Assembly (NCBI GenBank): GCA_030426475.1
Contig: JAUHYR010000009.1
Location: 1 to 52,363 of the forward strand
Reading direction: 5' to 3'
From: Bacteroidia bacterium
Lineage (GTDB): Bacteria > Bacteroidota > Bacteroidia > Flavobacteriales_E > Vicingaceae
DNA: 52,363 nucleotides
The notes below the pieces were generated by a model, which was not told the origin of the DNA, made no database searches, and saw only the letters and a list, made by a program, of their open reading frames with translations. Shown here piece by piece: positions 1 to 52,363 of this stretch (position 1 is the stretch's first letter; each line of letters begins with the position of its first letter). The translations under genes and the position numbers were made by a program.

Positions 1-2
1 GC

Positions 3-689
3 ACAGACCACATTAGCTTTACAATTGTTCAGGGAAACAAAAATGCTAAGGACTTTAAGTCTTCAGAGTTTTATGAAAAGGCTCATATGCTTAATTTTAG
101 CTTAGATTTTGAAAAAGAAATTATAGGTAAAGGCAAACACAAAAAAGAGTTAATTAGTATAATTGACTACCGAAATTACCTTCCTTATATAATAGGGTAT
201 TTTAACCAGACTCTTCATAGATTATATAAAAAAGACAAAACATTTAGCCTTGCCGGAACACCTGTTGAAAGAAAAAAGATGGTTAAATGGCATATTACTT
301 ATTATAATGATGGCGAAGAAAAACTAGCTGGAAAAACTGTTTATATTGATGCAACTATTTTACCTAAAGATTTTGATCAAGAAGATTTTTACGAAAAAAT
401 GAATCGAGCTGTAGAAGGCGGCTTCTATTTTAAAGTTGTAAATAGTAAAGATGTCAAAGAAGAAATTTTTGGAAAAAATACAGACGCAAAATTCTTTGGA
501 TACTACTATGATGATTTTAAGCCAAAGCTATCCAAACACAAATATTATTACATAAGTGTATATAGTATTGAAGAAAAAAGACTCCTAGCTGAATACACTA
601 CTGTATATGATCATACTTTGTATAATATTGCAGGCTATACTATATCAACGGCTATTGCCGTAGGGCTTTTTGCCTTAGCTTTCAGGTAA
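3..689 (+). CDS. Hypothetical protein, 5'-truncated by the window edge
   Basis: The reading frame is open from the first bases, so the first ATG (87) is probably internal and the gene begins outside the window. I do not recognise the family. The visible protein appears to hold two related modules: an early segment with KDF, EFYEK and KEIIGKG motifs is echoed about 100 residues later by KDF, DFYEK and KEEIFGK. The last 20 or so residues ([20 protein letters not shown]) form a hydrophobic segment that would be a C-terminal membrane anchor. The protein is otherwise charged and Lys/Tyr-rich. Its last 15 bases overlap the 3' end of clpB on the opposite strand. Function is unknown. Confidence 0.7.
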   Translation, partial: TDHISFTIVQGNKNAKDFKSSEFYEKAHMLNFSLDFEKEIIGKGKHKKELISIIDYRNYLPYIIGYFNQTLHRLYKKDKTFSLAGTPVERKKMVKWHITYYNDGEEKLAGKTVYIDATILPKDFDQEDFYEKMNRAVEGGFYFKVVNSKDVKEEIFGKNTDAKFFGYYYDDFKPKLSKHKYYYISVYSIEEKRLLAEYTTVYDHTLYNIAGYTISTAIAVGLFALAFR

Positions 690-3290
690 TTCATCCTTAC
701 CAATAGGCTCTCTTAAAACAAACTGGTCGTCAAAGACATCTAAAATAAGGTCTTTATCTCTACTTACTTTATTAGCTAGTATTTGCTTAGAAAGCTCGTT
801 TAATACTTCTTTTTGGATAATTCGTTTAACCGGTCTTGCCCCATATTGAGGATCAAATCCTGCATTTGCCAAGTATTCAATTAAGTCATTAGAGAAGCTT
901 ACTTTAATATTGTTTGCAGCAAGTTTATCTTTTAATATATTTAATTGAATTTTAACAATGTCTTCTATTTGCTCTTTCCCTAAAGGTCTAAACATTACCA
1001 CTTCATCTATCCTGTTATAGAATTCAGGGCGCAAGTGTCGTTTTAATAAATCCAGCACTTGCATCTTAGTTTTTTCAAACACTTGCTCCGAACCGGAAAG
1101 TTTTAAATCCTCATAATTATCTCTTATTATTTCCGCACCTAAATTAGATGTCATAATGATAATGGTATTTTTAAAATCTACTGTCCGTCCTCTATTATCA
1201 GTTAATCGACCATCTTCTAATACTTGTAATAAAAGATTGTAAACATCCGGATGCGCTTTTTCAATTTCATCAAAAAGTATAACTGAGTATGGTTTACGTC
1301 TTACTGCTTCTGTTAATTGTCCACCTTCATCATAACCAACATATCCCGGTGCAGCTCCAATTAGTCTTGAAACTGAATGTCTTTCTTGGTATTCACTCAT
1401 ATCTATACGAGTCATGGCATCTTCATCATTGAACAAATACTGACTTAATGCTTTTGCCAGTTCTGTTTTCCCGACTCCTGTAGTTCCCAAGAAAATAAAG
1501 GAGCCAATAGGTTTATTTGCATCGCTTAACCCGGCTCTATTTCTACGAATTGCATCAGATACAGCAACAATGGCATCTTCTTGCCCTACCACTCTTTTTC
1601 TCAATTCATCTTCAATATGCAAAAGTTTCTCTGCTTCTGATTGAACCATTTTTTTAACCGGAATACCTGTCCACTTAGAAACTACTTCAGCTACTTCATC
1701 AGCATCAACTTCCTCTTTTATCATTTTAGATTTTGATTGAAGTTCTACTAGTTCTTTTTTTGCCTTTTCAATGCTTTCCTCTACTTCTTTTACTTTTCCG
1801 TATCTAATTTCTGCTACCTTTCCATAATCACCTTGACGTTCGGCTTGTTCTGCCTGAAGTTTGAGTTCTTCAATTTCGCTTTTTCCTTTCTGAATAGTAT
1901 CAACGATATCTTTTTCGTGTTGCCATTTCGCTAAAAACTCGTCTCTTCTTTCGGTCAAGTCTGACAATTCTTTGCTTATGGATTCTAGTTTTTGCTTATC
2001 ATTTTCTCTTTTAATGGCTTCTTTTTCAATTTCAAGTTGCAAAATTTTTCGTTCAATTTCATCTAACTCTTCAGGTTTAGAGTTAATCTCCATACGAAGT
2101 TTAGAAGCAGCCTCATCTATTAAGTCAATAGCTTTATCCGGCAAAAACCTATCGGTTATATATCGTTGAGAAAGTTGAACCGCAGCAATAACTGCTTCAT
2201 CTTTTATCTGAACTTTATGGTGTGTTTCATACTTCTCTTTTAAACCTCTTAATATAGAAATAGCGTCTTCTTCAGATGGTTCGTCAACTAATATTTTTTG
2301 AAACCTTCTTTCAAGAGCTTTATCCTTTTCAAAATATTTTTGGTATTCATTTAAGGTTGTAGCACCTATCGTTCTTAGTTCACCTCTTGCTAAAGCGGGT
2401 TTTAAAATATTTGCTGCATCGGTAGAACCTTCTGCATTGCCTGCTCCAACCAGTGTATGTATTTCGTCAATAAATAAAATAATGTTGTCAGAATTTGATA
2501 CTTCTTTTACCACAGATTTTAATCGTTCTTCAAACTCGCCTTTATATTTAGCACCGGCAATTAAAGCACCCATATCTAACGAGTAAATCGTTTTGCTCTT
2601 TAAGTTTTCAGGCACATCGCCATTAATTATTCTGTGCGCTATACCTTCAGCGATAGCTGTTTTACCTACACCCGGCTCACCAATTAATATTGGGTTATTT
2701 TTAGTTCGTCTAGAAAGTATTTGTAATACTCTCCTTATTTCATCATCCCTACCAATTACAGGATCTAACTTTCCACTTTCGGCAAGCTGGTTTAAGTTTC
2801 GTGCATATTTGTTTAATGCGTTGTAATTGTCCTCTTGAGATGCAGAATTTACTTTTTCACCTTTTCTTAATTCGCTTATAGCTTTTTCTAGTCCGTCTTT
2901 TGTAATTCCACTATCTTTCATTACTTGAGATACTTGGTCTCCTATTTCAAAAAGACTTAATAAAAGTCTTTCAATACTTACAAACTCATCACCGGTTTTT
3001 TTAATTCCTGAAAGTGCTAATTGAATAGCTTTATTTGCATTTTGAGAAAGATAAAAATTGCCTCCGCTTACTTTTGGAAATGATTTAATTATGCTATCCA
3101 AGGTTTTTTCTAAAATACCTCTATTTACACTTAATTTACTAAGTATATAAGGAGTAACATTTTCGTCTACATTAAAAACACCTTTTAATATATGGGCTGT
3201 TTCAATGGCTTGATGCTCATTTTCCATAGCAATTTGTTGAGCATTCTGAATGGCTTCTTGTGTCTTTATTGTTAATTTATCTAAGTTCAT
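675..3290 (-). CDS. clpB: ATP-dependent chaperone ClpB
   Basis: This is the AAA+ disaggregase that pulls proteins out of aggregates together with the DnaK system in the cytosol. At 871 residues it has the usual length. The N-terminal Clp repeat domain covers about residues 1-150. AAA module 1 has Walker A GEPGVGKT at about 204-211 and Walker B LFIDEIH. A long Glu/Lys-rich coiled coil (about 405-525) marks ClpB rather than ClpC or ClpA. AAA module 2 has Walker A GTTGVGKT and Walker [11 protein letters not shown]. The start is the ATG at 3290, matching the family N-terminus ([14 protein letters not shown]). The gene stands alone and divergent from the small membrane protein at 3423. Heat-shock control is expected, but I saw no clear operator in the 132-bp gap. 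Confidence 0.98.
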
Positions 3291-3401
3291 TTTCTTTTTT
3301 TCCAGATACTGTCAAATTTCAATCCAACAGATAAAATACTGCTTAAATCTGCCGTTTTGACTTATTTTTATCATCCTAAAAGACAAAATGACCGAAAATT
3401 T

Positions 3402-3409
3402 TAATTTTG
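3402..3409 (+). promoter_or_regulatory. Candidate -7 element for the DUF4870-like gene
   Basis: TAATTTTG matches the Bacteroidota -7 consensus TAnnTTTG exactly and ends 13 bp before the ATG at 3423. No TTTG lies at the expected 19-21 bp upstream, so only the -7 half is supported. Confidence 0.35.
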
Positions 3410-3422
3410 TAAAAAAATATTC

Positions 3423-3749
3423 ATGGAAGAAAAAGGAAAAACAATTGCAATTTTAAGTTATTGTACTTTAATTGGTTTTATTGTAGCCATTGTTATGCAT
3501 CAAGAGAAAGAAAACAAAAGCGAACTAGGAGCTTTTCATCTAAGACAATCACTCGGAATATTTTTAACAGGCATTGCTGCAGCTTTGGTAAATATTATCC
3601 CTATTTTAGGACAAATCGTTTTTTTTGTAGCCGCTATTGGTTTAGTTGTATTTTGGGTATTAGGTCTTATATCCGCAATCAATGGTGAGATAAAACCTGT
3701 TCCTTTATTAGGTGATTTTTATCAAAACTTATTTAAAGACATTAAATAA
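3423..3749 (+). CDS. Small DUF4870-like membrane protein
   Basis: This 108-residue integral membrane protein has hydrophobic segments at about 8-24, 44-62 and 64-86. The arrangement of an N-terminal helix, a polar stretch with the motif GAFHLRQSLGI, then two long helices and a short NGEIKPVPLLGDFYQ tail is typical of the DUF4870 (Tic20-like) family. The biochemical role of that family is not established. The gene is monocistronic, lies divergent from clpB, and is followed directly by a strong terminator. The start is the ATG at 3423, since the overlapping frame at 3461 gives no membrane pattern. Confidence 0.8.
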   Translation: MEEKGKTIAILSYCTLIGFIVAIVMHQEKENKSELGAFHLRQSLGIFLTGIAAALVNIIPILGQIVFFVAAIGLVVFWVLGLISAINGEIKPVPLLGDFYQNLFKDIK

Positions 3750-3751
3750 TC

Positions 3752-3779
3752 AAAAAAGCCTCACAATGTGAGGCTTTTG
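3752..3779. terminator. Bidirectional-type Rho-independent terminator
   Basis: The stem GCCTCAC/GTGAGGC (3758-3774, 3-nt loop) is flanked by six A on the left and TTTTG on the right. It can end both the DUF4870-like gene (+) and any transcript leaving the gliding-type gene on the minus strand. Confidence 0.85.
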
Positions 3780-3838
3780 TTTTAGGTAGTAGTGTAGTTT
3801 GTAGCTTTCTCTTAGTTTTATCTTTATTTATTTCTTTC

Positions 3839-6310
3839 TTATTTAAGGATGGTTACATTACCCTTAAATACTTTGTTGTTCTCATCGTTTAATTCTAATA
3901 TGTAGAAGTAAGTTCCGTCTGAGTTCTTACCGCCATCCCAGTCATTTTGGTAGGGTTGTGCTTCATATACTTTTCTTCCCCATCTGTCAAATATCACTAG
4001 GTAATTATCTTGATATAATTCTAAGTATGGTATCACAAACTTGTCATTGCTTCCGTCTACTGAATTTGGTGATATTACGTTTGGTACTACCAATTCTTTC
4101 ACACATTCTGATGACTCTCCGTATTCGCCCACAGGACATGCACTGGAGTTAAATGCTTTTACTTGTATGCTTTGTTGGTTTAAGTCACTTATGGTGTGTG
4201 AGGTTGGGCCGTTGGATTCTACCCAGGTTGCTCCTCCGTCTAAGCTTACAAAGTATCCTTCTGCTCCTGCTATTGCATTCCATGAGAATACTAATTGTCC
4301 GTCTGAGGATACGTTACATATTATTTCCGGTGCAGGCATCATCGGGTGTACTTCTACGGTAAGTTTGTTTGATCCTTTACAGCCATCATCGGTGGTTACT
4401 TCTAGTTTATAGGTTCCGGTTTGGGTTATTCCTATAGTAGGTTGGTTTATAGCTAATGGGGTTCCATTTACTGACCAATTATAGTTAGTTACTCCGGGTA
4501 TGGTATAGGTAGGTCTTATACTTGCTGACTCTGTTTCACATATTATGCTGTCAGTTGCCATTAGATTAAACTTCACTGAATCGGTTAATGCTACCCAGAA
4601 GGTTTCGGTATAGGTGCAGCCTGCGGCTGTAGTTACCGTTACATTATAGCCTCTGTTGGGTACGGTTATTTGTACGCTGTCTCCTGCTCCGGTCAGGTTA
4701 ATAGGGTTGGTTCCTACTATTACCTGCCATTGATGGGTCTCTCCGTTATTGTATCCGGTATTCAGATAGAATGGGGTAAAGGGTGAGCATCTGAATATCG
4801 TATCTGGGAAGTCTACTATTGGGTCTTTGTCAACGGTAATGTTTACGCTTCCTGATCCGGGACAGCCATAAGCAGTATAGGTTACACTATAGGTTCCGGT
4901 AGTGTCTGCTGTTTGGGAAGTGCCGGTGTTACCATTGGGTGAACCGTTATAACTCCATACGATATTCGTAGAGTTAGGGTCTAAGGCTAAGTTAGGGTAA
5001 GGTTGGGTAGGATAGCATACGGTCTGGTCGCTCAGTGGAAAGGCAGCATTACCGCTTACTTTTATCAATACTGTATCTTCAAATTCTTGAATCACGTCTC
5101 CGCAATCAGAAGTAATCGTATTTAGGTCATTTCCGGTTTTTACGATTAAAAAGTAATTTCCCATAGCCATACCTTGACCCATCTGAATTCTTATAGAATC
5201 GGCTTTACCACTATTACAATATGGGGTAGCACCTACGATAGGTCCGTATTGTAAACCGGTAGTTACATTATACAATCTAAAGTCAGATCCATAAGGCTCG
5301 ATAGACCCACAAGCTCCTTGAACAGGCATAGTTACCGTAAAAGCAGTAGCAGCACAAGGTACATCTTGATAATAGTAAGGCTTACCTAAACTGTTATCGG
5401 TTAGTGGAGTTCCTGAGCTATTAAGTTTACCAGCTAAATATGGAGATATAACATTACATGTAGGTCCAAAAATCACACGCATATCACGCATAATTCTCCC
5501 AACTAATTTTCTAGGATAAATAGTATCTACCTGAGGGGTTCCCGGATTAATCACTTGTTTTACCTTTCTCCACTCTTCTACTTTAAAACAAAATGAGCCA
5601 TTAAATTGTGAAGCAGGAGTAAACTCAAATGATTGGGTTAAATTATTTAAAACCACAGGGCCAGTAGTAGGTATTTGGTTTGTTGAATCATAACCATTGG
5701 TATAGGTTTCGGGTGTATAAAACCCACTAAGCGCAGGTGCTAACTTGTAAACTACTGAATCACCATCAACCTCTGTAGTACTTTGATCAAAGTACTGTTT
5801 TTTTCCCACACAAAAATCCCTTACAGTAACATTATTATTCCATTTTGGAGAATTATTACCCGCAACATCTTTGTTATTAACCATAGCATAGATATACATT
5901 GTTCCACCGTTCAAGTTCATATTAAAAGGACGGCAACAAAGCGACCATTCAAATCGCCAGTCGTGACAGGTAGTCGGAAGTGTAACTGTTCCTTCATACT
6001 TATATTCTTCAGTACATACTGTTGAATTCAAAATACAAGTTGCCGGAACCACCACACCTGCTTGTCCAACACGATTTGCCGTAAAAGTACCGCCATTATG
6101 GCAAGATGATCTATAGCCAACGCTTAAAGTTGTATAATTAAAACTCGCACCATTACATTCTCGATAAACAGAAATAAAGACTTTATACTGATTTCCACCT
6201 ATGTGGGTATAGGTAACTTCAGCAGCGGCCATGTGAGAAGCATTTGCTTTTATATTAAATCCAAAAGAAAGTATTATTGAAAGCAAAGAATAAAAAGTAA
6301 TTTTTTTCAT
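3839..6310 (-). CDS. Secreted protein with gliding-motility-associated C-terminal domain (T9SS substrate)
   Basis: This 823-residue protein is probably surface-exposed or secreted. A signal peptide (residues 1-24, ending near KANA) is followed by SHMAAAEVTYTHIGG, an N-terminal start common in large Bacteroidota surface proteins. The middle (about 430-720) contains Ig/PKD-like beta-sandwich segments. The last 85 residues, with PNVISPNSVDGSNDKF, IFDRWGRKVYE and DWDGG, form the gliding-motility-associated (CHU_C, type B) sorting domain that sends proteins through the type IX secretion system. Ligand or substrate is unknown. Stretches of the coding sequence, especially the C-terminal half (about 3.9-5.0 kb), look more G+C-rich than neighbouring genes. 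The gene is monocistronic, with its own 197-bp upstream region. Confidence 0.88.
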   Translation of the reverse strand: MKKITFYSLLSIILSFGFNIKANASHMAAAEVTYTHIGGNQYKVFISVYRECNGASFNYTTLSVGYRSSCHNGGTFTANRVGQAGVVVPATCILNSTVCTEEYKYEGTVTLPTTCHDWRFEWSLCCRPFNMNLNGGTMYIYAMVNNKDVAGNNSPKWNNNVTVRDFCVGKKQYFDQSTTEVDGDSVVYKLAPALSGFYTPETYTNGYDSTNQIPTTGPVVLNNLTQSFEFTPASQFNGSFCFKVEEWRKVKQVINPGTPQVDTIYPRKLVGRIMRDMRVIFGPTCNVISPYLAGKLNSSGTPLTDNSLGKPYYYQDVPCAATAFTVTMPVQGACGSIEPYGSDFRLYNVTTGLQYGPIVGATPYCNSGKADSIRIQMGQGMAMGNYFLIVKTGNDLNTITSDCGDVIQEFEDTVLIKVSGNAAFPLSDQTVCYPTQPYPNLALDPNSTNIVWSYNGSPNGNTGTSQTADTTGTYSVTYTAYGCPGSGSVNITVDKDPIVDFPDTIFRCSPFTPFYLNTGYNNGETHQWQVIVGTNPINLTGAGDSVQITVPNRGYNVTVTTAAGCTYTETFWVALTDSVKFNLMATDSIICETESASIRPTYTIPGVTNYNWSVNGTPLAINQPTIGITQTGTYKLEVTTDDGCKGSNKLTVEVHPMMPAPEIICNVSSDGQLVFSWNAIAGAEGYFVSLDGGATWVESNGPTSHTISDLNQQSIQVKAFNSSACPVGEYGESSECVKELVVPNVISPNSVDGSNDKFVIPYLELYQDNYLVIFDRWGRKVYEAQPYQNDWDGGKNSDGTYFYILELNDENNKVFKGNVTILK

Positions 6311-6507
6311 GATGATTATTTTCAGTATTAATTTAGTTTATATTAGTAGATGTAATTATTTTCAAAAAAGTTGCATAAAGTTACTTATTTTATTTAATAA
6401 CTGCTAATCTCTTGATTATTAGCTTTAACAAACTTTAACGCTAAATAAAATTTTGTAGCCTTAAAATATTATTAAATTCGCAATCACTAATACTTAATTT
6501 GGAATAA

Positions 6508-9500
6508 ATGGCTTACCAAAAATTAAATAATTTTTTAGGATGGTTTGTATGGACAATCGCATCTTTTGTATTTATAAGTACTGTTGAACCTACAGCTAGT
6601 TTTTGGGATTGCGGTGAGTTTATAGCCACAGCAAACAAATTAATGGTTGGGCATCCTCCGGGAGCACCATTCTTTATGATTATGGGAAGAATGTTTGCCA
6701 TGTTTGGTGGGCCTGAAAATGCTGCTTACATGGTTAACATATTATCTGCATTATGTAGTTCATTTACCATTTTATTCTTGTTTTGGACTATCACTGCTCT
6801 TGCAAAAAAATTATTTAAAGAAGAAAACACTGCTAACACAATAGCTATTCTTGGTAGTGGAGCAATAGGTGCATTAGCGTATACTTTTTCTGACTCTTTT
6901 TGGTTTTCAGCAACTGAGGGTGAGGTTTATGCAATGTCTTCATTATTTACTGCTGTTGTATTCTGGTTAATATTAAAATGGGAGGCAAGAGCCGACAAAG
7001 GTGGAAGTGATAAATGGATTATTCTAATTGCTTATTTAATGGGGTTATCCATTGGAGTCCACTTACTAAACTTACTTTGTATTCCGGCCATTGTGTTTGT
7101 TTATTACTTTAAAAAATACCCTGTTTCTCGAAAAGGTCTAATTATAACAAGTATAGTTTCCATTCTGATTTTAGGAATTATTCAATATGGTATCATTCCG
7201 GGTTCAATATTTATAGGTAGCAGATTTGAATTACTAGCTGTAAATAGTTTTGGAATGCCTTTTAATTCAGGATTGATTCTTTATTGCATTATTATGGCTT
7301 TAGGTTTAGCATGGGCTATTCGATATACCCATAAAAATAATAAGCCAATAGTAAACATGGCTTTGCTTTGTGTAACAGTAATTATGATTGGTTATTCCTC
7401 TTATGCCATGATTGTTATTCGTTCTGCTGCTAATCCACCAATGGATGAAAACAACCCTGAAGATGTATTTTCTTTAATGTCTTATTTAAATCGTGAACAA
7501 TATGGTGACAGACCTCTAATTACAGGTCAATTTTTTAATAGCCCACTTGATAATCAGCAGCCGTATAATGATGGTTCTACAGTGTATTATAGAGATGAAG
7601 AAAAAGGAATTTATGTGAAAGATGAGGAACGTTCAAAAAACTCTGTTCCTAATTATGATAAAAGATTTACAGGGTTTTTTCCAAGAATGTGGAGTCCGCA
7701 AGGAAGTCATGTAAATGCATACAAAGAATGGAGTGATTTTAAAGGAAAACCTATTCAAACTGTTGACAGAGAGGGAAAAGCTATCACCATCAACAAACCC
7801 ACTTTCGTTGAAAACATGAGATTCTTCTTTAAGTATCAGATAGGACACATGTATTTCAGATACTTTATGTGGAACTTTGCCGGTCGTCAAAATGATGAGC
7901 AAGGACATGGAGAAATAAACAAAGGAAACTGGATAAGTGGCATTACTTTTTTGGACGAAATGAGGATTGGACCTCAAAAAAATCTTCCGAAATCAATTAC
8001 GGAAAATGAAGCTCACAATAAATTTTATCTATTACCATTCATTTTAGGAATAATTGGATTAGTATGGCAATTTGGAAAATCTAAAAAGGACTTTGCAGTA
8101 GTTTTAATGCTATTCTTCTTTACAGGTATTGCCATTGTTATTTACTTAAATCAATATCCTTATCAACCAAGAGAACGAGATTATGCTTATGTAGGTTCCT
8201 TCTATGCTTTTGCAATATGGATTGGGCTTGGGGTTGTGGCAATTTTTGACTTTTTAAAGAATAAAGTTCCTGCAACAGTTAGTGCTTCAGTCGCAACATT
8301 AGCTTGTGTAGTAGTTCCTGGAATTATGGCTGCAGAAGGTTGGGACGACCATGACCGTTCGGGAAGATACACGGCAAGAGACTTTGCGATTAACTATTTA
8401 GAATCATGTGCACCAAATGCAATTTTGTTTACCAATGGTGATAACGATACTTTTCCGCTATGGTATGCACAAGAAGTGGAAGGCATTAGAACAGATATTA
8501 GGGTGGTTAACCTAAGTTTATTTAATACCGATTGGTATGTTGACCAAATGAGAAGAGCAGCTTATGATGCTGAACCTATTCCTCACAGATTGCCAAAACA
8601 TAAATACAGACAAGGTGTTAATGATGTTTGCTATATAGTTGATAAAAATGTTGGAGCAATTGATGTGGATGATATCATCAAATTTGTAGAAAGTGATGAT
8701 GTAAAAACTAAACTACCAATAGGTAGCGGTAAACAAGTTGACTTTATTCCAACAAAAAGCTTTAAAGTAAAAGTGGATAAAAATCAATTTACAAATGATA
8801 AAGAGTTTTTAGGCTTAGATTCTAAAAAAGATACTTCTGTTTTAAATGAAATTCAATGGAATATCACTAAGAATTATATCCTTAAGAATGATTTGATGAT
8901 ACTAGATATTTTAGCCGCAAACGATTGGAAAAGACCTATTTACTTTGCTGTTACTACAGGTGACGATGCTTACCTTGGTTTGCAAGAGCATTTTCAATTG
9001 GAAGGTTTAACCTACAGGCTAGTTCCTGTAAAAACAACTAATAATGGTGATGGTCAAACAGGTAGAGTAAACACAGATTTGATGTATGAGAACATGATGA
9101 ATAAGTTTAAGTGGGGAGGAATGGAAACAAAAGACATATACATGGATGAAAACAACCGTAGAATGTGTATGAACCTTAGAAACAACTTTGGAAGATTAGC
9201 GAACGAACTTATTAAAGAAGGTAAAAAAGAAAAGGCATTAAAAGTTCTTGAGAAATGTATTGAAGTTATGCCGGATGAAATTATACCTTACGATTTCTTT
9301 ATGCTTCAAGTGGTTGAAGGTTTTTACAAGCTCAATGAAAATGAAAAAGGCAATACTGTTTTAAAAAGAATGTTTGAGATTTATGAAGATAATGCAAAAT
9401 ACTACTTATCGCTTTCTCCTAAGTACCAAAAGACGCTAGAAAGAGAAAGAGATCAGGCAATGGCTATTATGCAGAGATTAACTCAAATTGTACAACAATA

Positions 9501-9579
9501 TTCTCAAGAAGAATTAGGTAAAGAATTAGAAGAAAGATTTGACGTACTCCATAAGCAATATATGGGTGGGGCAATTTAG
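6508..9579 (+). CDS. DUF2723 (GT117-like) multi-pass membrane protein
   Basis: This 1023-residue inner-membrane protein has about ten predicted helices in its first 600 residues and a soluble C-terminal half. The N-terminal motif SFWDCGEFIA (D34, E37) followed by GHPPGAP (49-54) is the signature of DUF2723, a GT-C fold family (GT117, related to eukaryotic TMEM260). Family knowledge suggests a lipid-linked-sugar glycosyltransferase acting on exported proteins; the bacterial substrate is not established here. A periplasmic-type segment contains YQPRERDYAYVGSFYA. The C-terminus (about 925-1000) looks like TPR-type helical hairpins. The ATG at 6508 fits the family start. No operon partner on the same strand. 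Confidence 0.9.
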   Translation: MAYQKLNNFLGWFVWTIASFVFISTVEPTASFWDCGEFIATANKLMVGHPPGAPFFMIMGRMFAMFGGPENAAYMVNILSALCSSFTILFLFWTITALAKKLFKEENTANTIAILGSGAIGALAYTFSDSFWFSATEGEVYAMSSLFTAVVFWLILKWEARADKGGSDKWIILIAYLMGLSIGVHLLNLLCIPAIVFVYYFKKYPVSRKGLIITSIVSILILGIIQYGIIPGSIFIGSRFELLAVNSFGMPFNSGLILYCIIMALGLAWAIRYTHKNNKPIVNMALLCVTVIMIGYSSYAMIVIRSAANPPMDENNPEDVFSLMSYLNREQYGDRPLITGQFFNSPLDNQQPYNDGSTVYYRDEEKGIYVKDEERSKNSVPNYDKRFTGFFPRMWSPQGSHVNAYKEWSDFKGKPIQTVDREGKAITINKPTFVENMRFFFKYQIGHMYFRYFMWNFAGRQNDEQGHGEINKGNWISGITFLDEMRIGPQKNLPKSITENEAHNKFYLLPFILGIIGLVWQFGKSKKDFAVVLMLFFFTGIAIVIYLNQYPYQPRERDYAYVGSFYAFAIWIGLGVVAIFDFLKNKVPATVSASVATLACVVVPGIMAAEGWDDHDRSGRYTARDFAINYLESCAPNAILFTNGDNDTFPLWYAQEVEGIRTDIRVVNLSLFNTDWYVDQMRRAAYDAEPIPHRLPKHKYRQGVNDVCYIVDKNVGAIDVDDIIKFVESDDVKTKLPIGSGKQVDFIPTKSFKVKVDKNQFTNDKEFLGLDSKKDTSVLNEIQWNITKNYILKNDLMILDILAANDWKRPIYFAVTTGDDAYLGLQEHFQLEGLTYRLVPVKTTNNGDGQTGRVNTDLMYENMMNKFKWGGMETKDIYMDENNRRMCMNLRNNFGRLANELIKEGKKEKALKVLEKCIEVMPDEIIPYDFFMLQVVEGFYKLNENEKGNTVLKRMFEIYEDNAKYYLSLSPKYQKTLERERDQAMAIMQRLTQIVQQYSQEELGKELEERFDVLHKQYMGGAI

Positions 9580-9595
9580 TGGGTTATTTGAGTAG

Positions 9596-10123
9596 TTAAT
9601 TAAAATGCTTCTTTAAAGCCAAAGCTACCTCTTTAGAAGAATAGCCTTTGGTCAATAAATACCTATATAAAGCCTGATACTTTTCTTGCTTCTCTTTCTT
9701 TTGGTAGGAAGAATGGTTTAGCTTTTTTTCAATCAACAATATTAGTTGTTCGTTAATTTTATCCTCATCAATCTTACTAATATATTTCTCTACGATTTGT
9801 CCTTTTAATTCTTTTTTAGACAATTCAGCCTTTATTTTATTACTTCCCCACTTCTTAATTTTAAACTTACTTCTCACAAAAGATTCTATATATCGTTCTT
9901 CATTAACAAAACCTTTTTCCAACATTAACTTTATTATTTTTTCAGCATCACTTTCTGATACTTTTAATAGCCTAAGTTTGTTTCTTAACTCGCTAATACA
10001 TCTTTCCTTATATGCACAGTAGTTTTCTGCTTTAATAACAGCTTGTTCAAAAGTGATATTTTGTTTCGTCTGTTTCAAACTTTCAAATGCTAATTTTGAC
10101 GAAATTAATAAACTTATCTGCAA
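9596..10123 (-). CDS. recX: Regulatory protein RecX
   Basis: The protein matches RecX, a small helical modulator that binds RecA filaments and limits recombinase activity. The family pattern is visible: TFEQAVIKAENYCAYKERC, then repeated three-helix units with DAEKIIKLMLEKGFVNEERYIE and KGYSSKEVALAL near the end. Length is about 160-175 residues, which is normal. No ATG is available. The longest frame begins with TTG at 10123; a second TTG at 10078 would give MKQTKQNITFEQA, a more typical short leader, and would leave the upstream bases free for the divergent MFS gene. recA is not in the window. Confidence 0.9.
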   Translation of the reverse strand: MQISLLISSKLAFESLKQTKQNITFEQAVIKAENYCAYKERCISELRNKLRLLKVSESDAEKIIKLMLEKGFVNEERYIESFVRSKFKIKKWGSNKIKAELSKKELKGQIVEKYISKIDEDKINEQLILLIEKKLNHSSYQKKEKQEKYQALYRYLLTKGYSSKEVALALKKHFN

Positions 10124-10183
10124 CGGTCACTCATCATACTAATTCTTGCTCACTGCATTTCCTCTTTTGCTCAAGGCATAAGT

Positions 10184-11371
10184 ATGTTAGCCATTCCCTG
10201 GTATTTTAAAGATGTATTGGAACAAAGCTCTTTATTTGGAACTATTTACTTTGGAGCAACCACCATTACATTGTTTTGGGGTTTATATGCCGGAGTTTTA
10301 ATTGATAAATATTCTCGGAAAAAAATATTTTTAGTTGCCACTACAGTAGGTTTTTTAATAGTTTTTGGCGTTTCACTTATTGGATATATTAATAGAGAAA
10401 TTCCTCCTGCATTAATAGCTTTAGTGTTTGTAGCTACCTTTTTCAACTTTAACATCCACTACCCTACCTTATATGCTTTCGGACAAGAAGTAACTACCAG
10501 AGAAAAGTACGGAAGGCTTAACTCTACATTAGAGGTTTCAGGGCAATCAACAGCAATTATTTCCGGAGCTTTCGCAGCAGTTTTGTTAGCGGGTGTTGAC
10601 TCAAGTTATTTAGAAGTTTTTGGTTTGGATTTTTCAATCACCCCATGGGAATTACGCGAAGTTTTCATGCTAGATGCGGCAACCTATTTAATAGCATTTC
10701 TGCTCATTTTATCTATTAAATATCAGCCCTCTTATCTAGATAAAGTGGTAATCGGAGAAACCATATTTAAAAAGCTAAAAGCCGGATTATTATTTTTAAA
10801 AACCAGACTGGCATTGTTGCATTTTGGATGGGCGTCAACAAGTGTATTTGCCGTTGTACTAATACAAGTCCACCAACTATTACCAGTTTATGTAGATAAT
10901 TTTCTGAAAGCCGATGCTCACATAGTTGCTTTGTCTGAATCCTTTTATGCATTTGGAGCTTTATTTGCCGGTTTCGGCATACGATGGTTATTTAAAAATA
11001 CGCACTTAGTGAACGGAGTTTTATGGCTGATGATTTTTGCAGTAATAAGTCTATTGGCTTGTTATTTCTTTGATTCTACTTATGTATTATTTACAGCAAT
11101 GCTAGTATTGGGATTATCAAATGCAGGTTCAAGGGTTTTACGAGTTACTTATTTATTTGAAAGAATTCCCAACCATTTAATAGGTAGATCAACCACTGTT
11201 TTTAGAAGTGTAAATGTAGCCATGCGAATGTTTTTGATAGGAATTTTTGCGATTCCCTTTTTTGTAGAGCAAGAAAATATAAGGTATAGTTACTTAGTAT
11301 GTGGAGTATTTGTTTTTATATCTATTATCCCGGTAGTTCTTTTTATGAAAAGACTGAAAGCAGAGGGCTAA
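10184..11371 (+). CDS. MFS transporter, 5' end apparently frameshifted
   Basis: This is a major facilitator superfamily permease of the MFS_3 (enterobactin exporter-like) type, with about eleven hydrophobic segments in the 395 residues from the first ATG and the loop motif GVLIDKYSRKK after helix 2. Substrate is unknown. The ATG at 10184 falls inside helix 1. The same frame stays open upstream to 10112 and encodes a proper first helix (SLIILILAHCISSFAQGIS), but without ATG, GTG or TTG. An ATG at 10087 in another frame gives MLILTKLINL, and dropping one base near 10117 joins the two perfectly. So either the copy carries a one-base frameshift, or the sequence has an indel, or a rare start is used. 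The 3' end overlaps the convergent regulator gene by 4 bp. Confidence 0.82.
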   Translation: MLAIPWYFKDVLEQSSLFGTIYFGATTITLFWGLYAGVLIDKYSRKKIFLVATTVGFLIVFGVSLIGYINREIPPALIALVFVATFFNFNIHYPTLYAFGQEVTTREKYGRLNSTLEVSGQSTAIISGAFAAVLLAGVDSSYLEVFGLDFSITPWELREVFMLDAATYLIAFLLILSIKYQPSYLDKVVIGETIFKKLKAGLLFLKTRLALLHFGWASTSVFAVVLIQVHQLLPVYVDNFLKADAHIVALSESFYAFGALFAGFGIRWLFKNTHLVNGVLWLMIFAVISLLACYFFDSTYVLFTAMLVLGLSNAGSRVLRVTYLFERIPNHLIGRSTTVFRSVNVAMRMFLIGIFAIPFFVEQENIRYSYLVCGVFVFISIIPVVLFMKRLKAEG

Positions 11372-12033
11372 ATTAACCCTTCACCTTGTGCTTTTTGAAC
11401 AGCTTCTACTTTGTTGTGAACCTTTAGCTTTTTATAAACATTTTCAATATGCTTTCTTACCGTTCCATAGCTTATAAATAAATTATCCGCTATTTGCTCA
11501 TAACTCAGCCCTTTTGCCAAATGTTCAAGCATTTCAGTTTCTCTATTTGTCAAATTATAATCCTCACTTGGAATTTTTTCTTCGGAAGGTTTTCCTTTTC
11601 GCATTATTTCCAATGATTTTCTGGCAATAGCCGGACTCATAGGCGCACCGCCCTCCAATGTTTCGTATATAGAACGATGAATTTTAGCAGGTGGTTCATC
11701 TTTCATTAAATAACCGCTTGCACCCGCCATAATCGCATCAAAAATATAATGCTCATCATCAAAAACGGTACTCATCACAATTTTTATGTTTGGCCAACGA
11801 GTTATTACTTGTTTAGCGGTGTCAATACCGTTTTGTTCCGGCATATTAATATCCATTAATATAACATCTACATTATGATTTTTTTGCAGCATTTGAATCA
11901 TTTCTTTGCCATTTGGTGCAATAAACTGAACTTTAAAATCAGGTGCTAACTCTACCTTTTCCTTTAATGTTTCCGCTATTCTGGTAATGTCTTCTGCAAT
12001 AGCTATTCTAATCATTCGTCCTTTTGTTTCCAT
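11368..12033 (-). CDS. NarL/LuxR-type response regulator
   Basis: This is a DNA-binding response regulator of the NarL family. The receiver domain has acidic pocket AED, phospho-acceptor Asp in VILMDINMP (about residue 61 from this start), Ser/Thr in VMSTVFDD and Lys in YLMKDEPP. The C-terminal LuxR-type helix-turn-helix (NLTNRETEMLEHLAKGLSYEQIADNLF, then GTVRKHIENVYKKL) is intact. An ATG at 12033 or at 12015 (MIRIAIAED) is likely; a TTG at 12042 is possible. No kinase is adjacent. The nearest partner by type is the TPR kinase at 16489-18378, whose HisKA_3 domain is the class that phosphorylates NarL regulators. Inverted repeats in the upstream gap may be its sites. Confidence 0.92.
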   Translation of the reverse strand: METKGRMIRIAIAEDITRIAETLKEKVELAPDFKVQFIAPNGKEMIQMLQKNHNVDVILMDINMPEQNGIDTAKQVITRWPNIKIVMSTVFDDEHYIFDAIMAGASGYLMKDEPPAKIHRSIYETLEGGAPMSPAIARKSLEIMRKGKPSEEKIPSEDYNLTNRETEMLEHLAKGLSYEQIADNLFISYGTVRKHIENVYKKLKVHNKVEAVQKAQGEGLI

Positions 12034-12102
12034 TTTCAGCAAATGTCTTTACAAATTAAGAAAGTTAAAATACGTAATTGTTCGGATATATCGCCAACCT
12101 AA

Positions 12103-12130
12103 TTTAAATACGAAGCTTTACGTATTTAAA
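12103..12130. promoter_or_regulatory. Inverted repeat between regulator and lipoprotein genes
   Basis: Perfect 10-bp arms TTTAAATACG (12103-12112) and CGTATTTAAA (12121-12130) are separated by 8 bp. A further TACGTA lies at 12071-12076. The position between divergent genes suits an operator, possibly for the NarL-type regulator beside it; binding is an inference. Confidence 0.45.
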
Positions 12131-12181
12131 AATTTTTTTTTCTCATTCATATTTGCAGCCTAAACTTTAACTCATAAAAAA

Positions 12182-12985
12182 ATGAAAAAAATAACAACAA
12201 TATGTATTTCACTAATAGTAATCGGTTTTGCATCTTCTTGTAAGAAAGAAGGATGTACTGATGAAAATGCAACAAATTATGATAGTAAGGCTAAAAAGGA
12301 TAATGGTACATGTACCTATCCCGAACCAGAACCTATTAAAGAGGCTACTGAGCCTGAAACATACACACCAACATTTACTGGTGAATTTGCAAGTTTAATC
12401 GGAATTAAAACAGTTTCAACTACATCTACACCTGTAGGCGAAATAGATACAGAACTAGGTACAGCAGTTGCTGTATTTAGAAATACAGGAAGCACCGCAA
12501 ATGTTGATGCAGGTACTGTAAATTGTGAAACTAACGATTTACAAAAGCAATCAAATAATTCATACGTATTTATTCCATCAACAAGTAATCCCACAGGAAT
12601 ATCATTTTCATCACCAATCTCATGGACAGGAAGTGGAAATACATGGCCAAGTTTTTCTACTTCTACAAGCAACACTTTTCCTGTAGTTTCTAAAATATCT
12701 TCAGGAGACTTAACAACTACTTCTAGTTACACTTTAACTTGCTCTAGTGTAACAGCAAGTGATTCTGTATTGTTTGGAATTTATGGCCCGGATGCAAGTA
12801 AAATTGTGATTAAAGGATCTAACCAAAACTCACATACTTTTTCTGCCTCAGAAGTAGCTGCAATAGGAAAAGGAAAAGGTTATGCCCAAATTGTAGGACT
12901 TAAATATGATAACCAGACAATAGCTACAAAACAATATTGGTTGATTAATGAAACGGTTCGTTCAAAAAGTATAAACATTAATTAA
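12182..12985 (+). CDS. Lipoprotein of unknown function
   Basis: This 267-residue protein starts with a lipoprotein signal (MKKITTICISLIVIGFASSC, acylated Cys at 20). Directly after it comes a short cysteine module, GCTDENATNY...DNGTC, a pattern seen repeatedly in Bacteroidota surface proteins and with no assigned activity that I can state. A proline/glutamate linker (about 46-65) leads into a Ser/Thr-rich, probably all-beta domain with no recognisable motif. The protein is expected on the outer membrane. It is a single-gene unit, preceded by an inverted repeat and followed by a terminator, and lies next to the NarL-type regulator gene, which makes it a candidate target. Confidence 0.75.
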   Translation: MKKITTICISLIVIGFASSCKKEGCTDENATNYDSKAKKDNGTCTYPEPEPIKEATEPETYTPTFTGEFASLIGIKTVSTTSTPVGEIDTELGTAVAVFRNTGSTANVDAGTVNCETNDLQKQSNNSYVFIPSTSNPTGISFSSPISWTGSGNTWPSFSTSTSNTFPVVSKISSGDLTTTSSYTLTCSSVTASDSVLFGIYGPDASKIVIKGSNQNSHTFSASEVAAIGKGKGYAQIVGLKYDNQTIATKQYWLINETVRSKSININ

Positions 12986-13003
12986 ATAACTTTTGATACT
13001 ACT

Positions 13004-13034
13004 AAAGCCATCTAGCGTAAGTAGATGGCTTTTT
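13004..13034 (+). terminator. Rho-independent terminator after lipoprotein gene
   Basis: Stem AGCCATCTA (13006-13014) pairs with TAGATGGCT (13022-13030) across a 7-nt loop, followed by TTTTATTTAT. Confidence 0.9.
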
Positions 13035-13038
13035 ATTT

Positions 13039-13056
13039 ATACGCAACACTGCGTAT
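13039..13056. promoter_or_regulatory. Inverted repeat upstream of secreted protein gene
   Basis: ATACGCA and TGCGTAT are separated by 4 bp, 54 bp before the ATG at 13110. It shares the TACG/CGTA half-site look of the repeat at 12103-12130, so the same regulator could bind both. This is inference from sequence similarity only. Confidence 0.4.
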
Positions 13057-13109
13057 TGATAAAAAATTCAAGGAAATCAACATTTGTAAAATAATTTAAA
13101 AAACACAAA

Positions 13110-14891
13110 ATGAAAAAACTAATCACTACTTGCTTAATATGTATAGGAGCTATTTATTATGCCTCCGCACAAAATTTGGCATTAGAAAAAGCCGTTGAAT
13201 TAACAGGTAAATCTAAAAACAAAGGATATCTGGGAAATGTTGTGGTAGATGATACCAAACAACAATTTGATATGGTATTTGTAACAAAAGACAACAACAG
13301 AAAAGTTGAATATGAAGTATATCAATTTGACTACGACTTTAATTTAATCAATAATTTTAAAGAAGCTGATGCTAAGGTTAGAAACCGATCAAAAAATAAA
13401 ACATACAAAGGAGATTACTGGGAGATTACAGGTGTAACTGCCAGTTCTAATATGACCGGAAAGTTAGTTTTAAGAAAAACTCTTTACACCTACCAATGGA
13501 ACTGGTGGAAAGGTGGTTATGAAATAAACTCAAAATTACTTGATAAAGAAAAGCCAAAAGAAATTGCCGGTGATGGTGATGATAAAAAAAGAAAGCTTTT
13601 TTATACTGCTCACAAAGATTTAACCGAAAAGGGAGAGTTACTAGTTTGCGCATTAGTAAATAAAGGAAATGCAACCATGTACAAAGAGCCTTCCAGAGAA
13701 TATTTAATCATGCATATTGATAAAGATTTAAATACGATTAAAAAAACACCTTTAAATTTTAATCACCCTCAGGCTTTACTTTACTCAGGAGAATTAACAG
13801 AAACGGATGAATGGGTAATGGTTTTTGCAAACTATGGTGGTGCAGGAATGGGAAAAGTAGCGGCTGATGACCCTACCCAATTAACTTATGTAAAAGTAGA
13901 TGATACAGGAAAAATAGTAGAGAAATTCAACTTCAATACAAAATGTAATGAATGGGCAATTTTTGACGCTTACGCTATTGGAAAAGATATCTATTTATAT
14001 GGTGCAGGTAATATAAATAAGCCTGAGAAAAACTTCACAAAAGCTCCTTACTGTATTACATCAGATGCTATGCCTGGAGTAGGAACTCCGGAGCAAAGAA
14101 TGGAAACTATTGAAGGAATGAAGTTTGATTATTTACAAGTGGTAAAAATTAGTGGCGGTAAAGCTCAATTCGTGTCGGCTGTTTCTATGGATGACATAAA
14201 TGCAAAAGGTATTAAGCCAAACAGTCAGAAAAAATTAAGAGAGTTTGATGGTAAGAAATTCATCTTGAATGGAGTAACTGTAACCTCAAATGGAGATATC
14301 TTTATTAGTGGACAAGACTTTAAAATTGATAACATGGGAGATGTAAGAGGTCGAGTTTACAAAGATTTACTCATGTTCCAGTTTGACAAAAACGGAGATT
14401 TTAAAAGATATTACGGAGTTGAAAACACTGCAAAATCAGCCGGATTGTTAGGTGGTGCCGGTGGGGCGAAATCTTTCCCTTCAGAATTCGTTATTTACGA
14501 ATCGCCAAACAATGCAAATGAGCTTTACTGGAATGTATTTTTATGTAAAGATATTGATGTGGATTGTTCTTCAGAAACATCTAACAACTATATATCAGGA
14601 ACACAAACTACAACTACCACTTGCGTTTATACTCCACTTTATCAAGGTCAAATGGGTAAAATAGACGCATCTTCAGGTTCTATATCTGATTTTAAAACTT
14701 TTGGAGGAGAAGACTTTTACCTATACATTGATTTGGAAGATGACGGAAAAGGAAAAGATTTACCTTACTTTTCTATAAACGATGGAAAACAAATTGTGTA
14801 TGTAGCCAGAAAACGTAAAGGTGGAATTAAAGGAAATGAGAGATGGGGAAATGAAATCTGGTTCGGAAAATTTGACCCTGCAAAACAATAA
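13110..14891 (+). CDS. Secreted protein of unknown function
   Basis: This 593-residue protein carries a clear signal peptide (MKKLITTCLICIGAIYYASA, cleavage before QNLALEKA) with no lipobox, so it is probably periplasmic or exported. I do not recognise a family. The body is Lys/Asp/Tyr-rich with repeated short strands and segments such as EWVMVFANYGGAG, DIYLYGAGN and GDIFISGQDF, which suggest a beta-propeller-like fold. It lacks the C-terminal sorting domain of type IX substrates. It is flanked by its own upstream inverted repeat and a terminator, so it is transcribed alone, between a lipoprotein and an OmpA-domain gene on the same strand. Confidence 0.75.
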   Translation: MKKLITTCLICIGAIYYASAQNLALEKAVELTGKSKNKGYLGNVVVDDTKQQFDMVFVTKDNNRKVEYEVYQFDYDFNLINNFKEADAKVRNRSKNKTYKGDYWEITGVTASSNMTGKLVLRKTLYTYQWNWWKGGYEINSKLLDKEKPKEIAGDGDDKKRKLFYTAHKDLTEKGELLVCALVNKGNATMYKEPSREYLIMHIDKDLNTIKKTPLNFNHPQALLYSGELTETDEWVMVFANYGGAGMGKVAADDPTQLTYVKVDDTGKIVEKFNFNTKCNEWAIFDAYAIGKDIYLYGAGNINKPEKNFTKAPYCITSDAMPGVGTPEQRMETIEGMKFDYLQVVKISGGKAQFVSAVSMDDINAKGIKPNSQKKLREFDGKKFILNGVTVTSNGDIFISGQDFKIDNMGDVRGRVYKDLLMFQFDKNGDFKRYYGVENTAKSAGLLGGAGGAKSFPSEFVIYESPNNANELYWNVFLCKDIDVDCSSETSNNYISGTQTTTTTCVYTPLYQGQMGKIDASSGSISDFKTFGGEDFYLYIDLEDDGKGKDLPYFSINDGKQIVYVARKRKGGIKGNERWGNEIWFGKFDPAKQ

Positions 14892-14901
14892 GTCTAATTT
14901 A

Positions 14902-14936
14902 AAATGCCTGTGATAAATTATTGCAGGCATTTTTAT
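14902..14936 (+). terminator. Rho-independent terminator after secreted protein gene
   Basis: Stem ATGCCTG (14904-14910) pairs with CAGGCAT (14924-14930), followed by TTTTATTATA. Confidence 0.8.
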
Positions 14937-14950
14937 TATAAGTAAAAACC

Positions 14951-16486
14951 GTGAAAAAATTAAGCCATTTATTTTGTTCCATTTTGCTTGGAACAAGTCT
15001 TTTCAGTCAAGATTTTACTTCCATCAAATTTGACTCAGAACCCGAAAATTTAGGTCCATTAGTCAATTCAACATTCGATGAGTTATCACCTATAGTTTCT
15101 CCTGATGGAAAGACTTTATTTATTACCAGATATCCTGATAACAATAATGGTAAAAACAACATTTGGTTTTCAACTCTCCAAGAAGATGGAAGCTGGTCAA
15201 AAGCACAAAACATTGGGGTTCCGTTAAATGTTGTTGGTTCATCAACGTCTGTAGAGTCTATTACACCGGATGGAAATACGATATTATTGTCAAACTTATA
15301 TAAATATTTTGATGGTTCTGTAACAGGTGGAGGATGCTCAATTAGCTGGAGACAAAGAGGTGGATGGGCATTTCCGAAAGGACAGACTATTGAAAAGTTT
15401 GAAAACAATAATCAATATGTAAGTTATTACTTATCAAATAGCGGAAAATATTTGCTCATGGCCATTGAAAAGAAAAAAGGATATGGAGAAAAAGATATCT
15501 ACGTATCATTTAAAGAATCAGAAAACACTTGGTCTAGACCACTAAACTTGGGAAATGTAGTGAATACTAAAGGAGATGAATTTGGTCAATTCTTGGCAGC
15601 AGATGACAAAACGTTATATTTTGTTTCTGATGGTCATCCGGGTTATGGTGATGCCGATATATGGATGACCAGGCGGCTAGATGAAACTTGGGAAAACTGG
15701 TCAAAGCCTGTTAACCTTGGTGATAAAATAAATACTTCCGAATTTGATGCTTATTTTAGTATAGATGCTGCCGGAGAATATGCTTACTTTTCTTCATCTA
15801 ATAATAGTTATGGTAAAAGCGACATTTTTAGAATAAAAATGCCACAAGAAGCAAAACCTGAACCGGTAGTTTTAGTTTACGGAAAAGTGTTTGACAAAAA
15901 AACTAACCAACCTATAAAAGCCAATATTAGCTATGAATTACTTCCTTCCGGCAAAGAAGTGGGCACAGCTATAACCAGTCCTGAAGATAGTATTTATAAA
16001 ATAGTTTTACCATTTGGAAAAACTTACGGATTTATGGCTAATTCAAATAATTATTATTCGATTACAGAAAATTTAGACTTAACCAATCTATCCGAATATA
16101 AAGAGTTAGAAATTAATCTTTATCTAGCTCCTATTGAAAAAAATGAAGCGATTCGATTGAATAATATCTTTTTTGAATTTGGTTTAGCAACATTAAAAGA
16201 AGAGTCTTTTCCTGAGTTAAATAGATTAATAAAATTGCTTAATGACAACCCTGATATTCAAATAGAGATTAGTGGACATACAGATAATGTAGGCTCAGAC
16301 GAAGATAATTTAAAATTATCACAAGATAGAGCTTCGGCTGTTGTGGATTATTTAAGTTCCAACGGAATTTCAAAAAACAGGTTAACTCCTAAAGGTTATG
16401 GTGAGTCTAAACCTATTTCAACAAATGATACTGAAGAGGGTAAACAACTAAACAGAAGAGTAGAGTTTACCGTAATCAATAAATAA
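14951..16486 (+). CDS. OmpA-domain protein with PD40 beta-propeller repeats
   Basis: This 511-residue envelope protein has a signal peptide (to about residue 19, LFSQ). Residues 40-300 hold TolB/PD40-type propeller repeats, with recurring SPDGKTLFIT, ITPDGNTILLS, AADDKTLYFVSDG and DIWMTRR blades. A small beta-sandwich (about 310-395, GKVFDKKTNQPI) follows. The C-terminal 110 residues are an OmpA-like peptidoglycan-binding domain with the family motif ISGHTDNVGS...LSQDRASAVVDYL. It probably tethers an outer-membrane complex to peptidoglycan. The layout resembles T9SS accessory PorE, but PorE also has TPRs, so I do not assign that name. The start is GTG at 14951, 14 bp after a terminator. Confidence 0.88.
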   Translation: MKKLSHLFCSILLGTSLFSQDFTSIKFDSEPENLGPLVNSTFDELSPIVSPDGKTLFITRYPDNNNGKNNIWFSTLQEDGSWSKAQNIGVPLNVVGSSTSVESITPDGNTILLSNLYKYFDGSVTGGGCSISWRQRGGWAFPKGQTIEKFENNNQYVSYYLSNSGKYLLMAIEKKKGYGEKDIYVSFKESENTWSRPLNLGNVVNTKGDEFGQFLAADDKTLYFVSDGHPGYGDADIWMTRRLDETWENWSKPVNLGDKINTSEFDAYFSIDAAGEYAYFSSSNNSYGKSDIFRIKMPQEAKPEPVVLVYGKVFDKKTNQPIKANISYELLPSGKEVGTAITSPEDSIYKIVLPFGKTYGFMANSNNYYSITENLDLTNLSEYKELEINLYLAPIEKNEAIRLNNIFFEFGLATLKEESFPELNRLIKLLNDNPDIQIEISGHTDNVGSDEDNLKLSQDRASAVVDYLSSNGISKNRLTPKGYGESKPISTNDTEEGKQLNRRVEFTVINK

Positions 16487-16488
16487 AG

Positions 16489-18378
16489 CTAAACTTCAAT
16501 TCCCAGACTTACTATTGTTCCTGAGTCTGGGTTTGTTTTAATTGTAAGGTTTCCGCCTAATTCTTTAACTCGTTGCTCCATATTTTGAAGCCCGTAACCT
16601 TTTTTTACTGTTTGTACATCAAACCCTTTCCCATTATCAGAAATTCTTATAACAAATTGATTTCCGGGACATGAATAATTAGCTTTTAATTCTGTACAAT
16701 TAGAATATTTTGCGGCATTATTTATTGCCTCTTGGCATACTCTATATAAGCTAAGTGCTTGATTAGGAGACAATATTTTATCAGGCGCATTACACTCCAT
16801 TGAAAAATCAATTTTCTTATTCTCTAATATCTTATTGGCGTACTCTCTAACTTTACTGGCAAACTCAGGAATAGTAACTTGTTCGTTTCTTATTGACCAA
16901 ATAGTTTCTCTTAATTGAGACATTGCATTTCTTGTATTATCAGCAATTTTTGTTAGCTCTTCTTTCTCAAGTTGATTATTAGATTTAAACGCTCTTGTAT
17001 CAATTTGCGAAGTAATTAAAGTAAGTTCGGCTCCCAAATTATCATGTAAATCTCTTGAAATACGTACACGTTCTTTTTCTAAATTCACAAGTGCTTCTTG
17101 TCGGATTTTTTCTCTTTTAGCTTGTTGGTTTTTTATAATAATCCAAGTAATGAAAAGTAACAAAATAGCTACGGCAGATATACTAATTATCCATACTGTT
17201 TTTTTCTTATTTCTTAGCTGAGACAATGCCAGTTCTTCATTAGAAATTGCCAATTCTTTCTCTTTCTTTTCTGTATCGTATTTTACCTGCATTTCTTGAA
17301 TTAGTCTATTAGATTCTTCATTATAAATAGAATCGGTATGTGCAATGTATAAATCAAAATACTGGTCTGATTTTTCGAAATTTTGTTTTCTTGTTTCTAA
17401 ATGAGCTAAGCCCAAAAATGCATGCTGAAGGTTGTAATTTGAATTGGTCTTTTTGGCTAATTCCAGTCCGTCCAAAAGCATTTTTTCAGCCTTTTCATAT
17501 TGCATCTTTTCTAGGTAGCAATACCCCAGATTTACCTTAATCAATGAAATACCCACATCACTTCCCATTTCTTGGTAAATCTCTAAGGCTTTATTATAAT
17601 ATTCAATGCCCTTATCAATTAGATGCTGTTTCCGATAATTCACTCCTAGTCCTTGGTAAACAGCAGATAAATATTCAAGATTACCTTGTTCTTTGATTAA
17701 TGGAATCAAGTCTAAAAAAATCCTTTCTGCCTCTTTTAGTTTTTGAATTTTTTGGTAAGTATTTGCAACATTTGCACTTGAAGTAATATACGCAACAGGG
17801 TTATTTGTTTTTTTAGCAGATTCCACAGCTTCTGCAAAATACTCTAATGCTTTATCATAATTGGCGTTTCTATCATATATGTTTCCGACATTGTTAAGTA
17901 ACTGACCAACATAGCCATATTCTCCTTCGCTTTTAAATATGGAAATACCTCTTAAGTTATAGTTAAGTGATGACTTTAAGTCACCCTTCTCATAATAACA
18001 ATTAGCCATTTTAGATAACGACTTTGCCACACCTAAACTGTCTCCCATTTTTTCTCTTATTTCTAATGATTTAGAGTTAAGAAATAATGAAGAATCATAA
18101 TCTCCTCTATATAAATATGGAATACTTAAGTCATTCCAACTCTGAGCTATTAGAGTTTGGTCTTTTGTCTTTTGAGCTTCTATGAGAGCTTGTTTTCCGA
18201 AAGTTATGGCCTTTGGGATATTTATAAAAGCATATTGATAACAAAGCTCACCTAAGTTTAATACTTTTTCTTTACCATTTTGATTACCCACAACTTTTTC
18301 AAGGCTATCAATAACTGATTGCTGTGAGTATGAACACAAGGAAAAAAATAATGTAATAAAAACGATTACAGTTCGCAC
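16489..18378 (-). CDS. TPR-containing NarL-type sensor histidine kinase
   Basis: This 629-residue membrane kinase has a signal sequence (to about residue 19), about seven TPR units in the exported sensor part (40-350), a coiled coil, one membrane helix (394-416), then a cytosolic HisKA_3 domain with the phospho-acceptor in RISRDLHDNLGAE (H445) and an HATPase_c domain (N box YRVCQEAINNAAKYS, G box DNGKGFD and GYGLQNM). This class phosphorylates LuxR/NarL regulators; the one at 11368-12033 is the obvious candidate although four genes lie between. The GTG at 18378 is the only reasonable start. It lies 29 bp behind the TPR protein gene and so is probably the distal gene of the serS operon. Confidence 0.92.
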   Translation of the reverse strand: MRTVIVFITLFFSLCSYSQQSVIDSLEKVVGNQNGKEKVLNLGELCYQYAFINIPKAITFGKQALIEAQKTKDQTLIAQSWNDLSIPYLYRGDYDSSLFLNSKSLEIREKMGDSLGVAKSLSKMANCYYEKGDLKSSLNYNLRGISIFKSEGEYGYVGQLLNNVGNIYDRNANYDKALEYFAEAVESAKKTNNPVAYITSSANVANTYQKIQKLKEAERIFLDLIPLIKEQGNLEYLSAVYQGLGVNYRKQHLIDKGIEYYNKALEIYQEMGSDVGISLIKVNLGYCYLEKMQYEKAEKMLLDGLELAKKTNSNYNLQHAFLGLAHLETRKQNFEKSDQYFDLYIAHTDSIYNEESNRLIQEMQVKYDTEKKEKELAISNEELALSQLRNKKKTVWIISISAVAILLLFITWIIIKNQQAKREKIRQEALVNLEKERVRISRDLHDNLGAELTLITSQIDTRAFKSNNQLEKEELTKIADNTRNAMSQLRETIWSIRNEQVTIPEFASKVREYANKILENKKIDFSMECNAPDKILSPNQALSLYRVCQEAINNAAKYSNCTELKANYSCPGNQFVIRISDNGKGFDVQTVKKGYGLQNMEQRVKELGGNLTIKTNPDSGTIVSLGIEV

Positions 18379-18407
18379 AAAAATAATTTGTGCTAAAGAT
18401 AAAAAAT

Positions 18408-20252
18408 CTACTCGTAGCTTTTAATGTAAATTTCGTTTTCTCTAAGCTGGCGAAATCTTTTTCGGGCATCATCTACATACAAGCTTCCCGGAAAATTAAG
18501 CATTAAAAGTTTGTAATTTTCCATGGCCTTGTCCTTATCACTTAAATAAAAATCATAGAGCTTAGCTAAATTATAGAGCGCATCATCAGCTAAAACATCA
18601 TTAGAATATGTTTTGGCAACCTCAATTAGATAACTTGCGGCTTTTTGATATTGCTTCTCTTTCATACTAATTTCGTACTTCTTATATAGCACCTCATCAT
18701 TTAAAGAATGAAGGGGATATAAGGTTTGTATAGAGTCTAGCGTTAAACTTGCCTCATTAGTTTTATTTTGAAATGCCAGTAAGTCAGCTCGGGCATACAT
18801 CAATAAAGGAGTTTTATTAGTATCCAATATTGTATTATCAGTAATTAATATAGAAAGCTGCATAGCATCGTTTGCAATAAGTTTTGAGGTAGAGGCTTTT
18901 AATACATCCAGTTGAGCTTTTGCCCAGGCAAAATCACCATCATAAAAAGATATTTTGGCATTTTTAAACTTTGCAGTTTCTCCTAGTTGGTCGTGCTTGT
19001 AAGCTTTTTCTACTTGAGAATACAATAAAGATGCTTCCCATATTTCTCCGGTAATTAAATATACATCTGCTAACAACAACTTGGAAATAGAAAGTTCTTT
19101 GGTATTTAAATTTCCAATCTTCATTGCTTCCTCTAAAATAGTCAATGCTTTATCAGTATTGTGTATATAAAAGGCTTCTAATTGAGCATAGTCTCTTAAA
19201 ATATGTATAGATTGGTATCCCTTTCCCAGCTCTTTAAGTGTGTTTTCATAAATAGATTCTAAGTTTAAGAGTTCTTCTATTGTATAATTTGACTCTGTAA
19301 TTTTTTTATAATAGGCATCTAATAAACCTTTTTTTGCTGAAGTAAAATAAAAGTCGTCATTGTCTTTTTCTGTCAGATATTGATAACATTTAATAGCCAC
19401 TTCATATTCCTTATTTGTCATACAAATACCTGCCAAATTCCATATTCTAAAGCCATTTTCATTTTTTCGTTTATCAATTGCTTTAGACTGCACAAAAGCT
19501 CCATTAAAATTTCTCTCCTGTATATAAAGCCAAATGAGCATATCAGAATAAACTTCACTATTCGCTTCCTTTTGAATTCGTTTTAAAAGTTCTGTTTTTA
19601 ATAAGTCTTTCTTTTTGTTATCAGGATCAGGTTCTAAGCTGGTTTGAAGAGCATTTTGGACTTGCTGCATAAAAAACTCACCATTTTTTAATACATCCAA
19701 ATACTCTGAAATCATTTTTTCGAACTCATTTTTTTGACCATAAATTTGAGCGATTTCAATATTAAAAGGATAGTTTTTTACAATTTTTCTACCTCTTAAA
19801 TAGGTTTCAAGCGCATAGTCAACTTCCTGTATTCGCTGAAAAGACTCTGCCAAAAATTTGATTTGTTGATAGTCGGGTTCTACTTCCTTTATAGTTTCCT
19901 CAAATTGCTTATTTGCCTTATCCTCTTCTCCGCTTGCTTTATAAACGAGTCCTAAATCTACTTTGTAGGCAATATTATTCGGGAAAATTTTGGATTGCTT
20001 TTTAGCTAGTTTTTCAGCTTCTTTAAAATCTTTCGTTTGGAGATAGCATTTTAATAATGCTTGATAGAAATCATCTTTAGGAGAATCTTTGTAAAACTTT
20101 TCGTAGTAAATTTTAGCCTTATCGAACTCCTCCTGTATAAGATATTGTTGAGCTAATTGTAAGTCTGTTTCGGATTGCGCAAATAAATTTAAAGAAAAAG
20201 CAAATAAGAATATGCTAAGTGAAAATTTTACTATTTGCCTTTTTCTAATCAT
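18408..20252 (-). CDS. Exported TPR-repeat protein
   Basis: This 614-residue protein has an N-terminal signal (RQIVKFSLSIFLFAFSLNLFAQ) and is almost wholly built of tetratricopeptide-like helical hairpins, for example DDFYQALLKCYLQTKDFKEAEKLAKKQ (about 55-80) and further units to the C-terminus. TPR solenoids are protein-protein scaffolds; nothing in the sequence points to an enzyme. It should act in the periplasm. Its ATG directly abuts the stop codon of the upstream lipoprotein gene (0 bp gap), so the two are almost certainly cotranscribed and perhaps interact. The last residues (YVDDARKRFRQLREN) resemble the ends of outer-membrane assembly-type TPR proteins, but I cannot name it. Confidence 0.82.
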   Translation of the reverse strand: MIRKRQIVKFSLSIFLFAFSLNLFAQSETDLQLAQQYLIQEEFDKAKIYYEKFYKDSPKDDFYQALLKCYLQTKDFKEAEKLAKKQSKIFPNNIAYKVDLGLVYKASGEEDKANKQFEETIKEVEPDYQQIKFLAESFQRIQEVDYALETYLRGRKIVKNYPFNIEIAQIYGQKNEFEKMISEYLDVLKNGEFFMQQVQNALQTSLEPDPDNKKKDLLKTELLKRIQKEANSEVYSDMLIWLYIQERNFNGAFVQSKAIDKRKNENGFRIWNLAGICMTNKEYEVAIKCYQYLTEKDNDDFYFTSAKKGLLDAYYKKITESNYTIEELLNLESIYENTLKELGKGYQSIHILRDYAQLEAFYIHNTDKALTILEEAMKIGNLNTKELSISKLLLADVYLITGEIWEASLLYSQVEKAYKHDQLGETAKFKNAKISFYDGDFAWAKAQLDVLKASTSKLIANDAMQLSILITDNTILDTNKTPLLMYARADLLAFQNKTNEASLTLDSIQTLYPLHSLNDEVLYKKYEISMKEKQYQKAASYLIEVAKTYSNDVLADDALYNLAKLYDFYLSDKDKAMENYKLLMLNFPGSLYVDDARKRFRQLRENEIYIKSYE

Positions 20253-20801
20253 CTATTTATTCATAACGACAGTAGTATCCTTTAATTGTTGAATTAAACT
20301 ATCTATTGAAGGAACTTGCTTTTCATAAAGACCAATAACATGTAGTGCTCCCTCTGTAGTTGATGATACCTTATCATTTAATTTAAGCCATGCATCTTGT
20401 TCTTCATTGTAAAACACTAAAAAAGTGTCTTTACTAAGTACGTTATTTTTCAAATCTTGTTCTAAATTGTCATATTGTGCCCGTGAATATGGAAACTCTT
20501 TTTTATTCTTTGAATACATCATTAAATATACCTTTAGCGCCTTTCTTAAATTCGCAAATTCACCTACCATAAATGCAGTTTCTCTACTCATAGTATCTGT
20601 ATGAAGAGTTTGAATTTCATTTAATTTTTCATTGATGTTATTTAGTGTATTAGCTGCTGTTACTGAATCCAACTGATTAAAAACTTCTTCGGTAGCATCC
20701 AAAGATTTTCTTAATTTATCCACTTGTTCAATCTTATCTTTATTGGGGTTACAGGCAACAAAAGTTAAACCAACAATTAATACGCTTAATAATACTCTCA
20801 T
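20253..20801 (-). CDS. Lipoprotein of unknown function, serS operon
   Basis: This 182-residue protein has a lipoprotein signal (MRVLLSVLIVGLTFVAC, Cys17) followed by a highly charged, helical, probably coiled-coil body (repeated KLRKSLDATEEVFNQLDS-type heptads). No catalytic motif is visible. It begins 3 bp after serS and ends with no gap before the TPR protein, so it is translated from the same mRNA as both. A helical lipoprotein plus an exported TPR protein suggests a small envelope complex; this is inference from gene order. Confidence 0.78.
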   Translation of the reverse strand: MRVLLSVLIVGLTFVACNPNKDKIEQVDKLRKSLDATEEVFNQLDSVTAANTLNNINEKLNEIQTLHTDTMSRETAFMVGEFANLRKALKVYLMMYSKNKKEFPYSRAQYDNLEQDLKNNVLSKDTFLVFYNEEQDAWLKLNDKVSSTTEGALHVIGLYEKQVPSIDSLIQQLKDTTVVMNK

Positions 20802-20804
20802 AAT

Positions 20805-22076
20805 TTAATTAATAATTTTAAAGTTAGTATAAGGATGTAATACTTCCGGTATTTCCACACCTTCTTTAGTTTGATTATTTTCTAATAATGCTGCCACAAT
20901 TCTAGGTAAAGCCAATGCGCTTCCATTTAGTGTATGAGCTAATTCAGATTTCCCTTCTTTATTTTTAAACCTTAATTTTAATCTATTGGCTTGAAAAGTT
21001 TCAAAATTTGAGGTTGAACTTACTTCCAGCCATTTTTTTTGCGCAGCAGAATAAACTTCAAAATCATAAGTTAATGCAGAAGTAAACCCCATATCTCCGC
21101 CACATAGCCTTAAAATCCTGAATGGAAGATTAAGCTTTTCTAACAAACCTTTAACATGGTTTACCATTTCATCTAAAACTTTATAGGATTTGTCAGGATG
21201 TGCAATTTGAACAATTTCTACTTTATCAAACTGGTGTAAACGATTTAATCCTCTCACATCTTTACCGTATGAACCTGCTTCTCTTCTAAAACAAGGAGTA
21301 TAACCCGCATTTTTTATTGGGAAATCTTCCATCTTTAATATCACATCACGATAAATATTGGTAATAGGAACTTCAGCAGTAGGTATTAAATATAAGTCAT
21401 CTATACCAACATGGTACATTTGACCTTCCTTATCCGGTAATTGGCCCGTACCATAGCCTGATGATTCATTCACCATTAGGGGTGGTATCACTTCTGAATA
21501 TCCTGCTTTTGATGCTTCATCTAAAAAGAAATTGATTAATGCTCTTTGAAGCCTTGCTCCTTTTCCTTTGTAAACAGGAAAACCTGCTCCGGTAATTTTA
21601 ACCCCTAACTCAAAATCTATTAAGTCATACTTCTTTGCTATTTCCCAGTGAGGTAAGGCATTTTCATTTAAAGTTGGTAAATCTCCTGATTTATATGTCT
21701 CTATATTATCTTCAGCCGATTTACCCGAAACTACAGACTCGTGAGGTATGTTTGGGATTAAATATAATTTTTGCTTTAGTTTTTCTTCAATATTTCCTAA
21801 CTCATCTTTAAGCTCTTGAGCAATAGACTTTAATTGACCTGTCTTATCTTTAAGTTGGTTAGCTTCTTCTTGTTTTCCGGATTTAAATAACTCCCCTATT
21901 TGTTTGGCTAATTGATTTGCTTCTGCAAGATTTGTATCTAACTTCGCTTGAACACTTTTTCTATCATCATCTAGCGCAATAACCTCATCTATTAAGGTTA
22001 CTTCATTAAAGTTCCTTTTGCCTAATCCGGCTAGAACCTTCTCCTTATTTTCCTTGATGTAAGAAACTTGTAACAT
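20805..22076 (-). CDS. serS: Serine--tRNA ligase
   Basis: This cytosolic enzyme charges tRNA-Ser (and tRNA-Sec where present) with serine. At 423 residues it has the normal length. The N-terminal coiled-coil arm that grips the long variable arm of tRNA-Ser spans about 30-100. The class II catalytic core follows, with TAEVPITNIYRD, motif 2 FRREAGSYGKDVRGLNRLHQF and motif 3 near the end (NGSALALPRIVAALLENNQ). The start MLQVSYIKENKEKVLAGL is typical. serS appears to lead an operon with a lipoprotein, a TPR protein and a TPR kinase, and is separated from rpmA by a terminator. Confidence 0.97.
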   Translation of the reverse strand: MLQVSYIKENKEKVLAGLGKRNFNEVTLIDEVIALDDDRKSVQAKLDTNLAEANQLAKQIGELFKSGKQEEANQLKDKTGQLKSIAQELKDELGNIEEKLKQKLYLIPNIPHESVVSGKSAEDNIETYKSGDLPTLNENALPHWEIAKKYDLIDFELGVKITGAGFPVYKGKGARLQRALINFFLDEASKAGYSEVIPPLMVNESSGYGTGQLPDKEGQMYHVGIDDLYLIPTAEVPITNIYRDVILKMEDFPIKNAGYTPCFRREAGSYGKDVRGLNRLHQFDKVEIVQIAHPDKSYKVLDEMVNHVKGLLEKLNLPFRILRLCGGDMGFTSALTYDFEVYSAAQKKWLEVSSTSNFETFQANRLKLRFKNKEGKSELAHTLNGSALALPRIVAALLENNQTKEGVEIPEVLHPYTNFKIIN

Positions 22077-22101
22077 TTAGTATAAATTATAAGCACCTAA
22101 A

Positions 22102-22133
22102 ATAAAAAATCCTGCATTGTTCAAATACAGGAT
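22102..22133 (-). terminator. Rho-independent terminator after rpmA
   Basis: Read on the minus strand, ATCCTG pairs with CAGGAT (22109-22114 with 22128-22133) and is followed by TTTTTTATTTT. It separates the ribosomal protein operon from serS. Confidence 0.85.
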
Positions 22134-22160
22134 AATGTTAAAAATATATAAATCCCGTAT

Positions 22161-22421
22161 CTAAGCAGAAACTGGTTCTACCGATACATAAGATTTATTA
22201 TCTCTTTTCTTTTTGAAAGTTACCACACCGTCAGTTAAGGCAAATAAAGTATGGTCTTTGCCAATACCTACATTTTTACCAGGGTTGTGTTTTGTTCCTC
22301 TTTGACGAACAATAATATTTCCGGCAATACATTTTTCACCACCGAAAATTTTAACACCTAATCTTTTACTGTGTGATTCTCTACCGTTTTTCGAACTACC
22401 TACGCCTTTCTTATGTGCCAT
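22161..22421 (-). CDS. rpmA: 50S ribosomal protein L27
   Basis: This 86-residue large-subunit protein lies near the peptidyl-transferase centre. The family signature is complete: [24 protein letters not shown] at the N-terminus, then [29 protein letters not shown]. The N-terminus starts directly with the mature AHKKG, without the cleavable extension found in Firmicutes. It follows rplU by 25 bp, the standard rplU-rpmA order, and is followed by a terminator. Confidence 0.98.
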
Positions 22422-22446
22422 GGTTGATAAATTTTAAACGTTCTTA

Positions 22447-22935
22447 TTATTCTTCAGACTTTTTTTCAACCTTTTTGGTTGTTGTCTTTTTAGTTGTTGT
22501 TTTTGGTTTCGCTTCAGTTTTAACAGCTTTAGGTTTTGACTCAGCCTTTACTTCTTTGGCTTCAGTTTCAACTTTTTCTGCTTTTGCTTTAGGTTCAGCT
22601 TTTGCTGCAGATTTTTTTGCTCCGCTAGCGGCTATACCTTCAATTTGAAGCTTGGTCAAGTATTGTCTATGACCATTTTTCTTTTTGTAACCCTTTCTTC
22701 TTTTCTTTTTGAAGACGATTACTTTATCACCTTTAAGGTGTTCAAGAACTTTAGCCGTAACTAATGCTCCTTCTACAGCTGGGGCGCCAACGCTAATCTT
22801 ACCGTTATCATCAATCAGATAAACATCATCAAACTCAACTTTTGAGCCTTCTTTTGCATCTAACCTGTGAACAAAGATTTGTTGGTCTTTTTGCACTTTA
22901 AATTGCTGCCCTGCTATTTCTACAATTGCATACAT
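22447..22935 (-). CDS. rplU: 50S ribosomal protein L21 with long C-terminal extension
   Basis: The first 105 residues are a normal L21 (MYAIVEIAGQQFKVQKDQQ, then FKKKRRKGYKKKNGHRQ and YLTKLQIEGI), a 23S rRNA-binding protein. The other 57 residues are an extra low-complexity tail made of Lys, Ala, Glu and Thr (ASGAKKSAAKAEPKAKAEK and similar), probably disordered. Such tails occur in some Bacteroidota L21 proteins; the role is unknown. rplU is the first gene of the rplU-rpmA operon, with a good TTTG...TACCTTTG promoter starting 20 bp before the ATG. Confidence 0.97.
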   Translation of the reverse strand: MYAIVEIAGQQFKVQKDQQIFVHRLDAKEGSKVEFDDVYLIDDNGKISVGAPAVEGALVTAKVLEHLKGDKVIVFKKKRRKGYKKKNGHRQYLTKLQIEGIAASGAKKSAAKAEPKAKAEKVETEAKEVKAESKPKAVKTEAKPKTTTKKTTTKKVEKKSEE

Positions 22936-22955
22936 ATTTAACTTAATTAGGGGCG

Positions 22956-22988
22956 CAAAGGTAATAAAGTATTTTATTTATCAACAAA
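22956..22988 (-). promoter_or_regulatory. Bacteroidota-type promoter for rplU-rpmA
   Basis: On the minus strand TTTG (22985-22988) is followed by 21 bp and TACCTTTG (22956-22963), an exact match to the -33/-7 elements TTTG and TAnnTTTG with spacing slightly above 19. The expected start of transcription is about 15 nt before the rplU ATG. Confidence 0.65.
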
Positions 22989-23879
22989 TTTATATTGTAC
23001 ATTTTTTACTTTACTCCTATTTATAACATAAACTCCTACTAAAACCATTGCCATTCCTATAATTTGAACAAACGAAATGGTCTCATAATCAAAAATACCC
23101 CAAAGAATGGCCACAATAGGAATTAAGTATGTAACAGATGCCGCAAAAATAGAGGAAGTCCACTTAATTAGATAGTTAAATGCTATTACCGCTATGGCTG
23201 TACCGACTAATGCCAAAACTACTATACACATCGTGCTAAACATAAAGTCTTCGCTATTAACCGCCCTAGTTATATCCGTTGTAAGAAAAATAACCAAGCA
23301 GGGAAGCCCAATAAACATAAAAGCTGCTGATGTAATTAGCAAAGAAGATACTTCAGATAGTTTATGGCGAATAATATTAATGCTGATAGCATAACAAACA
23401 CAAGCAAAAACCACATACAAGCTATGAAAAATAATGTTCTCATCATAGCCTATGCCTCCGCTTTTGTACAATAGCAATACCACCCCAACAGCCCCAAGAC
23501 TCAGACCTGTTATTTTCATAGCATTAAGCTTTTCTCTAAAAAACAGTGTGCCAATAGTTAATGCAAAAACAGGTGTTAAAGCATTTAACATTCCTGATAA
23601 TGAACTACTTATAACTGTTTGGGCCTTTGTAAATAAAAATGAAGGAAGCCCATTACCAAATAATCCTACTAAAAGTAATGGCAACCAATACTTTTTTATA
23701 ATTGAAAAATGCTTTATACAAAATGGTAGCAAAACGGCTGAGGCAACAATCATCCTAAGCGCACCTACCTGAACATTATCGTATGCCAACAACCCCTTTT
23801 TCATTAATATAAATGAGCTTCCCCAGGTTATGGCAAGCATAATTAATACTATCCAGCTTTTCTGTTGATTGTTTTGCAT
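22974..23879 (-). CDS. EamA/DMT-family transporter
   Basis: This 301-residue inner-membrane protein has ten hydrophobic helices arranged as two EamA repeats. The first begins with SWIVLIMLAITWGSSFILMKKGL, with the typical tryptophan-glycine-serine signature, and the second around FHSLYVVFACVCYAISINI. Drug/metabolite transporters of this type export amino acids or other metabolites; substrate cannot be told from sequence. The short tail is basic. The -33 box of the rplU promoter lies inside its last codons. It is transcribed on the same strand as rplU but with a separate upstream gap shared with a divergent lipoprotein gene. Confidence 0.9.
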   Translation of the reverse strand: MQNNQQKSWIVLIMLAITWGSSFILMKKGLLAYDNVQVGALRMIVASAVLLPFCIKHFSIIKKYWLPLLLVGLFGNGLPSFLFTKAQTVISSSLSGMLNALTPVFALTIGTLFFREKLNAMKITGLSLGAVGVVLLLYKSGGIGYDENIIFHSLYVVFACVCYAISINIIRHKLSEVSSLLITSAAFMFIGLPCLVIFLTTDITRAVNSEDFMFSTMCIVVLALVGTAIAVIAFNYLIKWTSSIFAASVTYLIPIVAILWGIFDYETISFVQIIGMAMVLVGVYVINRSKVKNVQYKFVDK

Positions 23880-23939
23880 TGAGGGAGCAAATGAAAAGAA
23901 AATTTAAGGACTTTTAACATTTGTCACCATCATTTTTCT

Positions 23940-23947
23940 TACTTTTG
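23940..23947 (+). promoter_or_regulatory. Candidate -7 element for HMA lipoprotein gene
   Basis: TACTTTTG matches TAnnTTTG exactly, 15 bp before the ATG at 23963. A TTTG at 23920-23923 is only 16 bp away, shorter than usual, so the -33 part is doubtful. Confidence 0.4.
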
Positions 23948-23962
23948 CTAAAATTTAGCGTT

Positions 23963-24418
23963 ATGAAAAAAATAATTTTTTCGTTAGTGACACTTTCTGT
24001 TTTGGTTTTTGCTTGTAAGTCTGAGCAAAAAGATGAGCCAATGGAAAATCCTGAAGCAGCTTCATCTGCTGTAGTTGAAAAAGCGACTTTAAATTTAGCT
24101 GTTGACGGAATGGTTTGTGCAGTTGGTTGTGCAAAAGGGATTGAGAGTAAGCTTACTGAAATGACAGGTGTTTCTAGCTGCAAAGTAGACTATGAGGGTA
24201 AAAAGGCATTTATTGAATACGATAAAGCAACGATTACTGAAGATATGATTATATCGACCATTCATAAGATGAATGACGGACAGTATAAAACTTCAAAAAT
24301 TTCTGAAAAAGCAGATAATGAAAGCTCAAGTAATTCAACTGAAGCACAAGTTTCTGGTTTTAATGCGCCTTCATTTGATATTCCACAAATTTTAACTTAT
24401 TTGGTTAATATTATATAA
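23963..24418 (+). CDS. Heavy-metal-associated (HMA) domain lipoprotein
   Basis: This protein of 151 residues has a lipoprotein signal (MKKIIFSLVTLSVLVFAC, Cys18), an acidic linker, then one HMA ferredoxin-like domain (about 38-105) with the metal-site motif GMVCAVGCAKGIESKL. The two cysteines are spaced CxxxC rather than the classic CxxC, a spacing common in Bacteroidota HMA lipoproteins. It probably binds a soft or transition metal in the periplasm; copper is a guess. The C-terminal tail (Asn/Ser-rich) is unstructured. The ATG at 23963 is preferred over an in-frame start at 23921 because it begins the signal peptide and follows the -7 box. No efflux pump is adjacent. Confidence 0.85.
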   Translation: MKKIIFSLVTLSVLVFACKSEQKDEPMENPEAASSAVVEKATLNLAVDGMVCAVGCAKGIESKLTEMTGVSSCKVDYEGKKAFIEYDKATITEDMIISTIHKMNDGQYKTSKISEKADNESSSNSTEAQVSGFNAPSFDIPQILTYLVNII

Positions 24419-24439
24419 AATCAAACTAAAAATTTAGTT

Positions 24440-24470
24440 AAAGCGGTGTCAAATGATATCGCTTTTTTTA
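24440..24470 (+). terminator. Rho-independent terminator after HMA lipoprotein gene
   Basis: AAAGCGGT (24440-24447) pairs with ATCGCTTT (24458-24465) with one G-T pair, followed by a run of T. It lies 10 bp before the aldehyde dehydrogenase ATG. Confidence 0.75.
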
Positions 24471-24480
24471 TTTTATAATT

Positions 24481-25893
24481 ATGCAACAACAAAAGTTTTA
24501 TTTAGGAGGCACATGGAAGTCATCAAAATCATCTATTGATGTAGTAAATCCGTATACCATAAAAATAATTTCAACAGTATCGCAAGCAAGCAAAGATGAT
24601 TTAAATAAAGCTATTTCATTAGCTGAAAAATCACAACAAAAATTAAATGAATTAAGTAGCTATGAGCGCTTTGAAATATTAAACTTTATTTCTACCAACA
24701 TTCAAAAAAATGAAAAAAAGCTAGCTCAACTACTTTCTAAAGAATCGGGTAAACCTTTTAAATATGCCATTGGAGAAATCAAAAGAGCCTCTCAAACATT
24801 TTTAATTGCCGCTGAAGAAAGTAAAAGACTGCCTAAAGAATATATCAGTTTAGACTGGACAGAAAAAGGTAAAGGAAAAGAAGGATTAGTAAAGTACTTC
24901 CCTATTGGCTTAGTTGGTGGTATTTGTCCATTTAACTTTCCGCTAAATTTAGTGGCACATAAGGTTGCTCCGGCTATCGCATCAGGTTGCCCAATAATTA
25001 TTAAGCCCTCTTCCTCCACCCCACTTTTAGCCTTAGAACTCGCAAAGATTATAAATAAAACTATTCTTCCTAAAGGCGCTTTTTCTGTTCTACCAATGGA
25101 CAGAGAAACTGGTAATTTACTGGTAACTGATGAAAGAATTAAGCTATTATCTTTTACCGGTTCACCTGCCGTAGGCTGGGAAATGAAGAAAAATGCGGGA
25201 AAGAAAAAAGTGATACTTGAGTTAGGAGGAAATGCCGCTTGTATAATTACAGGTTCTGCCAATATAAATGATGCCGTTGAAAAATGTCTTGTAGGAGGAT
25301 TTGCTTATTCCGGTCAAGTATGTATTCATACCCAACGCATATATGTTCATGAGAAAATCTTTAATAAGTTCATAAAAGATTTTATTAAAAAAGCTAAAAT
25401 ATTAAACTACGGGAACCCATTAAAATCTGATACAGATATTTCTGATATGATTGATGAGAAAAATGCCATTAGGGTCGAAAAATGGGTAAATGAAGCGCAA
25501 AAACAAGGAGCAAAAATTATACTTGGTGGAAAGCGTGAAAAAAATTACTATCCGGCTACCGTAATTTCCGGCACAAACAAAAAAATGAAAGTAAATGCTG
25601 AAGAGGTATTTGGACCTGTGGTAGTAATTGAAAAATTTAAAACTCTTTCTGAAGCTATTAAATTAGTAAATGACACCTCTTTTGGCTTACAAGCAGGAAT
25701 ATTTACCAACCAGCAAAATGAAATTAAACAAGCTTTTGAAGAAATTGATGCAGGTTCAGTTATAGTTAATGATACCCCTACATTTAGAGTTGACCACATG
25801 CCTTATGGAGGAATTAAAGATTCCGGTCTAGGTAGAGAAGGAGTTAAATATGCTATTTTAGATATGATGGAACCAAAACTATTAGTACAATAA
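24481..25893 (+). CDS. NAD(P)-dependent aldehyde dehydrogenase family protein
   Basis: This 470-residue cytosolic enzyme belongs to the ALDH superfamily and oxidises an aldehyde to its acid. The general base Glu is in VILELGGNA (E247) and the catalytic Cys in FAYSGQVCIHTQR (C281). The cofactor-binding segments FNFPLNLVAHKVAPAIASGCP and IIIKPSSSTP and the substrate-end motif EVFGPVVV are present, so it should be active. Overall form (SGQVCIxxQRIYVH) is like lactaldehyde or broad-range dehydrogenases; the substrate is unknown. It is followed after 9 bp by the GNAT-nitrilase fusion gene, so the two are probably cotranscribed and may act in one pathway. Confidence 0.93.
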   Translation: MQQQKFYLGGTWKSSKSSIDVVNPYTIKIISTVSQASKDDLNKAISLAEKSQQKLNELSSYERFEILNFISTNIQKNEKKLAQLLSKESGKPFKYAIGEIKRASQTFLIAAEESKRLPKEYISLDWTEKGKGKEGLVKYFPIGLVGGICPFNFPLNLVAHKVAPAIASGCPIIIKPSSSTPLLALELAKIINKTILPKGAFSVLPMDRETGNLLVTDERIKLLSFTGSPAVGWEMKKNAGKKKVILELGGNAACIITGSANINDAVEKCLVGGFAYSGQVCIHTQRIYVHEKIFNKFIKDFIKKAKILNYGNPLKSDTDISDMIDEKNAIRVEKWVNEAQKQGAKIILGGKREKNYYPATVISGTNKKMKVNAEEVFGPVVVIEKFKTLSEAIKLVNDTSFGLQAGIFTNQQNEIKQAFEEIDAGSVIVNDTPTFRVDHMPYGGIKDSGLGREGVKYAILDMMEPKLLVQ

Positions 25894-25902
25894 AATAAAT
25901 TT

Positions 25903-27435
25903 ATGAAAGTAGAATCAGTTAAAACAATTGAATTAAGAAACCTTAGAATAGAAGACTTTTTAGAACTGGAAAGCTCAATGAAAGAAGCCTACAAAAAGCT
26001 TGGCAGTTATTGGAAAAGGCATCACATTGAAAAATTATTGGAAATTTTTCCGGAAGGTCAAATATGTATTGTTGCTGATGGAAAAATTGTTGGAAGTGCC
26101 TTATCCTTAATTGTAGATTATAAAAGATTTGGGGATAAACACACATATGAACAAATAACCGGTAATTATACCTTTGACACACATGACCCGGAAGGAGATG
26201 TTCTTTACGGAATTGATGTTTTTATCCATCCGGCATACAGAGGCTTACGACTTGGAAGAAGATTATATGACGGAAGAAAAGAGCTATGTGAAAACCTAAA
26301 TTTGCGAGCCATAATTGCAGGAGGAAGGCTACCGAATTACGGAAAGTATTCTCATAAACTAAAACCAAAAGAATATATAGAAGAAGTAAAATTCAAGAAA
26401 ATTTTTGATCCGGTTCTCACCTTTCAACTTTCAAACGATTTTCATGTTAAACGAATTCTGAAAGGCTATCTTCCTGGAGACTCAGAATCCTTAGAATATG
26501 CGTCATTACTAGAGTGGAATAACATTTATTATGACGAACACCCAAAACTTTTAAATGCCGCTAATCCGGTTGTCAGACTTGGTTTAGTTCAGTGGCAAAT
26601 GCGACCATTTAAAGATATGGACTCGCTTTGTGAACAAATAGAGTTTTTTGTTGACGCTGTTTCGGGTTATCAAAGTGACTTTGTTTTATTTCCTGAGTTG
26701 TTTAACGCTCCGTTAATGTCGGACTACAATCACCTAAATGAAGCGGATGCAATTAGAGAATTAGCAAAGTTTACCGAACCTTTGCTGGAACGATTTAAAC
26801 AATATGCCATTTCATATAATACAAATATTATTACAGGCAGTATGCCCTATCAAAAAGAAGATGGAATGTTATATAATGTTGGTTTTTTATGCAGGAGAGA
26901 CGGAACCCATGAGATGTATGAAAAAATTCATATTACTCCAAATGAAAAACATCATTGGGGAATGATTGGAGGGGACCTCATAAAAGTATTTGATACAGAT
27001 TGTGGAAAAATAGGTGTGCTTATTTGTTATGATGTAGAGTTCCCTGAATTACCAAGAATACTTGCACAACAAAAAATGAAAATTTTATTTGTTCCTTTTT
27101 TAACCGACACTCAAAATGGTTACACAAGAGTAAGAAACTGTGCTATGGCAAGAGCAATTGAAAATGAGTGTTATGTAGCCATTGCCGGAAGTGTTGGGAA
27201 TTTACCAAAAGTAAATAATATGGATATCCAATTTGCTCAATCTGCTGTATTTACTCCAGCTGACTTTGCCTTCCCTACCAATGGAACAAAAGTAGAGGCA
27301 ACACCAAACACAGAAACGACTCTAATCGTTGACGTAGATTTAGATTTATTAAAGGAACTTCACAATTTCGGGAGTGTGAAAAATTTAAAAGACAGAAGAA
27401 CAGACTTGTACGATGTTGTCCTAAAAAAACAATAA
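25903..27435 (+). CDS. GNAT acetyltransferase-carbon-nitrogen hydrolase fusion
   Basis: This 510-residue two-domain protein resembles B. subtilis YhcX in architecture. Residues 1-200 form a GNAT domain with the acetyl-CoA loop around HPAYRGLRLGRRLYD (109-123). Residues 222-500 form a nitrilase-superfamily hydrolase with the complete catalytic triad: Glu in FPELFNAP (E265), Lys in YEKIHITPNE (K341) and Cys in VLICYDVEFPEL (C375). Such hydrolases cleave amides, nitriles or carbamoyl groups. The true substrate is unknown. The arrangement behind an aldehyde dehydrogenase suggests stepwise processing of an amine- or amide-containing metabolite, which is inference. Confidence 0.92.
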   Translation: MKVESVKTIELRNLRIEDFLELESSMKEAYKKLGSYWKRHHIEKLLEIFPEGQICIVADGKIVGSALSLIVDYKRFGDKHTYEQITGNYTFDTHDPEGDVLYGIDVFIHPAYRGLRLGRRLYDGRKELCENLNLRAIIAGGRLPNYGKYSHKLKPKEYIEEVKFKKIFDPVLTFQLSNDFHVKRILKGYLPGDSESLEYASLLEWNNIYYDEHPKLLNAANPVVRLGLVQWQMRPFKDMDSLCEQIEFFVDAVSGYQSDFVLFPELFNAPLMSDYNHLNEADAIRELAKFTEPLLERFKQYAISYNTNIITGSMPYQKEDGMLYNVGFLCRRDGTHEMYEKIHITPNEKHHWGMIGGDLIKVFDTDCGKIGVLICYDVEFPELPRILAQQKMKILFVPFLTDTQNGYTRVRNCAMARAIENECYVAIAGSVGNLPKVNNMDIQFAQSAVFTPADFAFPTNGTKVEATPNTETTLIVDVDLDLLKELHNFGSVKNLKDRRTDLYDVVLKKQ

Positions 27436-27520
27436 AAGAACCATGCAACCTTTTTATAAACCTTTTGTCATTTCTTTTGTTTAATTAAATAAATAAAAAA
27501 CTTTGGAAACATTTTGTTAT

Positions 27521-27528
27521 TATTTTTG
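27521..27528 (+). promoter_or_regulatory. Candidate -7 element for TonB-dependent receptor operon
   Basis: TATTTTTG matches TAnnTTTG, 43 bp before the ATG at 27572. The nearest TTTG (27502-27505) is only 15 bp upstream, so the -33 element is not supported. Confidence 0.35.
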
Positions 27529-27571
27529 TTTCCGCTAATAACACAATATTACATTTAACAAATTTGAGCTA

Positions 27572-29941
27572 ATGCAAAGGTTTATATCATTACTAACTCT
27601 CTTAATTATATTCAGTACCACAGCCTTTTCCCAAGAAAAATACACCATTAGCGGTTATGTAAAAGACAAGCGAACAGGTGAAGCAATGATTGGTGCAACC
27701 GTTTACGCAGAAGGATTGAGCGTTGGAACATCAGCAAACGAATACGGTTATTTTTCGTTAACTCTTCCAAAAGGCGAATACACTATTGTAATTAGCTTTA
27801 TCGGGTATGATAATTACACTCAAAAAGTGATTCTCGACAAAAACATTAAAATAAATACCGAGTTAGGTGAAAGTGCTGAACAGATGGATGTTTTTGAGGT
27901 GGTAGATGAAAAAGAACAAAAAGCTAATGTGGAAGATGTTCAAATGAGTGTTGTGAAATTAGATATTGATGCCATTAAAAAAGTTCCCGCTTTTATGGGG
28001 GAAGTAGATGTTATTAAAACAATGACATTAATGCCGGGTATTCAAAGTGGCGGAGAAGGAAATAACGGTTTTTTCGTAAGAGGAGGTGGTAGTGACCAAA
28101 ACTTAGTTTTGTTAGATGAAGCCACAGTTTACAATGCTTCTCACTTATTAGGTTTTTTCTCGGTTTTCAATGGCGATGCAATAAAAGATTTACAAATTTA
28201 TAAAGGAGGAATACCTGCAAGATATGGTGGAAGACTTTCTTCTCTTTTAGATATTAAAATGAAAGAAGGAAACTCCAAAAAGTTTTCCAGCTCAGGAGGA
28301 ATTGGAACAGTTTCAAGTAGATTAACGCTTGAAGGTCCTATTGTCAAAGACAAGGGCTCATTCATACTTTCCGGAAGAAGAACCTATGCCGATCAATTTT
28401 TACGATTTGCTAAGGACACATCTTTAAGAAAAAACAAGCTTTATTTCTATGACTTTAATGCAAAAGCAAATTATATCATCAATGACAAAAACAGAATTTT
28501 TGTGTCTGGATATTTTGGAAGAGACGTCTTTAGATTTGGTGATGAATTTTCAATGAGTTGGGGAAACTCAACTGGTACAGTTAGATGGAATCATTTGTTT
28601 AATGACAAACTTTTTTCAAATGTGACATTTATAGCAAGTAAGTTTGATTATAATTTAGGAGTACCGGACGGAATTCAAGAATTTAACTGGGAGTCAAATA
28701 TTATAGACTATAGTTTAAAAGCAGATTTTAGCTATTTCATTAATCCAAAAAATACGTTAAAGTTTGGAGCTCAAAGTATTCAACATACATTCAAACCCGG
28801 AACAATAATAGGCGGTGAAGAAAGTGTTTTCAATGCGTTTGTACTCCCAGATAATTATGGATTAGAAAATGCTGTTTATATTGGTAATGAGCAAGAAATT
28901 GGCACTCTATTAACCATCGAATATGGAATAAGATTTTCGTCATTTCACAACTTAGGAAAAACAACTTACTACGAGTACGATAAATCAAACCCAGACTTAT
29001 ATACATCTAGCGACACAATAGAAACTACAGGAGGAATTTATCAATCTTACTATAATCCTGAACCTAGGTTTTCTGCAAAATATACTCTGAATGAATTTTC
29101 TTCAATTAAGGCCAGTTATAACAGAACAGCTCAGTATTTGCAATTAGCTAACAACTCTGTTTCAGCTTCACCACTTGCATTATGGTTTCCAAGCTCACCA
29201 AACGTAAAACCGCAGCAGGCAGACCAGGTTGCTGCTGGTTATTTTAGAAATTTCAAGAAAAATATGTTTGAAACCTCTATTGAAGTTTACTACAAATGGA
29301 TGTACAACTCAATTGATTTTAGAGACCATGCCCAACTTTTATTAAATAAATTCTTGGAAGGTGAATTAAGAATAGGTAAATCTTGGTCGTACGGAACGGA
29401 ATTATTAGTAAGAAAAAATCAAGGAAAATTTACCGGATGGGTTGCTTACACCTTATCCAGAACACAACGAGAAATAGCAGAGATTAATAATGGTAATACT
29501 TATCTGGCTCCTTATGACAGAACTCATGACGTATCAGTAGTAGGTTCTTATGAAATATCCAAAAGAGTTGATGTGGGAATGACATGGGTTTATTCTACCG
29601 GAGCTCCCATTACTGTTCCTACCGGAAGATTTACTTACAAAGGAAATGTAATACCTGTTTATTCTGACAGAAATGCAGAAAGAATGCCTTCGTATCATAG
29701 ATTAGATCTTTCTGTAACAGTAAATGGAAAAACTGCCGAAGAAAAAGGTCCTAAGAAAAATGGAAAGAAGCGTTGGGGTTATCAAAGCAGTTGGAATTTT
29801 TCAGCTTACAATGTTTATATGAGAAAAAATGCCTTTACGATTAATTTTCAGCAATCAAAAGAAGACCCAACTGTTACGGAAGCTTATAAAATATATCTGT
29901 TTAGCATAGTTCCATCCATTACTTATAACTTTAAATTTTAA
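27572..29941 (+). CDS. TonB-dependent receptor with carboxypeptidase-like N-terminal domain
   Basis: This 789-residue outer-membrane transporter has a signal peptide (to AFSQ, residue 21), a CarboxypepD_reg-like beta-sandwich (about 25-110, ISGYVKDKRTGEAMIGATVY), a plug domain (about 125-225, with NNGFFVRGGGSDQNLVLLDEATVYN and GRLSSLLDIKMKEG) and a beta-barrel to the C-terminus, which ends in the aromatic NFKF typical of barrel insertion signals. Substrate is unknown. It is not a SusC type and has no SusD partner. The downstream DUF4249 lipoprotein gene starts 3 bp after its stop codon, a pairing often seen in Bacteroidota. Confidence 0.93.
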   Translation: MQRFISLLTLLIIFSTTAFSQEKYTISGYVKDKRTGEAMIGATVYAEGLSVGTSANEYGYFSLTLPKGEYTIVISFIGYDNYTQKVILDKNIKINTELGESAEQMDVFEVVDEKEQKANVEDVQMSVVKLDIDAIKKVPAFMGEVDVIKTMTLMPGIQSGGEGNNGFFVRGGGSDQNLVLLDEATVYNASHLLGFFSVFNGDAIKDLQIYKGGIPARYGGRLSSLLDIKMKEGNSKKFSSSGGIGTVSSRLTLEGPIVKDKGSFILSGRRTYADQFLRFAKDTSLRKNKLYFYDFNAKANYIINDKNRIFVSGYFGRDVFRFGDEFSMSWGNSTGTVRWNHLFNDKLFSNVTFIASKFDYNLGVPDGIQEFNWESNIIDYSLKADFSYFINPKNTLKFGAQSIQHTFKPGTIIGGEESVFNAFVLPDNYGLENAVYIGNEQEIGTLLTIEYGIRFSSFHNLGKTTYYEYDKSNPDLYTSSDTIETTGGIYQSYYNPEPRFSAKYTLNEFSSIKASYNRTAQYLQLANNSVSASPLALWFPSSPNVKPQQADQVAAGYFRNFKKNMFETSIEVYYKWMYNSIDFRDHAQLLLNKFLEGELRIGKSWSYGTELLVRKNQGKFTGWVAYTLSRTQREIAEINNGNTYLAPYDRTHDVSVVGSYEISKRVDVGMTWVYSTGAPITVPTGRFTYKGNVIPVYSDRNAERMPSYHRLDLSVTVNGKTAEEKGPKKNGKKRWGYQSSWNFSAYNVYMRKNAFTINFQQSKEDPTVTEAYKIYLFSIVPSITYNFKF

Positions 29942-29944
29942 AGT

Positions 29945-30757
29945 ATGAAAAAAACAATTCTATATATATTACCTCTAATTGTGTTATACTCTTGTTCAGA
30001 AAAAATCGACTTTGACTTGAATAAGGAAGATAACATAAGGCTTGTTGTTGAAGGTTATTTTACCACAGAAGCAAAAAAACATAGAATAATTTTGACGCAA
30101 ACATCAAGCTATTTTACCAATCAAATTCCAAAAGCAGAGGAAGGAGCAAAGGTTGAAATTACTGATGGAACCAAGGTTATCCAATTTATTGAAATAGAAC
30201 CCGGAATTTACGAAACAGTGTCTATTGATTCAGGAATAGTGGGCTATACTTACACATTAAATATAGAAAGAAGTAATGGCGAAAAACATACTGCCAGTTC
30301 AACCATAACTCCCGTTACTCCAATTGACTCTATAACTTATAACTTCAATTCTTTTTATGGTGAATATGTATTGTATTTGTGGGCACAAGAATCTCCGGGT
30401 GAAGGCGATTATTATCAATGGGATGTTTATCTAGACTCTGCCCTACATAATGGTAGTTTAGAAAACATGGTATTTAGTTCTGACGACTTTGTAGATGGGG
30501 CCTACATTCCCGGTTTGGAATTGTACTACTTTGCTCCCGAAGATTTAGCAAATGACACCTCTGACGTTAAAGTAGATATGCTTTCAATACCAAGAAATTA
30601 TTACGAATTTTTAATTGCCGCTTCACTAGAAACCGTGTGGAATGGTGGACCTTTTGACGGGCCTCCTGCAAACATAAAAGGCAATGTAGATAACGGTGCG
30701 TTAGGTTTTTTTCTGGCTTCAGACATTTCTTCATATCAATTTAAACTGGTAAAATAA
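29945..30757 (+). CDS. DUF4249 outer-membrane lipoprotein
   Basis: This 270-residue lipoprotein has the signal MKKTILYILPLIVLYSC (Cys17). The core has the DUF4249 pattern: LVVEGYFTTEAKKHRIILTQTSSYF, then AKVEITDG and YTLNIERSNGEKHTASSTI, an all-beta Ig-like region followed by a ligand-like domain. The family regularly follows TonB-dependent receptors and is thought to be a surface partner of the receptor, but its ligand is not known. It is cotranscribed with the receptor (3 bp gap) and with the glutamine amidotransferase gene (1 bp gap). Confidence 0.88.
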   Translation: MKKTILYILPLIVLYSCSEKIDFDLNKEDNIRLVVEGYFTTEAKKHRIILTQTSSYFTNQIPKAEEGAKVEITDGTKVIQFIEIEPGIYETVSIDSGIVGYTYTLNIERSNGEKHTASSTITPVTPIDSITYNFNSFYGEYVLYLWAQESPGEGDYYQWDVYLDSALHNGSLENMVFSSDDFVDGAYIPGLELYYFAPEDLANDTSDVKVDMLSIPRNYYEFLIAASLETVWNGGPFDGPPANIKGNVDNGALGFFLASDISSYQFKLVK

Positions 30758-30758
30758 A

Positions 30759-31328
30759 TTGAAAAAAGTAGTTGTTATTGATAACTATGATTCATTTACC
30801 TATAATCTGGTTCATTATGTAGAAGCTGTTTCTGATGTTACTCCGGTAGTTTTAAGAAACGATGAAATAAATGAGACCTTTATAGAAGATAGTGATTATT
30901 TAATTCTATCTCCGGGTCCTGGATTACCAAAAGAATCAGGCAAACTAATGGATATTATCCAAAAATACCATTCAAGAAAAAAAATATTAGGTGTTTGTTT
31001 AGGACAACAAGCCATTGGAGAATTTTTTGGCGGAAAACTTAAAAACTTAAATGAGGTTTTACACGGAGTCCAGACTGAAATAAGCAAGACGAATGAAGAC
31101 ATTTTATTAAAAGGGCTTCCTGAAAAATTTAATGTGGGTAGATATCACTCCTGGGTAATTGAAAAAGAAAGCCTACCACAAGAATTGATAATTACTTCTG
31201 AAGATATAAATGGCGAAATTATGTCAATAGCACATAAATCTCTTCCTATCAAAGGAGTTCAGTTTCACCCTGAGTCTATTATGACAGATTTTGGCATAAA
31301 AATCATCGAGAATTTCTTAAAAATCTAA
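30759..31328 (+). CDS. Glutamine amidotransferase subunit of anthranilate/aminodeoxychorismate synthase
   Basis: This 189-residue class I glutaminase releases ammonia from glutamine for a chorismate-amination partner. The catalytic triad is complete: C80 in LGVCLGQQ, H170 and E172 in VQFHPES. The oxyanion region SPGPGLPKESG and the N-terminal VVVIDNYDSFTYNLVHYV are typical of TrpG/PabA. I cannot tell trpG from pabA, because neither trpE, trpD nor pabB is in the window. The start is TTG at 30759, 1 bp after the stop of the DUF4249 gene, so it reads like the third gene of a receptor operon, an unusual place for this enzyme. Confidence 0.93.
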   Translation: MKKVVVIDNYDSFTYNLVHYVEAVSDVTPVVLRNDEINETFIEDSDYLILSPGPGLPKESGKLMDIIQKYHSRKKILGVCLGQQAIGEFFGGKLKNLNEVLHGVQTEISKTNEDILLKGLPEKFNVGRYHSWVIEKESLPQELIITSEDINGEIMSIAHKSLPIKGVQFHPESIMTDFGIKIIENFLKI

Positions 31329-31360
31329 TTCTTCCTGACAAAAAGTCGGCTATTTTGACA

Positions 31361-31375
31361 TGGCACATAAATTGA
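31361..31375 (+). promoter_or_regulatory. Candidate sigma-54-like -24/-12 promoter for zinc peptidase gene
   Basis: TGGCAC-N5-TTGA keeps the exact GG-N10-G spacing of sigma-54 promoters (consensus TGGCAC-N5-TTGC), with one change (GA for GC) in the -12 box. Upstream, GACAAAAAGTC (31337-31347) is a small inverted repeat. The predicted transcript start would be about 15-20 nt before the ATG at 31405. No sigma-54 activator gene is present in the window. Confidence 0.4.
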
Positions 31376-31404
31376 CTTAACTAAAACCATAAAATTTAAA
31401 AACA

Positions 31405-32085
31405 ATGTTTGGAGCATATATCATCGGAATTATAATTGCTGTTATAGGAATGGCTGTAAGCTGGCAATTAAAAAGTAAGTTTAAAAAATACTCTCAATTA
31501 CATTTAGCAAATGGGATGTCAGGAAAAGAAGTGGCAGAAAAAATGCTTGAAGACAATGGTATTTATGACGTAAAAGTAATTTCTGTCAGTGGTCAGTTAA
31601 CAGACCATTATAACCCTGCTAATAAAACCGTTAATTTAAGTGATTCCGTTTATAACGAAAGAAATGCGGCTGCAGCGGCTGTAGCTGCACATGAGGTAGG
31701 ACATGCCGTGCAACATGCAAAAGGCTATGCCTGGCTACAATTACGTTCTAAAATAGTTCCCATAGTTAGTGTAACATCAACTGTATTACCATGGGTTTTA
31801 ATAGGTGGAATTATTATGGTAAATAGTTTCCCTCAATTATTGTTGATAGGAATTATTTTGTTTGCTGCAACTACTGCATTTAGCTTCATTACACTTCCGG
31901 TAGAGTTTGATGCCAGCAACAGAGCATTGGCATGGATAAAACAAAGAGGAATTGTTAACTCCACAGAGTACGCAGGTTCAAAAGATGCTTTAAAATGGGC
32001 TGCATTAACCTATGTTGTAGCTGCACTTGGTTCACTTGCCACACTCCTTTACTATGTTTCAATTTACATGAATAGAAGAGATTAA
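31405..32085 (+). CDS. YugP-type neutral zinc membrane metallopeptidase
   Basis: This 226-residue inner-membrane peptidase has an N-terminal helix (3-20), a soluble stretch, the zincin motif HEVGH (96-100) in AAAAAVAAHEVGHAVQHA, then two further helices (about 115-140 and 142-165), the ELD-like metal-ligand region VEFDASNRAL, and a last helix. This is the Zn_protease family (PF04298, B. subtilis YugP). Substrates are unknown; quality control of membrane proteins is a common proposal. The gene is monocistronic, with the sigma-54-like site upstream. Its stop codon overlaps by 4 bp the stop of the convergent nuclease gene. Confidence 0.9.
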   Translation: MFGAYIIGIIIAVIGMAVSWQLKSKFKKYSQLHLANGMSGKEVAEKMLEDNGIYDVKVISVSGQLTDHYNPANKTVNLSDSVYNERNAAAAAVAAHEVGHAVQHAKGYAWLQLRSKIVPIVSVTSTVLPWVLIGGIIMVNSFPQLLLIGIILFAATTAFSFITLPVEFDASNRALAWIKQRGIVNSTEYAGSKDALKWAALTYVVAALGSLATLLYYVSIYMNRRD

Positions 32086-34805
32086 GAGCAATATTTGCAG
32101 TAATTTGAACTTTGATTATGCTCAAAAATTAAATCCGGCTGAATAATTTCTGTTAAAAAAGAATAGAGGCTTTCTTCAAACTGATTTATTACTTCATTAC
32201 TGATATCACCCTTTAAAACCGAAGGCTCTTTACTAATTTCTTTAAAACTAATAACTGCAGTAATGGCCTCAAATTCAGGGTAATTCTTTTGAGCCAACAA
32301 GCGATAAAACATTAACTGTAATGCAATTTTATAATCCTTGTTTTCAAAAAACTTATCTAAGTTTTTAATATTTAGTTTCCCGTCATCTACCCTGCCCGTT
32401 TTATAATCTATAATTCTAAGTTGACCATTTAAAGAATCTATTCGGTCTATTTTTCCTTTTAATTTAATAGGTAAGCTATCAAGTTTAGTTTCATAGCTCA
32501 ATTCTTGCTCTAATCCCTTTACAACAAGCTCGTTTTCCTTAACTAATTCTTTTTCCTTTTGTAGGAAAATAGATACATATTCTTTTACCGCATGAAAAGC
32601 CAAAAGATTTTTTCCTTGGTTATAATAACTTCCAAACTTCTCTTTAAACTCATTTTCGATAACTTTTAAAGCCTCTTTTTGCATCTTATAAATATCTTCA
32701 GGTAAAAGTATCTGATTAAGATATGGAGTATACAGTTTTTCTAAGCTCTGATGAATAATATTTCCAAATGTATTAGCTTCAATTTTTTCCTCCACTTCAT
32801 CCTCTTCTCGTAAACCTAAAATATAGGTATGATAAAAATCAAACGGACAATTGATGTAATTATTTATAAAACTGGGAGAAATTCCACTTTCATATTTTTC
32901 AATAAGCTTTTGAATTATCTGCTCATCAGACTTAACAAATTTGTGAGTTGACTGAATAGCCGCATTGCCCACACTCACCTGTTTTAGGCAAACTTTATGT
33001 GTTTTGTTTGCACTTTGCAATTCATTTTCAAGCTGAAGTATAAATCTGCTTTTTTCATTACTACCAATTACAGCTTTATCGTTATTATATAGCAATGAAA
33101 CATTTTCTGCTCGTTGAATTAAGCGGTAAAAATGGTAAGCAAAAATGGCGTCTTTTTCATAGTGAGTGGGTAATTTAAAAATGTCCTTTTTAAAATCGTA
33201 AGGAATAAATGAATTCTGTGTTTTTCCGGCAGGCAAATTTCCTTCATTCACAGAAAGTAATATTACATTTTTAAAGTCTAATAGTCTAGTTTCAAGAATT
33301 CCCATTATTTGTAAACCACTCAATGGCTCTCCGTAATAATCTATTTTTTCACTCCTAACTACCGTTCTGAATACATTATATAAAGCTTTAATAGAATCTA
33401 CAAAATGATATTTTTTTGTGTAATTAATTAGCTGTTTAAACAGAGTAGAAAACCGATACAAATACTCAATTTCATAAATATTCGCTTCCTTGTCTTTCTC
33501 AATTAAAATATCTTTTAGTTCGCTAATTAAATTTACTAAGTCGTTTAAAAATTGAACAGGTGAAGGAGATAATTTGAATAGTTTAACATCAACTCCTTTT
33601 TCAAAATCATCTAAAGAAAGAAAGAGCAGGTTATTGTTTTTTATTCTCTTCAAAAAATGCTGTAAGGCATTTTCCGCATGATTAAATTCATTAAAGTATT
33701 TATTATTTAATACTGCCAATACATCGGCATAATGGAACTTGTCTCGTCTATATCTGCCATAGTTAATGTATAGTTTGAAAAGAGAATCGAAAAAGCTGTA
33801 TATGGGTAAAAACTGCAAAGGATAACCCATCGTTACATTAAACTTATCAACCTTTTCAGGAATTGATTGAAGTACGGCCGGCAATAATTTTTCATCGGCA
33901 AGTACTACGGCAGTATCTTCATAATCGTCTAACTGATTTAAAATTTCAGCGACATATTTTACCTGAGCAATGTTTCCTGTAATTCCATAAACATTAATAG
34001 TTTTTGTAATATTTTCAAATCCATTATCAGATATAAATATTGAGTTAGAGAAGTTCCTTTTATTATTTCTGGCAAACAATCCTGCTTCCTGATTAATATC
34101 ATTTAGATAATAATCATCTACGTCCCAAAACACTTTTGCATCATAAAAAACAGAAAGATGGTCGACAATTATTTCCTCTGCCTTTGTAAGCGCATTAAAT
34201 CCCGCAAATATGATATGAGGCATTTTTTTTATTTCAGAAACTATCTCTTCAGCTTCAATATTTTCGGCTACATAACGATACACTTTGCCGTGATAAGCAA
34301 AATTATTTTCATCTAAATGTTTTTGAAAAGCATAGTAGTAATCACCCATTTTCTCCCAAAAACGAATATAGTTTTCCTGAAGTTCCGTCAACTCTTTTCC
34401 ATCAGGGCTCCAGGTTTCCATTTGCTTTGCACTCTTTAAATAAGTAAAAAACTTTTGGGTGTTTACCAGATATCTATCTATTTCATTGTAATCAGCCAAT
34501 AACACATTTGCCCAATAACTAAAATCTTCAAAAGCTTGTGCTTCTGCTCCTTCAACTTCCAAATAAACTTTATAAAACTCCATAGCTAATGAAAGTTCAT
34601 CTAACTGCAGCTTACCCGAAAGTTGTCCAGCCAAATCTTCTGTACTGATAATATTTGGAGACCAAATAGGCTTAGAAACTTTCTCTGACAAATATTTTTT
34701 CAAGAAAATTCCTGCTCGTTTGTTGGGCAACACTACCGTTACGTCTTCTATATTAGAAGCATGGTTTTCGATTAAATATTGAGCTATGTGCTGTAAGAAT
34801 TTCAA
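32082..34805 (-). CDS. PD-(D/E)XK nuclease/helicase-like protein (AddB-like)
   Basis: This 907-residue protein resembles AddB, the recombination nuclease subunit that works with an AddA helicase-nuclease in double-strand break processing. The N-terminal half has a UvrD-like but inactive helicase fold (TVVLPNKRAGIFLKKYL). The C-terminal PD-(D/E)XK nuclease has LKGKIDRID and LRIIDYKTGR (catalytic Asp and Lys). AddB proteins usually carry four Cys for an iron-sulphur cluster: here there is one in NYINCPFDFY and CKYC at the extreme end, and the protein stops one residue later, so the fourth Cys is missing. No AddA gene is in the window. Confidence 0.85.
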   Translation of the reverse strand: MKFLQHIAQYLIENHASNIEDVTVVLPNKRAGIFLKKYLSEKVSKPIWSPNIISTEDLAGQLSGKLQLDELSLAMEFYKVYLEVEGAEAQAFEDFSYWANVLLADYNEIDRYLVNTQKFFTYLKSAKQMETWSPDGKELTELQENYIRFWEKMGDYYYAFQKHLDENNFAYHGKVYRYVAENIEAEEIVSEIKKMPHIIFAGFNALTKAEEIIVDHLSVFYDAKVFWDVDDYYLNDINQEAGLFARNNKRNFSNSIFISDNGFENITKTINVYGITGNIAQVKYVAEILNQLDDYEDTAVVLADEKLLPAVLQSIPEKVDKFNVTMGYPLQFLPIYSFFDSLFKLYINYGRYRRDKFHYADVLAVLNNKYFNEFNHAENALQHFLKRIKNNNLLFLSLDDFEKGVDVKLFKLSPSPVQFLNDLVNLISELKDILIEKDKEANIYEIEYLYRFSTLFKQLINYTKKYHFVDSIKALYNVFRTVVRSEKIDYYGEPLSGLQIMGILETRLLDFKNVILLSVNEGNLPAGKTQNSFIPYDFKKDIFKLPTHYEKDAIFAYHFYRLIQRAENVSLLYNNDKAVIGSNEKSRFILQLENELQSANKTHKVCLKQVSVGNAAIQSTHKFVKSDEQIIQKLIEKYESGISPSFINNYINCPFDFYHTYILGLREEDEVEEKIEANTFGNIIHQSLEKLYTPYLNQILLPEDIYKMQKEALKVIENEFKEKFGSYYNQGKNLLAFHAVKEYVSIFLQKEKELVKENELVVKGLEQELSYETKLDSLPIKLKGKIDRIDSLNGQLRIIDYKTGRVDDGKLNIKNLDKFFENKDYKIALQLMFYRLLAQKNYPEFEAITAVISFKEISKEPSVLKGDISNEVINQFEESLYSFLTEIIQPDLIFEHNQSSNYCKYCS

Positions 34806-34819
34806 GCGTTTAGTTTGCT

Positions 34820-34827
34820 CAAATATA
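34820..34827 (-). promoter_or_regulatory. Candidate -7 element for AddB-like gene
   Basis: On the minus strand TATATTTG matches TAnnTTTG and ends 14 bp before the start codon at 34805. No well-spaced TTTG was found. It lies back to back with the plus-strand box at 34843-34850. Confidence 0.4.
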
Positions 34828-34842
34828 GAAAGAACTTTATTG

Positions 34843-34850
34843 TATTTTTG
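34843..34850 (+). promoter_or_regulatory. Candidate -7 element for phosphatase lipoprotein gene
   Basis: TATTTTTG matches TAnnTTTG exactly and ends 4 bp before the ATG at 34855, which would make the mRNA nearly or fully leaderless. Confidence 0.4.
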
Positions 34851-34854
34851 GTGT

Positions 34855-35376
34855 ATGACAATTAAAACAGGGCTATTTGCAGTTTTAGGGCTTCTCCTCT
34901 TTTCTTGCCATCAGAGTAAAGAAATTAGTGAGGTTAATAATTTTCATCAAGTAAATGAAGAACTCTACCGTTGTGGGCAACCTACCAAAAAAGATATGTT
35001 GCTGATTGAGCAATATGGAATAAAAACCGTGCTGAACTTACGCCATAAAAGAAGTGATAAAAATGAACTAAAAGGCACAAAGCTTATTCAAAAAGAAGTA
35101 AAAATTAATACCTGGAAAATTAGTGAAGAAGACTTAGTTGTAGCTTTAAAAATGATAAAAGAAAGTGAAAAGCCTATTTTAGTACATTGCTTACATGGAG
35201 CCGACCGAACAGGTGCGGTAATAGCCGCCTACAGAATTGTATATGATAACTGGAATAAAGAAAAAGCTATAACTGAACTAAAAGAAACCCAATACGGTTT
35301 TCATGAAAAAGCATTTAAAAATATTATTGTGCTTTTGGAAAATATAGATGAAGAAAGTTTTAGAAAAAACTTTTAA
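34855..35376 (+). CDS. Dual-specificity/tyrosine phosphatase-like lipoprotein
   Basis: This 173-residue protein has a lipoprotein signal (MTIKTGLFAVLGLLLFSC, Cys18) and a cysteine-phosphatase domain with the P-loop VHCLHGADRTG (HCxxGxxRT/S; the nucleophilic Cys and the Arg are both present) and the general-acid region KINTWKISEEDL. It belongs to the DSP/DUF442-like group that begins ELYRCGQPTKKDM, with IKTVLNLRHKR. It would act in the periplasm on a phosphorylated protein, lipid or inositol-type compound; substrate unknown. The ATG at 34855 is chosen because it starts the signal peptide; a longer frame from 34786 runs into the AddB-like gene and lacks one. Confidence 0.87.
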   Translation: MTIKTGLFAVLGLLLFSCHQSKEISEVNNFHQVNEELYRCGQPTKKDMLLIEQYGIKTVLNLRHKRSDKNELKGTKLIQKEVKINTWKISEEDLVVALKMIKESEKPILVHCLHGADRTGAVIAAYRIVYDNWNKEKAITELKETQYGFHEKAFKNIIVLLENIDEESFRKNF

Positions 35377-35385
35377 CACTACTTA

Positions 35386-36072
35386 TTACCCCACCTTCAA
35401 CTTAAACCCAATGCCGTGCACATTTTCAATTTCTACGGAAGAATCCGTGCTTAGGTATTTTCTAAGTTTTGAAATAAAAACATCCATGCTTCTACCGGTA
35501 AAATAATCATCTTTTCCCCACACAAAATTGAGTAACATTTCTCTTGGCAACACTTCATTTTTACGCTCTGCCATAATCTTTAATAGCGTTGCCTCTTTTT
35601 TAGAAAGTTTTTGTTCTTCATCTTTACAAAACAATACTTTCTCTTTATGTTTAAGGGTAAACTTACCTATTTTAAACTCATTTATCTCAGTTTTTACTTC
35701 ACCTGAAACTCTTCGTAAAACAGCTTCCATTCTCACTTTAAGCTCTCTAAAGTCAAAAGGTTTGGTTATATAATCATCGGCTCCTACTTCAAAGCCTTTT
35801 AATTTATCGTCTGTTTGTTCTTTAGCGGTAATGAAAATAATGGGCGTAGCAGGACGCAATTTTTTTATTTCTTGAGCGATACTGAATCCGTCTTTTTTAG
35901 GAAGCATTACATCTAACAAACAAATATCGTAGCTTTCAGTAGCAAATGATTCAAGAGCTTGTTGCCCATCAACACAGAGTTTCACTTTATGCCCCTCTTG
36001 TAGTAATTGGTCTTTTACAACAAAACCTAAGTTAACATCATCTTCAGCTAAAAGTATTTTTAAATTGTTCAT
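35386..36072 (-). CDS. OmpR-family response regulator
   Basis: This 228-residue DNA-binding regulator has a receiver domain with phospho-acceptor D54 in YDICLLDVMLPKKDG, acidic pocket LAEDD and Lys in DDYITKPF, followed by an OmpR/PhoB winged helix (FVWGKDDYFTGRSMDVFISKLRKYL). It is similar in layout to Bacteroides RprY. It is encoded 5 bp downstream of the histidine kinase gene and is surely its partner. Together with murQ the three genes form a minus-strand operon. Targets are unknown. Confidence 0.94.
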   Translation of the reverse strand: MNNLKILLAEDDVNLGFVVKDQLLQEGHKVKLCVDGQQALESFATESYDICLLDVMLPKKDGFSIAQEIKKLRPATPIIFITAKEQTDDKLKGFEVGADDYITKPFDFRELKVRMEAVLRRVSGEVKTEINEFKIGKFTLKHKEKVLFCKDEEQKLSKKEATLLKIMAERKNEVLPREMLLNFVWGKDDYFTGRSMDVFISKLRKYLSTDSSVEIENVHGIGFKLKVG

Positions 36073-36077
36073 TTTTA

Positions 36078-37349
36078 TTATTTAATTGGTAGCCAGATTA
36101 TAAATTCACTTCCTTTATTTAGTTCACTATTCACTCTTATTTTTCCTTTGTGTGCTTCAACAACTGTCTTTACATAATTCAATCCCAAGCCAAATCCTTT
36201 TACATCATGCACGTTTCCGGTAGGAACTCTGTAAAATTTCTCAAAAATCAGCTTTTGTGCCTTTTTAGAAATTCCAATTCCGTTGTCGGTTATAGTAAAA
36301 ACTATGCCATTTTTTTGTTGCTCTAATTTAATATCAATTTTTGGAGGATTAGTATTATACTTTATTGCATTATCTATTAAATTAGAAATAATATTACCTA
36401 GATGCATTTTGTCAGCCTTTACATAAATTTCATTAGCTGATTTCTGAAAAGAAATCTCTCCTTTCTTTTCTTCAATAATTAATGCAAAACTTCTAACTGT
36501 GTTTTCGATTAATTCAACCAAATTAATTTTTTGAGGTTCAAGCTCTAAACCACTTTTATCTAACAAGGCAGACTGCAACACCTTTTCTACCTGTGTTTTA
36601 AGACGTTGATTTTCACTTTTTATAATGTTAGCGTAAGATTTTAGCCTTTCGGGCTGAGCACCAATTTCATCACCTAGCAAAACATCTGCAGACAAGTTAA
36701 TAGTGGAAATAGGAGTTTTAAACTCATGCGTCATGTTATTAATAAAGTCGTTTTTAATTTCTGATAATCGCTTTTGCTTTAGCATTACATTAACCGAATA
36801 GGCAAAAAACCCTACTACAAAAAGAATAAGGATAGAAGTATAAATCCAAAAATCCATTCCTTTGATTAAAAAGGCAGCTTTTCCCGGAAAATATACTCCG
36901 AAATAATGCCCGCTCCTGTCCCACTGACTACCGCTGGTAAATTCTACAATCTCTTCTTTCTCTTCTGTTTTAACCTGAACAAAGTTTCCAAATACTACAG
37001 AATCTGTAAAGCAATCGTAAATAACATATTCAAAGTCAAGTTGAATGTTTCTCAACTCAAACTCTGATTTTAAAAAGGACTCCAGCAAGTATGGATGTAA
37101 AGTATCATTCATACTTACTATAAAGTAATTTGATGAAACCTGCTCCACAGGGTCGTACAATTCAGAGGGATCTTTATTGACATCCAGAATTTGTTGAGCC
37201 ACATTTACTAAGGCCAAATGAACTCTTTCGTTAAACTGCTTTTCCTCTATGCTATAAGCTTTTTTAACCCAATAGATTTGAGTGGCAATAATTCCTATTA
37301 AAGAAATTGCCGCAAGAATGATAATCGTTCTAAGGGTAAATCTATTCAT
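36078..37349 (-). CDS. Two-pass sensor histidine kinase
   Basis: This 423-residue inner-membrane kinase has helices at about 7-27 and 167-190 that enclose a periplasmic sensor of about 140 residues. The HisKA dimerisation domain has the phospho-acceptor in NNMTHEFKTPIST (H208), and the HATPase_c domain has N box NIISNLIDNAIKYN, G1 DNGIGIS and G2 GFGLGLNYV. The architecture and sequence style match Bacteroides RprX. It follows murQ with no gap (murQ ends at 37350), which implies translation coupling and suggests that the signal could be related to cell-wall turnover. The sensed ligand is unknown. Confidence 0.94.
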   Translation of the reverse strand: MNRFTLRTIIILAAISLIGIIATQIYWVKKAYSIEEKQFNERVHLALVNVAQQILDVNKDPSELYDPVEQVSSNYFIVSMNDTLHPYLLESFLKSEFELRNIQLDFEYVIYDCFTDSVVFGNFVQVKTEEKEEIVEFTSGSQWDRSGHYFGVYFPGKAAFLIKGMDFWIYTSILILFVVGFFAYSVNVMLKQKRLSEIKNDFINNMTHEFKTPISTINLSADVLLGDEIGAQPERLKSYANIIKSENQRLKTQVEKVLQSALLDKSGLELEPQKINLVELIENTVRSFALIIEEKKGEISFQKSANEIYVKADKMHLGNIISNLIDNAIKYNTNPPKIDIKLEQQKNGIVFTITDNGIGISKKAQKLIFEKFYRVPTGNVHDVKGFGLGLNYVKTVVEAHKGKIRVNSELNKGSEFIIWLPIK

Positions 37350-38156
37350 CTATTGTTGTGATTCAATTGCTTTTCTAACGCTTCCGTATTTCGCCAATAA
37401 TTTATTTGCATCCTCATATTTTATAGATAATGCCTCCATTACCATTTTAGTTCCTCTATCCACCAGTTTATTATTACTCAATTGCATATCTACCATTCTA
37501 TTTCCTTTCACTCTGCCAAGCTTAATCATTACAGAAGTGGAAATCATGTTCAATACTAACTTTTGTGCTGTTCCGCTTTTCATTCGGGTACTTCCGGTAA
37601 CAAATTCGGGACCAACATTTACCTCAATGGGAATTTTAGAATTGCTAGCCACCGGACTTCCCGGATTGCATGTAATACAAGACGTTAATATACCCATTTC
37701 ATTACATTTTTTCAAACCGCCAATAACGTAAGGTGTCGTACCGGAAGCAGCAATACCAATTACCGTATCATTTTCTGAAATTTCGTACTCCATTAAGTCT
37801 TTCCAACACTGGTTTTCATCATCTTCTGCAAACTCAACCGCTTTTCTAATAGCATTATCACCTCCTGCAATTAATCCTACTACCATACCGAAAGGAACGC
37901 CAAAAGTTGGCGGGCATTCAGAAGCATCTACTATTCCTAATCTTCCGCTTGTACCCGCTCCAATATAAAAAAGTCGCCCTCCATTTTTCATTTTTTCTTC
38001 AAGCGCCACTACTAAACTTTCTATTTGAGGTATGGATTTAGCAACAGCTTCAGCCACTTTCCTATCTTCCTGATTGATATTAGTTAAAATTTCATTGACC
38101 GACATTTTATCAATATCCTGATAGAGAGATTCTTTTTCTGTGATTTTATCAAACAT
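37350..38156 (-). CDS. murQ: N-acetylmuramic acid 6-phosphate etherase
   Basis: This 268-residue SIS-fold enzyme splits the lactyl ether of MurNAc 6-phosphate, yielding GlcNAc 6-phosphate and D-lactate in peptidoglycan recycling. The signature is clear: FYIGAGTSGRLGIVDASECPPTFG with the catalytic Glu, GLIAGGDNAIRKAVEFAEDD, GIAASGTTPYV and GSTRMKSGTAQK. At 268 residues it is at the short end of the family, ending soon after the SIS domain. It leads an operon with a sensor kinase and response regulator and is divergent from the acyl-CoA ligase gene across only 41 bp. Confidence 0.95.
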   Translation of the reverse strand: MFDKITEKESLYQDIDKMSVNEILTNINQEDRKVAEAVAKSIPQIESLVVALEEKMKNGGRLFYIGAGTSGRLGIVDASECPPTFGVPFGMVVGLIAGGDNAIRKAVEFAEDDENQCWKDLMEYEISENDTVIGIAASGTTPYVIGGLKKCNEMGILTSCITCNPGSPVASNSKIPIEVNVGPEFVTGSTRMKSGTAQKLVLNMISTSVMIKLGRVKGNRMVDMQLSNNKLVDRGTKMVMEALSIKYEDANKLLAKYGSVRKAIESQQ

Positions 38157-38197
38157 ATACTCAAATAAAATTTTTAACTTTATACAAACTATTCTGT

Positions 38198-39967
38198 ATG
38201 AGCGAAATTAAAAGAATTTTTGACCTTCATTACCATCAACTTAAGAATTATCCAAAATCTGACGCTTTAGCAGCTAAAGAAAATGGAAAATGGATTACAT
38301 ACAGTATAAAAGACGTTATTAATCAAGCCAATGAATTTAGTTTAGGATTACTAAAACTGGGCATACAACCTACCGATAAAATTGCAATCATTTCTAATAA
38401 CAGACCCGAATGGCATATTACTGATTTAGGCATTTTACAAATAGGAGCCATCAATGTCCCCATCTATCCCACTATTACGGAAGAAGATTATGCCTACATT
38501 ATGAATGATGCAGAAGTTAAAATGGTTTTTGTTTCGGATGATGAAATTTTAGGAAAAGTAAATGCCATAAAAAATCAGGTTACTACTTTAAAAGCAGTAT
38601 ATACGTTTAATCAAATAGCAGGAGAAAAACACTGGACAGAAATAAAAGAACTTGGTAAAAATGATGATAAGTCTTCTCTTCAGGCATATAGAGATAAGGT
38701 AAAAGAAGACGAATTGGCTACTTTGATATATACTTCCGGTACTACCGGAAAACCAAAAGGTGTAATGATTTCGCACCGAAATATAGTAAGTAATGTTTTT
38801 GGAAGTAAGCCTAGATTACCGGTAGATGCACAAGGAAAATCTTTAAGCTTTTTACCGCTATGCCATGTTTATGAAAGAATGGTAGTTTACTTATATATCT
38901 ACACAGGGGTTTCTGTTTATTATGCTGAATCAATGGATACCATAGGCGATAATCTGAGAGAAGTTAAACCACAGGTTTTTACGGCAGTTCCAAGACTTTT
39001 AGAAAAAGTATATGATAAAATAATGGCAAAAGGTGCCGAGTTAACCGGATTAAAAAAGAAATTATTTTACTGGGCAGTTGAATTAGGGCTAAAGTATGAC
39101 CCAAGAAAAAACATGGGCTTCTTTTATAATATTCAATTAAGTATTGCCAACAAACTTATTTTTAGCAAATGGAGAGAAGCCTTGGGAGGAAACTGCCAAG
39201 CAGTTGCTTCGGGTAGTGCGCCACTACAACCTAGACTTGCCAGAATATTTTTAGCAGCAAAAATACCTGTGATGGAAGGTTACGGACTAACAGAAACTTC
39301 TCCCGTATTAGCGGTCAACTGCCAAAAAGACAATGGGGTTATGATTGGCTCTGTTGGAAGACCGCTAGATAATGTAGAAATAAAAATTGCAGAAGACGGA
39401 GAAATATTGGCCAAAGGACCTAATGTAATGATGGGCTACTACAAAAGACAAGACCTTACTGACGAAGTAATTGACAAAGACGGATGGCTACACACCGGAG
39501 ATATTGGAGAATTTGAAGATGGTTTTCTAAAAATAACTGACAGAAAAAAAGAAATATTCAAAACTTCGGGTGGAAAATATGTAGCTCCACAAGTATTGGA
39601 AAACAAGTTTAAAGAATCTCACTTTATTGAACAATTAATGGTAATAGGTGAAGGTGAAAAACATCCTTCTGCTATTATACAGCCTGCGTTTGACTATTTA
39701 AAAGAATGGTGCAAGCGAAAAGAAATTAATTACACAACCAATGAAGAAATGATTGTAAATGAAAAAGTAGTAGCTAGGATTCAAAAAGAAATAGATAAAT
39801 ACAATACCTTTTTTGCAAAATACGAACAACTTAAAAACGTTCAGTTAACACCAATCGTATGGAGTATAGAAGGCGGAGAGCTCACTCCGACACTCAAATT
39901 AAGAAGAAAGCCGATACTAGAAAAGTATAAAGATTTGTATGCTAAAATTTATAATGCTAGAATATAA
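38198..39967 (+). CDS. Long-chain fatty acid--CoA ligase (AMP-binding)
   Basis: This 589-residue adenylate-forming enzyme activates a long-chain fatty acid with ATP and CoA. Core motifs are complete: P-loop LIYTSGTTGKPKGVMISH, linker MEGYGLTETSP, ATP-binding DGWLHTGDIGE and the C-terminal LKITDRKKEIFKTSGGKYVAP. Its size is closer to FadD15 of actinobacteria or eukaryotic ACSLs than to E. coli FadD. It is probably membrane-associated. Neighbouring murQ gives no functional link. It is followed after 5 bp by a small hypothetical gene that is likely cotranscribed. Confidence 0.95.
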   Translation: MSEIKRIFDLHYHQLKNYPKSDALAAKENGKWITYSIKDVINQANEFSLGLLKLGIQPTDKIAIISNNRPEWHITDLGILQIGAINVPIYPTITEEDYAYIMNDAEVKMVFVSDDEILGKVNAIKNQVTTLKAVYTFNQIAGEKHWTEIKELGKNDDKSSLQAYRDKVKEDELATLIYTSGTTGKPKGVMISHRNIVSNVFGSKPRLPVDAQGKSLSFLPLCHVYERMVVYLYIYTGVSVYYAESMDTIGDNLREVKPQVFTAVPRLLEKVYDKIMAKGAELTGLKKKLFYWAVELGLKYDPRKNMGFFYNIQLSIANKLIFSKWREALGGNCQAVASGSAPLQPRLARIFLAAKIPVMEGYGLTETSPVLAVNCQKDNGVMIGSVGRPLDNVEIKIAEDGEILAKGPNVMMGYYKRQDLTDEVIDKDGWLHTGDIGEFEDGFLKITDRKKEIFKTSGGKYVAPQVLENKFKESHFIEQLMVIGEGEKHPSAIIQPAFDYLKEWCKRKEINYTTNEEMIVNEKVVARIQKEIDKYNTFFAKYEQLKNVQLTPIVWSIEGGELTPTLKLRRKPILEKYKDLYAKIYNARI

Positions 39968-39972
39968 AAAAG

Positions 39973-40353
39973 ATGAATGAAGTTCTTGACAATCATCAGG
40001 TTTTTAAATCAGCCCAGATAAAAATTGATAAAACTAAAAAGCGCTATAAAAAATTATTTTCTTTTCTTTTTGTTTTTAGTTTAAGCGAAGGTTGGAAACA
40101 TCTTCCTGAAATCACCTCTGTTTCTATCACTTCAAGAAAAATGAACCAGACATTTAATTCAGTGAGAGCAATGGGGAATTCATCTACCGTTCAGTTTGGC
40201 GTTATTGTCGTTTATCTAATGACTACTTCAAAACAAAAAGTTGAAGCCGGAAGATTTGAGAATATCAAAAAAGCTCAAAAATTTGCAAATGATTTAGCAT
40301 CTTATCTAACTGTTGACATTATTGACTACACTAAGCGGGAAGAGGGAAACTGA
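39973..40353 (+). CDS. Hypothetical protein downstream of acyl-CoA ligase
   Basis: This 126-residue protein is not recognised. A basic N-terminus (KIDKTKKRYKKL) precedes a short hydrophobic stretch (FSFLFVFSL), then an alternating beta-strand pattern (HLPEITSVSITSRKMNQTF) and a C-terminal helix (ENIKKAQKFANDLASYL) followed by a last strand. This strand-then-helix order resembles small PH-like domains, but that is a fold impression and not a family assignment. It starts 5 bp after the acyl-CoA ligase and its last 23 bp overlap the end of the convergent kinase gene. Confidence 0.7.
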   Translation: MNEVLDNHQVFKSAQIKIDKTKKRYKKLFSFLFVFSLSEGWKHLPEITSVSITSRKMNQTFNSVRAMGNSSTVQFGVIVVYLMTTSKQKVEAGRFENIKKAQKFANDLASYLTVDIIDYTKREEGN

Positions 40354-42103
40354 TTAAAAAGTTAGCCCCATTATCATTAAAGTGTTTTACCTCACCTTTC
40401 AGCTGAACAGTTAAAAGATATACCAGCTCTAAACCTAATGTAGAAAGGTTTTCCATATCTAAATTTTCCGGCAAGCCTTTACCATCATCTTTTACATGAA
40501 GCCCAATATTTTTGTTTGACTTTTCAAGCCTAACCGTAATATGCCCTTCTCTGGTATGATCAAAGGCATGCATATAGCAATTATTTAGCAATTCATTTAA
40601 AATTAAACCAAATGAAATTGCTGATTCAATATCTAACTCTGTTTCTTCGGCTATTAATTCAACTTTTACATCGCTATCATTAAAGTGTTTTTCCGTCAAC
40701 TGAATAATGTGTTCAAAGTAAGGTTTCAGTTTAACCGATGATAAATCATCCGTTTGATAAATCTTATCATGAATAATTGCCATGGCATTTACCCTGCTTT
40801 TTGCTGAACTTAGTATTTCTTTGGAAAGCTTATCAGAAATAGAACTTGATTGTAAGTTAAGCATGCTATATATCAGCTGGAAATTATTTTTTACTCTATG
40901 GTGAACTTCTTTTAGTAAAATCTCTCTTTCCTTTAAGGCTAAATTTAATCGCTTATTAATTTTTTTCTTTTCATAAAACCTAAAGAATAGTACAATAGCA
41001 AATATTACCAGAAAAATTATCCCTAAAATATAGTAAAGTCTTTCCTCATCCTTCTCTAATAGTTTTAAATCAGATAGCTCTTTCGACATTTTTAAGTTTT
41101 CAATCTCGGTTTTAGCTAAATCTGTTCGCTGTTTCGACTCAGTATATAAAAACATTTTGTGCTTTTCGCTATCCATTACCGAGTCCTTCCAAATAATATG
41201 TTGTTGGAAATAAGTAGCGGCACTATCAAACTTTTGAAGCCCCATATAGCTTTTTGCCAACCCTTCAGAAACATTTCTTAAATGAACCAGTGAAACGCCT
41301 TTTGCCAACATATATGCCATTTTGTAAAAATCAATAGCCACATCATACTTTTTAAGCGCATTATACAAATCGCCCATATTTGTGTAGGCATACATTTTAA
41401 GAATATGTGAGTTTTGTTTTTCAGCAAGCTGAGTACACTTTACAGCATATTTTTCAGCTTCGTCATATCGCTTTAGCATACGATTAGCCGAACTGATATT
41501 TTGATAATTAATGGTCAGCCATTTTTCTTGCCGGTATTTTTCGTTTATCTCGGCAGCTTGTTTATAAAACTCTAAGGCCATCTTAGGGTTTCCTTTTAAC
41601 CGATAAATTTCTCCTATATTGTTAAATGAGCCGGCCATAAGAGTTGTATCCTTTAATGCCGTACGTATTTGTAATGCTTTATTGAAAAAATCAAATGCAT
41701 TATTATAATCTTCCACATTATAGTAAACACCACCTATTTCATTATAAAAATTAGCACTCATTACCTTATCATTAGCTGTTTCTGCAGCTTTTAGTCCCTC
41801 ATATAAGGTTTGAAGAGCTTTTTGTAATTGTGAGCTATGATGATAAGCTGAACCCAGATGGTATAAAGATCTTCGATAACCTTCGGCATAATCATACCTT
41901 TCTGAAATAATAACAGCTTCCTTTAATAAATCTACCTTAGCAGAGTGAGAAGGAATTTTCTTACTCTCCGCTATTAACTTGGTAATAAATGAAGTGTCTT
42001 TAATTGATTGAGAATATTGCTTTCTAAGAGAGTCCACTAATTCATTTGCCTTTATAAAGGTAAAAGGCAATACAAGCATAAATACAAAACAAAACTTTCT
42101 CAT
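40331..42103 (-). CDS. TPR-containing HisKA_2-type sensor histidine kinase
   Basis: This 590-residue membrane kinase has a signal peptide (to about residue 19), an exported sensor of about six TPR units (60-310), a coiled coil, one membrane helix (357-374) and a cytosolic HisKA_2 domain with the phospho-acceptor in LLKEVHHRVKNNFQLIYS (H401/H402) plus an HATPase with N box LILNELLNNCYMHAF and G1 DDGKGLP. HisKA_2 kinases often act with stand-alone or LytTR-type regulators; none is adjacent, so it is an orphan. It differs from the TPR kinase at 16489-18378 in its catalytic class. The gene stands alone. Confidence 0.92.
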   Translation of the reverse strand: MRKFCFVFMLVLPFTFIKANELVDSLRKQYSQSIKDTSFITKLIAESKKIPSHSAKVDLLKEAVIISERYDYAEGYRRSLYHLGSAYHHSSQLQKALQTLYEGLKAAETANDKVMSANFYNEIGGVYYNVEDYNNAFDFFNKALQIRTALKDTTLMAGSFNNIGEIYRLKGNPKMALEFYKQAAEINEKYRQEKWLTINYQNISSANRMLKRYDEAEKYAVKCTQLAEKQNSHILKMYAYTNMGDLYNALKKYDVAIDFYKMAYMLAKGVSLVHLRNVSEGLAKSYMGLQKFDSAATYFQQHIIWKDSVMDSEKHKMFLYTESKQRTDLAKTEIENLKMSKELSDLKLLEKDEERLYYILGIIFLVIFAIVLFFRFYEKKKINKRLNLALKEREILLKEVHHRVKNNFQLIYSMLNLQSSSISDKLSKEILSSAKSRVNAMAIIHDKIYQTDDLSSVKLKPYFEHIIQLTEKHFNDSDVKVELIAEETELDIESAISFGLILNELLNNCYMHAFDHTREGHITVRLEKSNKNIGLHVKDDGKGLPENLDMENLSTLGLELVYLLTVQLKGEVKHFNDNGANFLISFPLPA

Positions 42104-42156
42104 TCGCTTAATTAGTAACTGTAAAGATAAAAATCTTACGCTTCTTTTTATTTAGA

Positions 42157-42187
42157 GTTGGTTGTTTTACAATTCAGTCTATTTTTG
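42157..42187 (+). promoter_or_regulatory. Candidate promoter for proline dehydrogenase
   Basis: TATTTTTG (42180-42187) is an exact TAnnTTTG -7 element, with GTTG (3 of 4 bases of TTTG) exactly 19 bp upstream at 42157-42160. The TTG start codon of the gene follows 17 bp later. Confidence 0.5.
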
Positions 42188-42204
42188 TCAAAAATTTTAA
42201 CCAA

Positions 42205-43359
42205 TTGATTTCTTTCGAAAATACTGAAGTCGCTTTTGCAGGAAAGTCAGATAAACAACTAAAGAAAGCTTACTACCTTTTTAAGCTTATTAGTTACAAC
42301 TGGATGGTTTCTCTTGGCACTCCATTGCTAAAGTTTGCTTTAGCCATTCATTTCCCTATTAAAGGTTTAATCAAAAATACTGTTTTTGAGCATTTTTGCG
42401 GAGGAGAAAGCATTACAGACTCTTCAAAAAAAATTACAGAACTGGCGAATTATAATGTAAAGACTATTCTGGATTATTCGGTAGAAGGAAAAGAAAGTAC
42501 GGAAGACTTTGAATCATGTAAAAATGAAGTGATTCAGACTATTATAAGAGCTGAAAACACTCCAAACATTCCTTTTTGTGTATTTAAAGTTACCGGACTG
42601 GGACCTTTTAAAGTTTTAGAAAAAGCCAGTAGCACACTTATGTTTGAAGGAGAAGCATGGGGAAAAATTGAAAAAAGAATTTTTGAAATATGCTCCATTG
42701 CTTTTGACAAAAAGGTCAAGGTGTTAATAGATGCTGAAGAAACCTGGATACAGGCTGCAATTGACCACCTTGCTTTTAAAATGATGTTACATTTTAACTC
42801 TGAAAAAGCGTTCATATATAACACCGTTCAGCTTTATAGAAAAAAAGGCTTACCCTATTTAAAGCAACTTCATATTGACTTAAAAGCCCAGAATAAATTT
42901 ACAGGGGTAAAGATTGTAAGAGGTGCTTATATGGAAAAGGAAAGAGAGCGAGCCAAAGAAATGGGATATGAATCACCTATTCAAACCACAAAATCAAATA
43001 CTGACTCTGACTTTGATAAAGCCATAGAGTATTGCATCGAAAATATAAATGAAGTATCTGTTTGTTGTGGCTCACATAATGAAAATAGCTCTATGTATCT
43101 AGCTCAACTAATGCTTGAAAAAGGAATAGCAAAAAATGATGAAAGAGTTTATTTTGCTCAGCTACTAGGCATGAGCGACCACATTTCATATAACCTTGCC
43201 GAAGCAGGTTTTAATGTTGCTAAATATGTTCCTTATGGACCTGTAAAAGAGGTAATGCCTTATTTAATAAGAAGAGCCAATGAAAATACTTCAGTTGCAG
43301 GACAAACAGGAAGAGAACTTCAACTGATAACAAAAGAACTTAAAAGAAGAAAACTTTAA
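42205..43359 (+). CDS. Proline dehydrogenase family protein
   Basis: This 384-residue flavoenzyme-type TIM barrel should oxidise proline to pyrroline-5-carboxylate and pass electrons to the quinone pool. The FAD/substrate features of the PutA/ProDH family are present: KVLIDAEETWIQ, KIVRGAYMEKERERAK, CCGSHNENSS, FAQLLGMSDHISYNLA and the C-terminal YVPYGPVKEVMPYLIRRANENTS. It is the mono-functional form without a dehydrogenase half. The start is TTG at 42205 (MISFENTEVAFAGKS fits the family N-terminus). It ends directly against the convergent TonB receptor gene with no spacer. Confidence 0.93.
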   Translation: MISFENTEVAFAGKSDKQLKKAYYLFKLISYNWMVSLGTPLLKFALAIHFPIKGLIKNTVFEHFCGGESITDSSKKITELANYNVKTILDYSVEGKESTEDFESCKNEVIQTIIRAENTPNIPFCVFKVTGLGPFKVLEKASSTLMFEGEAWGKIEKRIFEICSIAFDKKVKVLIDAEETWIQAAIDHLAFKMMLHFNSEKAFIYNTVQLYRKKGLPYLKQLHIDLKAQNKFTGVKIVRGAYMEKERERAKEMGYESPIQTTKSNTDSDFDKAIEYCIENINEVSVCCGSHNENSSMYLAQLMLEKGIAKNDERVYFAQLLGMSDHISYNLAEAGFNVAKYVPYGPVKEVMPYLIRRANENTSVAGQTGRELQLITKELKRRKL

Positions 43360-45684
43360 TTAAAACTTCCAGGTAACGCCCAAACTGGGCATTAATGGAA
43401 GCTGATTTACTCTTTCAAAGGTTACTCTGTTAAAATAAAATACGTTCTCTCTGTTATAAGCATTAGTAACACTCAGGGTAGATTCAATTACAGAATTTTC
43501 TGATACTACAAAGGTTCTTTTTAAACTTAAATCAAGTCGGTGATAGTATGGTAATCTACCCTGATTAATTTCAGCATACTGAATTCCTAAATTTGCATTT
43601 TGAGTAGTATAATCAAAGTTAACATCGTTGTTAAATGTATAATCTTGATAGAACCCTAGAGTTTGTGTAAAAGGGAATCCAGAACCTAAATTCCATCTAA
43701 CATCTAATTCCCAATTCAAGTCTTTTCCAAATTCCCAAGAGGCAACAAAGTTGGCATTATGTCTTCTGTCAAATACCGGAGAGTATTTTCTAATTCCATC
43801 CCATCTATCAACTTTCATTAGAGAGTAAACGGCATACAAATCAATATGTTTAAGGCTATATTTTAATGAAAAATCGACACCGTAAGCATCTCCTGTTTCA
43901 ATAATAAAGTCTTTTTTCTGAACATCAGGAATTGCTGCATTTTCTTGAGTGTCATCAAATATTTTATTTCTGTTAATGTTTGTAAGCTGGGTAAACATTT
44001 TATAATAGCCTTCTACATTTAACTTCACATTTTTAATGATGTCATATTCAAATCCTAAAATAAAGTGATTTGCTTTTTGAAGCTTATGAGTAATATCTTT
44101 TAAGTCCCCATTTTCTTTAAGAAAAGTAGATTGAATATTGTCAGGACCTGATAAAAAGCCATAGAATAAATTCACCACATCTCTATCAGAATTAGCACTA
44201 ATTAGATTTTGAGAATACATTCCTGTAGCTAGTTTAATTCTAAAGTTTTCTTTTTCCCCTACATTATACTTTAATGCAAACCTTGGTTCAACTGACGGTG
44301 TTGCCAAAGAAGCATAGTATTGTACTCTTAAACCCGGCTCAATTACAAAATCTCCTTTGTTAAACCTGAAATTCCAGTAACCTGCCAGCTCAGTAGTATT
44401 TTGATTTTGTTCTATTTTTCTATTAGCTTCATTAAAAATCAAGAAATTAGTTGAAAAACCTAAAATTTCAAAACCATATTTTGTTTGGTTTTCTCCAAAG
44501 AAATTGGTGAAACCCATACCCACATTAAATCCATCTATACCACTAGTTCTCGGTTGTTGATTATCCTCAGTTAAAGAAATATCATATTTAGAATAGGCAA
44601 TATTACCTTCAATCAAAGTTCTTGAATTTCCGGGTACTAACACGAAACTAGAACCCAACCCAAAAGAATTCCATCCTAAATCTGAAACGCCTTGATAATT
44701 AACTCCATCTTTAAAGTTAAAACCAAAAACATTAAACTTACTTCCGTTAGCAGAATTAAATGACGCCTTAGCATAAATATCTGTAAAAGTATATGGTAAT
44801 CCGGCAGTATCAATATAGGTGTAAAACAATTTAGAACTCTGTGGCAAGTAAGAATGCTTGGCAGATAACAAAAATGAACTGCTATTTCCACCCAATGTTT
44901 TTTCTTTGAATATCGGCCCTTCTAATAAAGTTCCCGCACTAAAAGTAGTAGCTGAAACCTTTCCCGAAAGACGTTTTTTATTCCCATCTTTTGTAGATAT
45001 ATCCATGATAGATGAAATTCTTCCACCGTATTCTGAGCCAAATCCACCTGTGTAAATATCAGCGTTCTTAATAATGTCTGTATCAAATACAGAAAACAAA
45101 CCGATAGAGTGAAATGGGTTATAAATAATCATACCATCCATTAACACTTTATTTTGAATAGGAGTACCTCCCCTAATATATAATTGTCCACCTTGGTCAC
45201 CTGTGAATACTACTCCCGGTAACACCTGTAAATATTGCGCTAAATCTGACTCTCCCCCAATTGTAGGAAGCTTTTTAATTTCCTTGGGAGTAAGCTTTGT
45301 AACAGACATTTTAACCTGAGTAGTTTGTTCTTCTTTTTCAGCACTAACTTCAAAAGTTCCTATATCAATTGCGGTTTCTCCAATAAATAATTTTTGATTA
45401 ACTACTTCATTTCCTTTTATGGTTATTTTAGCGTAAGCAGTATCAAAACCTATTTGCGTAGCCATTACAGTATAACTACCCGGTGGCACTTTGGTAATGG
45501 AGTAAAAACCATTGATATCGGAAGAAGTTCCTAAGCTAGTCCCTTTTAAAACAACTGTACAAAATATAGCGGGCTCACCTGTTTTTTTATCATACACAAA
45601 ACCTCTGATATTAGCATTTTGTGCCAATATAAAATTTGAAAATATAAATCCTGATAGTAAAAGTAGTAAGCTAATTTTTTTCAT
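43360..45684 (-). CDS. TonB-dependent receptor with carboxypeptidase-like N-terminal domain
   Basis: This outer-membrane receptor of 774 residues starts MKKISLLLLLSGFIFSNFILAQ, a good signal peptide. An ORF starting 30 bp earlier would begin inside the promoter. A CarboxypepD_reg-like domain (about 24-110, NIRGFVYDKKTGEPAIFCTVVL) is followed by a plug (about 120-220; GGQLYIRGGTPIQNKVLMDGM, YGGRISSIMDISTKDG) and a beta-barrel ending in VTWKF. It has no SusD- or DUF4249-type partner beside it. Substrate is unknown. A matching Bacteroidota promoter lies just upstream, with a 9-bp inverted repeat beyond it. Confidence 0.93.
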   Translation of the reverse strand: MKKISLLLLLSGFIFSNFILAQNANIRGFVYDKKTGEPAIFCTVVLKGTSLGTSSDINGFYSITKVPPGSYTVMATQIGFDTAYAKITIKGNEVVNQKLFIGETAIDIGTFEVSAEKEEQTTQVKMSVTKLTPKEIKKLPTIGGESDLAQYLQVLPGVVFTGDQGGQLYIRGGTPIQNKVLMDGMIIYNPFHSIGLFSVFDTDIIKNADIYTGGFGSEYGGRISSIMDISTKDGNKKRLSGKVSATTFSAGTLLEGPIFKEKTLGGNSSSFLLSAKHSYLPQSSKLFYTYIDTAGLPYTFTDIYAKASFNSANGSKFNVFGFNFKDGVNYQGVSDLGWNSFGLGSSFVLVPGNSRTLIEGNIAYSKYDISLTEDNQQPRTSGIDGFNVGMGFTNFFGENQTKYGFEILGFSTNFLIFNEANRKIEQNQNTTELAGYWNFRFNKGDFVIEPGLRVQYYASLATPSVEPRFALKYNVGEKENFRIKLATGMYSQNLISANSDRDVVNLFYGFLSGPDNIQSTFLKENGDLKDITHKLQKANHFILGFEYDIIKNVKLNVEGYYKMFTQLTNINRNKIFDDTQENAAIPDVQKKDFIIETGDAYGVDFSLKYSLKHIDLYAVYSLMKVDRWDGIRKYSPVFDRRHNANFVASWEFGKDLNWELDVRWNLGSGFPFTQTLGFYQDYTFNNDVNFDYTTQNANLGIQYAEINQGRLPYYHRLDLSLKRTFVVSENSVIESTLSVTNAYNRENVFYFNRVTFERVNQLPLMPSLGVTWKF

Positions 45685-45702
45685 CCGCCAATAATTAGGT
45701 CG

Positions 45703-45735
45703 CAAAAATAACATTATGTATTAAAGCGCCTCAAA
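45703..45735 (-). promoter_or_regulatory. Bacteroidota-type promoter for TonB receptor
   Basis: On the minus strand TTTG (45732-45735), a 21-bp spacer and TATTTTTG (45703-45710) lie upstream of the ATG at 45684. The layout is identical to that of rplU and supports the shorter start. Confidence 0.6.
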
Positions 45736-45736
45736 G

Positions 45737-45772
45737 ATAAATGGTTTACATTATAGTATCCCTACCATTTAT
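45737..45772. promoter_or_regulatory. Inverted repeat upstream of TonB receptor promoter
   Basis: ATAAATGGT (45737-45745) and ACCATTTAT (45764-45772) are perfect 9-bp arms with an 18-bp spacer, ending 1 bp upstream of the -33 box. The arrangement suits an activator or repressor site. Confidence 0.4.
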
Positions 45773-45807
45773 GTATTTAATTCAACCGTTTATAAATTAA
45801 GAAGATA

Positions 45808-45823
45808 TTACTTAGCTAAGTAA
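45808..45823. other. 16-bp perfect palindrome after Spo0M-like gene
   Basis: TTACTTAGCTAAGTAA is fully self-complementary and lies 7 bp beyond the stop codon of the Spo0M-like gene. There is no T-run, so it is not a normal terminator; it may be a protein-binding site. Confidence 0.35.
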
Positions 45824-45829
45824 AATAAG

Positions 45830-46300
45830 CTAAACAAGCTTTATTTCCTTTGTATCAGAAGGGTCTAAAGCAGCACTTTTAACATCTGCTTCGGCATCCA
45901 GATAATATTCAGAAACCTCTTTGTTAGCGAAAGCCGCTACTTTACCCAAAGTACCTAAAGCACCACCTTTTTCTTTTAATTCGTCAGCATTAGATTTAAC
46001 TAATTGAAATGGTACCGAAAATGGAATTTCTTTTGTTTCACCTGGAGTAATTTTAAAGTTAGCCGGAATAACCACTTTTCCAAGTTCAAACTCCTTCTCT
46101 GTCTTGTCATCACCTCTTCCTGTGGTAAACTTCTCCATGAACTTCACTTCAATGTTAACAATTTCTTGCTCGCTTTTTGTAGTAAGAACCACAGTTCCGT
46201 CTATTGTTTTCGACTCTTTAGAAGCCTGACCATTGGTTTTCAGTTCTACCTTAACACCACCAATCCCAAGCTTATCTTTAATGTTTTTAAAAAATCCCAT
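45830..46300 (-). CDS. Spo0M-like arrestin-fold protein
   Basis: This 156-residue protein, MGFFKNIKDKLGIGGVKVELKTNG onwards, resembles the N-terminal arrestin-like domain of the SpoOM family (first described as a sporulation-control protein in Bacillus, but widespread in non-sporulating bacteria). The pattern is alternating strands with VVLTTKSEQEIVNIEVKFMEKF and TPGETKEIPFSVPFQL. It lacks the longer C-terminal extension of B. subtilis Spo0M (about 258 residues). It is cytosolic and its role is unknown. The gene is preceded by a hairpin with a U-run on its own strand and lies at the edge of the repeat-bounded island. Confidence 0.8.
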   Translation of the reverse strand: MGFFKNIKDKLGIGGVKVELKTNGQASKESKTIDGTVVLTTKSEQEIVNIEVKFMEKFTTGRGDDKTEKEFELGKVVIPANFKITPGETKEIPFSVPFQLVKSNADELKEKGGALGTLGKVAAFANKEVSEYYLDAEADVKSAALDPSDTKEIKLV

Positions 46301-46307
46301 AATGTTT

Positions 46308-46353
46308 GTTTATTAAAAAGCCTCAACATTTGTCTATAATTAGGTTGAGGCTT
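46308..46353 (-). terminator. Terminator-like hairpin in the leader of the Spo0M-like gene
   Basis: Perfect 10-bp arms AAGCCTCAAC (46318-46327) and GTTGAGGCTT (46344-46353) enclose 16 nt; on the minus strand the stem is followed by TTTTTAATA. It lies 8-53 bp upstream of the start codon at 46300 and no promoter is visible in between, so it is either an attenuator or a terminator left from a lost upstream gene. Confidence 0.6.
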
Positions 46354-46360
46354 AGATTAA

Positions 46361-46422
46361 GTACCCCAAACCGTTCAAATGTCGAACTTTATTGTTAAAG
46401 ATGTAAATATAGTAATAAAAAC
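46361..46422. repeat. Left copy of 62-bp direct repeat
   Basis: From GTACCCCAAACCGTTCAAAT onward, 62 bases are identical to 51786-51847, in the same orientation. Weaker similarity to the same right-hand unit continues for about 40 bp more. It contains GTTC...GAAC around AAATGTC. Confidence 0.95.
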
Positions 46423-46567
46423 GTCCTCAAAATTAGGTTATTAAAAAAGCTTAAACTCTTTGCATTTTAATATAAAGATAAGTAAGATATACTTATCTCA
46501 GATATTAAATATACACTTACCCGACTTCACAATCCTTTAAGTTCAAAATTCCTTCTAATTTGATACT

Positions 46568-46575
46568 TATATTTG
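46568..46575 (+). promoter_or_regulatory. Candidate -7 element for the island operon
   Basis: TATATTTG matches TAnnTTTG exactly and ends only 5 bp before the ATG at 46581, so the transcript would start at or next to the start codon. No TTTG lies at the normal -33 position. Confidence 0.45.
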
Positions 46576-46580
46576 CGACA

Positions 46581-47255
46581 ATGAAAATCCTGATTATAGA
46601 AGATGAACAAGAACTTGCTGAAGACATGGTAAAATACCTTACCAACGAGCAATACCTATGCGAATATGCTTCAGATTTTCAGACCGCAATGAAAAAGATT
46701 TATGAGCATGATTACGATTGTATTTTATTGGATATAATGCTACCTGGTGGTGATGGGTTAATTATTTTAGAAGAGCTTAAAAGACTAAATAAGCAGGATG
46801 GAGTAATCATTATATCAGCTAAAAACGCCATAGAAGATAAAATAAAAGGACTTAAACTCGGAGCTGATGATTACTTAGCCAAGCCCTTTCATCAGGCTGA
46901 GTTAGCAGCGAGAGTTGAATCATTGATTAGGAGGAAACAATTTGATAGTAATAATCAGATTGTTCAAAATGAAATAATCATTGATATTAATGCTAAAACA
47001 GTAAAAGTTCATAATGTACCGATAAACCTGACCAAAAAAGAATATGATTTACTCCTTTTCTTCATAGGCAATAAAAACAGAGTCCTTTCAAAAGGAGCTT
47101 TAGCCGAACACCTTTCAGGGGACTTTGCTGATATGTTCGATAACCATGATTTTGTATATGCACATGTCAAAAATCTAAAGAGAAAGCTCAAGGAGAAAGA
47201 ATATGGAGACTACATCAAAACCATATACGGGACTGGATATAAATGGGAAAAATGA
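46581..47255 (+). CDS. OmpR-family response regulator of the island
   Basis: This regulator of 224 residues has a receiver domain (acidic pocket IIEDE, D51 in CILLDIMLPGGDG, Ser-Ala in IISAKN, Lys in DDYLAKPF) and a PhoB-type winged helix (VPINLTKKEYDLLLFFIGN, FVYAHVKNLKRKLKEK). The ATG at 46581 gives the canonical MKILIIEDEQE start, while the longer frame from 46560 begins within the promoter. It is the first gene of the four-gene operon, and its stop overlaps the kinase start (ATGA). It likely controls the receptor and lipoprotein genes downstream. Confidence 0.94.
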   Translation: MKILIIEDEQELAEDMVKYLTNEQYLCEYASDFQTAMKKIYEHDYDCILLDIMLPGGDGLIILEELKRLNKQDGVIIISAKNAIEDKIKGLKLGADDYLAKPFHQAELAARVESLIRRKQFDSNNQIVQNEIIIDINAKTVKVHNVPINLTKKEYDLLLFFIGNKNRVLSKGALAEHLSGDFADMFDNHDFVYAHVKNLKRKLKEKEYGDYIKTIYGTGYKWEK

Positions 47256-48541
47256 CTAGACTACTCAACAAACCATTGAAGGCATTTGCTCTTTACGCCA
47301 TGATAATTTTGGTGATTAGCATTCCTGTTTACGTATTAGTTATTGACTATATATGGAAAAGTGAGCTGGATGAGAACAATTGGCTTACCTTACAACATAC
47401 CAAACAAAATCTTCAATCCAAGCAGTTTACACCAGTCGAAATAGAAAACATCAATCAAATTTGGGGAGAACTACAACCTGGTGTTTCGATTGTAAAAGCA
47501 GAGAACACGATTTTTTTTAAAGACAGTATTTATGAAGTCATCAGACCAAACGTATATGATGAAGACGATGGAAAAGATCGATTTCGTAGTTTAAAATCAT
47601 TGGTGCAATTAAATGGAGAACCCTATATTTTAACCATTGAGACCAATGTGGAAGAATCCGATGAAACATTTGCCGCTGTAGCATTAATTACCTTACTCTT
47701 CTTTGTTATTCTGATTTTTGGATTCATTCTTCTGAATAAAAGAATAGCAGCCAAGACATGGTATTCATTTTATCAAACACTAAGCTCTCTTAAATCCTTT
47801 GAACTTTCAAAGGATAGTGCTATCTATCTTCCAGAATCAGATATTCAGGAATTTCAAGAATTGAATCAATCATTACACTACTTGATAGCAAATAATGTGA
47901 ACACCTATCAGCAACAAAAATCATTTATCGAAAATGCTTCACATGAACTTCAAACACCCATTGCCCTGCTCAAATCTAAAATGGATTTATTAATTCAACA
48001 AAAAGACATATCGCCTGAAATCAGAGAACTAGTAAATAGTATTGCAGCACCATTATCCCGTCTCTCCCGCATTAACAAAAACCTACTTCTGTTGGCTAAA
48101 GTAGAAAACCATCAATACAGTAATCAGGAACAATTGGATATTAAGGAGTTTATAGAAACAGGAATAATTCTTTTTGAAGACTATTTGAATGAAAAACAAT
48201 TTGAATTATCAAATCATTTAACCAAATCTCTTGTGGTCAATGCCAACTCATTTTTGTTGGAAACGCTTATTTACAATCTGCTTTCCAACACTATCAGACA
48301 CACTCAAAAAGGTGGAAAAATCAACATTTACAGTAATGAAAACTCAATAGTGATATCAAACAGTGGTAAAGAAAGTTTAGACCATACACAGTTATTTAAA
48401 CGATTCTCGAGTACAACTAAAGACAAAATTAGCAGTGGCTTAGGGCTTGCAATTATCCAAGAAATTGCCAATAAATATGAATGGAAAGTTCACTACAGTT
48501 TTGAGAGCGGTTTTCATATTTTTTCTGTGAGTTTTAATTAA
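47252..48541 (+). CDS. Sensor histidine kinase of the island
   Basis: This 429-residue two-pass kinase has membrane helices at about 10-34 and 142-163 around a periplasmic domain of about 105 residues rich in acidic residues (YDEDDGKDRFR). HisKA has the phospho-acceptor in IENASHELQTPIALL (H231), and HATPase has N box TLIYNLLSNTIRHT and G2 SSGLGLAII. The G1 box reads ISNSGK instead of the usual D-x-G, a variant tolerated in this kinase subgroup. The start ATGA at 47252 overlaps the regulator stop by 4 bp, so translation is coupled. The acidic sensor could bind a cation or cationic peptide, which is a guess. Confidence 0.93.
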   Translation: MTRLLNKPLKAFALYAMIILVISIPVYVLVIDYIWKSELDENNWLTLQHTKQNLQSKQFTPVEIENINQIWGELQPGVSIVKAENTIFFKDSIYEVIRPNVYDEDDGKDRFRSLKSLVQLNGEPYILTIETNVEESDETFAAVALITLLFFVILIFGFILLNKRIAAKTWYSFYQTLSSLKSFELSKDSAIYLPESDIQEFQELNQSLHYLIANNVNTYQQQKSFIENASHELQTPIALLKSKMDLLIQQKDISPEIRELVNSIAAPLSRLSRINKNLLLLAKVENHQYSNQEQLDIKEFIETGIILFEDYLNEKQFELSNHLTKSLVVNANSFLLETLIYNLLSNTIRHTQKGGKINIYSNENSIVISNSGKESLDHTQLFKRFSSTTKDKISSGLGLAIIQEIANKYEWKVHYSFESGFHIFSVSFN

Positions 48542-48650
48542 GAAATTTTCTTCTTTCTCTCAATATGAATTCGGGATTATTCCCAATTCTAAATTTATTC
48601 TAAATCCTCTTTGATATTTGTCCTGTATTAACTTTTTAAATCATTCAAAC

Positions 48651-49121
48651 ATGAAAAATTTAACACTTATCTCAGTACTTTCGGTTACACTATCTCTGCA
48701 GTCATGTGCACAGGAATCAGAAAGCAAAAATGTACCCGAAAAGGTGCTAACAGCATTCAAAACAAAATTTCCGGACGCTAAAAAAGTAAATTGGGAAATG
48801 GAAAACGACTCAGAGTGGGAAGCTGAGTTTAAATTAAATGGTAAAGAATATTCTGCTAATTTCAGTGCTGAAGGGGAATGGCTTGAAACTGAATATGAAA
48901 TAAAAGAGTCCGATATTCCATCGAATATCCTTGCAGTCCTTGACAAAAATTTTTCCGATTATGAAATCGAAGAGCTTGAGATTGCCGAGACGGCTTCAGG
49001 CAATTCCTATGAAATGGAAATTGAAATTGGAGAAGATGGGTTTGAAGTTACCATTGATGCTAAAGGAAATTTAACTAAGAAAAAAGAAAGTAAAGAAAAT
49101 GATGAGGATAACGAAGATTAA
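48651..49121 (+). CDS. PepSY-like lipoprotein of the island
   Basis: This protein of 156 residues has a lipoprotein signal (MKNLTLISVLSVTLSLQSC, Cys19) and two PepSY-like units of about 60 residues: PEKVLTAFKTKFPDAKKVNWEMENDSEWEAEF and PSNILAVLDKNFSDYEIEELEIAE. The family is the Bacteroidota PF11396 (beta-lactamase-inhibitor-like) group. It is extremely acidic, and the tail (KESKENDEDNED) strengthens that. It should lie in the periplasm or on the outer membrane and may bind cations or the neighbouring sensor. The ATG at 48651 starts the signal peptide, so an upstream in-frame start is not used. The receptor gene starts before its stop (23-bp overlap). Confidence 0.87.
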   Translation: MKNLTLISVLSVTLSLQSCAQESESKNVPEKVLTAFKTKFPDAKKVNWEMENDSEWEAEFKLNGKEYSANFSAEGEWLETEYEIKESDIPSNILAVLDKNFSDYEIEELEIAETASGNSYEMEIEIGEDGFEVTIDAKGNLTKKKESKENDEDNED

Positions 49122-51522
49122 TCGACTCATCATTGTTTGCCTGTTATTATGCTCTCGTATTGTATTTGCACAAAAAACAGCCGTTAATGTTTCTGGCATT
49201 CTCAAAGATAAGGTCTCTGATGAGACCTTACCCTTTGTTAATGTAGTTTTGAAAAAATCTACTGATTCATCTTTTGTATCAGGCACTATAACTAATGAAA
49301 ATGGATTGTTCACTCTTTCAGATATCCATTCAGGTAATTTTATAATAGAATGTTCATATATTGGTTATAATACTTATTCCTCTAATATATACATTGGCTC
49401 AAACACAAATTACATTGATTTAGGTATAATATTTCTAATAGAAAATGTGCAAAATCTTAGTGAATTTGTTATTACTGCCAAACAAGATGCTATAACTGGC
49501 ACAATGGACAAAAAGACATACAGCATAGACGATAATGTGAGTCAGAGTGGCGGCAGTGTACTACAAGCCATGAATAATCTACCAGGTATTACCACTCAAG
49601 ATGGACAGGTGGAGCTTAGGGGGAATAATCAGGTGGTAGTTTTAATAGATGGTAAACAAACAGCTATCACAGGTTTTGGCAATCAAAATGGCTTGGACAA
49701 TATCCCTGCTTCAGCTATTGAAAAAATAGAAATCATCAACAATCCTTCAGCAAAATATGATGCCAACGGGAATGCAGGAATCATCAACATTGTCTTGAAA
49801 AAAGAGGAGCAAAAAGGACTCAACGGCAAAATGGGTTTGTCAACGGGTCTTGGTGCTTTATGGGTACGGAAAGAAAACCTACCCGGCATACGTGAACAGT
49901 ATCAGGCAACACCCAAAGTCAGCCCATCTCTTTCTCTGAATTATAGAAAGAAGAAAGTCAATCTCTTTCTTCAAGCTGACAACCTCTATACCGAAACACT
50001 AAACAAAAATGAATTTGTAACCAGAACCTATAGTGATGGTAAGATAATCAACCAACAATTGAAACGAAATAGAAATACAAATTTTTTCACTTCAAAAGCT
50101 GGGTTTGATTGGTTCATTAGTGATAAAAATACACTGACTGTTTCTGGTTTCTTCAGCCAAGAATCTATTAAGGATTATGGGGATCAGCCCTTTTTTAGTG
50201 GTAATGATGGAGAAAACCTTAGACTATGGCAATTTTTGGAAGATGAAATATTGACTGCAGCTATGGCATCTTTAGCCTACGAGCATAAGTTCAAGCAACC
50301 CGGTCATAAATTAAATATAGGCTTCAATTACACCTTCGACAGAGAAGACGAGAAGTATTTCTTTACAAATAAAACTCCATCCTTCACTACAGAAGAATCC
50401 TTTTTTCTTATTGCGGATCAAAAGGTTGCTGATTTTACATTAGATTATACTAGACCTATGAAGCATGGCTTACTGGAAACAGGGATGAAATTCCGAAGAA
50501 GAACTATCCCAACTGATATGCAATTCAATCCTTCGGCTACTAACTCAGTTCTTGATACTGGTGCTGATGGTCTGGCAACTTATAATGAAATTATTCCAGC
50601 TGTGTATGGAAACTATACCTATGAAGTCAAAAAACTAGAAGCAGAAATCGGATTGAGATTAGAATATGTGGATTTGCAATATAATGTTGATCCAAACCAC
50701 AATACCTACCATAGCAATGGCTATAATTACTTGCAACCTTTTCCCAATGCCCGATTGACATATAAAGTAAATGAAAGTAATAAATTATCTGCATTTTACA
50801 ATCGTAGGGTTGACCGACCTGATGAGGTGGACATTCGAATTTTTCCAAAGTATGATGATGCTGAAATTATTAAAGTGGGTAATCCCGCTTTAAAACCTCA
50901 GTTCACAAACAGTTTTGAACTTGGTTATAAGAATGGTTGGGACAAAGGATATTTCTACGAAGCAGCTTATCACCGTATTTCATATGGAGCCATTACCCGA
51001 GTAGCCACAACTGTTGATACTACCAACCTGATCTACAACATTTCTCAAAATGTCGGGAAAAGCTACAACACAGGAATTGAAGTAGTCATCAGTCAGGAAC
51101 TTTCTGATAGGATCAATATGAACCTGAATTTGAATGGTTATTATAATCGGATAGATGCGTTCACAGTTGTCAATCAATATCCCATAGAAAACACTTTTAC
51201 GGCAGATCAACAGGAAATCTATTCCGGAAACATAAAGCTAAATACCAATTTTAAATTTGGTAAAAACACAGAAGCTCAATTGACAGCTATTTATCTTGCT
51301 CCTGATATCATTCCTCAGGGAACTATATACGGTAGGTATTCTATTGATCTAGGTATAAAAAAGATAACTCAAAAAGGGAAAGGTGAAGTTTTTATAAATA
51401 CAACTGATTTGTTCAACACCATGGTTATAAAAAAGAAAACTATAGGGAATAATTTTAATTATGTAAGTGCCGACTATTATGAAACACAAACTATTAGAGC
51501 TGGTTATAATTTTAAGTTTTAA
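49099..51522 (+). CDS. TonB-dependent outer-membrane receptor (OMP_b-brl_3 type) of the island
   Basis: This 807-residue outer-membrane protein has a signal peptide (about 1-24, CSRIVFAQ), a CarboxypepD_reg-like domain (about 27-110), a plug with LQAMNNLPGITTQDGQVELRGN and VVVLIDGKQTAITG, and a barrel of the outer-membrane-beta-barrel type that ends in TIRAGYNFKF. Unlike the receptors at 27572 and 43360 it belongs to the shorter-plug group often paired with two-component systems and PepSY-like lipoproteins. Its substrate is unknown; metal or siderophore uptake is a usual guess. It is the last gene of the operon and is followed by 840 bp of repeats and gene-free sequence. Confidence 0.92.
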   Translation: MMRITKINRLIIVCLLLCSRIVFAQKTAVNVSGILKDKVSDETLPFVNVVLKKSTDSSFVSGTITNENGLFTLSDIHSGNFIIECSYIGYNTYSSNIYIGSNTNYIDLGIIFLIENVQNLSEFVITAKQDAITGTMDKKTYSIDDNVSQSGGSVLQAMNNLPGITTQDGQVELRGNNQVVVLIDGKQTAITGFGNQNGLDNIPASAIEKIEIINNPSAKYDANGNAGIINIVLKKEEQKGLNGKMGLSTGLGALWVRKENLPGIREQYQATPKVSPSLSLNYRKKKVNLFLQADNLYTETLNKNEFVTRTYSDGKIINQQLKRNRNTNFFTSKAGFDWFISDKNTLTVSGFFSQESIKDYGDQPFFSGNDGENLRLWQFLEDEILTAAMASLAYEHKFKQPGHKLNIGFNYTFDREDEKYFFTNKTPSFTTEESFFLIADQKVADFTLDYTRPMKHGLLETGMKFRRRTIPTDMQFNPSATNSVLDTGADGLATYNEIIPAVYGNYTYEVKKLEAEIGLRLEYVDLQYNVDPNHNTYHSNGYNYLQPFPNARLTYKVNESNKLSAFYNRRVDRPDEVDIRIFPKYDDAEIIKVGNPALKPQFTNSFELGYKNGWDKGYFYEAAYHRISYGAITRVATTVDTTNLIYNISQNVGKSYNTGIEVVISQELSDRINMNLNLNGYYNRIDAFTVVNQYPIENTFTADQQEIYSGNIKLNTNFKFGKNTEAQLTAIYLAPDIIPQGTIYGRYSIDLGIKKITQKGKGEVFINTTDLFNTMVIKKKTIGNNFNYVSADYYETQTIRAGYNFKF

Positions 51523-51547
51523 ATGGATTTATATTCTGAAAAAAAAA

Positions 51548-51799
51548 TCAAATGTCGAAGCTAAACAAGAAGTACATATTTTACAACATAAAAACTTCCG
51601 CTAAATTAGGGTACTAAAAAGGCTGAAAACTCTCTTCCCTATTAGAAAAAATTAGAGCTTAGAGAGAAATTAAGATGTTAAAATGGGATGGGAATCAAAC
51701 CAAAATATCCCATTTGAATCAATAAAACAGACATTTTCAAACAAAAAATGCCGTTAAGAAACTCTAAACGACATTTTGCTTCATTGTACCCCAAACCGT
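51548..51799. repeat. Tandem repeat unit A (about 252 bp)
   Basis: The unit runs from the first TCAAATGTCGAA (51548) to just before the next (51800). Unit B repeats it with scattered differences; 60 bp (51724-51783) are identical to 51983-52042. It contains a hairpin with 11-bp arms (51745-51755 and 51767-51777, one C/A mismatch) and another with perfect 9-bp arms (51681-51689 and 51707-51715). No ORF of note. Confidence 0.9.
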
Positions 51800-51847
51800 T
51801 CAAATGTCGAACTTTATTGTTAAAGATGTAAATATAGTAATAAAAAC
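51786..51847. repeat. Right copy of 62-bp direct repeat
   Basis: Identical to 46361-46422 in the same orientation. It spans the junction of tandem units A and B. Confidence 0.95.
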
Positions 51848-52058
51848 TTCCGCTAAATTAGGATGCTAAAAAAGGCTGAAAACTCTCTTCACTATTAGAA
51901 TAAATTAGAGCTTCAAGAGAAATAAAGAAAGTAAACCAAAATGGGAAGGAAATCAAACCAAAATAGCTCATTTGAATCAATGAAAACAGACATTTTCAAA
52001 CAAAAAATGCCGTTAAGAAACTCTAAACGACATTTTGCTTCAGTGTAGCCGAAAAAGT
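51800..52058. repeat. Tandem repeat unit B (about 259 bp)
   Basis: This second copy of unit A starts at TCAAATGTCGAA (51800). The hairpin 52004-52014 with 52026-52036 is conserved exactly; the AAATGGGAT hairpin of unit A is broken here. A third, partial copy begins at 52059 (TCAAATGTCGAA) and similarity fades by about 52075. Confidence 0.9.
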
Positions 52059-52363
52059 TCAAATGTCGAACCAAATTTTAGATGATATTAAAACGATACT
52101 AAATTGTGAATAGTCTTGTTCGTTATTCAAGTAGCTTTAGAAACCCGTCTTTTCTGCAACAATAACTTGTTTATACAAAGATGTTAGAACATAAGATAAG
52201 TCAGGATAGTAATAAGCTAACGAAGAAAAATTGATCACTACTATTTAAAGTAATTTTTTTCGCGACTTTCCCCATTAAATATTGAACTTTGCTAGTGATT
52301 TTTTTTAGAACTCAGACAATAAGGTTCAAGTGTCTGTTCAAGCCCTAGGTCTAAAAAAGTAAA
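52059..52363. other. Gene-free sequence after the tandem repeats
   Basis: After a partial repeat start (52059 to about 52075) I see no open reading frame, terminator or RNA gene. It is A+T-rich. GTTCAAG occurs twice near the end (52324-52348) but does not form a tRNA T-arm. Confidence 0.6.

Follow-up and report, generated by a model that had tools for sequence, protein, structure and literature searches.

A PorY-family sensing operon, probably acquired, lies among low-copy repeats resembling orphan gene tails in a Bacteroidia genome

PorX, the partner of the P. gingivalis sensor kinase PorY, carries a PglZ-type output domain. Kinases of the PorY family (NF052314) also occur, paired with a regulator, in modules on Cytophagales plasmids (Runella rosea CP030855, Emticicia pEMTOL01, Adhaeribacter swui and Hymenobacter). 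The locus described here shares with these modules the regulator–kinase pair, an adjacent OMP_b-brl receptor and/or PepSY-like gene and, in some cases, a similar direct-repeat box. However, gene order varies among them, in several, CusA/CzcA- or HlyD-type efflux genes take the place of the receptor, and they reside on plasmids, whereas the present module sits between tail-like repeats. Two kinds of element invite comparison with those repeats. One is the class of genomic islands that insert at the 3′ terminus of a gene, displacing the tail; the apparent orphan 3′ tails seen here, all cut at one shared point in the full copies, recall them, although neither an intact target gene nor an att pair emerged at this locus. 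Dispersed intergenic repeats, including MITE-like elements, are likewise short, low in copy number, near terminators and unrelated to neighbouring genes; unlike MITE-like elements, the present repeats read as coding tails with a common stop rather than terminal inverted repeats, and no target-site duplication was seen at them.

Within the window—the whole 52,363-nucleotide stretch of DNA that was analysed—the operon comprises the following features, of which the promoter region was read directly from the letters and is a prediction:

46542..46576, plus strand: likely operon promoter region, with a direct repeat TTCAAAATTCC/TTCTAATTT (possible regulator box) and TATATTTGC (-7 type)
46581..47255, plus strand: OmpR-family response regulator, 224 aa (Pfam Response_reg and Trans_reg_C; NCBIfam)
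47243..48541, plus strand: sensor histidine kinase of the PorY family (NF052314, residues 6-431)
48587..48605, plus strand: proposed regulator box ahead of the PepSY-like gene, an 11-bp-spaced direct repeat TTCTAAATTTATTCTAAAT
48651..49121, plus strand: PepSY-like acidic lipoprotein (PF11396)
49099..51522, plus strand: outer-membrane beta-barrel receptor (PF14905, Plug, CarbopepD_reg_2)

Regulator, kinase, PF11396 protein and OMP_b-brl receptor are thus adjacent and read in one direction. The kinase scored 397.8 bits against the PorY-family cut-off of 350, which was exceeded by all seven kinases tested (that of the window and those of six compared modules). Its partner differs from the PorXY pair that regulates type IX secretion: the regulator combines Response_reg with Trans_reg_C instead of a PorX-type PglZ output, and the linked targets are the PepSY-like protein and the receptor. 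The direct-repeat box ahead of the regulator gene is weaker than TTCTAAATTTATTCTAAAT. Boxes similar to the latter precede pepSY or the receptor gene in the family genome G040, Emticicia and Adhaeribacter, making four loci with the window, against an expectation of about one chance match over all nine comparison loci. A palindrome, AGATAAGTA-AGATA-TACTTATCT, lies upstream of the operon promoter at ~46475-46500 and might be an operator for another regulator.

These features suggest a simple circuit. The PorY-family kinase would sense a signal at the envelope, with a metal or stress at the outer membrane as the probable cue; the OmpR-type regulator would bind the spaced direct repeat ahead of pepSY and, once bound, would turn on the genes for the PepSY-like lipoprotein and the receptor. 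Metals are proposed as the signal because of the efflux neighbours on plasmids and the iron-dependent PepSY-like genes reported in Bacteroides and Porphyromonas (PMC10434189); we treat this as a lead rather than a result.

The operon is absent from most relatives. At a threshold of E 1e-40, kinase matches were found in 3 of the 46 family genomes including the window's own, the two others at 30% identity, and no close match was seen in 43 of the 45 other family genomes. One family genome (G021) has a similar regulator–kinase pair with a divergent PepSY-like gene, and another (G040) has regulator, kinase and PepSY-like genes in a row. The receptor's best plasmid match is on the Runella rosea plasmid (CP030855; 60% identity over 98%), where regulator and kinase genes follow directly. 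On the Emticicia (conjugative), Adhaeribacter and Hymenobacter plasmids, this pair or its PepSY-like gene is accompanied by receptors or by efflux genes of the CusA/CzcA and HlyD types. Base composition also sets the operon apart: GC3 is 0.28-0.31 in all four genes and at least 0.28 in only three of the 35 other genes listed for the window. From the patchy kinase distribution, the plasmid relatives and the GC3 shift, we conclude that the operon is probably a horizontally acquired Bacteroidota module; a PorY-family sensing module seems to have moved between orders of this phylum into a chromosome. A direct donor could not be pinned down, because the plasmid relatives share only 28-33% identity with the window kinase and 50-53% with its regulator. 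On the Emticicia conjugative plasmid, the regulator/kinase pair has a CusA/CzcA efflux operon on one side and, on the other, a receptor accompanied by an EamA-type transporter (NC_018742.1 135221-146915; locus L126). Spo0M-like genes of sister genomes, 64-75% identical to the one left of the operon, stand in different, non-syntenic surroundings.

A sequence-only reading of this stretch had noted identical direct repeats on either side of the operon and took them to suggest that the module was gained or lost by recombination, or through a site-specific mechanism dependent on a factor encoded elsewhere. The repeats themselves are beyond dispute: 46361-46422 and 51786-51847 agree at 62/62 bases in the same orientation, far beyond chance, and between them lies exactly one operon of four co-directional genes. 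No recombinase or transposase is encoded between the repeats, the enclosed genes being regulator, kinase, PepSY-like protein and receptor. The repeats nevertheless form part of a larger set in and around the window:

46310..46354, minus strand: hairpin between the Spo0M-like gene and copy A, AAGCCTCAAC...GTTGAGGCTT, with a T-run on the minus strand (read directly)
46361..46444, plus strand: repeat copy A, an apparent orphan C-terminal tail VPQTVQMSNFIVKDVNIVIKTSSKLGY-stop, left edge GTACCCC
51549..51617, plus strand: repeat copy B1 (partial), QMSKLNKKYIFYNIKTSAKLGY-stop; frame and stop unchanged, middle different
51786..51869, plus strand: repeat copy B2, VPQTVQMSNFIVKDVNIVIKTSAKLGC-stop; its first 62 bp are the right-hand repeat
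52045..52113, plus strand: repeat copy B3 (diverged), VAEKVQMSNQILDDIKTILNCE-stop
51567-51812 and 51823-52071, plus strand: two tandem units of ~256 bp, 86.6% identical, containing tail copies and hairpins

Because related pieces lie on either side of it, at 51549-51617 and 52045-52113, the supposed right boundary is the second of three relatives in tandem; about 250 bp separate the last copy from the contig end at 52363. B1 and B2 have identical flanks around a 28-bp middle that is wholly different at equal length (about 8/28 matches by eye). Elsewhere in the genome, on another contig, a third copy identical at 62/62 bases (G000:C15:35397-35458) stands between unrelated genes without the operon. 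One of its neighbours is the 3′ end of a gene for a 509-aa protein, which had no Pfam or PHROGs match; the other is a run of phage-like genes. These are convergent and continue to the contig end (G000:C15:35397-40766; L010 6398-11767), encoding a Sak4-like ATPase, a D12 DNA methyltransferase and an N-acetylmuramoyl amidase.

Aligned side by side, all full copies end abruptly on the left at GTACCCC. To the right, beyond the 62 bp, the copies stay similar for about 57 bases at lower identity: A, B2 and the C15 copy show 0/62 differences, followed by 14-26 across the next 60 alignment columns. This sharp change suggests that the 62-bp stretch underwent recent exchange or selection, so that it could still hold a recombination site; of the arguments left for a part of the stretch in recombination, this is the strongest.

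Full copies read as a 27-codon C-terminal tail, VPQTVQMSNFIVKDVNIVIKTSxKLGx-stop, that has no start codon and ends in KTSSKLGY in A, KTSAKLGC in B2 and KTSCKLGH in the C15 copy. Nearly all copies are open in a single frame from GTA CCC to the stop, the exception being one of two copies in the family genome G019, which has a 2-nt deletion. Differences between close pairs are enriched at third codon positions (18/35, p = 0.02), a modest coding signal. At the DNA level, conservation of the first 27 bases exceeds what a protein-coding role would require by itself.

In six other family genomes (G009, G016, G019, G021, G025 and G030), diverged relatives of the repeat (VPQTGxISN...) have the same starting point and lie beside unrelated genes; a relative was also found in a further Bacteroidia MAG (L021, G426). 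Their tails read VPQTGQISNFLMKDSGIIIQQSKFIGLTI in G009, VPQTSQISNFLMLDSGIIIQQSKFIGQNI in G021 and VPQ(T/S)GHISNPKIHEDLLLIEN... or VPQTGLKSNQQAREFLFEIDK... in others. Patterns built on the shared edge returned relatives in 7 of the 46 family genomes, counting the window's own, and reversed-pattern controls gave zero matches. Exact scanning of GTDB as a whole under a strict pattern returned three loci only, all in Bacteroidota MAGs; across 395 genomes sampled from the class, just one further match lay outside the family, by eye a chance one. The sequence left of the GTACCCC edge is unrelated between copies and often holds a terminator-like hairpin, which precedes most relatives. Given the abrupt shared start and the unrelated neighbours, we regard the 62-bp repeats as a low-copy dispersed family, probably of orphan 3′ gene tails left by recombination, and bring its common cut point to attention here. 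Searches of Pfam, NCBIfam, PHROGs and PDB, of plasmids (two tails searched) and of nearly all of the tail-bearing G009 contig yielded no full-length parent gene. For want of such a parent, that the tails are gene ends is something we infer, as is any part that the repeats play in moving the operon. A literature search on the repeat found nothing.

How, then, do repeats and operon relate? We lean towards two overlapping things, an acquired operon and a dispersed family of orphan 3′ tails, rather than an element with proven ends. Intergenic regions would collect such orphan tails, hence their presence on both sides of the operon; their role would at most be to supply homology for recombination, with the operon as a passenger. 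As to the earlier proposal, the gain of the module finds support in the patchy kinase, the receptor relative on the Runella rosea plasmid, the Cytophagales plasmid modules and the GC3 shift. The part that cast the repeats as its ends found no support, as the search of the same genome and its relatives that had been suggested to verify them returned the third copy without the operon and relatives by unrelated genes in six other genomes, not a unique pair of operon ends. Of two findings that had been named as telling against the proposal, an intergenic repeat dispersed without regard to gene content was observed, though at low copy number, and an operon at the same place in all relatives was not. 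As members of a small, dispersed set of apparent orphan gene tails, the repeats do not by themselves make the operon a mobile element. That an acquired operon has tail copies on either side is suggestive all the same, and it may have been gained or lost through the repeats.

A stronger version of that idea would make the repeats true boundaries: the operon would have arrived on a circle or fragment with one repeat that recombined, RecA-dependently, with a resident repeat, so that a copy ended up on each side, and loss would follow the same route. The exact 62/62 match in one orientation, around a whole operon and nothing else, speaks for this, as do the patchy, probably foreign operon and the resident pool of identical repeat that the C15 copy represents; were the repeats to prove recombination sites, they would offer a simple route for the gain and loss of whole operons. 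We nonetheless consider it unlikely, if a serious contender, for the right side is three related copies and not a single boundary, repeat copies exist without the operon, and the plasmid relatives in Runella and Persicobacter have neither GTACCCC nor the CAAATGTCGAA repeat. More speculatively, the GTACCCC tails could be sites of site-specific recombination or integration that displaces a gene's last codons, the operon being a cassette in a cassette-like array. The same truncation nucleotide at unrelated loci in seven family genomes, the DNA-level conservation of GTACCCCAAACnGGnCAnATATCGAA, the tandem copies right of the operon, the phage-like genes adjoining one copy (C15) and the position of many copies just after terminator-like hairpins would all fit. 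However, an intact target gene and a second end were not identified, viral collections gave no match and copy number is very low. Both the cassette scenario and the wider idea that the tails are crossover points of an undescribed site-specific system in this Flavobacteriales family, cutting at GTACCCC near gene 3′ ends, therefore strike us as improbable. Least credible, and very improbable, is an assembly artefact: short-read assembly of a metagenome bin would have connected flanks that do not belong together, misled by three exact occurrences of a 62-bp repeat. The fragmentation into 139 contigs would fit, as would the facts that the window spans an entire contig whose end lies close to the tandem copies and that small assembly k-mers are shorter than 62 bp; yet the bases that follow the 62 bp vary from copy to copy while remaining homologous and in frame, as expected of real copies.

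Several other identities of the repeat were considered and set aside. TGTACCCC resembles the ends of IS3-family elements, and one locus has a candidate transposase-like ORF, which had no significant Pfam hit. No rve-type transposase was found in the window's own genome, neither GTACCCC nor GGGGTAC lay near rve genes in relatives, and the rve-type search did not yield the transposase plus inverted second end that would mark an IS element. The motif recalls tRNA-Leu(GAG), the one resembling tRNA compared, but that tRNA ends differently in the same genome and the motif spacing is 5 nt longer. A phage attachment site found no match among viral contigs, and no integron attC core (RYYYAAC ... GTTRRRY) was apparent by eye at the repeat boundaries. 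For a minus-strand small RNA with a terminator, no Rfam family reached its gathering threshold and folding was not clearly better than that of shuffles; it was dropped also because the in-frame tail fits the pattern better. Relaxing the Rfam threshold gave weak hits only, far below gathering scores, and a hit to mir-96 (E 0.008, 23.9 bits versus a gathering score of 65) was treated as chance. Finally, a second dispersed intergenic repeat, reading FVAKRCMKASTSYS / LYEGFHLIQHNLS, adjoins one tail copy in another family genome (L092 3988-4335 and 7495-7722; G019:C215).
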